Shown: positions 1 to 36,811 of the stretch, in pieces
Layout: the number at the start of each line of letters is the position of its first letter
Numbering within the stretch: position 1 is the stretch's first letter
IMG/VR virus record: IMGVR_UViG_3300042373_001555
Coordinates: 1 to 36,811 of that record
Length of the DNA: 36,811 bases
Strand: one strand, 5' to 3'
Source: a virus
Made by a program: the position numbers and the translations under genes
The notes under the pieces: model-generated
What the model was told of the DNA's origin: nothing
Databases searched by the model: none
The model's input: the letters and a program-made list of their open reading frames with translations, nothing else

Positions 1-1
1 T

Positions 2-235
2 CTTAATTTAATATATGGGAATTCACCTGAAGACATAACATTATCTTCAATAATTGAAACCAATTCATCATTTGTTAAATCTAAAAATTATAAGACATTC
101 CCTGTATTTGAAATGCAGTGTAATCAGGACTTTCCAATGGAACAGACAATAGTTCCAATAATGAAAAGAAAAGTTATAGCATACATTTTTCAAATTCTTA
201 ATATTAGTAAAATAAAAAATTTTGACTCTGAGTAA
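2..235 (+). CDS. C-terminal end of an unknown protein (partial)
   Basis: An open frame enters from the left edge and stops with TAA at 233-235, giving 77 residues. The 5' part lies outside the window. The visible tail is polar, with a basic hydrophobic stretch near the end (KRKVIAYIFQILNI). I recognise no domain. It points the same way as the next three genes, with a 23-nt gap to the next start, so it probably belongs to the same transcription unit. Confidence 0.55.
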   Translation, partial: LNLIYGNSPEDITLSSIIETNSSFVKSKNYKTFPVFEMQCNQDFPMEQTIVPIMKRKVIAYIFQILNISKIKNFDSE

Positions 236-258
236 TATTTTTTTTATAATTGGTTATC

Positions 259-444
259 ATGGGATTTAATAAGAGATATATAAACCACCAAAATACCTTA
301 ATTGCTCTTCAATCCAACAGATTAAAGGAGTATTATGGAAAAACTGATGCATTTATTTTCCAAGATTATGAAAGCGAAAAGATTTATGACTTATTTGTTG
401 AAGGTAAAACAGAGAAAGAAATATTAAAAATTATTCAAAAATAA
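259..444 (+). CDS. Small hypothetical protein, 61 aa
   Basis: The ATG at 259 is preferred over an in-frame TTG at 250. The product starts MGFNKRYINHQNTL and ends in a charged helix, KTEKEILKIIQK. No domain is recognised. It is 1 nt from the next start (TAA T ATG), which suggests translational coupling with the downstream winged-helix-like protein and with DUF3310. Confidence 0.6.
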   Translation: MGFNKRYINHQNTLIALQSNRLKEYYGKTDAFIFQDYESEKIYDLFVEGKTEKEILKIIQK

Positions 445-445
445 T

Positions 446-634
446 ATGGAACAAAAAATTATCAAAAACTTATTGGGTAAACTCAGGCAACCCATACATA
501 TCGATTACATATCGAAATACATCCTTAATCAATCAATGGATGATACCATAAATTTAATTAATAAATTGGTTGAAGAAAATATTATAGAAGAATCAAAATA
601 CGCGAAGAATTATTATGTGGTTAAAAGTATATAA
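446..634 (+). CDS. Small winged-helix-like hypothetical protein, 62 aa
   Basis: The pattern is a helix (IIKNLLGKL), then PIHIDYISKYI, a polar segment, and a final IIEESKYAKNYYVVKS resembling a beta wing. This resembles small winged-helix DNA-binding proteins, but the assignment is by shape only. It is followed after 8 nt by the DUF3310 gene in the same operon. It could be a small transcription regulator; no family is identified with confidence. Confidence 0.6.
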   Translation: MEQKIIKNLLGKLRQPIHIDYISKYILNQSMDDTINLINKLVEENIIEESKYAKNYYVVKSI

Positions 635-642
635 AAAATAAT

Positions 643-873
643 ATGGAAGAAAAAGAAATGGTTAATCACCCAAGTCATTATGGGGGAGAAAGTAACCCAT
701 ATGAGGTAATTAAAGTTATTGAGGTTTGGAACCTTGACTTTCACCTTGGTAATACTGTAAAGTATATTTCAAGAGCGGGAAAGAAAGGTACAGATAAAGA
801 ACTTCAAGATCTAAAAAAAGCATTATGGTACCTTGAAAGAAAAATACAAAATTTAGAAAAAAATAAAATATGA
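643..873 (+). CDS. DUF3310 family protein (phage)
   Basis: The 76-residue product has the hallmarks of DUF3310: VNHPSHYGG at residues 7-15, then EVIKVIEVW, GNTVKYISRAGKKG, and a closing LKKALWYLERKI helix. The family is very common in tailed phages. Its biochemical role is not firmly established, although a nucleotide-metabolism link has been suggested. Almost the whole length is the domain. The stop overlaps the start of the methyltransferase as ATGA (870-873), so the two are probably translationally coupled. Confidence 0.9.
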   Translation: MEEKEMVNHPSHYGGESNPYEVIKVIEVWNLDFHLGNTVKYISRAGKKGTDKELQDLKKALWYLERKIQNLEKNKI

Positions 874-1733
874 GAGAATTAGAAAATATTATTAACACCA
901 TAATCAATGGGGATTCCGTACAAGTTATGAAAGAAATTCCCGAATCGACAATTGATTTGATAGTTACAAGCCCAAAATATAATGTGGGTATTGATTATGA
1001 TAGTTGTGATGATAGGATGCCAATGTCTGATTATTGGGAATGGACAAAAGAATGGTTAACTGAATCTTTCCGACTTTTAAAGGATGATGGTAGGGTTGCT
1101 ATAAACATTCCCTACGAAGTTAATGTTCAAGATAGAGGAGGTAGGGTTTTATTTATGGCTGAGTTTTGGTCAGTGATGAAATCTGTCGGGTTCCAATTCT
1201 ATGGGTTAGTTGACCTTGATGAGAACTCACCACACAGAAGTAAGACTACAGCTTGGGGTTCATGGATGTCACCAAGTAGCCCATACATTTATAACCCAAA
1301 AGAATGTGTAATATTAGCCTATAAGAAAGACCGTATTAAAAAAGTTAAAGGTGAACCACAATGGAAAGCTGAAATGGTTGATATGGAACAAGAAGATGGT
1401 ACTGTAAAAACTAAAGCGGTTTATCAAGAAGAAGACAAGAAAGAATTTATGTCTTTGGTTTATGGTCAGTGGGAATATTTTGCGGACACAAAACAACAAA
1501 CCAAAGCCACATTTTCAATGGATGTTCCAATAAAGGCCATTAAGATTCTTACTTATAAAAATGATATTGTTCTCGACCCATTCGCTGGCAGCGGAACTAG
1601 TTTGGTTGCTGCGGAAACCTTGGGTCGTAGATGGATTGGAATCGAACTGAGTGAAAACTATACCAAAGTTGGACAAGAAAGGGTACAACATTTTATTGAT
1701 TTAAATAAACAAACTAAAATAGAGTTTAAGTAA
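870..1733 (+). CDS. Orphan beta-class DNA methyltransferase (N6_N4_Mtase)
   Basis: The 287-residue protein has the catalytic motif IV at the N-terminus (DLIVTSPKYN, TSPKYN at 33-38) and the AdoMet-binding motif I near the C-terminus (DPFAGSGT at 236-243, followed by GRRWIGIELSENY). That order defines the beta class of N6-adenine or N4-cytosine methyltransferases. The usual second proline of SPPY is lysine here, which is uncommon. No restriction endonuclease is adjacent, so it is probably a phage orphan enzyme modifying its own DNA. It starts inside the DUF3310 stop and ends at a strong terminator. Target base and site are unknown. Confidence 0.92.
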   Translation: MRELENIINTIINGDSVQVMKEIPESTIDLIVTSPKYNVGIDYDSCDDRMPMSDYWEWTKEWLTESFRLLKDDGRVAINIPYEVNVQDRGGRVLFMAEFWSVMKSVGFQFYGLVDLDENSPHRSKTTAWGSWMSPSSPYIYNPKECVILAYKKDRIKKVKGEPQWKAEMVDMEQEDGTVKTKAVYQEEDKKEFMSLVYGQWEYFADTKQQTKATFSMDVPIKAIKILTYKNDIVLDPFAGSGTSLVAAETLGRRWIGIELSENYTKVGQERVQHFIDLNKQTKIEFK

Positions 1734-1757
1734 AAGGGTTTAACGACCCTTTTTTTT
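1732..1757 (+). terminator. Rho-independent terminator after the methyltransferase
   Basis: An 8-bp stem AAAAGGGT/ACCCTTTT with a 6-nt loop is followed by a T run. It begins inside the methyltransferase stop codon and ends the DUF3310-methyltransferase unit. Confidence 0.85.
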
Positions 1758-1789
1758 GTTTTATGGATATTTATAATTAAAACAAAAAA

Positions 1790-2821
1790 ATGAGTCAAAT
1801 TATAATAACTGAAAAACAATTGGGACTTATCACCAATAAAGTTTTAAGTGAACAAAAATCCAAAAAAGGAACCATTAATGAATCTTTATTTAGTTTTGAA
1901 AATATTTTAATGGCTGCAGGGTTTGTTCCTGTTGTTGGAGAAATTGCTGATATTGCTTTAATATGTTACTACCTCTATAAAGGTGAAAAATTATACGCAG
2001 CGTTAATGTTAATAGCGTTAATCCCAACCGTTGGTGATTTTATTGCTAAACCGATTATTAAATTATTCAAAGGGAGTGGAGGAGGAGCTGCGGCCATGAA
2101 AGCAGGAGGTAAAACATTAACAGAATATTTGGCAAAAAACCCTCAAATAGCTAAAAAGTTTAGTAGTTTAGGTAAATACGTTAAAGAACCTGCAGTTCAA
2201 AATACAGTTAAAGGAATTGAAAAAGTTAGTCCGGGGTTAGCGTCAAAATTAAGAAGTGGTTTAGATATGATTACTGGTAATAAAGCTTTAAGTGGAATTA
2301 AGGCAGGTGGTAAAGAGGTTATCGCAGGCGGAAGTTTCAAAACAGGATTAAAAGATTATTTCCAAGGACAAAGATTATCTAAGTATTTTGAAAAACGTGG
2401 TGTTCTACCTGAAACAGGCATTAAAAGATGGTGGTTGAATGTTGGAGCAAGACAAGATAGAAGAAATGCTTTTAGACAATTTATTGTGGCAAATAATTTA
2501 TTAGCTTACTTTGGAATACCATCATTATCTACTTTTGAAAGAAAATTATCAGATGATGCCGAATTTAGAAAAAAAGTTGCAGAAGACCCAAAAACAAGTG
2601 ATTATATCGCACAAAACTTTGAAAAAGGAGATATGGTGACAAAACAACAAACCCCTGAAACTACACCATCTAAAGAAGAAATTGACCAATACATTAAAAA
2701 TAGGAACTCAGGTAACTCTGCAAGTTCATTGTTTAATATGGGAAGTATTAATTTAAATAATAAAGACGGATTCTCAAATATTTTTACTACAATGTTTGGG
2801 GGTTCTCCACAAGTATCATAA
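1790..2821 (+). CDS. Leader-tagged protein with a hydrophobic pre-toxin-like segment
   Basis: The 343-residue product starts with the shared leader MSQIIITEKQLGLI, followed by an LSEQ site at about 19-22. Residues 37-85 form a hydrophobic, glycine-rich stretch with FVPVVGEIADIA and ALIPTVGDFIAK. This two-fold V/IPxVGD/E pattern resembles the membrane-associated pre-toxin (PT-TG-like) region of polymorphic toxins. The rest is basic and helical with a QQTPETTPSKEE linker. No toxin catalytic domain is recognised. It heads a run of three leader-tagged genes. I infer a virion-internal or membrane-acting protein; the function is unknown. Confidence 0.7.
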   Translation: MSQIIITEKQLGLITNKVLSEQKSKKGTINESLFSFENILMAAGFVPVVGEIADIALICYYLYKGEKLYAALMLIALIPTVGDFIAKPIIKLFKGSGGGAAAMKAGGKTLTEYLAKNPQIAKKFSSLGKYVKEPAVQNTVKGIEKVSPGLASKLRSGLDMITGNKALSGIKAGGKEVIAGGSFKTGLKDYFQGQRLSKYFEKRGVLPETGIKRWWLNVGARQDRRNAFRQFIVANNLLAYFGIPSLSTFERKLSDDAEFRKKVAEDPKTSDYIAQNFEKGDMVTKQQTPETTPSKEEIDQYIKNRNSGNSASSLFNMGSINLNNKDGFSNIFTTMFGGSPQVS

Positions 2822-2843
2822 AACTAAGTATAATAGTAAAAAT

Positions 2844-3209
2844 ATGGCAAAGAAAATTATAAAATTAACTGAAGGTGATTTAATGAATATCGTTAAAAGA
2901 GTCATCCAAGAACAGGATGAAAATTACAAAATTAATATCGCAATCCAATGTTTCTTAAATAAAAAAGGAATTAAAGATGATGCAGGACAATCATTAAAAT
3001 TAGATGGTAGTATCGGTAATTTACCTAACTCTAAAAGTGCTCAAGCAATTGCAAAATATCAATCAAGTATTGGTGTTGATAATGATGGAGTATGGGGTTA
3101 CGAGACTAATACTAAGATGACACCAAAAGATAAAATGATATACAAACAGTGTATTTCTGACCACGGAGACATAATTGATAAAGGAATGCATTTACTTGGA
3201 ATTGACTAA
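2844..3209 (+). CDS. Leader-tagged peptidoglycan-binding-like protein
   Basis: The start at 2844 places the leader IIKLTEGDLMNIVKRVIQEQ at the N-terminus; the longer frame from 2796 overlaps the previous gene and has no such match. Residues after about 30 look like a PG_binding_1 fold: a helix IAIQCFLNKKGI, LDGSIGNLPNSKSAQAI, AKYQSSIGVDNDG and VWGYETNTKM, matching the DGxxG...AIxxFQ...DGVxGxxT pattern. The 121-residue length fits one leader plus one domain. It could anchor virion material to the cell wall during entry. It sits 3 nt upstream of the DHH gene. Confidence 0.75.
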   Translation: MAKKIIKLTEGDLMNIVKRVIQEQDENYKINIAIQCFLNKKGIKDDAGQSLKLDGSIGNLPNSKSAQAIAKYQSSIGVDNDGVWGYETNTKMTPKDKMIYKQCISDHGDIIDKGMHLLGID

Positions 3210-3212
3210 TTA

Positions 3213-4610
3213 ATGAAAGGAAGAATAACGGAATCAGGAATACGTGATATTTCAGCCTTAAGAAAAAGATATCCTAAAGCAGAAATATATTTTCACCAAG
3301 ATTTAGATGGTGTAACCACTGCGATTGCAATGAAGAAATACCTTGAAGATAATGGTATTGACGTTATCAATTCACATGTTATCCAATACGGTGATAAAGA
3401 ATTTGCGGTTAAAAAACTTGACGCAACTGGTGATGTTATGCCAGTATTGGTTGACTTTGCTCACGGTAAACCAATGTTCGTTATTCATACTGACCACCAC
3501 GACAGACAAGCAGGTGCGGAAGGTACCAAGTCCACATCATTTAGACAATCTCGTTCAAATGTTGAAACAATATCTCAAGTAGTTTCACCAAAAGAATTAT
3601 TCCCATCTTCAGATATATTATTAATCAGTACTGTTGACTCGGCAGATTATGCAAAATATGATATATCACCTGATGAAGTTGTGAATTATATTTTTAAATT
3701 AGATAAAGATAAGTCATTACAAAAAAATAAAATGTTAATGGGTCTTGTTATTAACAAGTTATTATTGGCATTTAAAAACAAAAAAGGTTTCTTAGAAGGT
3801 TTAGTACAAAATTCAGAACCATCTTTATTGTCTATATTAACAAACATTAAAGATTGGATGAAAAAAACTAATGCCGCAAACCCCAAAGAACTACAAAAGA
3901 ATGCCGAGGCATATAAAGAAACTATGAAAGGTTATCCTAAAGTTGAGGATAATATTATATTTCAATATGGTGGAGGTTCTATGATTAAGCCAGGTTCTTA
4001 TGATAGGTATACACCATTTAGGAACAATCCTGAAGCTGACTTTTTAATTATGGCTTGGCCAATGGGGTTAGTACAAGCATCTTGTAATCCTTTCAAAAAA
4101 GAAAGAGAACTTAAAGGTGTTAATTTAGGTGAAATCGCTCAAGAAGTTTTATCTAAATGGGAAGACCAATTAAAACAAAGAACAATTCCATTATCTACAA
4201 TCAAATGGGTTAGTGAAACATCTGCAGTTCCTGAGAGTGTTGGTTTTACATTTAAAGATTTTGAAGCTTTATATGGTGATAAGTTTACAACCATGGAAGG
4301 GGGAGAAGGGGTTTTAGATCATATTAATGATATGATGGAAACTCCATTCACCGAATTAACTGAAGAGCATAGGGAAATGTTAGACAAGATTGGTATTAAT
4401 ACTTGGGATTTAATTCAGGCCAACTCAGGTGGACACAAATGTATTACAAATATATCTGGATTAAATTACTTAGGTAGAAGTAAAAGACCACCACAAGGGC
4501 AATATAGATATGACTCTGAAAAAGACGATTCGCCTTCAGTTAAGTTCACAAAGATGATTGCTCACGAGTTTGAGAGAAAATTAAAAGAAAAGATTAAAGA
4601 GTCTAAGTAA
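3213..4610 (+). CDS. DHH-family phosphoesterase, leader-like N-terminus
   Basis: The 465-residue protein has HQDLDG at 28-33 (DHH motif I), VDFAHG near 80, the signature HTDHHD at 92-97, a VDSADY motif near 145, and a C-terminal GGH at about 406-408 that resembles the DHHA1 GGHxxA site. DHH enzymes use two metal ions to hydrolyse phosphodiesters (RecJ nuclease, NrnA oligoribonuclease, cyclic-dinucleotide phosphodiesterases); the substrate here is open. The N-terminus KGRITESGI contains an ITE site like the neighbouring leaders. Its position right after two tagged genes suggests one transcription unit. Possible roles are nucleic-acid turnover or signal degradation after infection. Confidence 0.85.
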   Translation: MKGRITESGIRDISALRKRYPKAEIYFHQDLDGVTTAIAMKKYLEDNGIDVINSHVIQYGDKEFAVKKLDATGDVMPVLVDFAHGKPMFVIHTDHHDRQAGAEGTKSTSFRQSRSNVETISQVVSPKELFPSSDILLISTVDSADYAKYDISPDEVVNYIFKLDKDKSLQKNKMLMGLVINKLLLAFKNKKGFLEGLVQNSEPSLLSILTNIKDWMKKTNAANPKELQKNAEAYKETMKGYPKVEDNIIFQYGGGSMIKPGSYDRYTPFRNNPEADFLIMAWPMGLVQASCNPFKKERELKGVNLGEIAQEVLSKWEDQLKQRTIPLSTIKWVSETSAVPESVGFTFKDFEALYGDKFTTMEGGEGVLDHINDMMETPFTELTEEHREMLDKIGINTWDLIQANSGGHKCITNISGLNYLGRSKRPPQGQYRYDSEKDDSPSVKFTKMIAHEFERKLKEKIKESK

Positions 4611-4663
4611 TAAAAAACTTTATTTTTTATTAAAAATAATTATTACACTATTTTTTTATTAAT

Positions 4664-4699
4664 AAACTAATATTTTATTAAAGTATTAGTTTATATTTG
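4664..4699 (+). promoter_or_regulatory. Hairpin overlapping a possible -7 promoter element
   Basis: A perfect 9-bp inverted repeat AAACTAATA/TATTAGTTT (4664-4672 and 4684-4692) lies between the DHH gene and the giant surface-protein gene. A TATATTTG -7-like element (4692-4699) starts at the last base of the repeat, and the ATG follows at 4716. No clear TTTG is seen at the expected -33 distance, so the promoter is tentative. The repeat could be a terminator for the upstream unit or an operator. Confidence 0.45.
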
Positions 4700-4715
4700 A
4701 ACAAAAAAATAGCGT

Positions 4716-7700
4716 ATGGAAAAAATAGTTTTAGGTAAGATTATAAAAAAGATTTTTTTATTATCTGTATTAATATTATCATTAATCGGCGTAACCCAAA
4801 AAGAAGTAAATGCTTCTCACGTTGTTGGTTCCGACATATCTTATGTCTGTACAACCACACCAGGTGTTTATCGTGTTCAGTTTAAGATATATAGAGATTG
4901 TCAGGGTGTTCAACTCTGTGCCAATTGTCCCACAAGTTTAAGTCCTTCTTGTAATATTCCAATTATATTGACAGGTGGATCTGCACCTACAGGTTCAGGT
5001 TTACCAACAAGCCCTTGTGCTGGAATTAATTTTGGAACCCAAAATATAAATGTGGTTACAGGTGTTAGTGGTTTTGATGTTGTACAACTATGTTCAGGAG
5101 AAAAATCCATTTGTACTAATTGTGGGACTAGAACACCTGGTACTTTTGTTCCTGGTATTGAGGTGTATACATTTGAAGGGAATATTAGTTTAGCATCTAT
5201 TCCGGCTAGTTGTTGTTTAATCAATATAGGTTATAGTATCTGTTGTAGAAATGATGCTATAACTACTTTAGTAAATCCTGGCGCTTTAAATTTTTATACT
5301 CAAGGTACAATTAATAGGTGTGTAACACCTTGTAATTCTTCTCCAACATTTACAAATGACCCTGTTGCGGTTACTTGTGCGGGACAAGATTTTACTTACA
5401 ATTTAGGAGCTATTGACCCTGATGGTGATTCTTTAAGTTATTCTTTTGGGCAATCACTTACAGGACCTGGTGTTACGGCGCCATATCTTTCACCATACAG
5501 TGCCAATGTACCACTACCTTATTTAGGTGCGCCAATTCAAACACCACCTGCGGTTCCTCCTATTGGTATCAGCATAGATCCTGTAACTGGAGATCTACGG
5601 TTTAGACCGATGGGAACCTTTGTTGCTAATTTAATTATAGAGGTTCGACAATGGAAAATGGTAGGAGGAGTACCTACCTTAATGGGTGTAACTCGAAGGG
5701 ACATTCAGTTTTATAGTAGGATTTGTCCTGAAAATAACCCACCTGTTTTACGAACATGGACCAATGATGGAGTTTTAACCTCACCACAACCAAACTTTAG
5801 TTATTCTGTTTGTGCTGGACAACAATTATGTTTTATGATTTCTGCTTGGGATAATACCGCAGTTACCGATACTACAGACATTACTTGGAACGCGCCAACA
5901 TTATTAGTTAGTAAAGGTGCTACATTTGTTAAAGCATATAATCCTATTCAAAGAACTATGATTGGACCAAAATATGATAGTGTTCGTTTTTGTTGGACAC
6001 CTGGTCCTGAAATGGCGAGTAATTTACCTTATTATTTTGTTGTTACCGCCAAAGATAGGGCGTGTCCTATTCCGGCTCGTACTACAAGATCATTTAGTAT
6101 TTTAGTTAGAAGGATTCCTATAGCAAATATCATTAAAACCAACAAAAATTGTGGCTTCTATGATTTTTCATATACTCAAACAAATGTCGTTCCTATTAAC
6201 CCTTCGTATACTAAATTCTTAATTGAAACAAGCCCTAATTCTAATACTTACCAAACTTTTGTTGGACCTAATGTGATCAATCATAGATTTTTACAAGGTG
6301 GTTGGCATAAAATTAGGTTACAGTTAACAACAACTGCACCACCATCACCCAATGGTTGTCCTAACGATAATATTTGGGACTCTGTTTTGGTGGTACCTCC
6401 TGTTGATGTAAATATTAGGGATACTTTTAATTGTTTTGGAACTTCAGTTATAGTTAGGGCAAATGGACGAGATGGTACGCCTTTTGGTAGTACTTATCGG
6501 TATACTCTATATGGTGGTGGTATGGGTTCAAACAACATTATTAGAACTTTTGGTATTGATTCCAATTTTGTAATAAACCCAACAAACCCTGGTGTTAGTA
6601 GCTCTTACAAAGTTGTTATTCAGGATTTGAATGGTTGTAAAGACTCAACTTTATTAAATGTGTTTACTCGTAATTTACCGATTAAAGAGTTACCAAATTC
6701 TGTTCGTTATTGTTTTGGTGCAACTGACACCATAGATGGTGGTAATAGTAATGGTAGTGTTAATATTTGGCGTTGGAATAAAATTCCTGTATCACCAGTA
6801 TTGACTGATACTGTATCACAAAAAATTACACCAAGAGATAGTGGTCAATATATTGTAAGAAAAACGGATTTAAATGGGTGTTCTCAGTTGGATACTATTA
6901 TGGTTTATATTAATGAAAGAGTACCTGTTAGTGCTGGTCCTAATCGAACTATTTGTGAGAAAGACGCACCAATAAATATAGTTGGTGTTGGTACGACCGC
7001 AGCCATAGATAGTTTTCAATGGAGATCGATTCCAATATCAAACCCTGATGTTGTTTTAAGTAGAACATCAATTCTAAATGTATCACCATTGATTACAACC
7101 AGTTATCAAGTGAGAGGATTTTTAACTTATGGTGGTGTTGGATGTTCTTATGTTGATACTATGGATGTAATAGTTAAACCATTACCAATAATTAATAGAC
7201 CTGATAATATGTCTTTGTGTAGAAATACTAACATAGTATTACTACCAAATATTACTTCTACAAACAAACCTGGATTGATAACATCGGTATGGAATTATCC
7301 ATCAAACCCAAATGCGATTAATGGTAATCAAGTTATAATATCTAATTTAATTAATTTACCACCAGTACCACCAACACCTGTAAGAGGAAATATTATTCGT
7401 CTTAACGTAAACGATGTTGATGGATGTAGAATAAGTGATTCAATCGTAATCTCTGTCTTTCCTGTACCATTAATTAACGCAGGATCAAGTAGAAACTTTT
7501 GTGATTTTGCTAGTGTGTTTAACATTAACCCAGGTTCCCAACTATATTCTCCAAATGGAGGTGCGTTAGCAACTAATGAAGAGTGGTTTGGTCGTGGTAT
7601 TAATAAACCAAATCCCGCGATTAATTATTATGCATTTAATCCACAAGGTGTTGACGTATTAACTTTACCTGACACAAATATTATAACTTATAAATTTACT

Positions 7701-9563
7701 GCTACATTCCCATTAAATAATAGTGTGTTATTTACACCTGCGGTTAGTGGTTTTTTCGCACCATCACCAATAGGAGGTTGTTTAGCTACCGATACTTTGG
7801 TATTTTCAGTAATAAAAACTCCGAAGTTAGAAACAGGTATTGCACCATCTTTATGTAGGTCAGGTACTATTGTCGATATAGATCAACATATGTTAGGTAG
7901 AAGTACAACATCTATTAACCCACTAAGTAGTTATTGGTATATTGGATCACCTGATCAGATGTATAGGACTTCAATAACTAATGGTAGAAATTTCAACCCA
8001 TCAAGTCCTATATTAGAAAATTTCACCAGACAGTACAGATTAGTATATGCTGACACATCAACAACTTGTAGGGTTGCGGATACAACTACAATTCAAGTTA
8101 ATGAGAATCCTGTTGTGGATATCGATTATAATATTGTTAGTGATAGTTCAATTTGTAAAACTCGTGGTAGTGTATTCTTCTTTATGAATCCAAATAACAT
8201 TTCAAGTGTTGATGGTGAGATGAAAAGTTTTCCAACTTTACCGACCACAGCATTTGATGTAACTAATGGTAAATTTACAATCAATAATGTTCCTGATGGG
8301 GTTTATAATATTAAATATTATTATAAGGATCCTGGAACGGGATGTGATAACAAAGATTCAATAAATATTAGAATACAAAGTCCACCTCAGGTAGATATTG
8401 TAGATGATGGATCGGTTTGTTCTTATGATGCCATTTTTAATGTGGGGTTTAAAACAATACCAAGTTCGCCATATACTTGGAATTGGGTAACACCTGATGG
8501 TAACGGGAATATTATTGATAATGGTATAAATGGAATTAACTATACCGCAACACCATTCGACATTATTCGTGGAAAAGTTACTTTTAAAGTTACAACTATA
8601 GATTTAACTACCGATCCCGATATTTGTGGTTCTGTAAGTGATTCTATAACTTATACGATTAAACCAAAACCAGTTGCTGATTTTACTATATCACCTGATA
8701 GAGGTTGTGTTGATGAGAGATATGGGTTGGTGTTAAATTCAACTTATACTGCGGTTCCAAGTATTGTGGGTAGTACTTATAAGTGGTATATGGATGTTAC
8801 TGATTTTAATAGTACACCACTTAACTCAAATCCATTTAATCAAACTGTTTTATCACAAACATTTACTAAATCAGGAAATCACAGGATATATTTGTTTGTT
8901 GAGGCTGATGGTTGTAAAGATACTACTGACGCTACATTAACTGCTTGGCCAACACCAGTTGCGTCATTTACCACGGATCCAAAAAGTACAACAATTGCTA
9001 AACCAAATTTTGATTTCTTTAATCAATCAAATATATCCGACAATTCAAACTTAAAATATATTTGGTATTTTCCACCACTAACTCCTGGTATACCAAGAGT
9101 AGATTATACTTTTGAACCAACCCAAGTTCAGTTTATGGCAGATACTGGTTTACAGTGTATAAAACTAACTGCGATTAGTCCTAACGGTTGTTATGATTCT
9201 ACACTAGAATGTGTTCGTATTGAGCCAGATATCACGGTGTTTATTCCAAATGTATTCCGTCCGATTAACGTTGATGGAAAAGGGGGAAGTACGATAGAAT
9301 GTGGATTTGGATGTAATAGGACTTTCAAAGTAAGTGCTACAGGATTTGAAACATTAGAAATATTTGTATTTAATCGTTGGGGTCAAAAGGTTTATGAATC
9401 ATACATGACAGATAAAACGTACAATCCTGAGGAAGGGTGGAATGGAAGAGACTTTAATAAAGGACAGGATTGTCAACAAGATGCATATATTTACCAAGTA
9501 AATGCAACCAGTTTTAACGGTAAAAAATACACATACAGCGGTTCGGTTACATTATTAAGATAA
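4716..9563 (+). CDS. Giant secreted gliding-motility-associated protein with T9SS C-terminal (CHU_C) domain
   Basis: The 1615-residue product has a signal peptide (hydrophobic core at 13-26, likely cleavage after A33 in EVNASHVVG). Its N-terminal region, with SHVVGSDISYVC and YRDCQG, is typical of Flavobacteriia surface proteins. Many Cys-bearing Ig/PKD-like repeats follow, some with the GPNRTIC type of motif. The last ~110 residues match the gliding-motility-associated C-terminal (type B T9SS sorting) domain: FIPNVFRPINVDG, FVFNRWGQKVYES, WNGRDFNKG, AYIYQVNATSFNGK and a final SGSVTLLR. Such proteins are exported by the host type IX system and anchored or released at the surface. Finding one among phage-type genes is odd: it may be a captured host adhesin, a surface-remodelling factor, or a sign that this stretch is host DNA. 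Confidence 0.88.
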   Translation: MEKIVLGKIIKKIFLLSVLILSLIGVTQKEVNASHVVGSDISYVCTTTPGVYRVQFKIYRDCQGVQLCANCPTSLSPSCNIPIILTGGSAPTGSGLPTSPCAGINFGTQNINVVTGVSGFDVVQLCSGEKSICTNCGTRTPGTFVPGIEVYTFEGNISLASIPASCCLINIGYSICCRNDAITTLVNPGALNFYTQGTINRCVTPCNSSPTFTNDPVAVTCAGQDFTYNLGAIDPDGDSLSYSFGQSLTGPGVTAPYLSPYSANVPLPYLGAPIQTPPAVPPIGISIDPVTGDLRFRPMGTFVANLIIEVRQWKMVGGVPTLMGVTRRDIQFYSRICPENNPPVLRTWTNDGVLTSPQPNFSYSVCAGQQLCFMISAWDNTAVTDTTDITWNAPTLLVSKGATFVKAYNPIQRTMIGPKYDSVRFCWTPGPEMASNLPYYFVVTAKDRACPIPARTTRSFSILVRRIPIANIIKTNKNCGFYDFSYTQTNVVPINPSYTKFLIETSPNSNTYQTFVGPNVINHRFLQGGWHKIRLQLTTTAPPSPNGCPNDNIWDSVLVVPPVDVNIRDTFNCFGTSVIVRANGRDGTPFGSTYRYTLYGGGMGSNNIIRTFGIDSNFVINPTNPGVSSSYKVVIQDLNGCKDSTLLNVFTRNLPIKELPNSVRYCFGATDTIDGGNSNGSVNIWRWNKIPVSPVLTDTVSQKITPRDSGQYIVRKTDLNGCSQLDTIMVYINERVPVSAGPNRTICEKDAPINIVGVGTTAAIDSFQWRSIPISNPDVVLSRTSILNVSPLITTSYQVRGFLTYGGVGCSYVDTMDVIVKPLPIINRPDNMSLCRNTNIVLLPNITSTNKPGLITSVWNYPSNPNAINGNQVIISNLINLPPVPPTPVRGNIIRLNVNDVDGCRISDSIVISVFPVPLINAGSSRNFCDFASVFNINPGSQLYSPNGGALATNEEWFGRGINKPNPAINYYAFNPQGVDVLTLPDTNIITYKFTATFPLNNSVLFTPAVSGFFAPSPIGGCLATDTLVFSVIKTPKLETGIAPSLCRSGTIVDIDQHMLGRSTTSINPLSSYWYIGSPDQMYRTSITNGRNFNPSSPILENFTRQYRLVYADTSTTCRVADTTTIQVNENPVVDIDYNIVSDSSICKTRGSVFFFMNPNNISSVDGEMKSFPTLPTTAFDVTNGKFTINNVPDGVYNIKYYYKDPGTGCDNKDSINIRIQSPPQVDIVDDGSVCSYDAIFNVGFKTIPSSPYTWNWVTPDGNGNIIDNGINGINYTATPFDIIRGKVTFKVTTIDLTTDPDICGSVSDSITYTIKPKPVADFTISPDRGCVDERYGLVLNSTYTAVPSIVGSTYKWYMDVTDFNSTPLNSNPFNQTVLSQTFTKSGNHRIYLFVEADGCKDTTDATLTAWPTPVASFTTDPKSTTIAKPNFDFFNQSNISDNSNLKYIWYFPPLTPGIPRVDYTFEPTQVQFMADTGLQCIKLTAISPNGCYDSTLECVRIEPDITVFIPNVFRPINVDGKGGSTIECGFGCNRTFKVSATGFETLEIFVFNRWGQKVYESYMTDKTYNPEEGWNGRDFNKGQDCQQDAYIYQVNATSFNGKKYTYSGSVTLLR

Positions 9564-9573
9564 TAATTTATTT

Positions 9574-10275
9574 ATGACTAAAACAAAACAAGTTGAGGCT
9601 ATTTTCATATCTGATGTTCATTTGGGTAGTAAAGGATCAAACGCAGAACAATTACTGAATATGTTAAAACAGTACGAACCAAAATATTTATTTATTGTTG
9701 GCGATTTTATTGATGGTTGGTTATTAAAAAAACGTCATCATTGGACTCAAAACTTTACTAATGTTATTCGTAAGGTTTTATCTTATTCTAAAAAAGGAAC
9801 CAAGGTAATTTATATTATAGGTAATCACGATGAATTTTTAAGACACTATTCACCAAGTGAGTTCGGTGAAAACATAACAATATGTGATGAGTATATTTGG
9901 AAAAAATATTACATTACTCATGGAGATCTATATGATGGTGTTGTTAAGTTGAAATGGTTGGCTCATTTAGGGTCAATTGGTTATGAGTTGGCAATACAAA
10001 TAGATCGTACTATGAAACGATTTGGATATAAGCGTTCTTTAAGTAAATGGGCTAAAGACAAAGTCAAGAACGCTGTTAAGTTTATTACTGATTTTGAAAA
10101 TCAATTGGCAGATCAAGCGGATAAAAGAAATTGTAAGGGAGTAATATGTGGACACATTCACAAACCTGAAAACAAATATATTGAAAAAATACATTATCTT
10201 AATTGCGGTGATTGGATTGAAAATAATAGTTATATTATTTTTGACAATAACGAATTTAAATTATATTATTATTAA
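9574..10275 (+). CDS. LpxH-like calcineurin-fold metallophosphatase
   Basis: The 233-residue protein has the metallophosphatase motif series: SDVHLG, GDFIDGW, GNHDE, THGDLYD and GHIHKPE. The spacing and the KRHHW and RSLSKWAK segments fit the UDP-2,3-diacylglucosamine diphosphatase (LpxH-like) branch, which removes UMP from UDP-diacylglucosamine in lipid A synthesis at the inner membrane. The length fits the family. It starts 10 nt after the giant T9SS protein, so the two are probably co-transcribed. In a phage this would be a host-type gene, possibly for envelope lipid change; another phosphoester substrate is possible. Confidence 0.85.
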   Translation: MTKTKQVEAIFISDVHLGSKGSNAEQLLNMLKQYEPKYLFIVGDFIDGWLLKKRHHWTQNFTNVIRKVLSYSKKGTKVIYIIGNHDEFLRHYSPSEFGENITICDEYIWKKYYITHGDLYDGVVKLKWLAHLGSIGYELAIQIDRTMKRFGYKRSLSKWAKDKVKNAVKFITDFENQLADQADKRNCKGVICGHIHKPENKYIEKIHYLNCGDWIENNSYIIFDNNEFKLYYY

Positions 10276-10278
10276 AAT

Positions 10279-10533
10279 ATGTTAAAAGTAATACAAAAAG
10301 ATAGCCTATACGAAGTTAAAGTAGAATCAAATAATAATGTGATAGGACATTTTATATTGGATGTTGATGGATATTATTATTTCGCACCTAATGGACTTAA
10401 TGAAGGTGGTGTTTGGTCAGATTATATTCTACTTGAGATTGGTACTAAACTTAAAGCAATCAATAAACCTTGGGATGACCAAATAAATGAGTATTTTAAA
10501 AAAGATCAAAATCAAAATCTTCATGATTTTTAA
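10279..10533 (+). CDS. Hypothetical protein, 84 aa
   Basis: It begins 3 nt after the metallophosphatase stop. The product is beta-rich at the start (KVIQKDSLYEVKVESNNNVIGHFI), then has a YYYFAPNGLNEGGVWSDYILLEIG segment and a charged tail. No family is recognised. The close spacing suggests coupling to the upstream gene. It converges on the DUF192 gene with only 6 nt between stops. Confidence 0.65.
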   Translation: MLKVIQKDSLYEVKVESNNNVIGHFILDVDGYYYFAPNGLNEGGVWSDYILLEIGTKLKAINKPWDDQINEYFKKDQNQNLHDF

Positions 10534-10539
10534 ATACAT

Positions 10540-10887
10540 TTATAACAGATACTCAACAGTATTACCTGGCTCAATACTTAATCTTTCACAAGAACCACCG
10601 TCAATTTCTAACACAATATTACCATTACCACAGTAACTTGGGCAATCATCACCTTCACATGGAGGACAGTTGTGGTGTATATTAACTATTACGTTATTTT
10701 TGATTATAATAATATCTAAAGGAATAATACAATTTTTCATCCAAAAACACTGTTTATCACCACCCATCAAAAATAGTAGACCATCAAAAGTTTCGTCAAA
10801 CTTTTTACCCATCATGCCGATATATTTTGATTTTTCATCAATTAAGGTTTTGATATTAAAAATATTTTGATTAACTTTAACTCTCAT
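10540..10887 (-). CDS. DUF192 family protein
   Basis: The start at 10887 gives 115 residues; the longer frame upstream runs across the Nudix gene and is not needed. The sequence has the DUF192 marks: YIGMMGKKF, DGLLFLM, CFWMKNCIIPLDIIII, a cysteine-bearing CPPCEGDDCPSYC stretch, and IVLEIDGGSCERLSIEPG. Bacterial members usually carry a signal peptide; this one has none, as in many phage or marine copies. Function is not established for the family. It is divergent from the Nudix gene, with 13 nt between the starts. Confidence 0.88.
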   Translation of the reverse strand: MRVKVNQNIFNIKTLIDEKSKYIGMMGKKFDETFDGLLFLMGGDKQCFWMKNCIIPLDIIIIKNNVIVNIHHNCPPCEGDDCPSYCGNGNIVLEIDGGSCERLSIEPGNTVEYLL

Positions 10888-10900
10888 AACTATAAATACA

Positions 10901-11320
10901 ATGAATGCTAAAAGATACGTTGGGGTTATCGTTAAATGCGGTGACAAATTTTTAATCTGTAAAAGGAATGATGAATCATTAGGACAAGGTGAATGGTCAA
11001 TACCTGCAGGTAAAATTGAAGGGAGTGAAAAAATTGAGGAATCCGCAAAAAGGGAGTTTTTTGAAGAGACCGCCATAAACATAAATAACTTTGAATTAGA
11101 ATTTGCGGGGATAATACCAAGATATACTAGAGATGGTGGCAAAATGAAGGGATTGATGTACACTTATATTATTAATGTGGAGAAACAATTAACCCCTGAT
11201 TTGGAAAGGGCTATTGATGGTCATGAACACACGGCTTGGGGTTATTTTACCCTAAACGACATGAAAAATATGAAAATTAATACTTTTTTATATAAATTGT
11301 TCGAATTTATTTCAAAATAG
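10901..11320 (+). CDS. Nudix hydrolase
   Basis: The 139-residue protein has a near-perfect Nudix box: G37, E43, R51-E52 and E55-E56 within GKIEGSEKIEESAKREFFEE, with A58 in place of the usual glycine. The preceding WSIPAG is also typical. Nudix enzymes hydrolyse nucleoside diphosphates linked to another group, for example dNTPs, NADH or ADP-ribose; the substrate cannot be read from the sequence. In phages they are usually linked to nucleotide clean-up or ADP-ribose and cap chemistry. The reading direction leads into the tRNA and large-RNA block. Confidence 0.92.
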   Translation: MNAKRYVGVIVKCGDKFLICKRNDESLGQGEWSIPAGKIEGSEKIEESAKREFFEETAININNFELEFAGIIPRYTRDGGKMKGLMYTYIINVEKQLTPDLERAIDGHEHTAWGYFTLNDMKNMKINTFLYKLFEFISK

Positions 11321-11340
11321 TTGACTTTTGGATATTGTAG

Positions 11341-11392
11341 ACTATATTTATAATCTCAAGTCCGAAAGGACAAACATCCCCACAAATATAGT
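11341..11392 (+). ncRNA. Short structured element after the Nudix gene
   Basis: A 9-bp outer stem ACTATATTT/AAATATAGT (11341-11349 and 11384-11392) encloses a hairpin GTCC-GAAA-GGAC with a GNRA loop (11360-11371). It lies 20 nt past the Nudix stop. No T run follows, so a simple terminator is unlikely. It may be a 3'-UTR processing element or a small RNA. Confidence 0.4.
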
Positions 11393-11406
11393 TTCGTAAA
11401 ATAAAA

Positions 11407-11438
11407 TTTGACAAAATGAGAATTTTGTTTTAATTTTG
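11407..11438 (+). promoter_or_regulatory. Promoter P1 with inverted repeat in the spacer
   Basis: TTTG (11407-11410), a 20-nt spacer and TAATTTTG (11431-11438) match the Bacteroidota pattern. The spacer holds a 7-bp inverted repeat ACAAAAT/ATTTTGT (11411-11417 and 11422-11428), a plausible operator. It is the first of four promoters reading towards the tRNA and the large RNA. Confidence 0.6.
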
Positions 11439-11470
11439 TGAAACAAATGAGATGAGAGTCTCACAAAAAA

Positions 11471-11520
11471 GTCCCACATATGTTTGATTATTTGAAAAAA
11501 TAGTTTTAACTTTGTGGGAC
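11471..11520 (+). promoter_or_regulatory. Promoter P2 framed by an 8-bp inverted repeat, upstream of the tRNA
   Basis: TTTG (11483-11486), a 20-nt spacer and TAACTTTG (11507-11514) form a good Bacteroidota promoter about 38 nt before the tRNA. It is enclosed by the perfect inverted repeat GTCCCACA (11471-11478) and TGTGGGAC (11513-11520). A repressor could bind this, or a read-through transcript from P1 could fold across it. Confidence 0.65.
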
Positions 11521-11552
11521 TTAAATTGAAAGTTCTTTTACTTAAGATATAT

Positions 11553-11625
<73 letters not shown>

Positions 11626-11647
11626 CAAAAAAAAACTTCACAAAAAG

Positions 11648-11679
11648 TTTGACAAATTAAAAAGTTTATCTTACCTTTG
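11648..11679 (+). promoter_or_regulatory. Promoter P3
   Basis: TTTG (11648-11651), a 20-nt spacer and TACCTTTG (11672-11679). It is nearly identical to P4, 115 nt downstream, over about 45 nt including the AAAAAGTTTGA lead-in and the GTGAAACA that follows, so the pair arose by duplication. Confidence 0.75.
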
Positions 11680-11683
11680 TGAA

Positions 11684-11748
11684 ACATTTAACAATCACCG
11701 AATTCAAATCTCACTATCGGTAATTAATAGAGTTAGGTTGTTAAAAAA
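11684..11748 (+). ncRNA. Candidate short RNA between P3 and P4
   Basis: The stretch downstream of P3 contains no ORF. It can close on itself by TAACAA (11689-11694) with TTGTTA (11738-11743) and an inner ACCGA/TCGGT stem, followed by an A-rich run. It may be a separate small RNA or the 5' leader of a longer P3 transcript that includes the large RNA. No T run supports termination here. Confidence 0.35.
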
Positions 11749-11762
11749 ACTTTCACAAAAAG

Positions 11763-11794
11763 TTTGATAAATTGAAAAGTTTATCTTACCTTTG
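11763..11794 (+). promoter_or_regulatory. Promoter P4 of the large structured RNA
   Basis: TTTG (11763-11766), a 20-nt spacer and TACCTTTG (11787-11794). Transcription would begin close to 11799, a few bases before the 5' strand of the closing helix of the large RNA (11808-11817). Confidence 0.78.
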
Positions 11795-11798
11795 TGAA

Positions 11799-12797
11799 AC
11801 AATCACGAAAAGGTTGACGTTGTTGTAAAACTATGGTTTCCTTTTCTAAAATTGAAATTCGTTCTTTGAATATAAAATATTTATCCGTTCAGTAGTTTAT
11901 TATGAGACCTTCGGGTTGATTATGAGACATTTAATCTGATAAAGGTAATCGGCCGTATATGGTCGTTAAATAAACCATGAAAGTGGGATAAAGTGAACCT
12001 GTTGTGTTAACAGGATTGCGGCTTCGGTAACGGAGCTCGAGTATACAGGCGAGATATCATCTTTGCTTTAGTAATCGAGGGTAACACTGTAGATGAAGAG
12101 TTGAGATGACCAAGCGATGTGGGTCGTTTGGTTGAGATGGGAACATCAATAAGAATAACTCGTAGGGATATTGTAAAAAGTGAGACCTCCAATCTCATCA
12201 TTGCGAATTCCAATACGAAAGTGGACTTAAAACCGAAAGGTATGATAGAGTACAGGTGGTGCTGTTACTATCCCTACTTTGAATCTACCAAGGTTCTTAG
12301 TTTGAAGTAAACTTGACATATGGAGGTGGGGACATCTCAGGGAGTAGTTTAGTATTCTGTTGTTCAAAAGATAACGGAGCTTACGGTGGACCACTACTTC
12401 TATCATCCACGACACAAACCTTAATATACATATGTTAATGTAATAATTAATTAAAATATCAAGCACAAGTGTCCATCAGGTTTTGATGAAAGTCGCCTAC
12501 ATAGTCATGGGTTGTCCATGGCACACTGAGACTGCAAGTTGATGTGTATTTTTACCAAAAACCTCTAAGGGGTCGAACCCTGAGTTAGCTCGCAAGGTTA
12601 AAGAGAGTTGAGTAATGAAAGAGTAGTTAAAACCTTTAGGAGTGATTGGTCTAACCAATCGGCGATGAGGATTACATCCCAAAAGGATGTGGATATAAAG
12701 GGAACTAATAATCCTTTTAAAGATTCTCAATAATAGGTGTAATCTCAACCTTTTTAGCCACTAAACCTCATCTGTTAATTCAGGTGGGGTTTTTTTA
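11799..12797 (+). ncRNA. Large ornate non-coding RNA (about 950-1000 nt), GOLLD/ROOL-like candidate
   Basis: About 1 kb lacks a credible ORF but is packed with helices. The ends join: AAAAGGTTGA (11808-11817) pairs perfectly over 10 bp with TCAACCTTTT (12745-12754), just before a terminator. Inside are many clean hairpins: CGGCC/GGTCG (11950-11965), CCTGTT/AACAGG (11998-12014), a 9-bp stem ACCAAGCGA/TCGTTTGGT (12109-12132), GATG-GGAA-CATC (12136-12147), TGAGA/TCTCA (12181-12197), ACC-GAAA-GGT (12232-12241), AGTTT/AAACT (12299-12313), GAGGTG-GGGA-CATCTC (12323-12338), CATCA/TGATG (12474-12488), CATGG/CCATG (12506-12520), GATTGG/CCAATC (12644-12660) and ACATCC/GGATGT (12674-12690). Several loops are GNRA. 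Size, dedicated promoter and tRNA adjacency resemble the phage-associated GOLLD and ROOL RNAs. Membership cannot be decided by eye. Confidence 0.82.
12763..12797 (+). terminator. Terminator of the large RNA
   Basis: The stem ACCTCATCTG (12765-12774) pairs with CAGGTGGGGT (12781-12790) over 10 bp with a 6-nt loop and a T run. It follows the closing helix of the RNA by about 10 nt. Confidence 0.85.
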
Positions 12798-12808
12798 TTT
12801 AAAAATAA

Positions 12809-12840
12809 TTTGGTTTGTTATAATAATTTCAATATCTTTG
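12809..12840 (+). promoter_or_regulatory. Promoter of the 12861 gene
   Basis: TTTG (12809-12812), a 20-nt spacer and TATCTTTG (12833-12840), 20 nt before the ATG at 12861. It lies immediately after the terminator of the large RNA. Confidence 0.75.
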
Positions 12841-12860
12841 TATTGTTAATAAGAAAGAAT

Positions 12861-13142
12861 ATGAACACAATATCACATAACATTAAAATTCAGCATGAAA
12901 CATTTGGTGTATTATTAGATGAAACATTTGTAAATGCCACCCAATTTAAGTTGTTCTTAAAAATGATACAAGGTTGTATTGAGTTAAAGAATGATTTAAC
13001 TTTCTTTAATGGTTATGATTTTCTTATTCACATTCCTTACAAACATTTGGTTAGTTCAATTATCACAACAAAAATAGATATATATACGTTAGCAGAGCAT
13101 TTGGTTGCCAAATCTAAAATGGAGGCATTAGAAACAAAATGA
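12861..13142 (+). CDS. Hypothetical protein, 93 aa
   Basis: The start at 12861 (MNTISHNIKIQHETFG) is chosen because it follows a good promoter at a normal distance; the frame extends upstream to 12810 but into the promoter. The product is a compact alpha/beta-looking protein with FLKMIQGCIELKNDLTFF and HIPYKHLVSSIITTKID. No family is recognised. The stop overlaps the next start as ATGA, indicating coupled translation. Confidence 0.65.
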   Translation: MNTISHNIKIQHETFGVLLDETFVNATQFKLFLKMIQGCIELKNDLTFFNGYDFLIHIPYKHLVSSIITTKIDIYTLAEHLVAKSKMEALETK

Positions 13143-13462
13143 TAACGATTGAAGATGTAAAGAAATGGTCTAAACCACACCCAATGTCAGAGTATTTAGG
13201 TATTGGTGGTGGTAAAGGTAGAATGTCTCGTTTTGGAAACAAAGAAATTGAATTTTCTATTGTTGGTGGAGACCGAGGTTTGTATGGTGATTTTGAAAAA
13301 ACTTTTGAAGTTGCAATATTTGATAGAAAGTCAAATGATTTTGTCACAAGATTTTTTTATCCTGAAGCAACCGACGATGTAATTCCATACATGGATGCAA
13401 ACAAAGTTGAAGAGTTAGTAAATTCTGTAATTAAAAGAGAGAGATTGAGTGTTGAAAGATAG
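13139..13462 (+). CDS. Hypothetical protein, 107 aa
   Basis: It starts within the stop of the previous gene. The product has a glycine-rich segment (YLGIGGGKGRMSRFG) followed by alternating beta strands (EIEFSIVGGDRGLYGDF, FEVAIFDRKSNDFVTRFF) and an acidic helical end. No known motif: the GGGKGR is not a Walker A, since it lacks the K-S/T. It ends 57 nt before a strong terminator shared with the convergent gene. Confidence 0.65.
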   Translation: MITIEDVKKWSKPHPMSEYLGIGGGKGRMSRFGNKEIEFSIVGGDRGLYGDFEKTFEVAIFDRKSNDFVTRFFYPEATDDVIPYMDANKVEELVNSVIKRERLSVER

Positions 13463-13518
13463 TTTACAAGTTTATTAAAACTTGGTGGTGGACGCCTGAC
13501 AATTCCAGTCAGTCCCTG

Positions 13519-13546
13519 AAAGAGAGGCTTCGGTCTCTCTTTTTTT
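13519..13546. terminator. Terminator between convergent genes
   Basis: The stem AAAGAGAGGC/GTCTCTCTTT, counting one G-T pair, closes a TTCG tetraloop (13529-13532) and is followed by a T run on the + strand. The minus-strand gene at 13545-14048 ends at its edge, so it may serve both directions. Confidence 0.88.
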
Positions 13547-14048
13547 ATATCTGAGAATCAAAGTGGATTATTAATCCTGTTTTTTTGAATATTTGAGATA
13601 TACATTCGTATTGAATATCGTCCATAAATTCACCATATTCACCCATTGTACCTAAGTCAACTTCATCATATATGTCGTCTAAAGTTTTTTCTTCACCATC
13701 ATGAATTAACATGGAATCACCCCAAGTATAATGTATCCATACTTCTTTATATTCTTCATCACCCTCAACAAAATCAAATCCGTTGATGATTAGATAGATA
13801 TATGAACCAGTCTCACCAACCCTGTCACTTAAATCTATTTTAATTCCAGGTGAATAAGTGGCACCTAACGATGAAAAAGTCTTGTTAACAAATTCATTTG
13901 CTCTTTCTTGACCTACTTCTAATATTAAATCTTCTATAAAATTATTAAGGTTATAGTTAATTGAGTTGGCAATTACCAATGAATTGGGTGATGGATTAGG
14001 ATAACCCAACTTTTGTGCTACTTTAAGAAATGTTTTTAAATCTGACAT
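13545..14048 (-). CDS. Hypothetical acidic protein, 167 aa
   Basis: The first part is helical (LKTFLKVAQKLGYPNPSPNSLV), the middle is beta-rich and ends in WIHYTWGDSMLIHDGEE, and the rest is very acidic (DDIYDEVDLGTMGEYGEF). No family is recognised. Its ATG overlaps the stop of the CxxCxGxG protein by one base (TAATG), so the two are translationally coupled and may act together. Confidence 0.7.
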   Translation of the reverse strand: MSDLKTFLKVAQKLGYPNPSPNSLVIANSINYNLNNFIEDLILEVGQERANEFVNKTFSSLGATYSPGIKIDLSDRVGETGSYIYLIINGFDFVEGDEEYKEVWIHYTWGDSMLIHDGEEKTLDDIYDEVDLGTMGEYGEFMDDIQYECISQIFKKTGLIIHFDSQI

Positions 14049-14905
14049 TATAGTGTGTATTTTTCTAATCCATCGTTATCCATCCAAATACGATAATAAC
14101 TTTTATATAGTTTTGGCTCATCTTCATAGTTTGCGCAATAAACGTCATTAGGTAGGACTGCAGAACGAAACTCAGAATGTTTTTCATCATAACCTAATAC
14201 AATATATTCATCACTTAGACGGTCAAAATCGTATTCTGAAAGTGCTGGTGTCATTGTACCTGATTCAAGTTCGCATTTGTCCTTAATAAAACTATTCCAA
14301 GTAATTATAAAATAATATTTGTATTCATGTTCATTTGTTTCTACCTGTCCGTCACCGTCACAAGTTGAACAGTCTTCAGTCCCACGTCCATCACAGTTTT
14401 CACAATATTCATTACCGCTACCACCACATTCGTCACAACCAATTTCACCACTACCATAACAATAATCACAGTCTACGTATTCATTATCCTCACCATCCAC
14501 TTCAATTCTCCCATCTCCATTACAGGTTTCACAATTAACCGTTCCATTACCAATACATTTATTGCATTCAATACTTCCTTCTCCGCCACAATAACCACAA
14601 CGAAGTGAACTATCGCCGCCGCACTCATCGCATTTTGCTTGATAATAATCTGGCTCCATAATAAATAAGGAAGCAAAACCTGATTTATTTAATATATTTT
14701 CAGCCAATTTAAAGTTACCTGTGTTTTTAAGTGAATATATGTATAAAACTAATTTAAGTATGTTTGAAGGGTCAAAGTTTTGGAAATACTCAAATTGTTG
14801 TTTATATACATTATTAAAACGGATATAACAATCTTGAGCGTTTTTAAAGTCCTCAGAAAATAGTCCAACCATTTTGGTTGATAGCCTTTGTAATTTCTCG
14901 TTCAT
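14048..14905 (-). CDS. DnaJ-type zinc-finger protein with eight CxxCxGxG-like repeats
   Basis: The 285-residue protein has an N-terminal helical region of about 85 residues and a central block of eight CxxCxGxG-type units (CDECGGDS, CGYCGGEG, CNKCIGNG, CETCNGDG, CDYCYGSG, CDECGGSG, CENCDGRG, CSTCDGDG). A C-terminal region of about 95 residues follows, with KYYFIITWNSF. DnaJ/Hsp40 cysteine-rich domains have four such units binding two zinc ions. Eight units suggest four zinc sites, in two tandem domains split by the acidic VDGEDNEYVD. No J domain (HPD) is present, so it is not a full DnaJ. It could bind unfolded protein or serve as a scaffold. It is coupled to the gene at 13545. Confidence 0.8.
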   Translation of the reverse strand: MNEKLQRLSTKMVGLFSEDFKNAQDCYIRFNNVYKQQFEYFQNFDPSNILKLVLYIYSLKNTGNFKLAENILNKSGFASLFIMEPDYYQAKCDECGGDSSLRCGYCGGEGSIECNKCIGNGTVNCETCNGDGRIEVDGEDNEYVDCDYCYGSGEIGCDECGGSGNEYCENCDGRGTEDCSTCDGDGQVETNEHEYKYYFIITWNSFIKDKCELESGTMTPALSEYDFDRLSDEYIVLGYDEKHSEFRSAVLPNDVYCANYEDEPKLYKSYYRIWMDNDGLEKYTL

Positions 14906-14906
14906 A

Positions 14907-15314
14907 TTAACTAGGGTATGTTATGCTAAGAGATACTGAGAATGTGTGAACATTTTCAAGTTCGTAATTTATTTTAAATATCATTACATCTGATACATAA
15001 ACATTATCATCACCTGATTTTAACTTTCCTTCTTGAGTTGGGGTATATTGTGTAATAACACCTCTAACAGTTTCAAACAATCTATTAAGGTCTGAGGTAA
15101 AAATATGTGGTTCATATCCATCAAGTGCACCTTCATATTCAAAATCCATGTCAATATTCACTCGTTCTATTATTCTAACGCCATCAGTATTTTCCATGGT
15201 TTCAAATTCTACATCCATTTCTTTTACAATGCATTTCTTTTGTTGTAGTTCCGCTTTATAAAGGTACTTCAATTTTTCAGCAAGGACTGATTCTTTTTTA
15301 AAATCTAAACTCAT
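14907..15314 (-). CDS. Hypothetical protein, 135 aa
   Basis: It lies 1 nt upstream of the zinc-repeat gene on the minus strand, so the three genes between 13545 and 15314 probably form one operon. The product has an N-terminal helix (KKESVLAEKLKYLYKAELQ) followed by many beta strands (DVEFETMENTDGVRIIERV, MIFKINYELENVHTFSVS). The family is unknown. The start at 15314 is divergent from the + strand gene at 15380, with a 65-nt gap that holds the promoters. Confidence 0.7.
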   Translation of the reverse strand: MSLDFKKESVLAEKLKYLYKAELQQKKCIVKEMDVEFETMENTDGVRIIERVNIDMDFEYEGALDGYEPHIFTSDLNRLFETVRGVITQYTPTQEGKLKSGDDNVYVSDVMIFKINYELENVHTFSVSLSITYPS

Positions 15315-15379
15315 ATGTAATAAATAGATTTGATTTGTAAAAATGATTATATATATTTATTATGTAAGTTAAAACAATT

Positions 15380-15613
15380 ATGGACTTTAAAATAACAATA
15401 ACTGAAGAAGATATCAAGAATCATCCGAATAATTATGAGTTGGGTAATTACATTAGAAAAAAATATCATGAATATTCTAACTTAAAGTATGATAAATGTA
15501 TTCAGTGCGGTCTTGAATCACCCTACACAGAGGACACACATATTGATATGAGGTATGGATATATTGAAGGTGTTGGACAATTTTGTTTCCAAGAAAATAT
15601 TTGTAAAAAATAA
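15380..15613 (+). CDS. Small leader-like protein with a CxxC pair, 77 aa
   Basis: The N-terminus MDFKITITEEDIKNHPNN contains the ITxE pattern of the shared leader, although the rest diverges. The body has CIQCGLESPYTEDTH and ends FCFQENICKK; the two cysteine pairs could bind one zinc. No family is recognised. It is transcribed away from the minus-strand operon at 13545-15314. Confidence 0.65.
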   Translation: MDFKITITEEDIKNHPNNYELGNYIRKKYHEYSNLKYDKCIQCGLESPYTEDTHIDMRYGYIEGVGQFCFQENICKK

Positions 15614-15671
15614 TTTGGTAGTTCCGATTTAAATTGTATCTTTGTATTCACAAAACGATAAAGATATGACA
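15614..15671 (+). promoter_or_regulatory. Duplicated promoter-leader block, copy 1
   Basis: TTTG (15614-15617), a 19-nt spacer and TATCTTTG (15637-15644), then a leader up to the ATG at 15666. The whole block is repeated at 17066 with a single A/G change over about 58 nt, including the first codons. Confidence 0.85.
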
Positions 15672-16145
15672 ACTACAAACACAGCAACAGAAAAAAACAT
15701 CATCAAATTAACTGAAGGTATTTTGGCGGGAGACGTATTTTATGGATCTTTTGAAACGAATATCGATGATAAGAAAATATCTGTAATGGTCTCTAATAAT
15801 ATTAAAGACTTAAATCAGGAATATGAATTCCGTATTGCTGGAAAATGTAATGCTGGTTTTATAAATATTCATGACATCAAAGGAACTCCTCGTAGTGTAA
15901 TCACAGCATATAAGAAAAACTCTTTGGTGAATATTCAGGTTAAATGTGTTTATAAAAATGGTGTTGAACTTTGGCACAATGTTTTAACAACCAAAGGAAA
16001 CAAATGGTATTCAATCGATAAATCATTCTTGGATGTTTTGACGGTTGGAAACATGAGAAAGTCATTCCCTGATATGTGCGATTCAAAGATATGGGAAAAA
16101 ATGGGAGCCAAAACATGGGCGGACAAAGCCTTCACTCAAAACTAA
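15666..16145 (+). CDS. Hypothetical protein, 159 aa, under duplicated promoter 1
   Basis: The ATG at 15666 lies 21 nt past the -7 element; an in-frame start further up would fall inside the promoter. The product starts MTTTNTATEKNIIKLTEG, with an LTEG site, then has a beta-rich region and ends MGAKTWADKAFTQN. The MTTTNT-like opening is also shared with the gene at 17118. No family is recognised. A strong terminator follows directly, so it is a single-gene unit. Confidence 0.7.
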   Translation: MTTTNTATEKNIIKLTEGILAGDVFYGSFETNIDDKKISVMVSNNIKDLNQEYEFRIAGKCNAGFINIHDIKGTPRSVITAYKKNSLVNIQVKCVYKNGVELWHNVLTTKGNKWYSIDKSFLDVLTVGNMRKSFPDMCDSKIWEKMGAKTWADKAFTQN

Positions 16146-16149
16146 AATA

Positions 16150-16179
16150 AAATCCCCCTTGATTGGTCAAGGGGGATTT
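16150..16179 (+). terminator. Strong terminator
   Basis: A 13-bp stem with a TTGG loop; the core is TCCCCCTTGA/TCAAGGGGGA, followed by TTTC and an AT-rich tail. It separates the 15666 unit from the membrane-protein gene. Confidence 0.88.
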
Positions 16180-16193
16180 CTTATAATTAACAT

Positions 16194-16517
16194 ATGGAAA
16201 ATATTAAAGAAAAATTAAAAACCGCACTAAAACAATTATCGTTTTATACCGTAATCTCTCTTAGTTTTGTGGCGGGAGGGTCAATCGGATACTACTACAA
16301 TTACATTAAAGTAAACTACACAAAACAAACACCAGTTGTTTCTGTTAAAAAAGATGAGGTTAAACTTGCAATTGATGAAAACAATAATCTATTGGTTATC
16401 AGAAAGAAAGATGGTTCATATACCATTTATCAAGATTCTGTTGGGTACATGATTTTTAATTTGTACGCAAAAAACATTTGGGGTCAAGCATCATCACCTA
16501 AAACACCTTCTAATTGA
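16194..16517 (+). CDS. Small single-pass membrane protein, 107 aa
   Basis: A cytoplasmic amphipathic start (MENIKEKLKTALKQL) leads to one membrane segment at about 17-35 (FYTVISLSFVAGGSIGYYY). A periplasmic-looking part follows, with a beta hairpin LLVIRKKDGSYTIYQDSVG. The topology resembles a phage spanin or holin-partner type of protein, but no family is recognised. The stop overlaps the start of the lytic transglycosylase (TGATG), so a shared role in lysis is plausible. Confidence 0.65.
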   Translation: MENIKEKLKTALKQLSFYTVISLSFVAGGSIGYYYNYIKVNYTKQTPVVSVKKDEVKLAIDENNNLLVIRKKDGSYTIYQDSVGYMIFNLYAKNIWGQASSPKTPSN

Positions 16518-17059
16518 TGGTAAAGAATGGACTAAAATATTTCTATTTGTTGTTTGCCGTTATGGTAATCCTTGCAGCTTTTAATTTGGTGGGATTAACA
16601 AGACCAAACGAAGGTTATAAACTTGAAAACATTGGAGGTAACCCAAACTCACCATACAGTCTTCAGGTTTATACTTCAATTGAGAAATATTCTAATGAAT
16701 ATAAAATCCCAAAATATATTGCATACAATATTGCCTTCCTTGAAACAAGGTATCAAGGACCATTTGATTGGGATTACCATGGGAAGTTAACATCATTTGC
16801 TGGAGCTAAAGGGCCAATGCAGATTATGCCAAAAACAGCAAATTACATCAGTGGTAGGAACATTACTCAAAAGGAACTATTACATAACATTGACCTGAAT
16901 GTTCAACTATCAATGAAACTGTTACATAAACTACGTAAACAATATAATGATTGGGGGTTAATATGTGGATATTATAATACTGGATACCCTCAGATTAATG
17001 AATATGCTAGATTTTGTGTAACCAACAAAGATTATAAAAAAAATTGGGTGGAATATTAA
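16517..17059 (+). CDS. Membrane-anchored lytic transglycosylase (SLT domain)
   Basis: The start ATG at 16517 overlaps the previous stop. Residues 7-26 are a membrane anchor or uncleaved signal. The SLT fold follows: YIAYNIAFLETRYQG, with E76 as the likely catalytic acid, GAKGPMQIMPKTA at about 96-108, and GLICGYYNTG near 155-165. These enzymes cleave the MurNAc-GlcNAc bond of peptidoglycan with 1,6-anhydro product formation. The pairing with a small membrane protein suggests a lysis cassette, although a virion or entry role is also possible. Confidence 0.88.
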   Translation: MVKNGLKYFYLLFAVMVILAAFNLVGLTRPNEGYKLENIGGNPNSPYSLQVYTSIEKYSNEYKIPKYIAYNIAFLETRYQGPFDWDYHGKLTSFAGAKGPMQIMPKTANYISGRNITQKELLHNIDLNVQLSMKLLHKLRKQYNDWGLICGYYNTGYPQINEYARFCVTNKDYKKNWVEY

Positions 17060-17065
17060 AAATTG

Positions 17066-17123
17066 TTTGGTAGTTCCGATTTAAGTTGTATCTTTGTATT
17101 CACAAAACGATAAAGATATGACA
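17066..17123 (+). promoter_or_regulatory. Duplicated promoter-leader block, copy 2
   Basis: TTTG (17066-17069), a 19-nt spacer and TATCTTTG (17089-17096). The same sequence as at 15614, with one A/G change in the spacer. It drives the DUF6011-like gene. Confidence 0.85.
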
Positions 17124-17699
17124 AATACAGATACCACCACAATCGAAAAAGTTCAAAACTACACAGGAAAAAATTCTTTCATTGCGAAAATGAAAGATAC
17201 CATCAATAAGTATGGTAAATTAACTCCAAGACAAGAAGAAGCGGTTGTTAACATCTTCCAAAGAGAAGAGAACGAAAGAACCGTTCAGATGAATTGGCCA
17301 ACTCCAGGTGAGACTTTGATTATCGGTCGTAATGTTGGTCAAGACTTGAAAGAAACCTACGGATTGGAATTTAATCCTGTATTGATTGACATCACCCGTT
17401 TATTGTCTGTTAGTCCAAAGGCAATCAAGTTCTCAGGTAAGATGACCGTTAAACGTGGTAACCTTTGTGTGTGTTGTGGACGTGAATTGACCGATGAGTT
17501 CTCAATGTTAACCAAAATGGGTAAGACATGTGCAAGACACATGAAGATGGAATACATCAAAGACAGGTCTGAGGTTGAACGTTTCCGTCAAGATTACTTG
17601 AATCGTGTTGATGAGATTGGTGAATTTGAATTTACAATCCCAAAACGCCAAATCAGAAAGTGGGAAGGAATGACAGAATCTATCGTGAAAACAATTTAA
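17118..17699 (+). CDS. DUF6011-like zinc protein, 193 aa
   Basis: The ATG at 17118 is set by the duplicated leader. The C-terminal half has LCVCCGRELTDEFSMLTKMG and then KTCARHM, the CxxCGRxLTD...GxxC pattern of the DUF6011 zinc motif (C117, C119, C120, C138, H141). The N-terminal half is helical and polar with LTPRQEEAVVNIFQREE. The biochemical role is not known. It shares its promoter with the gene at 15666, suggesting the same expression class. A terminator follows. Confidence 0.75.
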   Translation: MTNTDTTTIEKVQNYTGKNSFIAKMKDTINKYGKLTPRQEEAVVNIFQREENERTVQMNWPTPGETLIIGRNVGQDLKETYGLEFNPVLIDITRLLSVSPKAIKFSGKMTVKRGNLCVCCGRELTDEFSMLTKMGKTCARHMKMEYIKDRSEVERFRQDYLNRVDEIGEFEFTIPKRQIRKWEGMTESIVKTI

Positions 17700-17706
17700 A
17701 AAAAAG

Positions 17707-17738
17707 AATCCTCAACCTTGAAAAGCTGGGGATTTTTT
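17707..17738 (+). terminator. Terminator
   Basis: AATCCTCA (17707-17714) pairs with TGGGGATT (17727-17734), 8 bp including one G-T, and a T run follows. It ends the DUF6011-like unit. Confidence 0.75.
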
Positions 17739-17752
17739 CTTATTATTGTACC

Positions 17753-17959
17753 ATGAGTTATATAATTATAAAAATGGTCAAAAATTTGGTTAGGTCAACC
17801 GAATTACCAGTAATCATCTTAGATGGTGAAGGAGAAGTATTAGAATTTGATACAATAGAACAAGCGGAAGATATGAGAAGCCGTTTTGAGATTAATTCAG
17901 ATTCAGGTTACAAGTATAGAATTAAAAAAATAGGTGAACACCATGATACAATTACATAA
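17753..17959 (+). CDS. Hypothetical protein, 68 aa
   Basis: The start at 17753 lies just after the terminator; the longer open frame from 17660 overlaps the upstream gene and the terminator stem. The product, MSYIIIKMVKNLVRSTELPV then ILDGEGEVLEFDTIEQAEDM, has the form of the small phage proteins that carry a strand-rich start, a DGEG turn and an acidic helix. No family is named. It overlaps the next start by 17 nt. Confidence 0.65.
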   Translation: MSYIIIKMVKNLVRSTELPVIILDGEGEVLEFDTIEQAEDMRSRFEINSDSGYKYRIKKIGEHHDTIT

Positions 17960-18269
17960 AACTGAACAAGAACTTATTGACGAAATCTTAAAAGAATTCA
18001 ACTTTGAAAAGTGCAAAGTGGTAATGGACCATTTGAATTGGACTTGGGGATATATTAACCAAGTCCCAAGTATTCAACAATTGAAAGAATCTGCAAGAGA
18101 TAGAATTGAAAGTGCTATTGAAGGTTTGAAAGGTAGTAAAAAATGGTCTTATCACCAACCATATATGTCTTCAAGTGGTGGTTTGTGTGTATATGTTTGG
18201 AAGAATAGATATGGTCAAATATGCGACATTAAACTTGAGTTTGTCTTAACAGAATGGGATACTTTTTAA
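17943..18269 (+). CDS. Hypothetical protein, 108 aa
   Basis: The ATG at 17943 is preferred to a GTG at 17934. The product has a helix (EQELIDEILKEFNFEKC), the segment MDHLNWTWGYINQVPSIQQL, then SSGGLCVYVWKNRYGQICDI and a beta-rich end KLEFVLTEWDTF. The aromatic HLNWTW...SSGG...V layout recurs in phage hypothetical proteins, but the function is unknown to me. Confidence 0.7.
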   Translation: MIQLHKTEQELIDEILKEFNFEKCKVVMDHLNWTWGYINQVPSIQQLKESARDRIESAIEGLKGSKKWSYHQPYMSSSGGLCVYVWKNRYGQICDIKLEFVLTEWDTF

Positions 18270-18384
18270 ATATGTGAAAATGATTAATTTAGATTTATCA
18301 AAACAATTATCAACTCAATATTAGGGAAATCAACCCTTTCCGCACATTGGTGAAGATATCTGAACTTTAATATATTTATTAACA

Positions 18385-18792
18385 ATGAAGGTATGTTTCA
18401 AAAATATTGATAATTCAATAACATCAAAACAAATCAATGTTATTAAAGAGTTTGTTAAATTTGTTCAGACTCATTTACCATTGAAGAAGGATGTTTACAT
18501 TAATTTTTTACCTGATAGGAGTGTAAAAATGACCACAGGTGTTAGATTTCCTAAAGGTGAAATATTTGTGTTAAGTGGCAATAGATTATTGATTGATATT
18601 CTTAGAACATTAAGTCATGAATGGGTTCACGAATTCCAACACCAAAAAATGGGATTAAAAGACAATGCTAAAATTCAAAACATCGGAGGACCTGAAGAAA
18701 ATATGTGTAATATTTTATCAGGTATTTTTATAAAAAAATTCGACAAAGAATTTCCAAAATATTCAAATGTATTGTATGGGGAGAATAAATAA
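18385..18792 (+). CDS. HExxH metallopeptidase-like protein, 135 aa
   Basis: The protein contains TLSHEWVHEFQHQKMG, with H78-E79-xx-H82 as the zinc-binding HExxH site, and GGPEENMCNILSG at 101-113, whose E104/E105 could supply the third ligand of a gluzincin. The length is close to minimal single-domain phage peptidases. No signal peptide or leader is present, so it probably acts in the cytoplasm. The substrate is unknown. The 115-nt gap upstream holds no clear promoter. Confidence 0.75.
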   Translation: MKVCFKNIDNSITSKQINVIKEFVKFVQTHLPLKKDVYINFLPDRSVKMTTGVRFPKGEIFVLSGNRLLIDILRTLSHEWVHEFQHQKMGLKDNAKIQNIGGPEENMCNILSGIFIKKFDKEFPKYSNVLYGENK

Positions 18793-18848
18793 AATTACTA
18801 TAAGATAAATTAATTATCTTATAGTAATTGATTATCTTATAGTAATTG
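18793..18848. repeat. 16-bp inverted repeat followed by an 18-bp tandem repeat
   Basis: AATTACTATAAGATAA (18793-18808) and TTATCTTATAGTAATT (18814-18829) are perfect inverted arms with a 5-nt loop. The right arm is then repeated in tandem (period 18 nt) with a partial third copy running to the stop of the minus-strand gene at 18850. It is likely a bidirectional terminator that grew by slippage. Confidence 0.75.
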
Positions 18849-18849
18849 A

Positions 18850-19350
18850 TTATCTGAATTTCTCCATTCTTTTTCTAATTAATTCTGCGGTTTCATAATC
18901 TTGATCATCGATTGCAGCTTTAAGATATACTTCGCACTCAATTTCATTTAATAATTCAATCGGTTTTCCATCAATCTTTCCACCTGATTTTGATTCACCA
19001 AGTTCTGATTTGAATCCTGGTTCTACTCCCATAGATTTTTTACACTCATCATAGTTACGTCTCCATAACGCAGACTTGTTTGTGTTAAAACAAGACCACT
19101 CGCATTTGTATGTGGTATCACCAATTTCAAGATAAATGTTGTATTCATTCCAACCAACAACCTTTACCAAACTTTGATTCAACTTTTGTATTGCGTAATA
19201 TTCTTCACTATCTGTTTTTAGAATTATTTTATCACCAACAATCCAATCTTTAAATTCTGATTTTCGTGATTTCAATTGTATGGTGTGATATAAAAATCCA
19301 ATTAAAACTGCTCCGAATAAACCACCTGTTAAAATTAATAATGTTATCAT
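18850..19350 (-). CDS. Membrane-anchored protein with a C-terminal UVR motif, 166 aa
   Basis: An N-terminal membrane segment (LLILTGGLFGAVLIGFLYH) is followed by a small beta domain (WIVGDKIILKTDSEEYYAI to NIYLEIGDTTYKCEW). A linker leads to a C-terminal helix pair, LKAAIDDQDYETAELIRKR, that fits the UVR motif (paired helices seen in UvrB, UvrC, ClpC and McsA). The UVR motif mediates protein contact. The partner is unknown. A TATCTTTG element on the minus strand (19377-19370) lies 19 nt upstream of the start. Confidence 0.7.
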   Translation of the reverse strand: MITLLILTGGLFGAVLIGFLYHTIQLKSRKSEFKDWIVGDKIILKTDSEEYYAIQKLNQSLVKVVGWNEYNIYLEIGDTTYKCEWSCFNTNKSALWRRNYDECKKSMGVEPGFKSELGESKSGGKIDGKPIELLNEIECEVYLKAAIDDQDYETAELIRKRMEKFR

Positions 19351-19392
19351 ATTTTTATTATTTAGATTACAAAGATAATTGTTTTTTTAATA

Positions 19393-19698
19393 TTATTCTT
19401 CTTTTTTATTTAAACGTTTGTAAACCTCATCCTCAACTCTAACTAAAAAATCAATTTCTTTTTCAATCTTACTATCAATTAATCTACCAAATCTTGGCAT
19501 AATTTCATAAAGATTAGTATAAAATCTTGCTGAGTTAAACTTCAGTTTTATTTGACTGTATTTAAAACCAGGAATTTTGATTAAGTCCTGAAATACTTCA
19601 TCCAAATATTCAATAACAGATGGATAACCAATATCCAAACCGTAATGACCATCTTCAAGATAATCTTTGTACTTTTCGTTAAATTCGTCTATTTTCAT
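19393..19698 (-). CDS. Hypothetical protein, 101 aa
   Basis: The start at 19698 (MKIDEFNEKYKDYLEDGHYG) is used; the longer frame overlaps the next gene. The sequence is all-helical and charged with GYPSVIEYLDEVFQDL and a C-terminal coiled-coil-like helix. The opening IDEFNEKYK...YLEDGHYGLDIG is a pattern seen in other phage proteins. Function unknown. It sits in a minus-strand run with the genes at 19703, 19968 and 20576. Confidence 0.65.
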   Translation of the reverse strand: MKIDEFNEKYKDYLEDGHYGLDIGYPSVIEYLDEVFQDLIKIPGFKYSQIKLKFNSARFYTNLYEIMPRFGRLIDSKIEKEIDFLVRVEDEVYKRLNKKEE

Positions 19699-19702
19699 AA
19701 TT

Positions 19703-19960
19703 TTAATCTTCTTCAGGGTTAAATAATTCAAAATGCGTGTTTTCATCCATTTCTTTCCATCCACCTTCACCATCTTGGTAAGTGAATGCTAAAGTCACGA
19801 TACAATCACGAAGACCATCCATTTCTTTTTGGATTGAATCTACGTCAATTGAGACATGAGAATCCCAAGATTTGTCCTTGATATTCTTATTTAATTTTTC
19901 TGCGAGGGAGTTGTAGTTCCTTAACAACTGTCTCCTCAATCCGTCCATTGATACTTCCAT
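19703..19960 (-). CDS. Hypothetical protein, 85 aa
   Basis: An N-terminal helical region (MEVSMDGLRRQLLRNYNSLA) is followed by DVDSIQKEMDGLRDCIVTLA and an acidic C-terminus. It lies 4 nt from the downstream gene and 7 nt from the upstream one on the minus strand, so it belongs to a compact operon with the possible primase. No family is recognised. Confidence 0.65.
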   Translation of the reverse strand: MEVSMDGLRRQLLRNYNSLAEKLNKNIKDKSWDSHVSIDVDSIQKEMDGLRDCIVTLAFTYQDGEGGWKEMDENTHFELFNPEED

Positions 19961-19967
19961 TGTTGTA

Positions 19968-20579
19968 TTAGTTTAATGAGTCAGGTAAATAAAGTAAAGT
20001 TGGGTTCTTCTTTTGGATATCAGGTACATCACCTTGTAAAGCCATAATCTTGTTGAACTCCATGACATCAAATCTACCAGTGATTAGGTGGTAACCACTT
20101 TTGGTTGGGATGGCGGCATAGATTTTATTTCCTTCAGGTCTGCATGAATTAACAAGTTTCATAATCTTCAACAAGGCTTCTTCACTCTTCATATCAACAT
20201 CAACAATCCATCTTTTTTCTTGGGTTTTAATTTGACCCACAACTGAATCAAATAAACCTTTTTGATTGTGTTGTCCGTTTTGGATACGTTGCGCCAAGTT
20301 AACCATCATATTTAATGAAACATCAAAGTGATTTTGTTTTTGAACATGAATATATGCACGAGCCTTAAACATCTCACAAAGTTGTTTAATCTCGTCATAT
20401 CTACGTTCAAGGTGATCAATACTTTCAATACAATAGGTCTTAATGGTCCTTACCGATTGATGGTTGTCCTTTTCACCTTCAGGTTGGTCTTTCTTTCTTT
20501 TGAACACATAAAGCATGTAGAAGTCACCTTCCTTATCAAAGTTCAAAAGCGGTTTAATTATTTCTAAATTGTTAATCAT
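19968..20579 (-). CDS. Possible AEP-like primase/polymerase-fold protein, 203 aa
   Basis: The C-terminal half has KRWIVDVDMK, with D127-x-D129, and 32 residues later IPTKSGYHLITGRFD (SGYH 161-164, FD 170-171). These resemble motifs I (DxD) and II (SxH) of archaeo-eukaryotic primases, as found in phage and plasmid primases. The N-terminal half is helical and charged. The whole is shorter than most AEPs, so it may be a minimal or degenerate copy. It overlaps the upstream 49-residue gene by ATGA. If correct it would act in replication priming or repair. The assignment is from motif reading only. Confidence 0.5.
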   Translation of the reverse strand: MINNLEIIKPLLNFDKEGDFYMLYVFKRKKDQPEGEKDNHQSVRTIKTYCIESIDHLERRYDEIKQLCEMFKARAYIHVQKQNHFDVSLNMMVNLAQRIQNGQHNQKGLFDSVVGQIKTQEKRWIVDVDMKSEEALLKIMKLVNSCRPEGNKIYAAIPTKSGYHLITGRFDVMEFNKIMALQGDVPDIQKKNPTLLYLPDSLN

Positions 20580-20725
20580 AATTCTGTTGTTGGTTTAAGC
20601 CATAATCCTTTTCCAAACATTATTTCTAATATCTTTGGATTAGTATATTTAATTTTTTCAAATAAGTCCAATGTTTTTAGTGTATCATGCTTCATCATTT
20701 TATAGACTTCATACATTTTAAACAT
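20576..20725 (-). CDS. Small hypothetical protein, 49 aa
   Basis: An ATG at 20725 opens a frame ending in TGA at 20578-20576, overlapping the start of the AEP-like gene as ATGA. The product begins MFKMYEVYKMMKHDTLKTLD and ends IMFGKGLWLKPTTEL. It looks like a single amphipathic helical bundle. The overlap of the kind used throughout this genome is the main support. No family is recognised. Confidence 0.55.
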   Translation of the reverse strand: MFKMYEVYKMMKHDTLKTLDLFEKIKYTNPKILEIMFGKGLWLKPTTEL

Positions 20726-20800
20726 GGGACAAATTTATTAAATTATTTTTTATTTTCCAATTTAATTTTGGTTTTTTATTTATAATTGTATTTATTATTA

Positions 20801-21397
20801 ATGAAAATCATAATCACAGAAGAACAATTCAGCAGATTCAATAGAAGTAGTCCTGCATTACAGAATGGGATTAATAAGTATTTGAATCAATACATAGAAG
20901 GTGGTACTAGAAAGATTGGTAAAAAATCTCGTAATTATGGTAATCTTAGTGAAGATTGGTGTATTGATGGAAAAAATACAATAAGTGTTTATTATAATTT
21001 TGATGTTGACGGTAATTTTAAAGATGGTTATTTATACCTTGATAGAGAACTTGTAAAAACTATATCTAAATTATTTAGTGTTAAACCAACATATGTTTTC
21101 CATGTTATTGAAGAATGGTACCAAGATGTAATGATTCCAAAGTTTGAACAAATGGTTGGAGAATCTGGATTATATGTTGATAAAATAGATACATCTGAAA
21201 GTGTAGATGATTGTGTTCCTGAACCTGAAAAACCTGAAGGTATTACAGATGATGAAATGATTGACTTTATTGTTAAAAATACTTTATATTCTAAACCTGA
21301 GGTATTACAAAAAATAGAATCTGGTGAAAGAGATCTTGAAGATTTTTATTTAGATGTTGTTGATGTTATTAATCGTAAAAAAATAACGGGATTTTAA
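20801..21397 (+). CDS. Leader-tagged hypothetical protein, 198 aa
   Basis: The ATG at 20801 gives MKIIITEEQFSRFNRS, the standard leader; a TTG five codons upstream is rejected. The body has NLSEDWCIDGKNTISVYYNF, a DGYLYLDRELVKTI segment and an acidic C-terminal region. No domain is recognised. The next gene, also tagged, starts 1 nt after the stop, so the two are coupled. Confidence 0.72.
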   Translation: MKIIITEEQFSRFNRSSPALQNGINKYLNQYIEGGTRKIGKKSRNYGNLSEDWCIDGKNTISVYYNFDVDGNFKDGYLYLDRELVKTISKLFSVKPTYVFHVIEEWYQDVMIPKFEQMVGESGLYVDKIDTSESVDDCVPEPEKPEGITDDEMIDFIVKNTLYSKPEVLQKIESGERDLEDFYLDVVDVINRKKITGF

Positions 21398-21398
21398 T

Positions 21399-21707
21399 AT
21401 GAAATACATTATTAGTGAAGAACAATTAACTAATGTTGTTAAAAAATTCAAAAAAGATGATGTTGATAGAGGTAAATTAGGTCATATTATTGAAAAACTT
21501 GTTTTAAGTTATTTTCAAAGGACTATTTGTGATGTGGTTGCTATATTCATACCTGATTTAGATGATTATATTGTTTTAATCTTAACACCCGATTATTATG
21601 GTGAGGAGACCACTACTAAAATCGCACGTAATATTGAAAATTATATTGGGATTAGTACAAATGTTATAATTACCCAATCACGAGATTGTGATAAGATGGA
21701 TAAATAA
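21399..21707 (+). CDS. Leader-tagged hypothetical protein, 102 aa
   Basis: It starts MKYIISEEQLTNVVKKFKKD. The remaining 80 residues form an alpha/beta pattern with LGHIIEKLVLSYFQRTICDV, YIVLILTPDYYG and YIGISTNVIITQSRD. Several small phage proteins share the layout of long helix plus beta hairpin plus helix. No function is assigned. It is directly downstream of another tagged gene. Confidence 0.7.
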   Translation: MKYIISEEQLTNVVKKFKKDDVDRGKLGHIIEKLVLSYFQRTICDVVAIFIPDLDDYIVLILTPDYYGEETTTKIARNIENYIGISTNVIITQSRDCDKMDK

Positions 21708-21778
21708 TTTATTCAAATTATTTTTTTATTTAAAGATTTCTACTATCCTTACAGTCTAAACCATTTTTATAAATTGTT

Positions 21779-21801
21779 ATCTACATATGTCATCTGTAGA
21801 T
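21779..21801 (+). promoter_or_regulatory. Hairpin covering a start codon
   Basis: ATCTACA (21779-21785) pairs with TGTAGAT (21795-21801), 7 bp with a 9-nt loop, and includes the first two bases of the ATG at 21800. It could hide the start in the mRNA. Confidence 0.4.
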
Positions 21802-21913
21802 GAGACCAAAAAAACAACAGTCAAAAGTATTGGTAAAAAATGAATACGGAATGCCAACTGTTAATGGTAAAAGACTCCCTGCGTTCAGAGTTATTTCCAA
21901 AGGTAAAAAATAA
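21800..21913 (+). CDS. Very small basic protein, 37 aa
   Basis: An ATG at 21800 opens a short frame starting MRPKKQQSKVLVKNEYGMPT and ending VISKGKK. It is strongly basic, as in small nucleic-acid-binding proteins. It fills most of an otherwise empty 248-nt gap, and a plausible promoter for the next gene starts after its stop. Short length limits certainty. Confidence 0.5.
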   Translation: MRPKKQQSKVLVKNEYGMPTVNGKRLPAFRVISKGKK

Positions 21914-21943
21914 TTATGTATTGTTTGTTAAATCCTTAATTAT

Positions 21944-21951
21944 TATATTTG
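21944..21951 (+). promoter_or_regulatory. -7 element of a predicted leaderless gene
   Basis: TATATTTG is followed by 4 nt (CAAT) and the ATG at 21956. An ATTG at 21920-21923, 20 nt upstream, is a near match to the -33 element. Confidence 0.6.
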
Positions 21952-21955
21952 CAAT

Positions 21956-22894
21956 ATGAATAAAGTAATTAACCGATTAATTAATGATGCAACCCAAGGA
22001 GTCGATACATATAAAACCAAAGACTCGACATGGCTTATATTTACGGAAAGTAAAAGATGGGTAATCGAACTCACAAAGGGAGGTACTCTATGGTATAATT
22101 ATAATTTTTTTCAAGGAATATTGGTATACCTTTCAATGGATGTTATTGAAAATCAACACTATATTACCAAATGGGTTGAAGATAATGTTATAACTGGGGT
22201 GAAACGTATTAATGAGGACTACTCCGAAAATATTGAATTTGTTGAACACACCATTCAAAATGGGGTGAAAGACACCTATTCCAATTATGGTATTGGTATT
22301 TTTAGCGCTGATAAAGAAATAGTTGAACACACAATTCAAAATGGGGTGAAAGACATCCGAGTTTCAACTTATCAAAATACGTTTGCAGTTGAACACATCA
22401 TTCAAAATGGGGTGAAAGACACCGAAGTCGAAAATTTCGACTTCATTAAAAGCGTTGAAGATACCATTCAAAATGGGGTAAAACATACCGAATATGGTGA
22501 TTGGTTAGATGGTGATGAGAGATTTGATGATATCATTCAAAATGGGGTTAAAAAAACCCTAAGTGTGGAAGAAGGAACATTTACTTCTATTGGTTTTGGT
22601 GCTCACGTTGAAGACACATTACAAAATGGGGTAAAATATGTTGGCGGAATAGGTAATCCAAAGTGGGTTGGGAAAAAAGTTGAAGACACCATTCAAAATG
22701 GGGTTAAAGAAACAAAAATTGGTGCGCCTGATAATCGTGATTATTTTATTGAAGACGCCATTCAAAATGGTGTTAAACACACTGAAGCTGGTGGTTACTT
22801 AGGTTCTATAGAAATGAAAGGTAAAATAGTTCACCAACTTGAATCTCCAAAACAAAATGAGGAAGTTGAATATGTTATAGAAAATGGGGGTTAA
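21956..22894 (+). CDS. IQNGVK-repeat protein, N-terminal part (frameshifted)
   Basis: The first 75 residues form a domain (STWLIFTESKRWVIELTKGG, LWYNYNFFQGILVYLSMD, YITKWVEDNVI) shared with the gene at 23262. Then come eight clear units of the type V-E-D/H-T-I-Q-N-G-V-K-x-T, spaced by 10-25 variable, often acidic residues. A looser first unit is NVITGVKRI. The frame ends early at YVIENGG because of a run of five Gs (22886-22890); removing one G restores ENGVKHT and joins the following frame. The repeats may form a repetitive adhesive or binding surface. The start lies 4 nt after a -7 element, so the mRNA is predicted leaderless. Confidence 0.75.
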   Translation: MNKVINRLINDATQGVDTYKTKDSTWLIFTESKRWVIELTKGGTLWYNYNFFQGILVYLSMDVIENQHYITKWVEDNVITGVKRINEDYSENIEFVEHTIQNGVKDTYSNYGIGIFSADKEIVEHTIQNGVKDIRVSTYQNTFAVEHIIQNGVKDTEVENFDFIKSVEDTIQNGVKHTEYGDWLDGDERFDDIIQNGVKKTLSVEEGTFTSIGFGAHVEDTLQNGVKYVGGIGNPKWVGKKVEDTIQNGVKETKIGAPDNRDYFIEDAIQNGVKHTEAGGYLGSIEMKGKIVHQLESPKQNEEVEYVIENGG

Positions 22895-23180
22895 ACACAC
22901 TATTTGTTCAAGTGCACCGTTTGTTTATGGTGTTAAAGATACTTTACAACACGGCGTGAAAGAAACTTTTGATAAAACTCATCATAGAAGACGAGAAGTT
23001 GTCCGAACTATAAGAGATGGAATTAAAGAAACTTATGACGATACTTATCACCATAAAAGTAGGGTTGATGGTGTAATTAAAAATGGGATTAAACAAACCT
23101 GTGCTCAGATACCATCAATTCAACCTGTGGTAGAAAGAATACTTGAAGAAGGTATAATTCAGGACTCACAAGATTGTTAG
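22884..23180 (+). CDS. IQNGVK-repeat protein, C-terminal part in the +1-shifted frame
   Basis: It continues the same repeat: GVKHT, VYGVKDT, LQHGVKET, VVRTIRDGIKET, VIKNGIKQT and a final VVERILEEGII, ending DSQDC. The ATG at 22884 lies within the repeat and is unlikely to be a true start. Joined to the upstream frame the gene would code for about 408 residues with around 14 units. The split could be a real mutation, phase variation at the G run, programmed frameshifting, or an indel in the sequence. Confidence 0.7.
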   Translation: MGVKHTICSSAPFVYGVKDTLQHGVKETFDKTHHRRREVVRTIRDGIKETYDDTYHHKSRVDGVIKNGIKQTCAQIPSIQPVVERILEEGIIQDSQDC

Positions 23181-23226
23181 AAAGGTAATTCCCAAAATTT
23201 TATTTTTTATTATTGATAATTTTTAA

Positions 23227-23234
23227 TATATTTG
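23227..23234 (+). promoter_or_regulatory. -7 promoter element for the 23262 gene
   Basis: TATATTTG, 27 nt before the ATG at 23262. No exact TTTG at the expected -33 distance; the upstream sequence is a T-rich run. Confidence 0.45.
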
Positions 23235-23261
23235 TAAGACAAATAATTAAATAACATCTTT

Positions 23262-23666
23262 ATGGAAAAATTAATGAAAAGTTTTATTAATGAATCTCTT
23301 ATAGGGACTAGTTTATATTACTATAAAGGTTCAATTTGGGTAATGTTTTCTGACAGAAACGAATGGGTTATTGAATTAAATCAACATAGAATGTTATTTT
23401 TTAATTATGAATTTTTTGTAGAACTATTTAAATATGTGTCTATGGATCCCGTTGTAAGTAAAAAATATATTGTTAAATGGGTTGAATCCATGATTAAAAA
23501 TAAAATTAAAGATTCTTACGAGATTAATGATTGTAATGATCTTGGTAAAGTTGTATTATTAGCTGAAGAAATAAATTTAGAAGGGATCAGAGGGGTATTA
23601 GAAATCAATAATTTTTTTAAAAGAGGATTTGACGATGCTATTCAAGATGGTGTTAAACTTACATAA
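23262..23666 (+). CDS. Short paralogue of the IQNGVK-repeat protein, 134 aa
   Basis: Its N-terminal domain mirrors that of the gene at 21956: SIWVMFSDRNEWVIELNQHR, MLFFNYEFFVELFKYVSMD, YIVKWVESMIKNKIKDS. A middle segment of about 45 residues follows, with no clear unit, and one repeat at the end (FDDAIQDGVKLT). It looks like a tandem gene duplicate with a single terminal repeat, either ancestral or after repeat loss. Function unknown. It converges on the tagged gene at 23672. Confidence 0.75.
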   Translation: MEKLMKSFINESLIGTSLYYYKGSIWVMFSDRNEWVIELNQHRMLFFNYEFFVELFKYVSMDPVVSKKYIVKWVESMIKNKIKDSYEINDCNDLGKVVLLAEEINLEGIRGVLEINNFFKRGFDDAIQDGVKLT

Positions 23667-23671
23667 ACATA

Positions 23672-23989
23672 TTATGTGTGTTTAATAGTTTTACCTCTAT
23701 CAACTAGTGATTTAATGTTTGAACTTTTTTTAATTAACTTTAATATGCTGTTGAATAATGCGGTACTTTCTGGTAATGTGAATTTTGACGGTGATTTTCC
23801 ATCTCTTTTATTTTCGCAAAATTTCATAACTTCTTTTTTTGCTGAAAGCATTTTCAGTTTGTCTTTTGCGGTATTCATAATTTCACTACCATATAAATCC
23901 AAATAACCTAACACGGCTGAATATAAATCAGACGATGTTTGTTCTGTTATTATTCTATTAAATTGAGATTCGGTTATAATGTATTTCAT
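23672..23989 (-). CDS. Leader-tagged hypothetical protein, 105 aa
   Basis: The start is MKYIITESQFNRIITEQ, with ITE at residues 5-7 and again at 14-16. The rest is helical and basic (AVLGYLDLYGSEIMNTAKDK, KKEVMKFCENKRDGK), ending SLVDRGKTIKHT. No domain is recognised. The start lies 3 nt from the stop of the tagged leucine-rich-repeat gene on the same strand. Confidence 0.75.
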   Translation of the reverse strand: MKYIITESQFNRIITEQTSSDLYSAVLGYLDLYGSEIMNTAKDKLKMLSAKKEVMKFCENKRDGKSPSKFTLPESTALFNSILKLIKKSSNIKSLVDRGKTIKHT

Positions 23990-23992
23990 AGT

Positions 23993-24478
23993 TTATAAAT
24001 ATACCTCAGCTCCAATATTAACCATCGATCTAATTTCTTCTTCGGTGTATTTTTTGGAGATTGGAGTTTCTCTCAACCACAAATCAAGACCAACTGATTT
24101 AAGGTTTCCAAGAGATTTAATCGGAGTTCCCTCTAAATACAACTTACTTCCAACCGACTCAAGATCTCCAAGAGATTCAATTGAAGAATTATCCAAATCA
24201 AGATAACCTCCAACCGATTTAAGGTTTCCAAGAGATTTAATTTGTGATGCGACCAAAGTCAAATTACCTTCGACCGATTCAAGGTTTCCGAGAGATTCAA
24301 TCGAAGATTTTGCCAAATACAAATCACCGCTTATTCTATAAGGAGGATTATTTCTTTTTTTCAAAAATGATTGTAACATCTTCCATTCATTAAAATGAGC
24401 ATAAGGAATTGTTAGGATTTCTTCTTCTTCCTGTTCGGATATTAACTTATATTGTCTCTCGGTTATGATGTATTTCAT
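23993..24478 (-). CDS. Leader-tagged leucine-rich-repeat protein, 161 aa
   Basis: The leader MKYIITERQYKLISEQ is followed by EEEEILTIPYAHFNEW and about five 21-22-residue repeats of the form (I/L)xSLGxLxSVxGxLxLxxxxI, for example SIESLGNLESVEGNLTLVAS. These repeats form leucine-rich-repeat-like right-handed solenoids, as in some surface and effector proteins. The C-terminus changes to TPISKKYTEEEIRSMVNIGA. A paralogue at 36448 has the same domain without the leader. A binding role is likely; the partner is unknown. Confidence 0.8.
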   Translation of the reverse strand: MKYIITERQYKLISEQEEEEILTIPYAHFNEWKMLQSFLKKRNNPPYRISGDLYLAKSSIESLGNLESVEGNLTLVASQIKSLGNLKSVGGYLDLDNSSIESLGDLESVGSKLYLEGTPIKSLGNLKSVGLDLWLRETPISKKYTEEEIRSMVNIGAEVYL

Positions 24479-24481
24479 ATT

Positions 24482-24562
24482 TTATATATCCTTAACAAAA
24501 GTTAAATAAGCTGCAATTTCATTTTCGGTGTTTATAACCTTCAAATTGAATCTATCTTCAAC
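24482..24562 (-). pseudogene. Possible remnant of a coding tail
   Basis: Between two stops, the minus strand reads VEDRFNLKVINTENEIAAYL and ends TFVKDI. It has the coding-like character of neighbours but no start. It may be a C-terminal remnant left by a gene swap upstream of the tagged leucine-rich-repeat gene. Weak support. Confidence 0.25.
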
Positions 24563-24581
24563 TTAATATTTTTTTTTGACA

Positions 24582-24917
24582 TTAACAATCTTGAGTGTTC
24601 TTATTATAGAAGTTTTCAATCTTCTCACCATACATATCCATTAGCTGATTAACAAAGGTTTCATAACCAATATGATCGATGATAAAATTTTCTTTATCAT
24701 CAATCTCAAAATTATCAGGTTCATATTGTTGGATAATATCCATAACCAAGCTGTCTATATATTTTTCTAATGTGGGGTAATAATCACAAAAATCAATATC
24801 TCCATAAAAGTCATCCGCAGCATCAATTATTTGTGATGCTTCACTCATAATATCTATTAACCTTCTTTTTAAACTAAGAATTTTATTATACTGAGATTCT
24901 GTGATAATATATTTCAT
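24582..24917 (-). CDS. Leader-tagged hypothetical protein, 111 aa
   Basis: It starts MKYIITESQYNKILSLKRRL and continues with a helical acidic domain, CDYYPTLEKYIDSLVMDIIQ, ending LMDMYGEKIENFYNKNTQDC. The last ~20 residues resemble the end of the protein at 33859 (IDMKYGERIKDYYNNNCEN), which carries the other leader type. The two seem to be one family with exchanged N-termini. Function unknown. Confidence 0.75.
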   Translation of the reverse strand: MKYIITESQYNKILSLKRRLIDIMSEASQIIDAADDFYGDIDFCDYYPTLEKYIDSLVMDIIQQYEPDNFEIDDKENFIIDHIGYETFVNQLMDMYGEKIENFYNKNTQDC

Positions 24918-24960
24918 ATTTTATAAATATATATAATCATTTAAATATATATATATTATT

Positions 24961-25167
24961 ATGAGAGATGCATTTAAAGTTATAGGTAAACAAATTGACT
25001 ATATGGATAAGACATGGGTAATAAATGATTTTTATTATGTCCCAACAAATCCTGACATATATGTTGAATTATTTAATGGGGGTTATAAAATGAACGTAAA
25101 GTTAGACGTAATTAAAGATTTAATCACTACGCCATATTCTTTAGAACAGATTCAAGAACACCAATAG
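24961..25167 (+). CDS. Hypothetical protein, 68 aa
   Basis: The product starts MRDAFKVIGKQIDYMDKTWV and is a small beta-rich protein with DFYYVPTNPDIYVELFNGGY and a helical tail. No family is recognised. Its last 41 nt overlap, tail to tail, with the minus-strand gene at 25127, so the two ends share DNA. It starts 43 nt from the divergent tagged gene at 24917. Confidence 0.6.
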   Translation: MRDAFKVIGKQIDYMDKTWVINDFYYVPTNPDIYVELFNGGYKMNVKLDVIKDLITTPYSLEQIQEHQ

Positions 25168-25399
25168 AATCTTTATCTTGTTTGGTTTTAACCTTTTTAC
25201 TTTTTAAGTAAGTTAGAGATTCCAATAGTTCATCTCGTTTGGATGGTTTTTTAACCTCAACTATTGGTTTATTTGTGGTGCCTGTGATAGATGGTTTGAC
25301 AGGTTTTTGATCAGAAAACAATGCATTATAAATTTTAATTGATTCGTCTGTATTACGAACAAATGCGCGAATAGTTAAGAGTAGAAGTAATTTTTCCAT
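25127..25399 (-). CDS. Hypothetical helical protein, 90 aa, predicted leaderless
   Basis: The start MEKLLLLLTIRAFVRNTDES lies 4 nt after a minus-strand TATATTTG element (25411-25404). The hydrophobic beginning is short of a full membrane segment. A Lys/Pro/Thr-rich linker (QKPVKPSITGTTNKPIVEVK) leads to a charged helix. No family is recognised. The 3' end overlaps the convergent gene at 24961. Confidence 0.6.
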   Translation of the reverse strand: MEKLLLLLTIRAFVRNTDESIKIYNALFSDQKPVKPSITGTTNKPIVEVKKPSKRDELLESLTYLKSKKVKTKQDKDSIGVLESVLKNMA

Positions 25400-25403
25400 A
25401 CCA

Positions 25404-25411
25404 CAAATATA
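25404..25411 (-). promoter_or_regulatory. -7 element of a predicted leaderless gene (minus strand)
   Basis: TATATTTG on the minus strand is followed by TGGT and the ATG at 25399. No exact TTTG at the -33 position. Confidence 0.5.
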
Positions 25412-25422
25412 CGAAAAAGATT

Positions 25423-25740
25423 TTAAATCTCGGTATCTGAAATAAATGTTACTATTAACAATTCTGATGAGATATTAACTTCGGGACAAATACTTTTTAC
25501 TATTTGTGCACATTCTTTGGTGAATGAAGTTAGTATAGTATTACTAAGAGGCCCGTTATTTTCAAGTTGAGAAAAGAAACTATCTTTAATAAAAATCTTC
25601 ATATCAAAATTTGGCGCGACATTATGAGTTGTACCTGAAAACGATACTACAGGAGAAGACTCAACCAAACTTTTTATTTTAACAACATATGGAAATTCCT
25701 TCTTAAGGTATTTCTCAACTAAATCTAAATTACAATTCAT
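25423..25740 (-). CDS. Hypothetical protein, 105 aa
   Basis: It begins MNCNLDLVEKYLKKEFPYVV; the YLKKEFPYVVKIK motif resembles starts in the proteins at 27175 (MIDGEYPMINDIKVV) and 32946 (MREFPFIKDVFV), suggesting a loose family. The middle is beta-rich and the end has CPEVNISSELLIVTFIS. A TACCTTTG element on the minus strand (25789-25782) lies 41 nt upstream of the start. Function unknown. Confidence 0.65.
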   Translation of the reverse strand: MNCNLDLVEKYLKKEFPYVVKIKSLVESSPVVSFSGTTHNVAPNFDMKIFIKDSFFSQLENNGPLSNTILTSFTKECAQIVKSICPEVNISSELLIVTFISDTEI

Positions 25741-25799
25741 ATTTCTATTTTAATAAGTATAATCAAATTATTTAATAAAGACAAAGGTATTTATAAATA

Positions 25800-26630
25800 A
25801 TGAACTTACAAGAGAATATAAATAGAATCAAAGAAATGATGGGGGTTATTACTGAAGGTAAAGACCCGAAAACAGGAACAGGTAAAAAACCTGAAGGTTC
25901 TGACAGAAGATTATATACAGATGAAAATCCAAGTGATACTGTATCAGTAAAGTTCAGAACAAAAGAAGACATTATTGACACATTAAATAAAGATAGTTTT
26001 AAATCAAAACCACATAATAGACAATCTCAAATAATAAATCTTATTCATCAAAGAGTAAGAGCGGCTTATCAGAACGCCAAAGACCCTGAAACAAAACAAA
26101 GGTTAAAAAGGGCTTATGATTATATTGAAAATGTAAAAGAAAAGTCAAAGGAAAAGACAATTAGATTACAGAAAGAAGGTTTGGATGATAAATGGACACA
26201 CGGAGAAGATACGGTTACATTAAAACAATTGTTGAAGATTACCAAAGATATTCCTGTAACCAAAATGTCAACTAAAAAACTTATGAAACATGCTCTTCAC
26301 GGGGATAATCCTGAGGAGATGAAAAAGGTTGACAAGACAAGTTTAAAATATCCTGTCCTTGTTTTGGTTAGTGATAAGGGTTTAATCAAATATATTCTTG
26401 ATGGTCACCATAGAATACAGAAGGCGAACAAGTATGATATCAAAATGGTCAATGTAAAGTTAATTAAATTCAGTGAACTACCTAAAAACTTTAAAAAAGT
26501 TTTGGGTGGAGAGAAAGAAGAACAAACCGAGGGCGAACTAACCGAGAGGTGTTGGAAAGGATATACTCAAAAGGGTATGAAGACAATGTTTGGTAAGAGA
26601 TACCCAAACTGTGTAAAGATAAAGAAATGA
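25800..26630 (+). CDS. ParB-like protein with type-B leader and CWKGY tail, 276 aa
   Basis: Residues 1-19 are the second leader type (MNLQENINRIKEMMGVITE). A polar, Lys-rich region follows. Residues 184-225 (YPVLVLVSDKGLIKYILDG, HHRIQKANKYDIKMVNV) have the DGHHR-centred core of ParB/Srx-type domains, which often have nuclease or NTP-binding activity. The tail has LTER-CWKGYTQKGMKTMFGKRY and PNCVKIKK, a CWKGY...PNCV module known at the ends of many phage proteins. An LTE site sits just before it. It overlaps the next tagged gene by ATGA. I infer a virion-packaged DNA-acting protein. Confidence 0.75.
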   Translation: MNLQENINRIKEMMGVITEGKDPKTGTGKKPEGSDRRLYTDENPSDTVSVKFRTKEDIIDTLNKDSFKSKPHNRQSQIINLIHQRVRAAYQNAKDPETKQRLKRAYDYIENVKEKSKEKTIRLQKEGLDDKWTHGEDTVTLKQLLKITKDIPVTKMSTKKLMKHALHGDNPEEMKKVDKTSLKYPVLVLVSDKGLIKYILDGHHRIQKANKYDIKMVNVKLIKFSELPKNFKKVLGGEKEEQTEGELTERCWKGYTQKGMKTMFGKRYPNCVKIKK

Positions 26631-27151
26631 AACTACAAGAGAATATAAATAGGATTAAGGAAGTGATGGGGTTAAACGAAGTGTTTGATGACATCAAAGG
26701 GGTTCCGTTATATCATAAGACTTCAACAAACAGAGGATTAGATATAATCAATAGTGACGCATTAAGAGCGGGTTCATTACCATCAGGAGATTACTTATCA
26801 TACGACAAACGATTAGCCAGAACAAAACATCAAAACGCAATATCCTTTACAAGAGATAAAAATTGGGTACCAGGTTATACGATAGGAATAGGATTGGAAT
26901 CACCTTTGGAAGATTCAAATATGACCTTTGTTGTCGATAGAAATAAATTAAAAACAAAGTATAGGGTCGAACCATTCAATTACCAAGGAATTGAACCTGA
27001 TTACGAACATCACAAGAAGAACGATGAATTGGAAGAACGTGTGATGACAAATGAAATATACCCATTACATCGTTATCTTATTGATATTATTTACACGGGG
27101 AATGACCCTGAAGTACAACAGCAAATAGACAATTATCTAAAAAATAATTAA
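26627..27151 (+). CDS. ADP-ribosyltransferase-like protein with type-B leader, 174 aa
   Basis: The leader MKLQENINRIKEVMGLNE is 80-90% identical to that of the upstream ParB-like protein. The domain then shows LYHKTSTNRGLDII (YH at 29-30), RTKHQNAISFTRDKNW (SFTRD at 73-77), TFVVDRNKLKTKYRVEP and ELEERVM (134-140), with a terminal PLHRYLIDIIY. This order of a YHxT strand, ISFTRD and an ExE-like element near the C-terminus resembles ADP-ribosyltransferase-fold families found in phages. T4 Alt, an ADP-ribosyltransferase, is packaged and injected, which would fit a leader. The family call is from motif reading only. Confidence 0.55.
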   Translation: MKLQENINRIKEVMGLNEVFDDIKGVPLYHKTSTNRGLDIINSDALRAGSLPSGDYLSYDKRLARTKHQNAISFTRDKNWVPGYTIGIGLESPLEDSNMTFVVDRNKLKTKYRVEPFNYQGIEPDYEHHKKNDELEERVMTNEIYPLHRYLIDIIYTGNDPEVQQQIDNYLKNN

Positions 27152-27174
27152 CGCCAGCCACACAACGACAGAAA

Positions 27175-27438
27175 TTAATAATAACTTGGTTCGGGGTTGT
27201 AGAAACTAATACTTTGTAATGTATCGTGGGGATAAACGTATTTAAATAATTCTTTAACCTTTTGTTTTATTTCTGTTGTATCCAAATCAATGAGAACATC
27301 AGGTTTAATTCCCAAGAATATAGTATAATAGTATTTCCCTTCATTATCATAAGACACAACCTTAATATCGTTAATCATGGGGTATTCACCATCAATCATT
27401 CTGAGAATAATTCTTTTAAGGGTTTCGTTGTTTGTCAT
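27175..27438 (-). CDS. Hypothetical protein, 87 aa
   Basis: The start at 27438 (MTNNETLKRIILRMIDGEYP) is chosen because TTATTATG before it matches the upstream pattern of many genes here, for example 32946 and 24961. The longer frame from 27546 extends into a stretch with no such signal. The product has INDIKVVSYDNEGKYYYTIF, and the layout matches the protein at 32946. Function unknown. Confidence 0.65.
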   Translation of the reverse strand: MTNNETLKRIILRMIDGEYPMINDIKVVSYDNEGKYYYTIFLGIKPDVLIDLDTTEIKQKVKELFKYVYPHDTLQSISFYNPEPSYY

Positions 27439-27544
27439 AATAATAAATATGTGGGGATAATAGATATTCAGTTCATTCACTTCTGTGGGTGAGGTTCGGG
27501 ATAAACCCTCACACACCGCACATACGTTCATTCTCTGATTATCC

Positions 27545-27585
27545 ATTATCGTAACGGATATTACAATAATCTACATTACGATAAT
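27545..27585. promoter_or_regulatory. 10-bp inverted repeat upstream of the sugar operon
   Basis: ATTATCGTAA (27545-27554) and TTACGATAAT (27576-27585) are perfect inverted arms with 21 nt between. A TATATTTG -7-like element (27599-27606) and the ATG at 27641 follow. It may be an operator for the four-gene operon. Confidence 0.5.
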
Positions 27586-27640
27586 TAAATCGTGAAGATA
27601 TATTTGACTAACACAATCTTTATTCTATTTTTGAAAATGT

Positions 27641-28594
27641 ATGAAAGATTTAATTTTTATTACAGCTTTTTGTCCAACAGAAGAACAAGAAAGAGTTTTG
27701 GAAAAATGTGTTGATTCGGTTTTACAATGTGGTAAAGATATTGCATTAATATCTCATTCACATATACCAATACATATTCAAAAAAAATGTCAATATTATC
27801 TTTATGACCATCTAAATGATACGTCCGATGATTATAATTTATTAGGGCATAATCATTTCAGTTTTAATAATCAAAAAATACAATCAAGATTTTTTAGTAA
27901 AACATTTTATGGATTTGCAATTTATAGAATGTTTTCAATGGTAAGTCAAATTGCCATAAATTTTGGATACGACAATATTCATCATATTGAATATGATTGT
28001 GAGTTATTAGATAAAACTTTGATTGATAAAAATAGTGATTATCTTAAAGAATACGATTCTGTTATATGTACAGATAATGGTAAAAAAGATGGATTTCTTT
28101 TTGGTTCCTTTAAGTCTTTTAAAGTAAGTTCATTACCTGAACATTTTAAAAACTATAATAGAGATTTCATTGAAAATGAAATGAAAGTACTTGAGCCAAA
28201 ACAATTAGAATTCTTTACAAAAAATCTTTTCATGAATAACGGAAAGGTATTATTTCAAAATGAACCATCTGAGGATAAATTCAAAAGAGGTAAGGCATTT
28301 TACAATAGAAATTTACATTACACATTATATTACAACCCAATTGATTTAACCTTAAACATTTTTTATAATTCAATAAATGACAATGAAGAAAATATAGTTG
28401 TTATTGTTAATAAAGAAAAAGTAATTAATATTTCGGTTAAACCAAATCATTGGCATATAAGAAGTTTGGGAGTTTTTGACAATATAAATCATGTAAGAAT
28501 AGACAATTTAAAAAAAGTTATATATGAAAAAACATTTGATGATAAGTTTAGAGAGGTTTTTAAAATAAAGGCATACATAATGGATATTGAATGA
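27641..28594 (+). CDS. Glycosyltransferase-like protein, 317 aa
   Basis: The N-terminus MKDLIFITAFCPTEEQ, a region LEKCVDSVLQCGKDIALISH and a DxD-like HIEYDCELLDK segment resemble nucleotide-sugar-dependent glycosyltransferases that extend surface glycans. The SVICTDNGKKDGFLFGSFKS region also fits. The C-terminal third is beta-rich. It is the first gene of a four-gene operon; the stop overlaps the next start by 4 nt. Donor and acceptor cannot be read. It could glycosylate virion or host-surface material. Confidence 0.6.
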   Translation: MKDLIFITAFCPTEEQERVLEKCVDSVLQCGKDIALISHSHIPIHIQKKCQYYLYDHLNDTSDDYNLLGHNHFSFNNQKIQSRFFSKTFYGFAIYRMFSMVSQIAINFGYDNIHHIEYDCELLDKTLIDKNSDYLKEYDSVICTDNGKKDGFLFGSFKSFKVSSLPEHFKNYNRDFIENEMKVLEPKQLEFFTKNLFMNNGKVLFQNEPSEDKFKRGKAFYNRNLHYTLYYNPIDLTLNIFYNSINDNEENIVVIVNKEKVINISVKPNHWHIRSLGVFDNINHVRIDNLKKVIYEKTFDDKFREVFKIKAYIMDIE

Positions 28595-29418
28595 AAAAAA
28601 TAATAAATTTCACACCAACAGGAACTCAAACCACAAGGAGTAATTCATTTGCACCATTAACACCAAATGAAATAATTGATTCAGTTTATGAGGCAAACGA
28701 GATTGGAATATCTATTGTTCATTTACATGCAAGAGATGAGGTTACATTAGAGAATACCTACAAGAAAGAAGTATATCAAAGGATAATAGAGGGGATAAAA
28801 ATATATTGTCCTGAACTATTAATTTGTGTATCATTAACGGGAAGAAACTTTCCTGAGTTAGAAAAAAGGTCGGAGGTATTACAATTATATCCTGACATGG
28901 GTTCACTAACAATGTCATCATTAAACTTTCCATCAGGGACATCAATCAATCAACCTGAGATGATATTATCTTTAATCAATGAGATGGATAAGTATGGGGT
29001 TCAACCTGAGATAGAATGTTTTGATACAGGGATGTTAAACTATACAAATTACATTATTTCAAAGAACATATTACAGCCACCATATCACATCAATATCATA
29101 TTAGGAAACATGTACAATGGTCAATGTGATTTGGGTACCTTATCAACAATCAAAAACAATCTACCATCAAACTCATTTACCTGTTTGGGTGGAATAGGTT
29201 CACAACAACTAAAGAGTACAACATACGGGTTATTAGATTTTGATGGAATTAGAATCGGGTTGGAAGATAATCTATATTACAAAGATAAGGTAAAGACAAC
29301 AAATATGGAGTTATTAAAACGTGCCCATAGGATAATGAATGAGTTGGACATGAAACACTATACATCAAAAGAATTAAGAGAAAAAGGATATGGCAACAAA
29401 ATTATTAATATTAGGTAA
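28591..29418 (+). CDS. BKACE (beta-keto acid cleavage enzyme, DUF849) family protein
   Basis: The 275-residue protein has INFTPTGTQTTR at the N-terminus and SIVHLHARDE with H44 and H46 as the likely zinc ligands. Further in are GSLTMSSLNFPSG, a VQPEIECFDTGML region and GIRIGLEDNLYY near the end. These fit the BKACE family (3-keto-5-aminohexanoate cleavage type), which condense or cleave a beta-keto acid with acetyl-CoA. The length matches the family (about 270-310). BKACE is rarely expected in a phage. It overlaps its neighbours by 4 and 29 nt, suggesting a joint pathway with the acyltransferase and aminotransferase. Confidence 0.88.
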   Translation: MKKIINFTPTGTQTTRSNSFAPLTPNEIIDSVYEANEIGISIVHLHARDEVTLENTYKKEVYQRIIEGIKIYCPELLICVSLTGRNFPELEKRSEVLQLYPDMGSLTMSSLNFPSGTSINQPEMILSLINEMDKYGVQPEIECFDTGMLNYTNYIISKNILQPPYHINIILGNMYNGQCDLGTLSTIKNNLPSNSFTCLGGIGSQQLKSTTYGLLDFDGIRIGLEDNLYYKDKVKTTNMELLKRAHRIMNELDMKHYTSKELREKGYGNKIINIR

Positions 29419-30043
29419 GGGGGATAATAACATTACGATGATATTGGATAACTTGTATTCACATAATACAAGACAACCTGATATTCACGTATACAATAAT
29501 TTGAATCTACCAATCCTAAACACATTTGAACATGATAGATTTAATATTGAAATGTTTAACACGGTCAATATGGATGACTACGACTTGATGGCTCTTGGTG
29601 TATATCAACCATCACATAAGATAAAAATCGTGGAGACATTAAATCCTGATAAGAACAAATTCATGAATATAATTCATGATGGTTTGGATATCTCTTACAC
29701 GAGTAAACTTGGTCGTGGACTTCTAATCAATTCAAAGGTATCAATTGCCGCACACACGACCATAGGAGACTTTGTATCAATCAACAGACATGTTTCCATA
29801 GGTCATCATACAAACGTCGGTGACTATTGTTCTATCAACCCAGGAGTTAACATTGCGGGAAACGTAACCATAGGAGAAGGAACAACAATAGGAATAGGTG
29901 CAAATATAATTGACGGGATAAAGATAGGAAAGAATTCCATAATAGGTGCAGGTTCAGTTGTAACAAAAGACATTCCCGATAATGTAATTGCTTACGGTAA
30001 TCCATGTAAAATAATTAGAGACAATGAAACACAATCCATATAA
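29390..30043 (+). CDS. NeuD/PglD-like acyltransferase (left-handed beta helix), 217 aa
   Basis: An N-terminal Rossmann-like part (ATKLLILGKGDNNITMIL) precedes a left-handed beta-helix of hexapeptide repeats from about residue 110: TTIGDFVSINRHVSIGHHTN, VGDYCSINPG, VTIGEGTTIGIGAN and NSIIGAGSVVTKDIPDN. This layout is that of the sialic acid O-acyltransferase NeuD and the sugar acetyltransferase PglD, which acylate amino or hydroxyl groups on nucleotide sugars. It overlaps the BKACE gene by 29 nt and the next gene by 20 nt. The N-terminal part is longer and less typical. Confidence 0.82.
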   Translation: MATKLLILGKGDNNITMILDNLYSHNTRQPDIHVYNNLNLPILNTFEHDRFNIEMFNTVNMDDYDLMALGVYQPSHKIKIVETLNPDKNKFMNIIHDGLDISYTSKLGRGLLINSKVSIAAHTTIGDFVSINRHVSIGHHTNVGDYCSINPGVNIAGNVTIGEGTTIGIGANIIDGIKIGKNSIIGAGSVVTKDIPDNVIAYGNPCKIIRDNETQSI

Positions 30044-30617
30044 GATAGTACAAATGTTTGAGGAGGAGATTGCCGAATATACGGGAGCTCCATACGCAGT
30101 GGCATTAGATAATTGCACTGATGCATTATTTTTATGTTGTACATACTTGAATGTGGAACATGTTACAATACCTAAGAAGACTTACTTATCGGTTCCACAG
30201 GCTGTAATGGCATCAGGGGGAAAACTATCTTTTGATGATGTGGAGTGGAAAGGGTTGTATCAATTAAAACCATACCCAATTTATGATTCAGCAAGAAGAT
30301 TCACTTCAAATATGTATATACCAAATACATTCATGTGTTTATCGTTTCATCCCAAGAAGACACTAAAAATGAGAAAGGGTGGAATGATTCTAACTGATAA
30401 TGAAGAGGCATACAAATGGTTTAAGAAAGCAAGACACGAAGGTAGAGATGAAATACCATATACCCAAGATAATATAAAGTTTATGGGATGGAATATGTAT
30501 ATGACACCACCTGATGCCGCAGAAGGATTGTGGTTAATGTCGTCAATGCCAAAGGATAATGAAGATACAATAGAGGATTATCCTGACCTAACAAGAAATG
30601 ATTTATTCAAATTGTAG
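30024..30617 (+). CDS. DegT/DnrJ/EryC1/StrS aminotransferase, half-length
   Basis: The 197-residue product has the N-terminal half of the PLP-dependent sugar aminotransferase fold: FEEEIAEYTGAPYAVALDNC, TDALFLC, IPKKTYLSVPQAVMASGG, YPIYDSARRF (D88, PLP nitrogen) and SFHPKKTLKMRKGGMILTDN, where K111 or K112 would be the PLP lysine. Family members are usually around 370-400 residues, so the C-terminal domain is missing. It may be a natural minimal form, as the stop is followed closely by the next promoter, or a truncated gene. It may aminate the substrate of the acyltransferase upstream. Confidence 0.8.
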   Translation: MKHNPYKIVQMFEEEIAEYTGAPYAVALDNCTDALFLCCTYLNVEHVTIPKKTYLSVPQAVMASGGKLSFDDVEWKGLYQLKPYPIYDSARRFTSNMYIPNTFMCLSFHPKKTLKMRKGGMILTDNEEAYKWFKKARHEGRDEIPYTQDNIKFMGWNMYMTPPDAAEGLWLMSSMPKDNEDTIEDYPDLTRNDLFKL

Positions 30618-30632
30618 TCTATTATAAAAAAG

Positions 30633-30663
30633 TTTGGGGTTATTAATAATTGTGGTATCTTTG
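30633..30663 (+). promoter_or_regulatory. Promoter of the 30693 gene
   Basis: TTTG (30633-30636), a 19-nt spacer and TATCTTTG (30656-30663). The sequence after it resembles the duplicated leader at 15614 and 17066. Confidence 0.75.
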
Positions 30664-30692
30664 TATCTCACAAATAAAGACAACTTAAAACT

Positions 30693-30914
30693 ATGACAGC
30701 TTTAGAACTAATCGAAAACGTGGAGATTTTAACTCAAGAACAGTATGAAATTGTAGATGCATACGACAAAGAGAATTCTACTAATTTAGTTTGGACTTAT
30801 TTGAATAACATTGGTCCTGACTTTTATACAGGGATTACTCGTTGGTTAAACACTAACATATATTCAGAAGCGGATAAAGAAGAGTTTGATTTACAAAAGG
30901 AGATGGGTTATTAA
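30693..30914 (+). CDS. Hypothetical protein, 73 aa
   Basis: The ATG at 30693 follows a good promoter at 29 nt. The product is helical and acidic (MTALELIENVEILTQEQYEI) with WTYLNNIGPDFYTGITRWLN. It has no recognised family. It lies stop-to-stop against the tagged gene at 30915 with no gap. Confidence 0.65.
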   Translation: MTALELIENVEILTQEQYEIVDAYDKENSTNLVWTYLNNIGPDFYTGITRWLNTNIYSEADKEEFDLQKEMGY

Positions 30915-31355
30915 TTATCTAAAACTATGTGTATAAGACAATGCGTTCGTATTGAATACTCCATTTATAATAGTCAATAAAGGTACACTCCAAACATCCA
31001 CACTTCCAAACAAACTCTCAAGCCTTTCATACATCTCATCAGATAATATAATGGTATCAAACTCTTTGTTATTTATATTAGGGGGATTATAACAAGGTTC
31101 AGGTAAATCACCTTTAAGTTCGGAAGGGTAATCACCATCATCATCGTAGTACTTACTATTAACCAATTTAAATAGATAATCGTTATATTCACTATCAGGT
31201 AGAACAAACCCTACAGCATAAGGGTCACAACAAACACCCATACCACAGTTAAATTCAGCCCAATCATAATAAGAATCATCAAATCCTTCAAATGACATAT
31301 TAATGTAGTTGTGAATGACTTTAGTAAGTTTAGATTCTGTGATGGTTACTTTCAT
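30915..31355 (-). CDS. Leader-tagged hypothetical protein, 146 aa
   Basis: The start MKVTITESKLTKVIHNYI is a leader variant with ITE at 5-7. The body has DWAEFNCGMGVCCDP, a tyrosine- and aspartate-rich acidic middle, IILSDEMYERLESLFG and a beta-rich end. The CGMGVCC cluster could bind metal. No family is recognised. It is followed on its 5' side by the long structured non-coding stretch. Confidence 0.7.
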   Translation of the reverse strand: MKVTITESKLTKVIHNYINMSFEGFDDSYYDWAEFNCGMGVCCDPYAVGFVLPDSEYNDYLFKLVNSKYYDDDGDYPSELKGDLPEPCYNPPNINNKEFDTIILSDEMYERLESLFGSVDVWSVPLLTIINGVFNTNALSYTHSFR

Positions 31356-31382
31356 ATGAAATAAATATAAGAGTATGTGGTT

Positions 31383-31791
31383 AATGTGAAACTAATTCAC
31401 TCACTCCATGGGTGTCTACTTCGTGACACCATTCCCTTCGTTCATTCCTTTCACATTCCCCCACCTTATAACTTGTCCCCACCAAACGACAAGACATATG
31501 ACATGTGATGTAGTGGTTAGATAATATATAGTATAAAAAGACAATATCCTACGGATAATAGATAACATACTATCTACGACCTAACCATATAGTGTGGGGA
31601 ATGAGATGGACTCGTAAGATAAGACCTACGGTCTATGTTTATGTGAGTCCATTAGTCTCCCACTTATCACCACATGACTTGTCTCCACTATGAAGGGACA
31701 TATAATATCCACCACGTATGGGGTTAAATAACCTATCGGTTCACTCCTATAGTCGGTCTTCGACACTCGTTGAAGGGGGATAAAATCCCTC
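31383..31791 (+). ncRNA. Second structured non-coding region
   Basis: No ORF is credible here, but many exact helices can be drawn: AATGTGAAA/TTTCACATT (31383-31391, 31449-31457), GGTGTC/GACACC (31411-31430), TCCCCAC/GTGGGGA (31476-31482, 31594-31600), TGGTTAG/CTAACCA (31514-31520, 31581-31587) enclosing TATCC/GGATA and TAGATA/TATCTA, ATGGACTC/GAGTCCAT (31606-31652) enclosing AGACC/GGTCT, TGTCTC/GGGACA (31680-31700), CTTCGAC/GTTGAAG (31758-31775) and a GGGAT/ATCCC hairpin (31777-31789). The nested junctions suggest a folded RNA or a DNA structure. No matching promoter is seen, so strand is uncertain. Confidence 0.55.
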
Positions 31792-31880
31792 TGTAACACT
31801 CACTACGTTCGTTTCACCGCCCATTACACTAGACACTCCTTTTTTATCTGGAAAACGTATATAGTAAAAATATGGTCCTC

Positions 31881-32021
31881 ACACTATCGTCAGGGGGAAA
31901 AAAGTGGTCATTATACTATCCACATAACCATATCGGTGGTAAAAAGTGGGGGATAGTGTAGTGACAGGAATACCACAAAAGGGGGTCAGGGGATTATCCC
32001 CATGCTAACGCGTCCCCTGAC
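31881..32021. other. Hairpin cluster with G/C runs
   Basis: ACACTATC/GATAGTGT (31881-31888, 31952-31959) and GTCAGGGGA/TCCCCTGAC (31985-31993, 32013-32021) are perfect inverted repeats. The region between 31800 and 32180 has no gene. A CCTGTCATAGTG string recurs at about 32082 and 33365, which recalls iterated origin sites. Confidence 0.45.
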
Positions 32022-32162
32022 ATTTTGACAAATCCAAATTTTTACCCCTAAAGTTACCCACATCCCCAAACTTTTTATCCCCCTGTCATAGTGTCATGTG
32101 GAAAAGTATATTTGTGGATAAGTTTATTTTATGTGTTCCGTAACCCTAATCTGTTCACTTTG

Positions 32163-32175
32163 TTCACAATGTGAA
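32163..32175. promoter_or_regulatory. Palindromic operator-like site
   Basis: TTCACAATGTGAA is a perfect 6-bp inverted repeat with one central base, 13 nt before the start at 32189. It may bind a dimeric regulator. Confidence 0.4.
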
Positions 32176-32188
32176 TATATTTATCCAC

Positions 32189-32461
32189 ATGGAAATAACT
32201 GTGGACACATTGTCATATGCAATGGACGTAATAGAGGTGGGGAGAATAAGAATGGTAATCTCTCTCAACGAGGAAGTGGAACTCGGAACATTATATTTTG
32301 AGAAGGCGAAGAGAACCTTCCAACGAAAACCAATAGGGATGGATGCGTGGGCATGTGTGGATGCAAAGATAGAGGGGTTATATGTCCATGGTGGTGAACA
32401 CATAACCCCCAAGGATATGGTAAGGAAATGTCAGGACCTCATCAAAGAGAACGGTTACTAA
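32189..32461 (+). CDS. Hypothetical protein, 90 aa
   Basis: The ATG at 32189 gives MEITVDTLSYAMDVIEVGRI; an upstream GTG at 32171 lies in the palindrome and is rejected. The product has RMVISLNEEVELGTLYF, a basic KAKRTFQRKPIG and a helical C-terminus. A DnaA-box-like 9-mer overlaps the start by one base. The codons are more G-rich than in neighbouring genes (AGG, GGG, GTG), matching the odd composition of the region. No family is recognised. Confidence 0.65.
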   Translation: MEITVDTLSYAMDVIEVGRIRMVISLNEEVELGTLYFEKAKRTFQRKPIGMDAWACVDAKIEGLYVHGGEHITPKDMVRKCQDLIKENGY

Positions 32462-32485
32462 CCCCTTCTCCGACGTGGCGGGGTA

Positions 32486-32563
32486 TTAATCTTTCTTGGT
32501 TAACATACGGTATATCCACATGATGATATACCCCAAGAATAAAGCTTGTAAAAATTTTCTCAT
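32486..32563 (-). CDS. Very small membrane-like protein, 25 aa, predicted leaderless
   Basis: The minus strand reads MRKFLQALFLGYIIMWIYRM and ends LTKKD, a single short hydrophobic helix with basic ends. The ATG is 4 nt after a minus-strand TATCTTTG element (32575-32568). It resembles phage micropeptides acting at the membrane. The promoter position and charge pattern are the only support. Confidence 0.45.
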   Translation of the reverse strand: MRKFLQALFLGYIIMWIYRMLTKKD

Positions 32564-32567
32564 GGTA

Positions 32568-32598
32568 CAAAGATATAAAAAGTATTTAGATTTACAAC
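32568..32598 (-). promoter_or_regulatory. Minus-strand promoter for the 25-aa gene
   Basis: TATCTTTG (32575-32568) with GTTG, one mismatch to TTTG, 19 nt upstream (32598-32595). It is followed by TACC and the ATG at 32563. Confidence 0.5.
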
Positions 32599-32633
32599 AT
32601 ATTAATTATATTTATTAGTATAATGTTAATATT

Positions 32634-32813
32634 CCCCCTCAGTAGGGGATTCACCACTCAGTATCTTAATGAACGTAAAGTTTGGGGTTAATGTTTAATG
32701 AATAATCTTATTAAAAATATTACCCTGTGGGTAAGAGAAAGTTAATAACCTACACGGAATTTTTTTATTCCATATGTGTGGGGTTTTTAGTTTATGGTCC
32801 CCATATTTTTTTT
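32634..32813. other. Hairpin-rich intergenic stretch
   Basis: CCCCT/AGGGG (32635-32648), TTACCC/GGGTAA (32720-32734), GGAAT/ATTCC (32756-32771) and TATGG/CCATA (32793-32805, then eight Ts) lie in a gene-free run. The last could terminate + strand transcripts. No ORF is credible. Confidence 0.4.
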
Positions 32814-32816
32814 ATA

Positions 32817-32887
32817 GGGCGAGCCGCCTCTGATTCAGCTCCAAGGGTTTCCCCCAGCCCGTCTTAACAATCTCCCGATATGTGACA
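32817..32887 (-). ncRNA. Candidate small RNA on the minus strand
   Basis: Directly downstream of a full minus-strand promoter (32922-32891), the transcript would fold as a junction: GGGC/GCCC (outer, 32860-32817) enclosing GGG/CCC and GAGC/GCTC hairpins. It is GC-rich in an AT-rich genome and has no ORF. The 3' end is not clear. Confidence 0.45.
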
Positions 32888-32890
32888 ATA

Positions 32891-32922
32891 CAAAGGTATG
32901 GATAATAATTCAAACCCCCAAA
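32891..32922 (-). promoter_or_regulatory. Minus-strand promoter
   Basis: On the minus strand, TTTG (32922-32919), a 20-nt spacer and TACCTTTG (32898-32891). It is one of the best matches in the window and points into the GC-rich folded stretch. Confidence 0.7.
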
Positions 32923-32945
32923 TATATTTTCATATATTTATTATT

Positions 32946-33374
32946 ATGACAAGAGAAGAATTAGAAAACAACTATGAGTATAAGGTAACCAAGAAAGCTC
33001 TCATGAGAGAGTTCCCCTTCATTAAGGATGTCTTTGTTAAAGAGGATGAAGATATAACAAGATGGTCACACACCATATATCTCGACGTTATAATTGACCC
33101 CTTCGCCTTTGGACACCAATATGGTTTCCGTGTTTGGGGACCAATCATTAATTACCTTAAACGTGGGGAACCTTATATGTCCCCATACCTATCCCTATTC
33201 ATCGGGGACCCTGATAGGGTTGAACTTGCATCACCTATTAACAAAGCCATGGAGGAACTGATGGATGGTATTCATAAGTCCCCCGCCATTCCACAGGAAC
33301 TTAAGCTTAATAAGAAGTTAATGTTGGGGTCCTTCACCGCAACCCCATCATCCTTACCGTCAAACCTGTCATAG
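32946..33374 (+). CDS. Hypothetical protein, 142 aa
   Basis: The ATG at 32946 (MTREELENNYEYKVTKKALM) is chosen by the TTATTATTATG upstream pattern; the frame extends to 32898 but through a minus-strand promoter. REFPFIKDVFVKEDEDITRW and HTIYLDVIIDP place it with the proteins at 27175 and 25423 in a loose family. A GEPYMSPYLSLFIGDPDRV segment follows. The codons are G/C-richer than in neighbours, like the surrounding DNA. The C-terminus is Ser/Pro/Thr-rich. Function unknown. Confidence 0.7.
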   Translation: MTREELENNYEYKVTKKALMREFPFIKDVFVKEDEDITRWSHTIYLDVIIDPFAFGHQYGFRVWGPIINYLKRGEPYMSPYLSLFIGDPDRVELASPINKAMEELMDGIHKSPAIPQELKLNKKLMLGSFTATPSSLPSNLS

Positions 33375-33653
33375 TGACATAACCAAACTAACTTGTCCAC
33401 ATCCCACTGTTGATAACTATAGGAGGGGTGTTTTTTATCCACACCGACATAGGAGGGGTGGGGATAACTAACTTATCCACATACCCCTGTCATCCCCCCC
33501 TTTGGCATGGGGGTACACCCCCCTCCCCTCCCGTATCCCCCCTTACATACTGTCAGAATGTCAGGTTAGGGGGGATAATCCCCTATATAACGACTTTAAA
33601 AATTTTGGGAAAAAATGTTCCCTTTTTTGACTATTTATCTTATAGTAAAACTT

Positions 33654-33734
33654 ATGTATATGAAAAAGAATTTTTGTTTATTTGTTAAGAAAATTACTTT
33701 CGGGAAAGTTTGTCTCGGATGGTGTACAATTTAA
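33654..33734 (+). CDS. Possible micro-ORF, 26 aa
   Basis: A frame starting MYMKKNFCLFVKKITFGKVC ends at 33734, ten bases before a terminator. It is basic and hydrophobic. No ribosome-binding or promoter signal decides it; the short distance to the terminator is the only support. The rest of 33375-33858 holds two DnaA-like sites and C-run repeats, but no other gene. Confidence 0.25.
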   Translation: MYMKKNFCLFVKKITFGKVCLGWCTI

Positions 33735-33743
33735 TTAACTTAA

Positions 33744-33767
33744 CCCCTCCCAACAGAGGGGTTTTTT
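33744..33767 (+). terminator. Terminator, repeat copy 1
   Basis: CCCCTC/GAGGGG (33744-33749, 33756-33761) with a CCAACA loop and a T run. The same terminator occurs at 34203, with identical loop and tail. Confidence 0.85.
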
Positions 33768-33797
33768 ATTTAAGTGAACCACCTAAGGATTTAAGTA

Positions 33798-33824
33798 CAC
33801 CACCTATGGGGAATAAGAGCACCA
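33798..33824. repeat. 27-bp direct repeat, copy 1
   Basis: A 27-base sequence starting CACCACCTATGGGGAATAAG is repeated exactly at 34236-34262, 438 nt away. Each copy lies 31-37 nt after a copy of the same terminator; the pair frames the tagged gene at 33859. Confidence 0.85.
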
Positions 33825-33858
33825 ACCCTTTTTTTAAACCCCATAGTATTTATTGAAT

Positions 33859-34197
33859 ATGAATCTACAAGATACCATAAGAAAAGTTCTTAAAGAAGAA
33901 ATTAAATCATCTCTCAAACTTAGACGAGTGTTAAGTATGTTGGATTATGAGGTTGAATATAGATTAAGTTCAATTTATAGACCAGATAACATATGTAGAT
34001 ATGAGAGTGGTGAAGAATTATTGGATGTGGTAGGTGAGGCCGCAATTGACTCAATGTATTATAAATATTTTGGTAATATGGATGATACTTCAAAAGAATG
34101 GGAAAGAACATATTATGATATGGTCCATTATATTGATATGAAATATGGTGAAAGAATAAAAGATTATTATAATAACAATTGCGAAAATAAAGTTTAA
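33859..34197 (+). CDS. Type-B-leader hypothetical protein, 112 aa
   Basis: The ATG at 33859 gives MNLQDTIRKVLKEEIKSSLK, related to the MNLQEN leaders at 25800 and 26627, with an LKE site. The body has VLSMLDYEVEYRLSSIYRP and ends IDMKYGERIKDYYNNNCEN, similar to the end of the type-A-tagged protein at 24582. The gene is flanked by duplicated terminators and 27-bp direct repeats, so it looks like an insertable single-gene cassette. Function unknown. Confidence 0.7.
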   Translation: MNLQDTIRKVLKEEIKSSLKLRRVLSMLDYEVEYRLSSIYRPDNICRYESGEELLDVVGEAAIDSMYYKYFGNMDDTSKEWERTYYDMVHYIDMKYGERIKDYYNNNCENKV

Positions 34198-34202
34198 TAT
34201 CC

Positions 34203-34226
34203 CCCCTCCCAACAGAGGGGTTTTTT
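34203..34226 (+). terminator. Terminator, repeat copy 2
   Basis: CCCCTC/GAGGGG (34203-34208, 34215-34220) with the same CCAACA loop and T run as at 33744. It follows the tagged gene's stop by a few bases. Confidence 0.85.
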
Positions 34227-34235
34227 ATTTAAGAT

Positions 34236-34262
34236 CACCACCTATGGGGAATAAGAGCACCA
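34236..34262. repeat. 27-bp direct repeat, copy 2
   Basis: Exact copy of 33798-33824, starting CACCACCTATGGGGAATAAG. Confidence 0.85.
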
Positions 34263-34323
34263 CCCCTTGATTTAAGAACACGACCCCCTATTTCAATTTG
34301 GTCCTAAATCCTGAAAAAAAATT

Positions 34324-34355
34324 TTTGGAAAATTTTGGGGAAATGTCTATCTTTG
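34324..34355 (+). promoter_or_regulatory. Promoter of a predicted leaderless gene
   Basis: TTTG (34324-34327), a 20-nt spacer and TATCTTTG (34348-34355), with TGGA and then the ATG at 34360. This is the clearest of the leaderless arrangements, since both promoter elements are exact. Confidence 0.75.
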
Positions 34356-34359
34356 TGGA

Positions 34360-34617
34360 ATGGAAAATTTATGGTCAAAGGCTCATCATTTTATTTTGGA
34401 TTCCAAGGTGGGTGATTTTTATATGTCGGGGGATAAGAAGGTTTCGGTTGTTAGGAGAAGTCCAAAGAGGATATATTTTTCCAATGGGAACATCATCTCT
34501 ATAAAAACCGTTAAGGATGATGTTCATGATTTTTTTTATTTGTCGGGAAAGAATATTGATAATATGTTAAGGGATATTGAAGGTTATTTTATCTATAAGA
34601 TTCATAGTAAATTATAG
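34360..34617 (+). CDS. Hypothetical protein, 85 aa, predicted leaderless
   Basis: The ATG at 34360 lies 4 nt past the -7 element; an overlapping ORF in another frame is rejected. The product begins MENLWSKAHHFILDSKVGDF and continues with beta strands (YMSGDKKVSVVRRSPKRIYF) and DNMLRDIEGYFIYKIHSKL. No family is recognised. A repeated hairpin and C-run element begins 28 nt after the stop. Confidence 0.65.
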   Translation: MENLWSKAHHFILDSKVGDFYMSGDKKVSVVRRSPKRIYFSNGNIISIKTVKDDVHDFFYLSGKNIDNMLRDIEGYFIYKIHSKL

Positions 34618-34644
34618 GTTGGGGTTTTTTATTGTATTTGGTTT

Positions 34645-34715
34645 GGGGATATTCGTAAACCTCCGACCACCCGAACTCCCTTCGGTCGGTTCAATCCCCC
34701 CGCCCCCTTTTTTCT
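34645..34715. repeat. Repeated 3' element, copy 1
   Basis: About 65 nt including CCGACC (34663-34668) and GGTCGG (34684-34689) as inverted arms, then a C-run and a T run. A near-identical copy is at 35855. Each copy follows a leaderless gene. It looks like a terminator or 3'-end processing element. Confidence 0.75.
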
Positions 34716-34830
34716 GGGTTATTTGTCTTTATGTTATAACCAATTAAACAACCTTCCCCATCTTATTATGTTTATGCCACACCCATTGGTTGCATATACG
34801 ATATGAATATCGGGTATGCGATAGTTAGGT

Positions 34831-35103
34831 TCAATCATTAATTTGTTTTGAGTTTTCAATATATTTTAAAACCAACAAACGAAAGATAAAAGTTTTGAAC
34901 GGTATTATTTTATCTGATGGTATTTTATCACCAATCCAGCGAGTAAACCATTTTTCATGCGGATATGTTAATAATGATTCTAAAAATCTATCATAACTCA
35001 TTGCTCCCATACAAGAATCACAAGCTAAATCCATTGGCAACCACCAATCAACGTATTCTTGATGTGCTATTTTTAAAATCTCTTCTTTTTCTATTTTATT
35101 CAT
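34831..35103 (-). CDS. Hypothetical protein, 90 aa
   Basis: The start at 35103 (MNKIEKEEILKIAHQEYVDW) is preferred; the longer frame runs through a TACCTTTG element on the minus strand (35118-35111), which lies 7 nt before this ATG. The product is helical and aromatic with WWLPMDLACDSCMGAMSYDR and an acidic-to-basic tail. The CDSC pair could bind metal. Function unknown. Confidence 0.65.
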   Translation of the reverse strand: MNKIEKEEILKIAHQEYVDWWLPMDLACDSCMGAMSYDRFLESLLTYPHEKWFTRWIGDKIPSDKIIPFKTFIFRLLVLKYIENSKQIND

Positions 35104-35196
35104 ATTTTTACAAAGGTAAAACAAATTAATGACAAAACCTAACAAATGATAAACAACATTAAAACGATTGTTTATTATCGGACGTTATAAGTAATA

Positions 35197-35490
35197 TTAT
35201 TTTTTGATACGTTCTGCGCAAAATTTACAATTCCCTTTGTGTGTTAAAACATCGCTATGAAATGCGTTTATGTATCCGATATATTCGCAACTATCAATAA
35301 CGTATAATCTCATATTTCTTATGCCGTTTCCATCAGCAGCATCAATTTTATCAATAATTGGATAAATTTTGTCAATAGGTGTTAGATCCTGTTTTGGTGT
35401 TTCGCTTCCACAACCGAAAAAAATAACAGATACTAACAGCACATAAGTAAAGACAAAGTGTCTGTGGTAAATTGATGTTATCGTTTTCAT
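35197..35490 (-). CDS. Predicted lipoprotein, 97 aa
   Basis: The N-terminus has a basic start and a hydrophobic core (FVFTYVLLVSVIFFGCGS) with FFGC as a lipobox, so C27 would be the lipidated cysteine. After a short Ser/Thr/Pro linker it has LYVIDSCEYIGYINAFHSD, then LTHKGNCKFCAERIKK, a pattern of three cysteines and HKGNC seen in small phage or Bacteroidota lipoproteins. A surface lipoprotein in a phage often blocks superinfection. That role is inference. Confidence 0.75.
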   Translation of the reverse strand: MKTITSIYHRHFVFTYVLLVSVIFFGCGSETPKQDLTPIDKIYPIIDKIDAADGNGIRNMRLYVIDSCEYIGYINAFHSDVLTHKGNCKFCAERIKK

Positions 35491-35574
35491 ATTATATTTG
35501 TTTTTAAATTAAATTTTTATCACAACAAATATAAGAAATAAATTTTGATTTATCTATTTTTATAAAAAAATAAC

Positions 35575-35582
35575 TACCTTTG
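35575..35582 (+). promoter_or_regulatory. -7 element of a predicted leaderless gene
   Basis: TACCTTTG, then TGTT and the ATG at 35587. No exact TTTG at the expected -33 distance. Confidence 0.5.
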
Positions 35583-35586
35583 TGTT

Positions 35587-35853
35587 ATGGAACATGAGGA
35601 AAATAAAATACAGGAATTGGAAGGAGAAATTTTTGAGATGGGATCTATTCTTAAGGACCATAGAGATAAGGAGAGAATTTATCAGGAGATATTATCTGAC
35701 ATTAATGGTTCCATAATTAATTTATTTAAAAGAGAAGAAGAGAATATCCGATTTAATTTTGGTGAAGAAATTGATTATCGTCAATGTATGATTGGAATGA
35801 AAGAATACTTGGATAACATTAAATCTGTGTATAAGGGAAAGATTAATTTTTAA
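35587..35853 (+). CDS. Coiled-coil hypothetical protein, 88 aa, predicted leaderless
   Basis: The product is helical and highly charged: MEHEENKIQELEGEIFEMGS, DHRDKERIYQEILSDINGS, then a middle with NLFKREEENIRF and a final helix. The heptad-like spacing suggests a coiled coil. The start lies 4 nt after a -7 element. The same repeated 3' element as after the gene at 34360 follows directly. No family is recognised. Confidence 0.6.
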   Translation: MEHEENKIQELEGEIFEMGSILKDHRDKERIYQEILSDINGSIINLFKREEENIRFNFGEEIDYRQCMIGMKEYLDNIKSVYKGKINF

Positions 35854-35854
35854 T

Positions 35855-35925
35855 GGTGATATTCATATACCGCCGACCACCCGAACTCCCTTCGGTCGGT
35901 TCAAACCCCCCGCCCCCCTTTTTTT
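35855..35925. repeat. Repeated 3' element, copy 2
   Basis: Copy of 34645-34715 with the same inverted arms CCGACC (35873-35878) and GGTCGG (35894-35899), followed by a C-run and a T run. It begins 1 nt after the stop at 35853. Confidence 0.75.
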
Positions 35926-35926
35926 G

Positions 35927-36082
35927 TCATGCGGACAACTCGTTTCCATCAGGTTTAAGTCTATAATCATCAATATTCCTTGTTGCTGACAAAAGCAAAT
36001 CCATTGCTTGGGCATAGTAGTTTGCTTTAATTCTTATCTCAATATTTGAGTTTAAGATGTTTTCAAAAATATATTCTTTCAT
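35927..36082 (-). CDS. Hypothetical protein, 51 aa
   Basis: The start at 36082 (MKEYIFENILNSNIEIRIKA) has a normal upstream spacing; an in-frame ATG ten codons earlier is possible. The product has NYYAQAMDLLLSATRNIDDY, an alpha/beta layout seen in small phage proteins that begin MKxYIF. Function unknown. Confidence 0.6.
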   Translation of the reverse strand: MKEYIFENILNSNIEIRIKANYYAQAMDLLLSATRNIDDYRLKPDGNELSA

Positions 36083-36132
36083 TTTGTATTTTCCGAAGTT
36101 TTGTTTAACCAATCATTTATTTCTTTGATGTT

Positions 36133-36327
36133 CTATTTTTGTTTCAATTCAAGTAAATCTTTTTCAAGTTGTTTTATGATTCTCTCCACCAAATAACTAA
36201 TTTGTTCCATTCTGCTTCCTTCACCTTCATAGTAAGTAAATCCATGGTTTGTTAATGGATGGTATAACTTCCTAATCTCATTTAGTGCGGTTGCCTTTTT
36301 TTGTAATATAACTTGCTCTCGTGTCAT
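36133..36327 (-). CDS. Hypothetical helical protein, 64 aa
   Basis: It starts MTREQVILQKKATALNEIRK, then LYHPLTNHGFTYYEGEGSRM and a terminal helix LVERIIKQLEKDLLELKQK. A strong minus-strand promoter lies 22 nt upstream. It is divergent from the leucine-rich-repeat gene at 36448. No family is recognised. Confidence 0.65.
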   Translation of the reverse strand: MTREQVILQKKATALNEIRKLYHPLTNHGFTYYEGEGSRMEQISYLVERIIKQLEKDLLELKQK

Positions 36328-36349
36328 AATCAGTAAATTTTATTTTTAA

Positions 36350-36380
36350 CAAAGGTATATATAAATTCGACATATCCAAA
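36350..36380 (-). promoter_or_regulatory. Minus-strand promoter
   Basis: On the minus strand, TTTG (36380-36377), a 19-nt spacer and TACCTTTG (36357-36350), driving the 64-residue gene. Confidence 0.75.
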
Positions 36381-36415
36381 TAAAAACCAACCTTTTTTTA
36401 TTTAAAATAATTCAT

Positions 36416-36423
36416 TATCTTTG
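36416..36423 (+). promoter_or_regulatory. -7 element for the 36448 gene
   Basis: TATCTTTG, 24 nt before the ATG. The -33 position carries a T-run rather than a clear TTTG. Confidence 0.55.
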
Positions 36424-36447
36424 TTGGGTTATCCTAAAAATAATGTT

Positions 36448-36811
36448 ATGGAAAAAATTTTAATTGATATTGAAGAAGAAATTTTAACAATTCCTTATGC
36501 CCATTTTGAAGACTGGGATATGTTGCAAGTATTCTTGAAAAGAAGAAAAAATCCTCCTTATAGAATAAGTGATAATTTGGATTTGGCAGGATCTTCGGTT
36601 GAATCTCTTGGAAACCTTGAATCGGTTGGTGGGTGGTTGAGTTTGGAGAAAACTAATATTAAATCTCTTGGAAATCTTGAATCGGTTGGAGGTAGTTTGT
36701 TTTTGTGTGATTCTTCAATTAAATCTCTTGGAAACCTTGAATCGGTTGGAGGTAACTTGGATTTGAGAGGAACTTCAATTAAATCTCTTGGAAACCTTGA
36801 ATCTGTTGGAG
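36448..36811 (+). CDS. Leucine-rich-repeat protein without leader (partial, runs off the window)
   Basis: The frame is open from the ATG to the right edge. It begins MEKILIDIEEEILTIPYAHF and continues EDWDMLQVFLKRRKNPPYRI, close to residues 17-50 of the tagged protein at 23993. Then come four repeats of the type SLGNLESVGGxLxLxxTxIK. The leader MKYIITERQ of the paralogue is replaced by MEKILID. The C-terminus is beyond the window. The DNA of the repeats is nearly identical from unit to unit, indicating recent expansion. Confidence 0.8.
   Translation, partial: MEKILIDIEEEILTIPYAHFEDWDMLQVFLKRRKNPPYRISDNLDLAGSSVESLGNLESVGGWLSLEKTNIKSLGNLESVGGSLFLCDSSIKSLGNLESVGGNLDLRGTSIKSLGNLESVG

Follow-up and report, generated by a model that had tools for sequence, protein, structure and literature searches.

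The window analyzed here, a linear 36.8-kb virus record from IMG/VR taken at its full length of 36,811 nucleotides, contains a roughly 1-kb noncoding stretch (positions 11799-12797) that is a genuine GOLLD RNA, a member of a known family of giant phage RNAs. Its placement as a new GOLLD member in a widespread phage lineage is secure. For the proposal as a whole, we consider it likely that this is the GOLLD of a large tailed, probably Bacteroidota phage, which would be transcribed from a host-polymerase promoter through a boxA leader and would assemble into a cage; Nus-factor use, transcription, assembly, stoichiometry, and host are predicted here from sequence.

Identity, extent, and distribution of the RNA

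An Rfam scan of the whole window returned only two matches, one to tRNA and one to GOLLD (RF02032), the latter covering positions 12340-12751 and the complete model (positions 1-416 of 416) at 321.2 bits (E = 2e-91), against a family cut-off of 150 bits. An earlier note on this DNA had described the stretch as GOLLD/ROOL-like or possibly a new class; the Rfam check confirmed GOLLD, and the new-class option fails because the complete RF02032 model is matched. ROOL resembles the window RNA in being a large, cage-forming phage RNA that is often found near tRNAs (PMC12286853), but the ROOL option fails as well, with no match at the Rfam gathering score anywhere in the window. Since the RF02032 model spans the 3′ domain only and the 5′ half is undetectable in a Streptococcus GOLLD, a separate large-RNA class, or ROOL, could be argued for; the full-length match at 321 bits and the lack of any ROOL match refute this reading, and its probability is negligible. 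GOLLD RNAs in general are phage-borne and often lie near a tRNA, and the window RNA is carried by a viral record with a tRNA-Met adjacent (11553-11626), in line with the neighboring tRNA noticed earlier. The RNA and its 3′ end are made up as follows:

11885-12337, + strand: GOLLD 5′ domain, homologous in at least about 156 loci, with 23 significant covarying pairs
12340-12751, + strand: GOLLD 3′ domain (RF02032), complete model, 321.2 bits
12405-12462, + strand: A/U-rich variable linker from the alignment, with no tRNA inside (ARAGORN)
12763-12792, + strand: terminator-like stem followed by a T-run (intrinsic type), from a scan

The GOLLD body thus extends over approximately 11885-12756 (~870 nt) and is preceded by a leader at 11800-11884; a transcript of about 950-1000 nt, starting at approximately 11800, would be expected. 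The 5′ domain may, by analogy, be equated with the cap domain of the cryo-EM structure. GOLLDs normally vary in their 5′ domain, and the corresponding linker in the solved structure is disordered within the cage (PMC12286853). Among these loci, ARAGORN found no tRNA genes inside the linker. The terminator reported right after the RNA was recovered at 12763-12792, and stems resembling it were also aligned in three related loci (L039, L045, and L024). The claim that its size is at or above that of the largest known members holds in part, as the body is within the usual range or slightly above it, compared with 833 nt for the cryo-EM specimen env-38 (PMC12286853).

Scanning for a conserved 3′ motif yielded 44 viral loci, which together with four named phages made up 48 tested records, all matching GOLLD and 47 of them above the family cut-off. 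The corresponding scan for a conserved 5′ motif yielded at least 120 stretches, all with the GOLLD profile, and a profile search with the whole RNA gave matches in all of at least 160 viral loci, several of which represent the same phage from different samples; the few matches short of full length were mostly ended by the contig end. Both GOLLD domains are shared by the huge uncultured phages LR756502 (642 kb) and LR745206 (635 kb), Acinetobacter phages clearly share the 3′ domain and weakly the 5′ domain, and the part in common with Streptococcus GOLLD is the 3′ domain only. In Streptococcus phage phiARI0746 (KT337365), for instance, the GOLLD resembles that of the window in its 3′ domain (RF02032 at 282.7 bits) and its upstream tRNA, but it has a 5′ domain without detectable similarity and no boxA-like motif between its tRNA and 3′ domain. 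Across 140 distinct loci, tRNA-Met lies at most 400 nt upstream of GOLLD in 23 and at most 300 nt downstream in 19. A tRNA-Met-like sequence directly 3′ of GOLLD was observed in L009, L010, L011, L013, L023, L025, L026, L031, and L033, whereas in the window clade it is upstream. Neither motif was detected in a scan of 84,980 bacterial and archaeal genomes, so that the host cannot be named via a prophage; this absence suggests that the phages of the lineage are virulent rather than prophages.

Covarying structure and probable cage contacts

Covariation was tested over all column pairs of an alignment of 99 non-redundant homologues, using an APC-corrected G statistic; null alignments were simulated along a FastTree tree, the observed substitutions being redistributed among columns. 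The test was implemented in our own code following the logic of R-scape, and is not R-scape itself. Sixty column pairs covary at E < 0.05, and 57 of them are at least 85% canonical. The 60 pairs span 11957 to 12750; the 5′ domain accounts for 23 and the 3′ domain for 37. RNAalifold predicted 40 helices of at least three pairs, most with double compensatory changes, and many of the clean internal hairpins described earlier are real, with abundant compensatory changes in homologues. The single-sequence fold of 11885-12756 has a z score of -2.7, none of 20 shuffles being as stable. Eight significant pairs are located outside the nested structure (11957/12044, 12057/12152, 12340/12401, 12341/12400, 12464/12534, 12496/12662, 12497/12661, and 12694/12742) and mark pseudoknots or contacts. 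As judged from the alignment, RNA structure is under selection over the whole length. Protein coding was considered, given that some ORFs longer than 60 aa exist, and rejected because their frames are broken in most homologues: each of the four is interrupted in-frame by stop codons in 73-97 of the 98 homologues, in agreement with the earlier statement that no credible ORF is present. With the pervasive covariation, these broken frames refute an origin as coding sequence or chance structure, which is left with next to no probability.

Local elements of the structure are as follows:

11955-12046, + strand: loop 11955-11959 with linker 12042-12046, fully complementary in 98 of 99 sequences, in eight combinations with 21 changes on the tree
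12109-12118/12123-12132, + strand: 10-bp hairpin, 96% paired, with three significant pairs and eight pairs with double changes
12463-12464/12534-12535, + strand: two-base contact, complementary in 98 of 99 sequences, with 12 changes on the tree
12573-12576, + strand: loop L21a, UCGA, its center dinucleotide palindromic in 96 of 96 readable sequences
12735-12751, + strand: hairpin P27 with a conserved loop (12736/12750, E = 3e-8; 12737/12749, E = 4e-6)

Two helices had been singled out in advance as starting points for the covariation check. The 12109-12132 stem is supported by its three significantly covarying pairs. The perfect 10-bp closing helix between 11808-11817 and 12745-12754 failed as an anchor and is likely a chance match; it was rejected because 13% of dinucleotide shuffles contain a perfect 10-bp helix whose arms are separated by 500 nt or more, because its 5′ arm belongs to a leader segment found only in the closest relatives (~90% identity) and missing elsewhere, including L024 and L039 (~81%), and because its 3′ arm overlaps P27, which is among the best supported hairpins.

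The solved GOLLD env-38 is a hollow, RNA-only 14-mer cage; its bridge B7 runs between loop L20 and linker J13/15, and its bridge B8 is formed by the self-kissing loop L21a through a GC or CG dinucleotide (PMC12286853). The two-base contact, which occurs in the states GC:GC, GG:CC, GA:TC, TC:GA, or GT:AC, is probably the counterpart of B7, and the loop at 12573-12576 is probably the self-kissing loop of B8; the former was assigned by position and the text of that paper, without coordinates, and the latter likewise by position and text. The L21a center is GC in 75 sequences, CG in 18, and AU in 3, with three further sequences having no readable loop; AU is a third palindrome here, whereas the env-38 paper mentions GC and CG only (PMC12286853). 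The contact between 11955-11959 and 12042-12046 may be either a pseudoknot or an inter-chain contact. The covariation at sites of known inter-chain contacts supports a conserved quaternary structure. Like env-38, the window RNA has a full 3′ domain, a separate 5′ domain, an A/U-rich variable linker, a tRNA-Met neighbor, a palindromic L21a, and a two-base contact fitting B7; it differs in its longer body (~870 versus 833 nt) and in belonging to a lineage of probable Bacteroidota phages with an rRNA-like promoter-boxA leader. Few natural RNA assemblies are as striking as the GOLLD cages, and this lineage provides a deep, diverse, whole-length alignment and independent support for the cage contacts.

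Promoter, boxA-like leader, and probable host

The region upstream of the RNA body contains the following features:

11507-11626, + strand: separate tRNA unit, with a TAACTTTG promoter (11507-11514), a degenerate boxA (11532-11540), and tRNA-Met
11553-11626, + strand: tRNA-Met(CAU) (ARAGORN), ending about 174 nt before the expected GOLLD start
11763-11794, + strand: Bacteroidota-type promoter read in the sequence, with TTTG at 11763-11766 and TACCTTTG at 11787-11794
11800-11884, + strand: leader, poorly conserved in the alignment apart from the boxA-like motif
11861-11870, + strand: boxA-like motif GTTCTTTGAA, with GTTCTTTGA at 11861-11869

The combination TTTG / TAnnTTTG is the consensus of Bacteroidota promoters, and TAnnTTTG is located at a similar place before most of the homologous GOLLDs. 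The "strong promoter" claimed just before the RNA is therefore present as a promoter of Bacteroidota type, but not as a strong sigma-70 site: the best nearby sigma-70 match is 9/12, and such matches are no more numerous than in shuffles. Downstream of this promoter, GTTCTTTGA is the commonest upstream 9-mer, found exactly in 72 of 94 non-redundant loci and with at most one mismatch in 91 (shuffle expectation, 0.06 and 2.5, respectively), and it is conserved while its flanks vary. Its usual distance from TAnnTTTG is 26-28 nt, compared with 66 nt in the window.

The same order of elements was found in rRNA operons. Plasmid records supplied eight Bacteroidota rRNA leaders: exact GTTCTTTGA precedes 16S in five of them, four of which also have TAnnTTTG further upstream, and is lacking in the other three. 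Firmicutes rRNA leaders also use GTTCTTTGAAAA. Bacteroidota rRNA leaders and the window leader thus share the identical promoter type and order (TAnnTTTG, then GTTCTTTGA, then the RNA body), but the former drive rRNA and the latter a phage structural RNA, at a shorter distance to the body. A scan of the viral contigs detected no Bacteroidota 16S start. The published boxA consensus GYTCTTTAANA, which is E. coli-based and gamma-proteobacterial, is one base off GTTCTTTGA (PMC5725501). The leader is rRNA-like and probably of the boxA antitermination type. No boxA-like motif was present directly upstream of the Acinetobacter and Streptococcus GOLLDs inspected, so a boxA leader is not a general GOLLD trait. 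Neither boxA nor antitermination is mentioned in the GOLLD structure paper (PMC12286853). As judged from a search that took in few subscription papers, an rRNA-like leader on a GOLLD is, provisionally, the part of this work that is apparently novel and unreported before.

The host is probably a member of the Bacteroidota, as suggested jointly by the promoter type, the rRNA-like motif, and a C-terminal CHU_C type IX secretion signal domain in a 1615-aa protein encoded in the window (4716-9563, + strand). Type IX secretion is a Bacteroidota trait, and the CHU_C domain also occurs in 8 of 16 large relatives, compared with 0 of 14 control genomes. The C-terminal part of this protein has relatives in the 635- and 642-kb phages; it would be unusual for a phage protein to be routed via host type IX secretion. 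That these are tailed phages is shown by terminase genes, which are present in 12 of the 16 large relatives. Neither NusB nor a large RNA-polymerase subunit was detected by Pfam in these 16 relatives, so a boxA signal would act through host factors.

Promoter-boxA modules, proposed mechanism, and neighboring elements

In 1.49 Mb of DNA, 102 of 109 promoter-boxA modules precede GOLLD, compared with none in shuffled DNA. In 18 whole phage records, 22 module matches occur at 21 places, 20 of which lead to GOLLD, tRNA, or tmRNA genes and one to none of these; by target, these are 14 GOLLDs (two via tRNA genes), four tRNA arrays, and two tmRNAs. The two tmRNA cases (RF00023, 74.5 bits) are the same sequence in two records. 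A backward control pattern gave seven matches in the same 18 records, so that some module matches could be due to chance by number, but not by position. The phage tmRNA in L213 (1541-1929, RF00023 at 74.5 bits) lies directly behind a module, and another was observed in L206 (69-476, 64.9 bits); ARAGORN missed both.

In the proposed mechanism, host RNA polymerase would initiate at the Bacteroidota promoter, and the boxA-like GTTCTTTGA of the nascent leader would bring in host NusB and S10 in the manner of rRNA operons. Owing to this recruitment, the ~0.9-kb untranslated RNA would be copied without Rho-dependent termination, folding during transcription. The finished RNA would comprise a cap domain (5′) and a ring domain (3′), and its copies would assemble into a hollow cage resembling the env-38 14-mer. 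GOLLD levels increase in the course of lysis, and the RNA assembles into RNA-only cages (PMC12286853); our best guess is that the cage stores or protects translation components while the cell is being lysed. The module, being common to tRNA and tmRNA genes, suggests that GOLLD may belong with them to a set of phage RNAs whose role late in infection is to serve translation or to protect it. We lean toward the broader view that Bacteroidota phages run an rRNA-style program, in which the promoter-boxA module brings host Nus factors to GOLLD, tRNA arrays, and tmRNA alike, and cages are made and co-transcriptionally folded by machinery reserved for ribosomes. The lineage connects GOLLD with rRNA-type transcription in a way that can be put to the test, and it indicates the likely host group as well as companion genes (tRNAs and tmRNA) under the same control.

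Two other roles for the leader have to be weighed. If the RNA is GOLLD but GTTCTTTGA is not an antitermination signal, the motif could be a promoter-proximal element, a processing site, or part of the RNA structure: the boxA role is read from sequence and position, the promoter-motif spacing differs in the window clade, and RNAalifold weakly pairs 11862-11868 with 12636-12642. That pairing lacks significant covariation, however, and GTTCTTTGA is kept at a common position after the promoter while its flanks vary, and also precedes tRNA arrays, a tmRNA, and rRNA genes, making this reading unlikely. A very improbable alternative is that the leader chiefly titrates NusB and S10 off host rRNA operons, thereby stopping host ribosome synthesis, with the cage being secondary. 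An rRNA-like leader on a probably abundant RNA, in a phage without its own NusB, would fit such a role, but a decoy would not need a conserved fold of ~870 nt, and tRNA and tmRNA genes are preceded by this module as well. Antitermination through host Nus factors is the reading we prefer.

Several further elements surround the GOLLD. Intact TTCTTTGAA occupies the spot of the degenerate boxA of the tRNA-Met unit in L045, L032, and L024. Between tRNA-Met and GOLLD, an extra TACCTTTG promoter (11672-11679) is followed by a short imperfect hairpin with arms TTTAACAA (11687-11694) and TTGTTAAA (11738-11745); this 11672-11745 unit, possibly a small RNA, is similar in L045 and L032, and L039 has a different insert there. 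Directly 3′ of a Nudix gene, ACTATATTT (11341-11349) and AAATATAGT (11384-11392) form a stem that encloses an inner GTCCGAAAGGAC hairpin, and this element includes TAATCTCA, which is also the loop motif of GOLLD P27. Of the 29 loci with a Nudix gene, many have it no more than ~1 kb upstream, and in L115 GOLLD is flanked by two Nudix hydrolase relatives (tblastn). Farther downstream (28591-30617, + strand), genes for a beta-keto acid cleavage enzyme (PF05853, E = 1e-60), a hexapeptide transferase, and a DegT-family aminotransferase stand in a row, possibly forming a surface-sugar or metabolic cassette.

What the first reader, a model, noticed from the sequence alone, without database searches (positions are those of the whole stretch)
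26627..27151. Leader-tagged ADP-ribosyltransferase-like protein: an Alt-like injected effector
The motif order YHKT, ISFTRD and ELEERV resembles ADP-ribosyltransferase folds, and the leader LQENINRIKEVMG is nearly that of the ParB-like protein before it. T4 Alt is packaged in the head and modifies host proteins on entry. A Nudix enzyme is also present in the window and could process ADP-ribose products.
Basis: inference. Interest (0 to 1): 0.65.

Follow-up and report, generated by a model that had tools for sequence, protein, structure and literature searches.

The report
Capsid-tagged phage ADP-ribosyltransferase, probably injected
A large uncultured bacteriophage encodes a small enzyme predicted to attach ADP-ribose to other molecules, and the enzyme carries a removable N-terminal address label that probably loads it into the virus head for delivery into the host cell, as phage T4 does with an unrelated enzyme, Alt.

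Summary
In detail: ORF 26627-27151 (174 aa) has the quoted motifs and a leader shared with the gene before it.

FOLD: 25 relatives keep YH / SxTRxK / ExE. The predicted model ranks Tpt1/KptA and DarT first among solved structures; Alt's family is not matched. It is an ART on the Tpt1/DarT side, not an Alt homologue.

LEADER: in viral contigs it starts 44 otherwise unrelated cargoes, and in 42 of 44 it ends in [L/I]-x-E, the published cleavage motif of T4 prohead protease gp21. The ART relatives have quite different leaders, yet keep this motif 5-11 residues before the domain. 13 of 26 leader-bearing records have a T4-type prohead protease and gp23 capsid protein, whose own propeptide ends in INE|A.

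Best reading: a head-packaged, protease-processed, injected ADP-ribosyltransferase, Alt-like in deployment only. Packaging, cleavage and catalysis are inferred, not shown; the window's record is a fragment without head genes. These phages seem to use several interchangeable leaders for a large injected arsenal; my paper searches found no report of these leaders.

The parts
26627..27151 (+). Leader-tagged ART gene (174 aa plus stop)
   Evidence: Homologous ORFs in 12 loci by first search (one of them, L012, matches mainly through the leader) and 42 loci by profile.
26627..26680 (+). Predicted capsid-targeting propeptide MKLQENINRIKEVMGLNE; predicted cleavage after Glu18
   Evidence: Shared by 44 non-redundant cargoes, 42 of 44 ending in [LI]xE; L/I-X-E is the gp21 motif (PMC9026906). 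Cleavage itself not shown.
26699..27106 (+). Predicted ART domain (residues 25-160)
   Evidence: AF2 model; VIA and Foldseek matches to Tpt1/KptA and DarT.
26711..26722 (+). Motif 1, YHKT (Y29, H30 invariant in 25 relatives), strand 1
   Evidence: Alignment A4, secondary structure
26840..26860 (+). Motif 2, ISFTRDK (S73, T75, R76, K78 invariant in 25), strand 2
27026..27037 (+). Motif 3, ELEE (E134 and E136 invariant in 25), start of strand 5; E136 is the proposed catalytic Glu
   Evidence: Position inferred from strand order; pocket not examined. By eye the further relative L208:3144-3707 keeps E136 but not E134.
25800..26630 (+). Upstream ParB-like gene with the same leader (MNLQENINRIKEMMGVITE) and a C-terminal tail after LTE
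   Evidence: phrog_17560 E 1.5e-7; the ParB PHROG only at 0.11; tail
25800..25856 (+). Predicted capsid-targeting propeptide of the upstream gene (residues 1-19)
   Evidence: row L015 is the same protein in a sister contig

Best explanation
An effector enzyme that rides in the virion. Step 1: the amphipathic N-terminal leader (residues 1-18) docks the protein into the prohead core. Step 2: the phage's S77 prohead protease (gp21 type) cuts after Glu18 (LNE|V), freeing a ~156-residue enzyme inside the maturing head. Step 3: it is ejected with the DNA. Step 4: it uses NAD+ to ADP-ribosylate a host macromolecule at the start of infection, with His30, Ser73/Thr75 and Glu136 as the likely catalytic set. 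The target is unknown; the resemblance to Tpt1/DarT makes a nucleic acid at least as likely as a protein. Shown by computation: ART fold, conserved motifs, shared leader, cleavage motif, T4-type head genes in related genomes. Inferred: packaging, cleavage, injection, activity, target.
For: FOLD: AF2 model pLDDT 78.5, pTM 0.75, 74 residues at 90 or more. VIA best rows Tpt1/KptA 7yw4 Z 9.0 (rmsd 2.4, 98 aligned), 8tg6 8.7; DarT 7yk3 8.5, 7omw 8.1. Foldseek best DarT 7omv E 0.015, prob 0.95. Profile search of PDB sequences puts DarT1 and DarT first, aligned on YHxT, at E 0.28 and 1.5. Pfam Tox-ART-HYD1 in 7 of 25 relatives (best 3e-4), DarT in 1 of 25 (7.1e-3). LEADER: conserved over 44 non-redundant cargoes; [LI]xE within 5 residues of MG in 42 of 44 against 3.5% in cargo bodies, with the Glu at residue 18 or 19 in most, so the motif rather than the spacing is kept. 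Codons vary while residues stay. ART FAMILY: 23 of 25 relatives have [LI]xE 5-11 residues before YH although their leaders differ in length and sequence; the other two are L199 (VTE) and L138 (my trimming began just after its IDE). HEAD: S77 protease and gp23 in the same 13 of 26 leader-bearing records, 12 of the 14 that are 200 kb or longer. Capsid-protein propeptides end in INE|A at residue ~60 in 12 of 13 sequences and VTE|T in the other. A 70%-identical leader-tagged orthologue (L171) lies in a record with both head genes (contig of L037 = G012). Record G019 has three leader-tagged ART-like proteins within ~4 kb plus a T4-type head module. GENERAL: in other ORFs of these phages [LI]xE, but not [LI]xD, [VMF]xE or [AGST]xE, is enriched at residues 7-22 (2.53-fold, p 2e-32; lambda/T7/phi14:2 1.33-fold, p 0.25). 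T4 Alt itself starts MELITE and loses a 7-residue propeptide (PMC9026906).
Against: No virion, cleavage or enzyme data. The window's own record is a 36.8-kb fragment in which I saw no head genes; T4-type head genes are known only from relatives, and 13 of 26 leader-bearing records have neither (including G022, 208 kb, and G025, 274 kb); capsid and portal searches of those 13 were also empty. The scaffold proteins do not share the leader, so its docking partner is unknown. Foldseek found no PDB match below 1e-3 and the leader region of the model is low confidence. [LI]xK is also enriched (1.69-fold), so part of the N-terminal signal is helix composition. The enrichment sample is biased to stretches around leader genes; scans of two nearly whole records give a smaller excess (87 of 244 ORFs against a body rate of 0.257; 109 of 317 against 0.199). 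One of 44 leaders lacks the motif outright (L041) and one has V at P3 (L036). The 25 ART relatives are not independent. The leader holds two further [LI]xE sites of its own (LQE5, IKE12).
Confidence: 0.68

Rival explanations
1. The leader is an N-terminal localisation or assembly tag of another kind (for example to a replication or membrane site), not a capsid-targeting propeptide, and the ART acts inside the infected cell.
For: No direct packaging data; 13 of 26 leader-bearing records show no T4-type head genes; scaffold proteins lack the leader.
Against: The conserved end is exactly the L/I-X-E motif (PMC9026906) and matches the capsid protein's own propeptide end INE|A. The same ART with quite different leaders keeps the motif at a near-fixed distance before the domain, which a localisation tag would not need.
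Confidence: 0.17
2. A Tpt1/KptA-like RNA 2'-phosphotransferase or RNA-repair enzyme rather than an ADP-ribosylating effector.
For: Tpt1/KptA structures rank first in the VIA list.
Against: No Pfam match at all for the window protein. The Arg before the first-motif His of Tpt1 (recalled) is Tyr here. The match covers only 85-98 residues. Its leader companions look like accessory effectors.
Confidence: 0.08
3. The leader is a mobile DNA cassette (start codon plus first codons) spread by recombination and has no function as a peptide; only the ART domain matters.
For: Leader genes often lie next to each other and share start-site sequence.
Against: Synonymous codons vary at conserved residues while the residues are kept, and bases upstream of ATG differ. 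The [LI]xE is kept with a one-residue shift in spacing.
Confidence: 0.03

Closest known systems
T4 Alt (PF03496 ADPrib_exo_Tox), packaged with a propeptide cut by gp21
   Same: Predicted ART with a short N-terminal propeptide ending in [LI]xE (Alt starts MELITE), predicted to ride in a T4-type head and be injected.
   Different: No sequence or profile relation (probability 0.1%); Alt is 682 aa with R-S-E chemistry (recalled), this is ~156 aa after the leader, with YH in the first motif and a Tpt1/DarT-like fold rank.
T4 internal proteins IPI-IPIII and the capsid targeting sequence (CTS)
   Same: One short leader on diverse cargoes, ending at the gp21 motif; reviews call T-even internal proteins a diverse set sharing only the CTS (PMC3012670 passages; PMC9026906 section).
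   Different: Leader sequence and length differ (18-19 residues, M[NK]LQENIxRIKExMG), several leader families seem to coexist, and many cargoes look like enzymes.
DarT / DarT1 (nucleic-acid ADP-ribosyltransferases)
   Same: Best Foldseek PDB match and best PDB profile match on YHxT. DarT1 has Ser where DarT2 has the Tyr of H-Y-E (PMC11543638 passages); here Ser73.
   Different: No DarT Pfam match for the window protein; no antitoxin identified; has a predicted propeptide.
Tpt1/KptA RNA 2'-phosphotransferase
   Same: Top VIA rows, Z up to 9.0.
   Different: Only a core of 85-98 residues aligns; no family match.
Head-packaged phage ARTs and polyvalent proteins (PMC9503650)
   Same: That survey argues that ARTs are often packaged into phage heads, judged by MuF fusion, gene neighbourhood or Alt-like context (abstract and passages read).
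   Different: The passages I read do not use a processed N-terminal leader as evidence; this family has no PHROG match for the window protein.

Membership tests
ADP-ribosyltransferase superfamily | ART fold | tested here: met
   Tpt1/KptA and DarT lead both structure lists; most listed VIA rows are ART-superfamily proteins by title. Foldseek E only 0.015 at best.
ADP-ribosyltransferase superfamily | Conserved triad positions on strands 1, 2 and 5 with a Glu on strand 5 | tested here: met
   Y29/H30, S73/T75, E136 conserved in 25 relatives and on, or at the start of, strands 1, 2 and 5. Pocket geometry not measured.
ADP-ribosyltransferase superfamily | NAD+-dependent transfer activity | not testable with these tools
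   Needs purified protein.
Alt / ADPrib_exo_Tox (PF03496) | Match to the family profile | tested here: not met
   none at E<=1; T4 Alt itself matches at 5.8e-36; hhalign of A4 against Alt probability 0.1%.
Tpt1/KptA | Match to the Pfam family by sequence | tested here: not met
   No Pfam match for the window protein; none listed for the 25 relatives.
DarT (PF14487) | Match to the Pfam family by sequence | tested here: inconclusive
   None for the window protein; 1 of 25 relatives at 7.1e-3.
DarT (PF14487) | Partner antitoxin (DarG macrodomain or NADAR) | not tested
   Only part of the window's proteins was scanned against Pfam.
T4-type capsid-targeting propeptide | Short N-terminal leader shared by otherwise unrelated proteins | tested here: met
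   44 non-redundant cargoes, leader at residue 3 in 43.
T4-type capsid-targeting propeptide | Ends at the L/I-X-E prohead-protease motif | tested here: met
   42 of 44; window LNE18.
T4-type capsid-targeting propeptide | Phage has an S77 prohead protease and gp23 capsid | tested here: inconclusive
   13 of 26 leader-bearing records, including one with a 70% orthologue; the window's own record is a fragment.
T4-type capsid-targeting propeptide | Cargo found cut inside virions | not testable with these tools
   Needs virion proteomics.

The most novel reading that the evidence does not exclude
Large T4-type phages related to this one use a set of interchangeable capsid-targeting leaders (LQENIxRIKExMG, KYIITESQ, IRKxLxEE, KIIxLTESDL and others, many ending in [LI]xE, some with a matching C-terminal tail) to load tens of different accessory enzymes, including several ART families, into every virion: a programmable injected arsenal readable from sequence alone.
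Probability: 0.5. Interest if true: 0.82.

Novelty: new variant of a known kind. Interest (0 to 1): 0.62.

Why it matters
If right, a leader plus [LI]xE can be read straight from a genome as 'this protein is injected'. That would turn many hypothetical proteins of uncultured large phages into testable early-infection effectors, and would give a family of small injected ADP-ribosyltransferases not related to Alt by sequence.

Tried and rejected
Homologue searches in annotated phages found no match to the protein or to the leader alone; a core-only search gave only weak matches (best E 2; Bacillus phage SP-15 at 27% identity, E 3), though SP-15 proteins also appear in the viral structure list. 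Two scans of bacterial and archaeal genomes found no relative. Pfam, PHROGs and NCBIfam gave nothing for the protein itself. A PDB sequence search with only the three closest sequences gave unrelated matches. A second leader-tagged protein with a YHKS motif (L020) did not pass a profile comparison with this family (probability 4.5%), so I do not call it an ART. I thought the scaffold protein might carry the same leader; it does not. A shared promoter upstream of leader genes was looked for: TATAAAT occurs in the 45 bases upstream in 3 of 52 cases (two of them the same gene of sister contigs), so it is not a common feature. Capsid and portal proteins were sought in the 13 records without S77/gp23 and not found. 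A host call by NCBIfam on the 1615-aa window protein gave nothing, so the host group is not established. VIA rows are a second look at Foldseek's list; families missing from it are not excluded.

Rows dropped before counts: for the 44 representatives I dropped proteins under 50 aa and those sharing over 40% of 4-mers with one kept. The 26 records were chosen by me, mainly the long contigs, from the 85 loci then in hand (L001-L012, L014-L086). For one search I removed ORFs with the LQE-type leader and near-duplicates. Alignment A4 holds 25 of the larger set of ART loci; near-identical ones were left out and long proteins trimmed to the domain.

Full report
WHAT IS THERE. The ORF at 26627-27151 is 174 aa long and overlaps the stop of the ParB-like gene before it by ATGA. 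The quoted motifs are at residues 29-32, 72-77 and 134-139. The leader MKLQENINRIKEVMGLNE is nearly the leader of the upstream protein (MNLQENINRIKEMMGVITE); no third copy of it exists in the window. The sequence libraries are silent on the protein (Pfam, PHROGs, NCBIfam), and annotated phages give no match.

RELATIVES OF THE ENZYME. Close relatives in IMG/VR, a three-motif DNA pattern and a profile search gave a family reaching down to about 22% identity. Twenty-five members aligned (A4) keep Y29, H30, S73, T75, R76, K78, E134, E136 and Y150 without exception. Some members are fusions: an N-terminal region that I read by eye as a SET domain joined to the ART (L138, L152, L155), and longer proteins of 468-670 aa (L139, L140, L182).

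FOLD. The AlphaFold2 model has pLDDT 78.5 and pTM 0.75, with strands at 27-32, 72-76, 99-104, 114-117, 136-139 and 151-156. Among solved structures the second-look list is led by Tpt1/KptA (Z up to 9.0) and DarT (up to 8.5), followed by many other ART toxins. Foldseek itself is weaker: best DarT, E 0.015, probability 0.95, nothing under 1e-3. In viral models 17 matches are under 1e-3, unnamed or uncharacterised except one annotated as ASCH-domain, including proteins of Dickeya phage vB_DsoM_JA11, Agrobacterium phage Atu_ph07 and Bacillus phage SP-15. Profile hits by sequence, marginal or worse, point the same way: DarT1 first in PDB (E 0.28), Tox-ART-HYD1 in 7 of 25 members (best 3e-4). H30 (strand 1), S73/T75 (strand 2) and E136 (start of strand 5) occupy the positions of the ART triad. 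DarT1 has Ser in place of the Tyr of H-Y-E (PMC11543638, passages). Pocket geometry was not measured. By eye, a further relative in record G019 (L208:3144-3707) keeps E136 but not E134, which favours E136 as the catalytic residue.

THE LEADER. A degenerate pattern for the leader through its MG matched 73 stretches of viral contigs and 89 ORFs, 67 distinct proteins, 66 of them with the leader at residue 3. After removing near-duplicates 44 remain. They share the leader and a Glu just after it (invariant M1, L3, Q4, E5, I7, R9, I10, K11, M14, G15, nearly invariant E18; most residues through G15 were fixed by the pattern, E18 was not in it). Their profile hits include P-loop kinases, ParB, GNAT, deoxyribonucleotidase and ART-PolyVal, many of them sub-threshold. 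In 42 of 44 the leader ends in [LI]xE within five residues of MG, against 3.5% of 7446 windows in the cargo bodies. The Glu sits at residue 18 or 19 in nearly all: the motif is kept while the spacing moves. Conservation stops at that Glu. Synonymous codons vary at the fixed residues.

WHY CAPSID TARGETING. In T4, gp21 cuts after L/I-X-E; internal proteins carry 10-19-residue propeptides called capsid targeting sequences, and Alt loses a 7-residue one (PMC9026906, sections 9 and 10 read). T-even internal proteins are described as a diverse set with only the CTS conserved (PMC3012670, passages). T4 Alt itself starts MELITE. In the phages that carry the present leader, S77 protease and gp23 capsid protein occur together in 13 of 26 records examined, 12 of the 14 that are at least 200 kb, in what looks like a terminase-portal-protease-scaffold-capsid order (only protease and capsid were identified by profile, the others by position). 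Their capsid propeptide ends LINE|A at about residue 60 in 12 of 13 sequences, close to the 65 residues of T4 gp23. INE is also the commonest leader end. The remaining 13 records gave no capsid or portal match, so the link is by relatives, not by this record.

THE MOTIF FOLLOWS THE ENZYME, NOT THE LEADER. Among the 25 ART relatives the leaders range from about 7 to 19 residues and several sequence types (MIKLVDILNE, MIRLIDLLRE, MKLINLIE, MKNLIRKILKE, MNLQEQISRIQSMMGVISE). In 23 of 25 the last [LI]xE lies 5-11 residues before YH. L138 was trimmed by me just after its IDE, and L199 has VTE. An orthologue 70% identical to the window protein (L171) lies in record G012, which has both S77 and gp23. 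Record G019, with a T4-type head module, has three leader-tagged ART-like proteins within about 4 kb: one of this family and two with ART-PolyVal matches below the curated cut-off (E 2.6e-4 and 1.9e-5).

IS IT GENERAL? In 529 non-redundant ORFs of these phages, after removing the LQE-type leader, [LI]xE is 2.53-fold enriched at residues 7-22 over residues 31-100 (282 of 8464 against 488 of 37030, p 2e-32). [LI]xD (0.78), [VMF]xE (0.83) and [AGST]xE (0.88) are not; [LI]xK is (1.69), so part of the effect is helix composition. Lambda, T7 and half of phi14:2 together (126 ORFs) show 1.33-fold, p 0.25. The sample is biased to leader neighbourhoods. Over two nearly whole records the excess is smaller: G019 87 of 244 ORFs against a body rate of 0.257, G021 109 of 317 against 0.199; in G019 about twenty of the 87 belong to one paralogous family (MEKEKLKRIFEFLE) of uncertain status.

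WHAT IT IS NOT. It is not a member of Alt's family. It is not Tpt1 or DarT by sequence family, though it looks most like them in fold. The Nudix enzyme at 10901-11320 is real but nothing links the two.

NOVELTY. Packaged ARTs are known (T4 Alt; survey PMC9503650, abstract and passages). Five strings from the leaders gave no paper, and papers naming a capsid targeting sequence, ADP-ribosyltransferase and phage together were five, which from the listing are T4, SPN3US and P22 works (listing only). A search for capsid targeting with jumbo phage and Bacteroidetes terms listed 16 papers, none about such leaders by title (listing only). I therefore rate it a new variant of a known kind: same logistics, another ART lineage, other leaders, apparently used on a much larger cargo set.

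Noticed in passing
window 26538-26630 (C-terminus of the ParB-like gene) and 11 other protein ends, e.g. in L143, L016, L033, L018: A conserved C-terminal tail [LI]TE-[RK]CWxGYTQKGMKTMFGKxYPNCVKKKK on 12 distinct protein ends, most of which also begin with a leader; it directly follows an [LI]TE site in several, recalling the C-terminal processing reported for T4 Alt (PMC9026906).
   Followed up: partly
window ORFs 1790-2821, 2796-3209, 20786-21397, 21399-21707, 23672-23989(-), 23993-24478(-), 24582-24917(-), 30915-31355(-), 33853-34197: Other recurring N-termini (KYIITESQ, KIIITEEQ, KKIIKLTEGDL...RVIQEQ, NLQDTIRKVLKEE), several with an [LI]xE, that look like further leader families.
   Followed up: partly
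L124 and L134 (record G007): One 269-kb record holds two different T4-type head modules about 200 kb apart; hybrid, satellite or assembly artefact not resolved.
   Followed up: no
L138, L152, L155: A protein that looks (by eye) like a SET domain fused to this ART, with an IDE site at the junction.
   Followed up: no
window 21956-23180: Two ORFs made of many degenerate copies of a unit like VEDTIQNGVKxT.
   Followed up: no
L204-L211 (record G019): About twenty paralogues starting MEKEKLKRIFEFLEEK scattered over one phage record.
   Followed up: no
window 28591-30617: Three adjacent metabolic genes: BKACE (PF05853), hexapeptide transferase, DegT/DnrJ aminotransferase (partial match).
   Followed up: no
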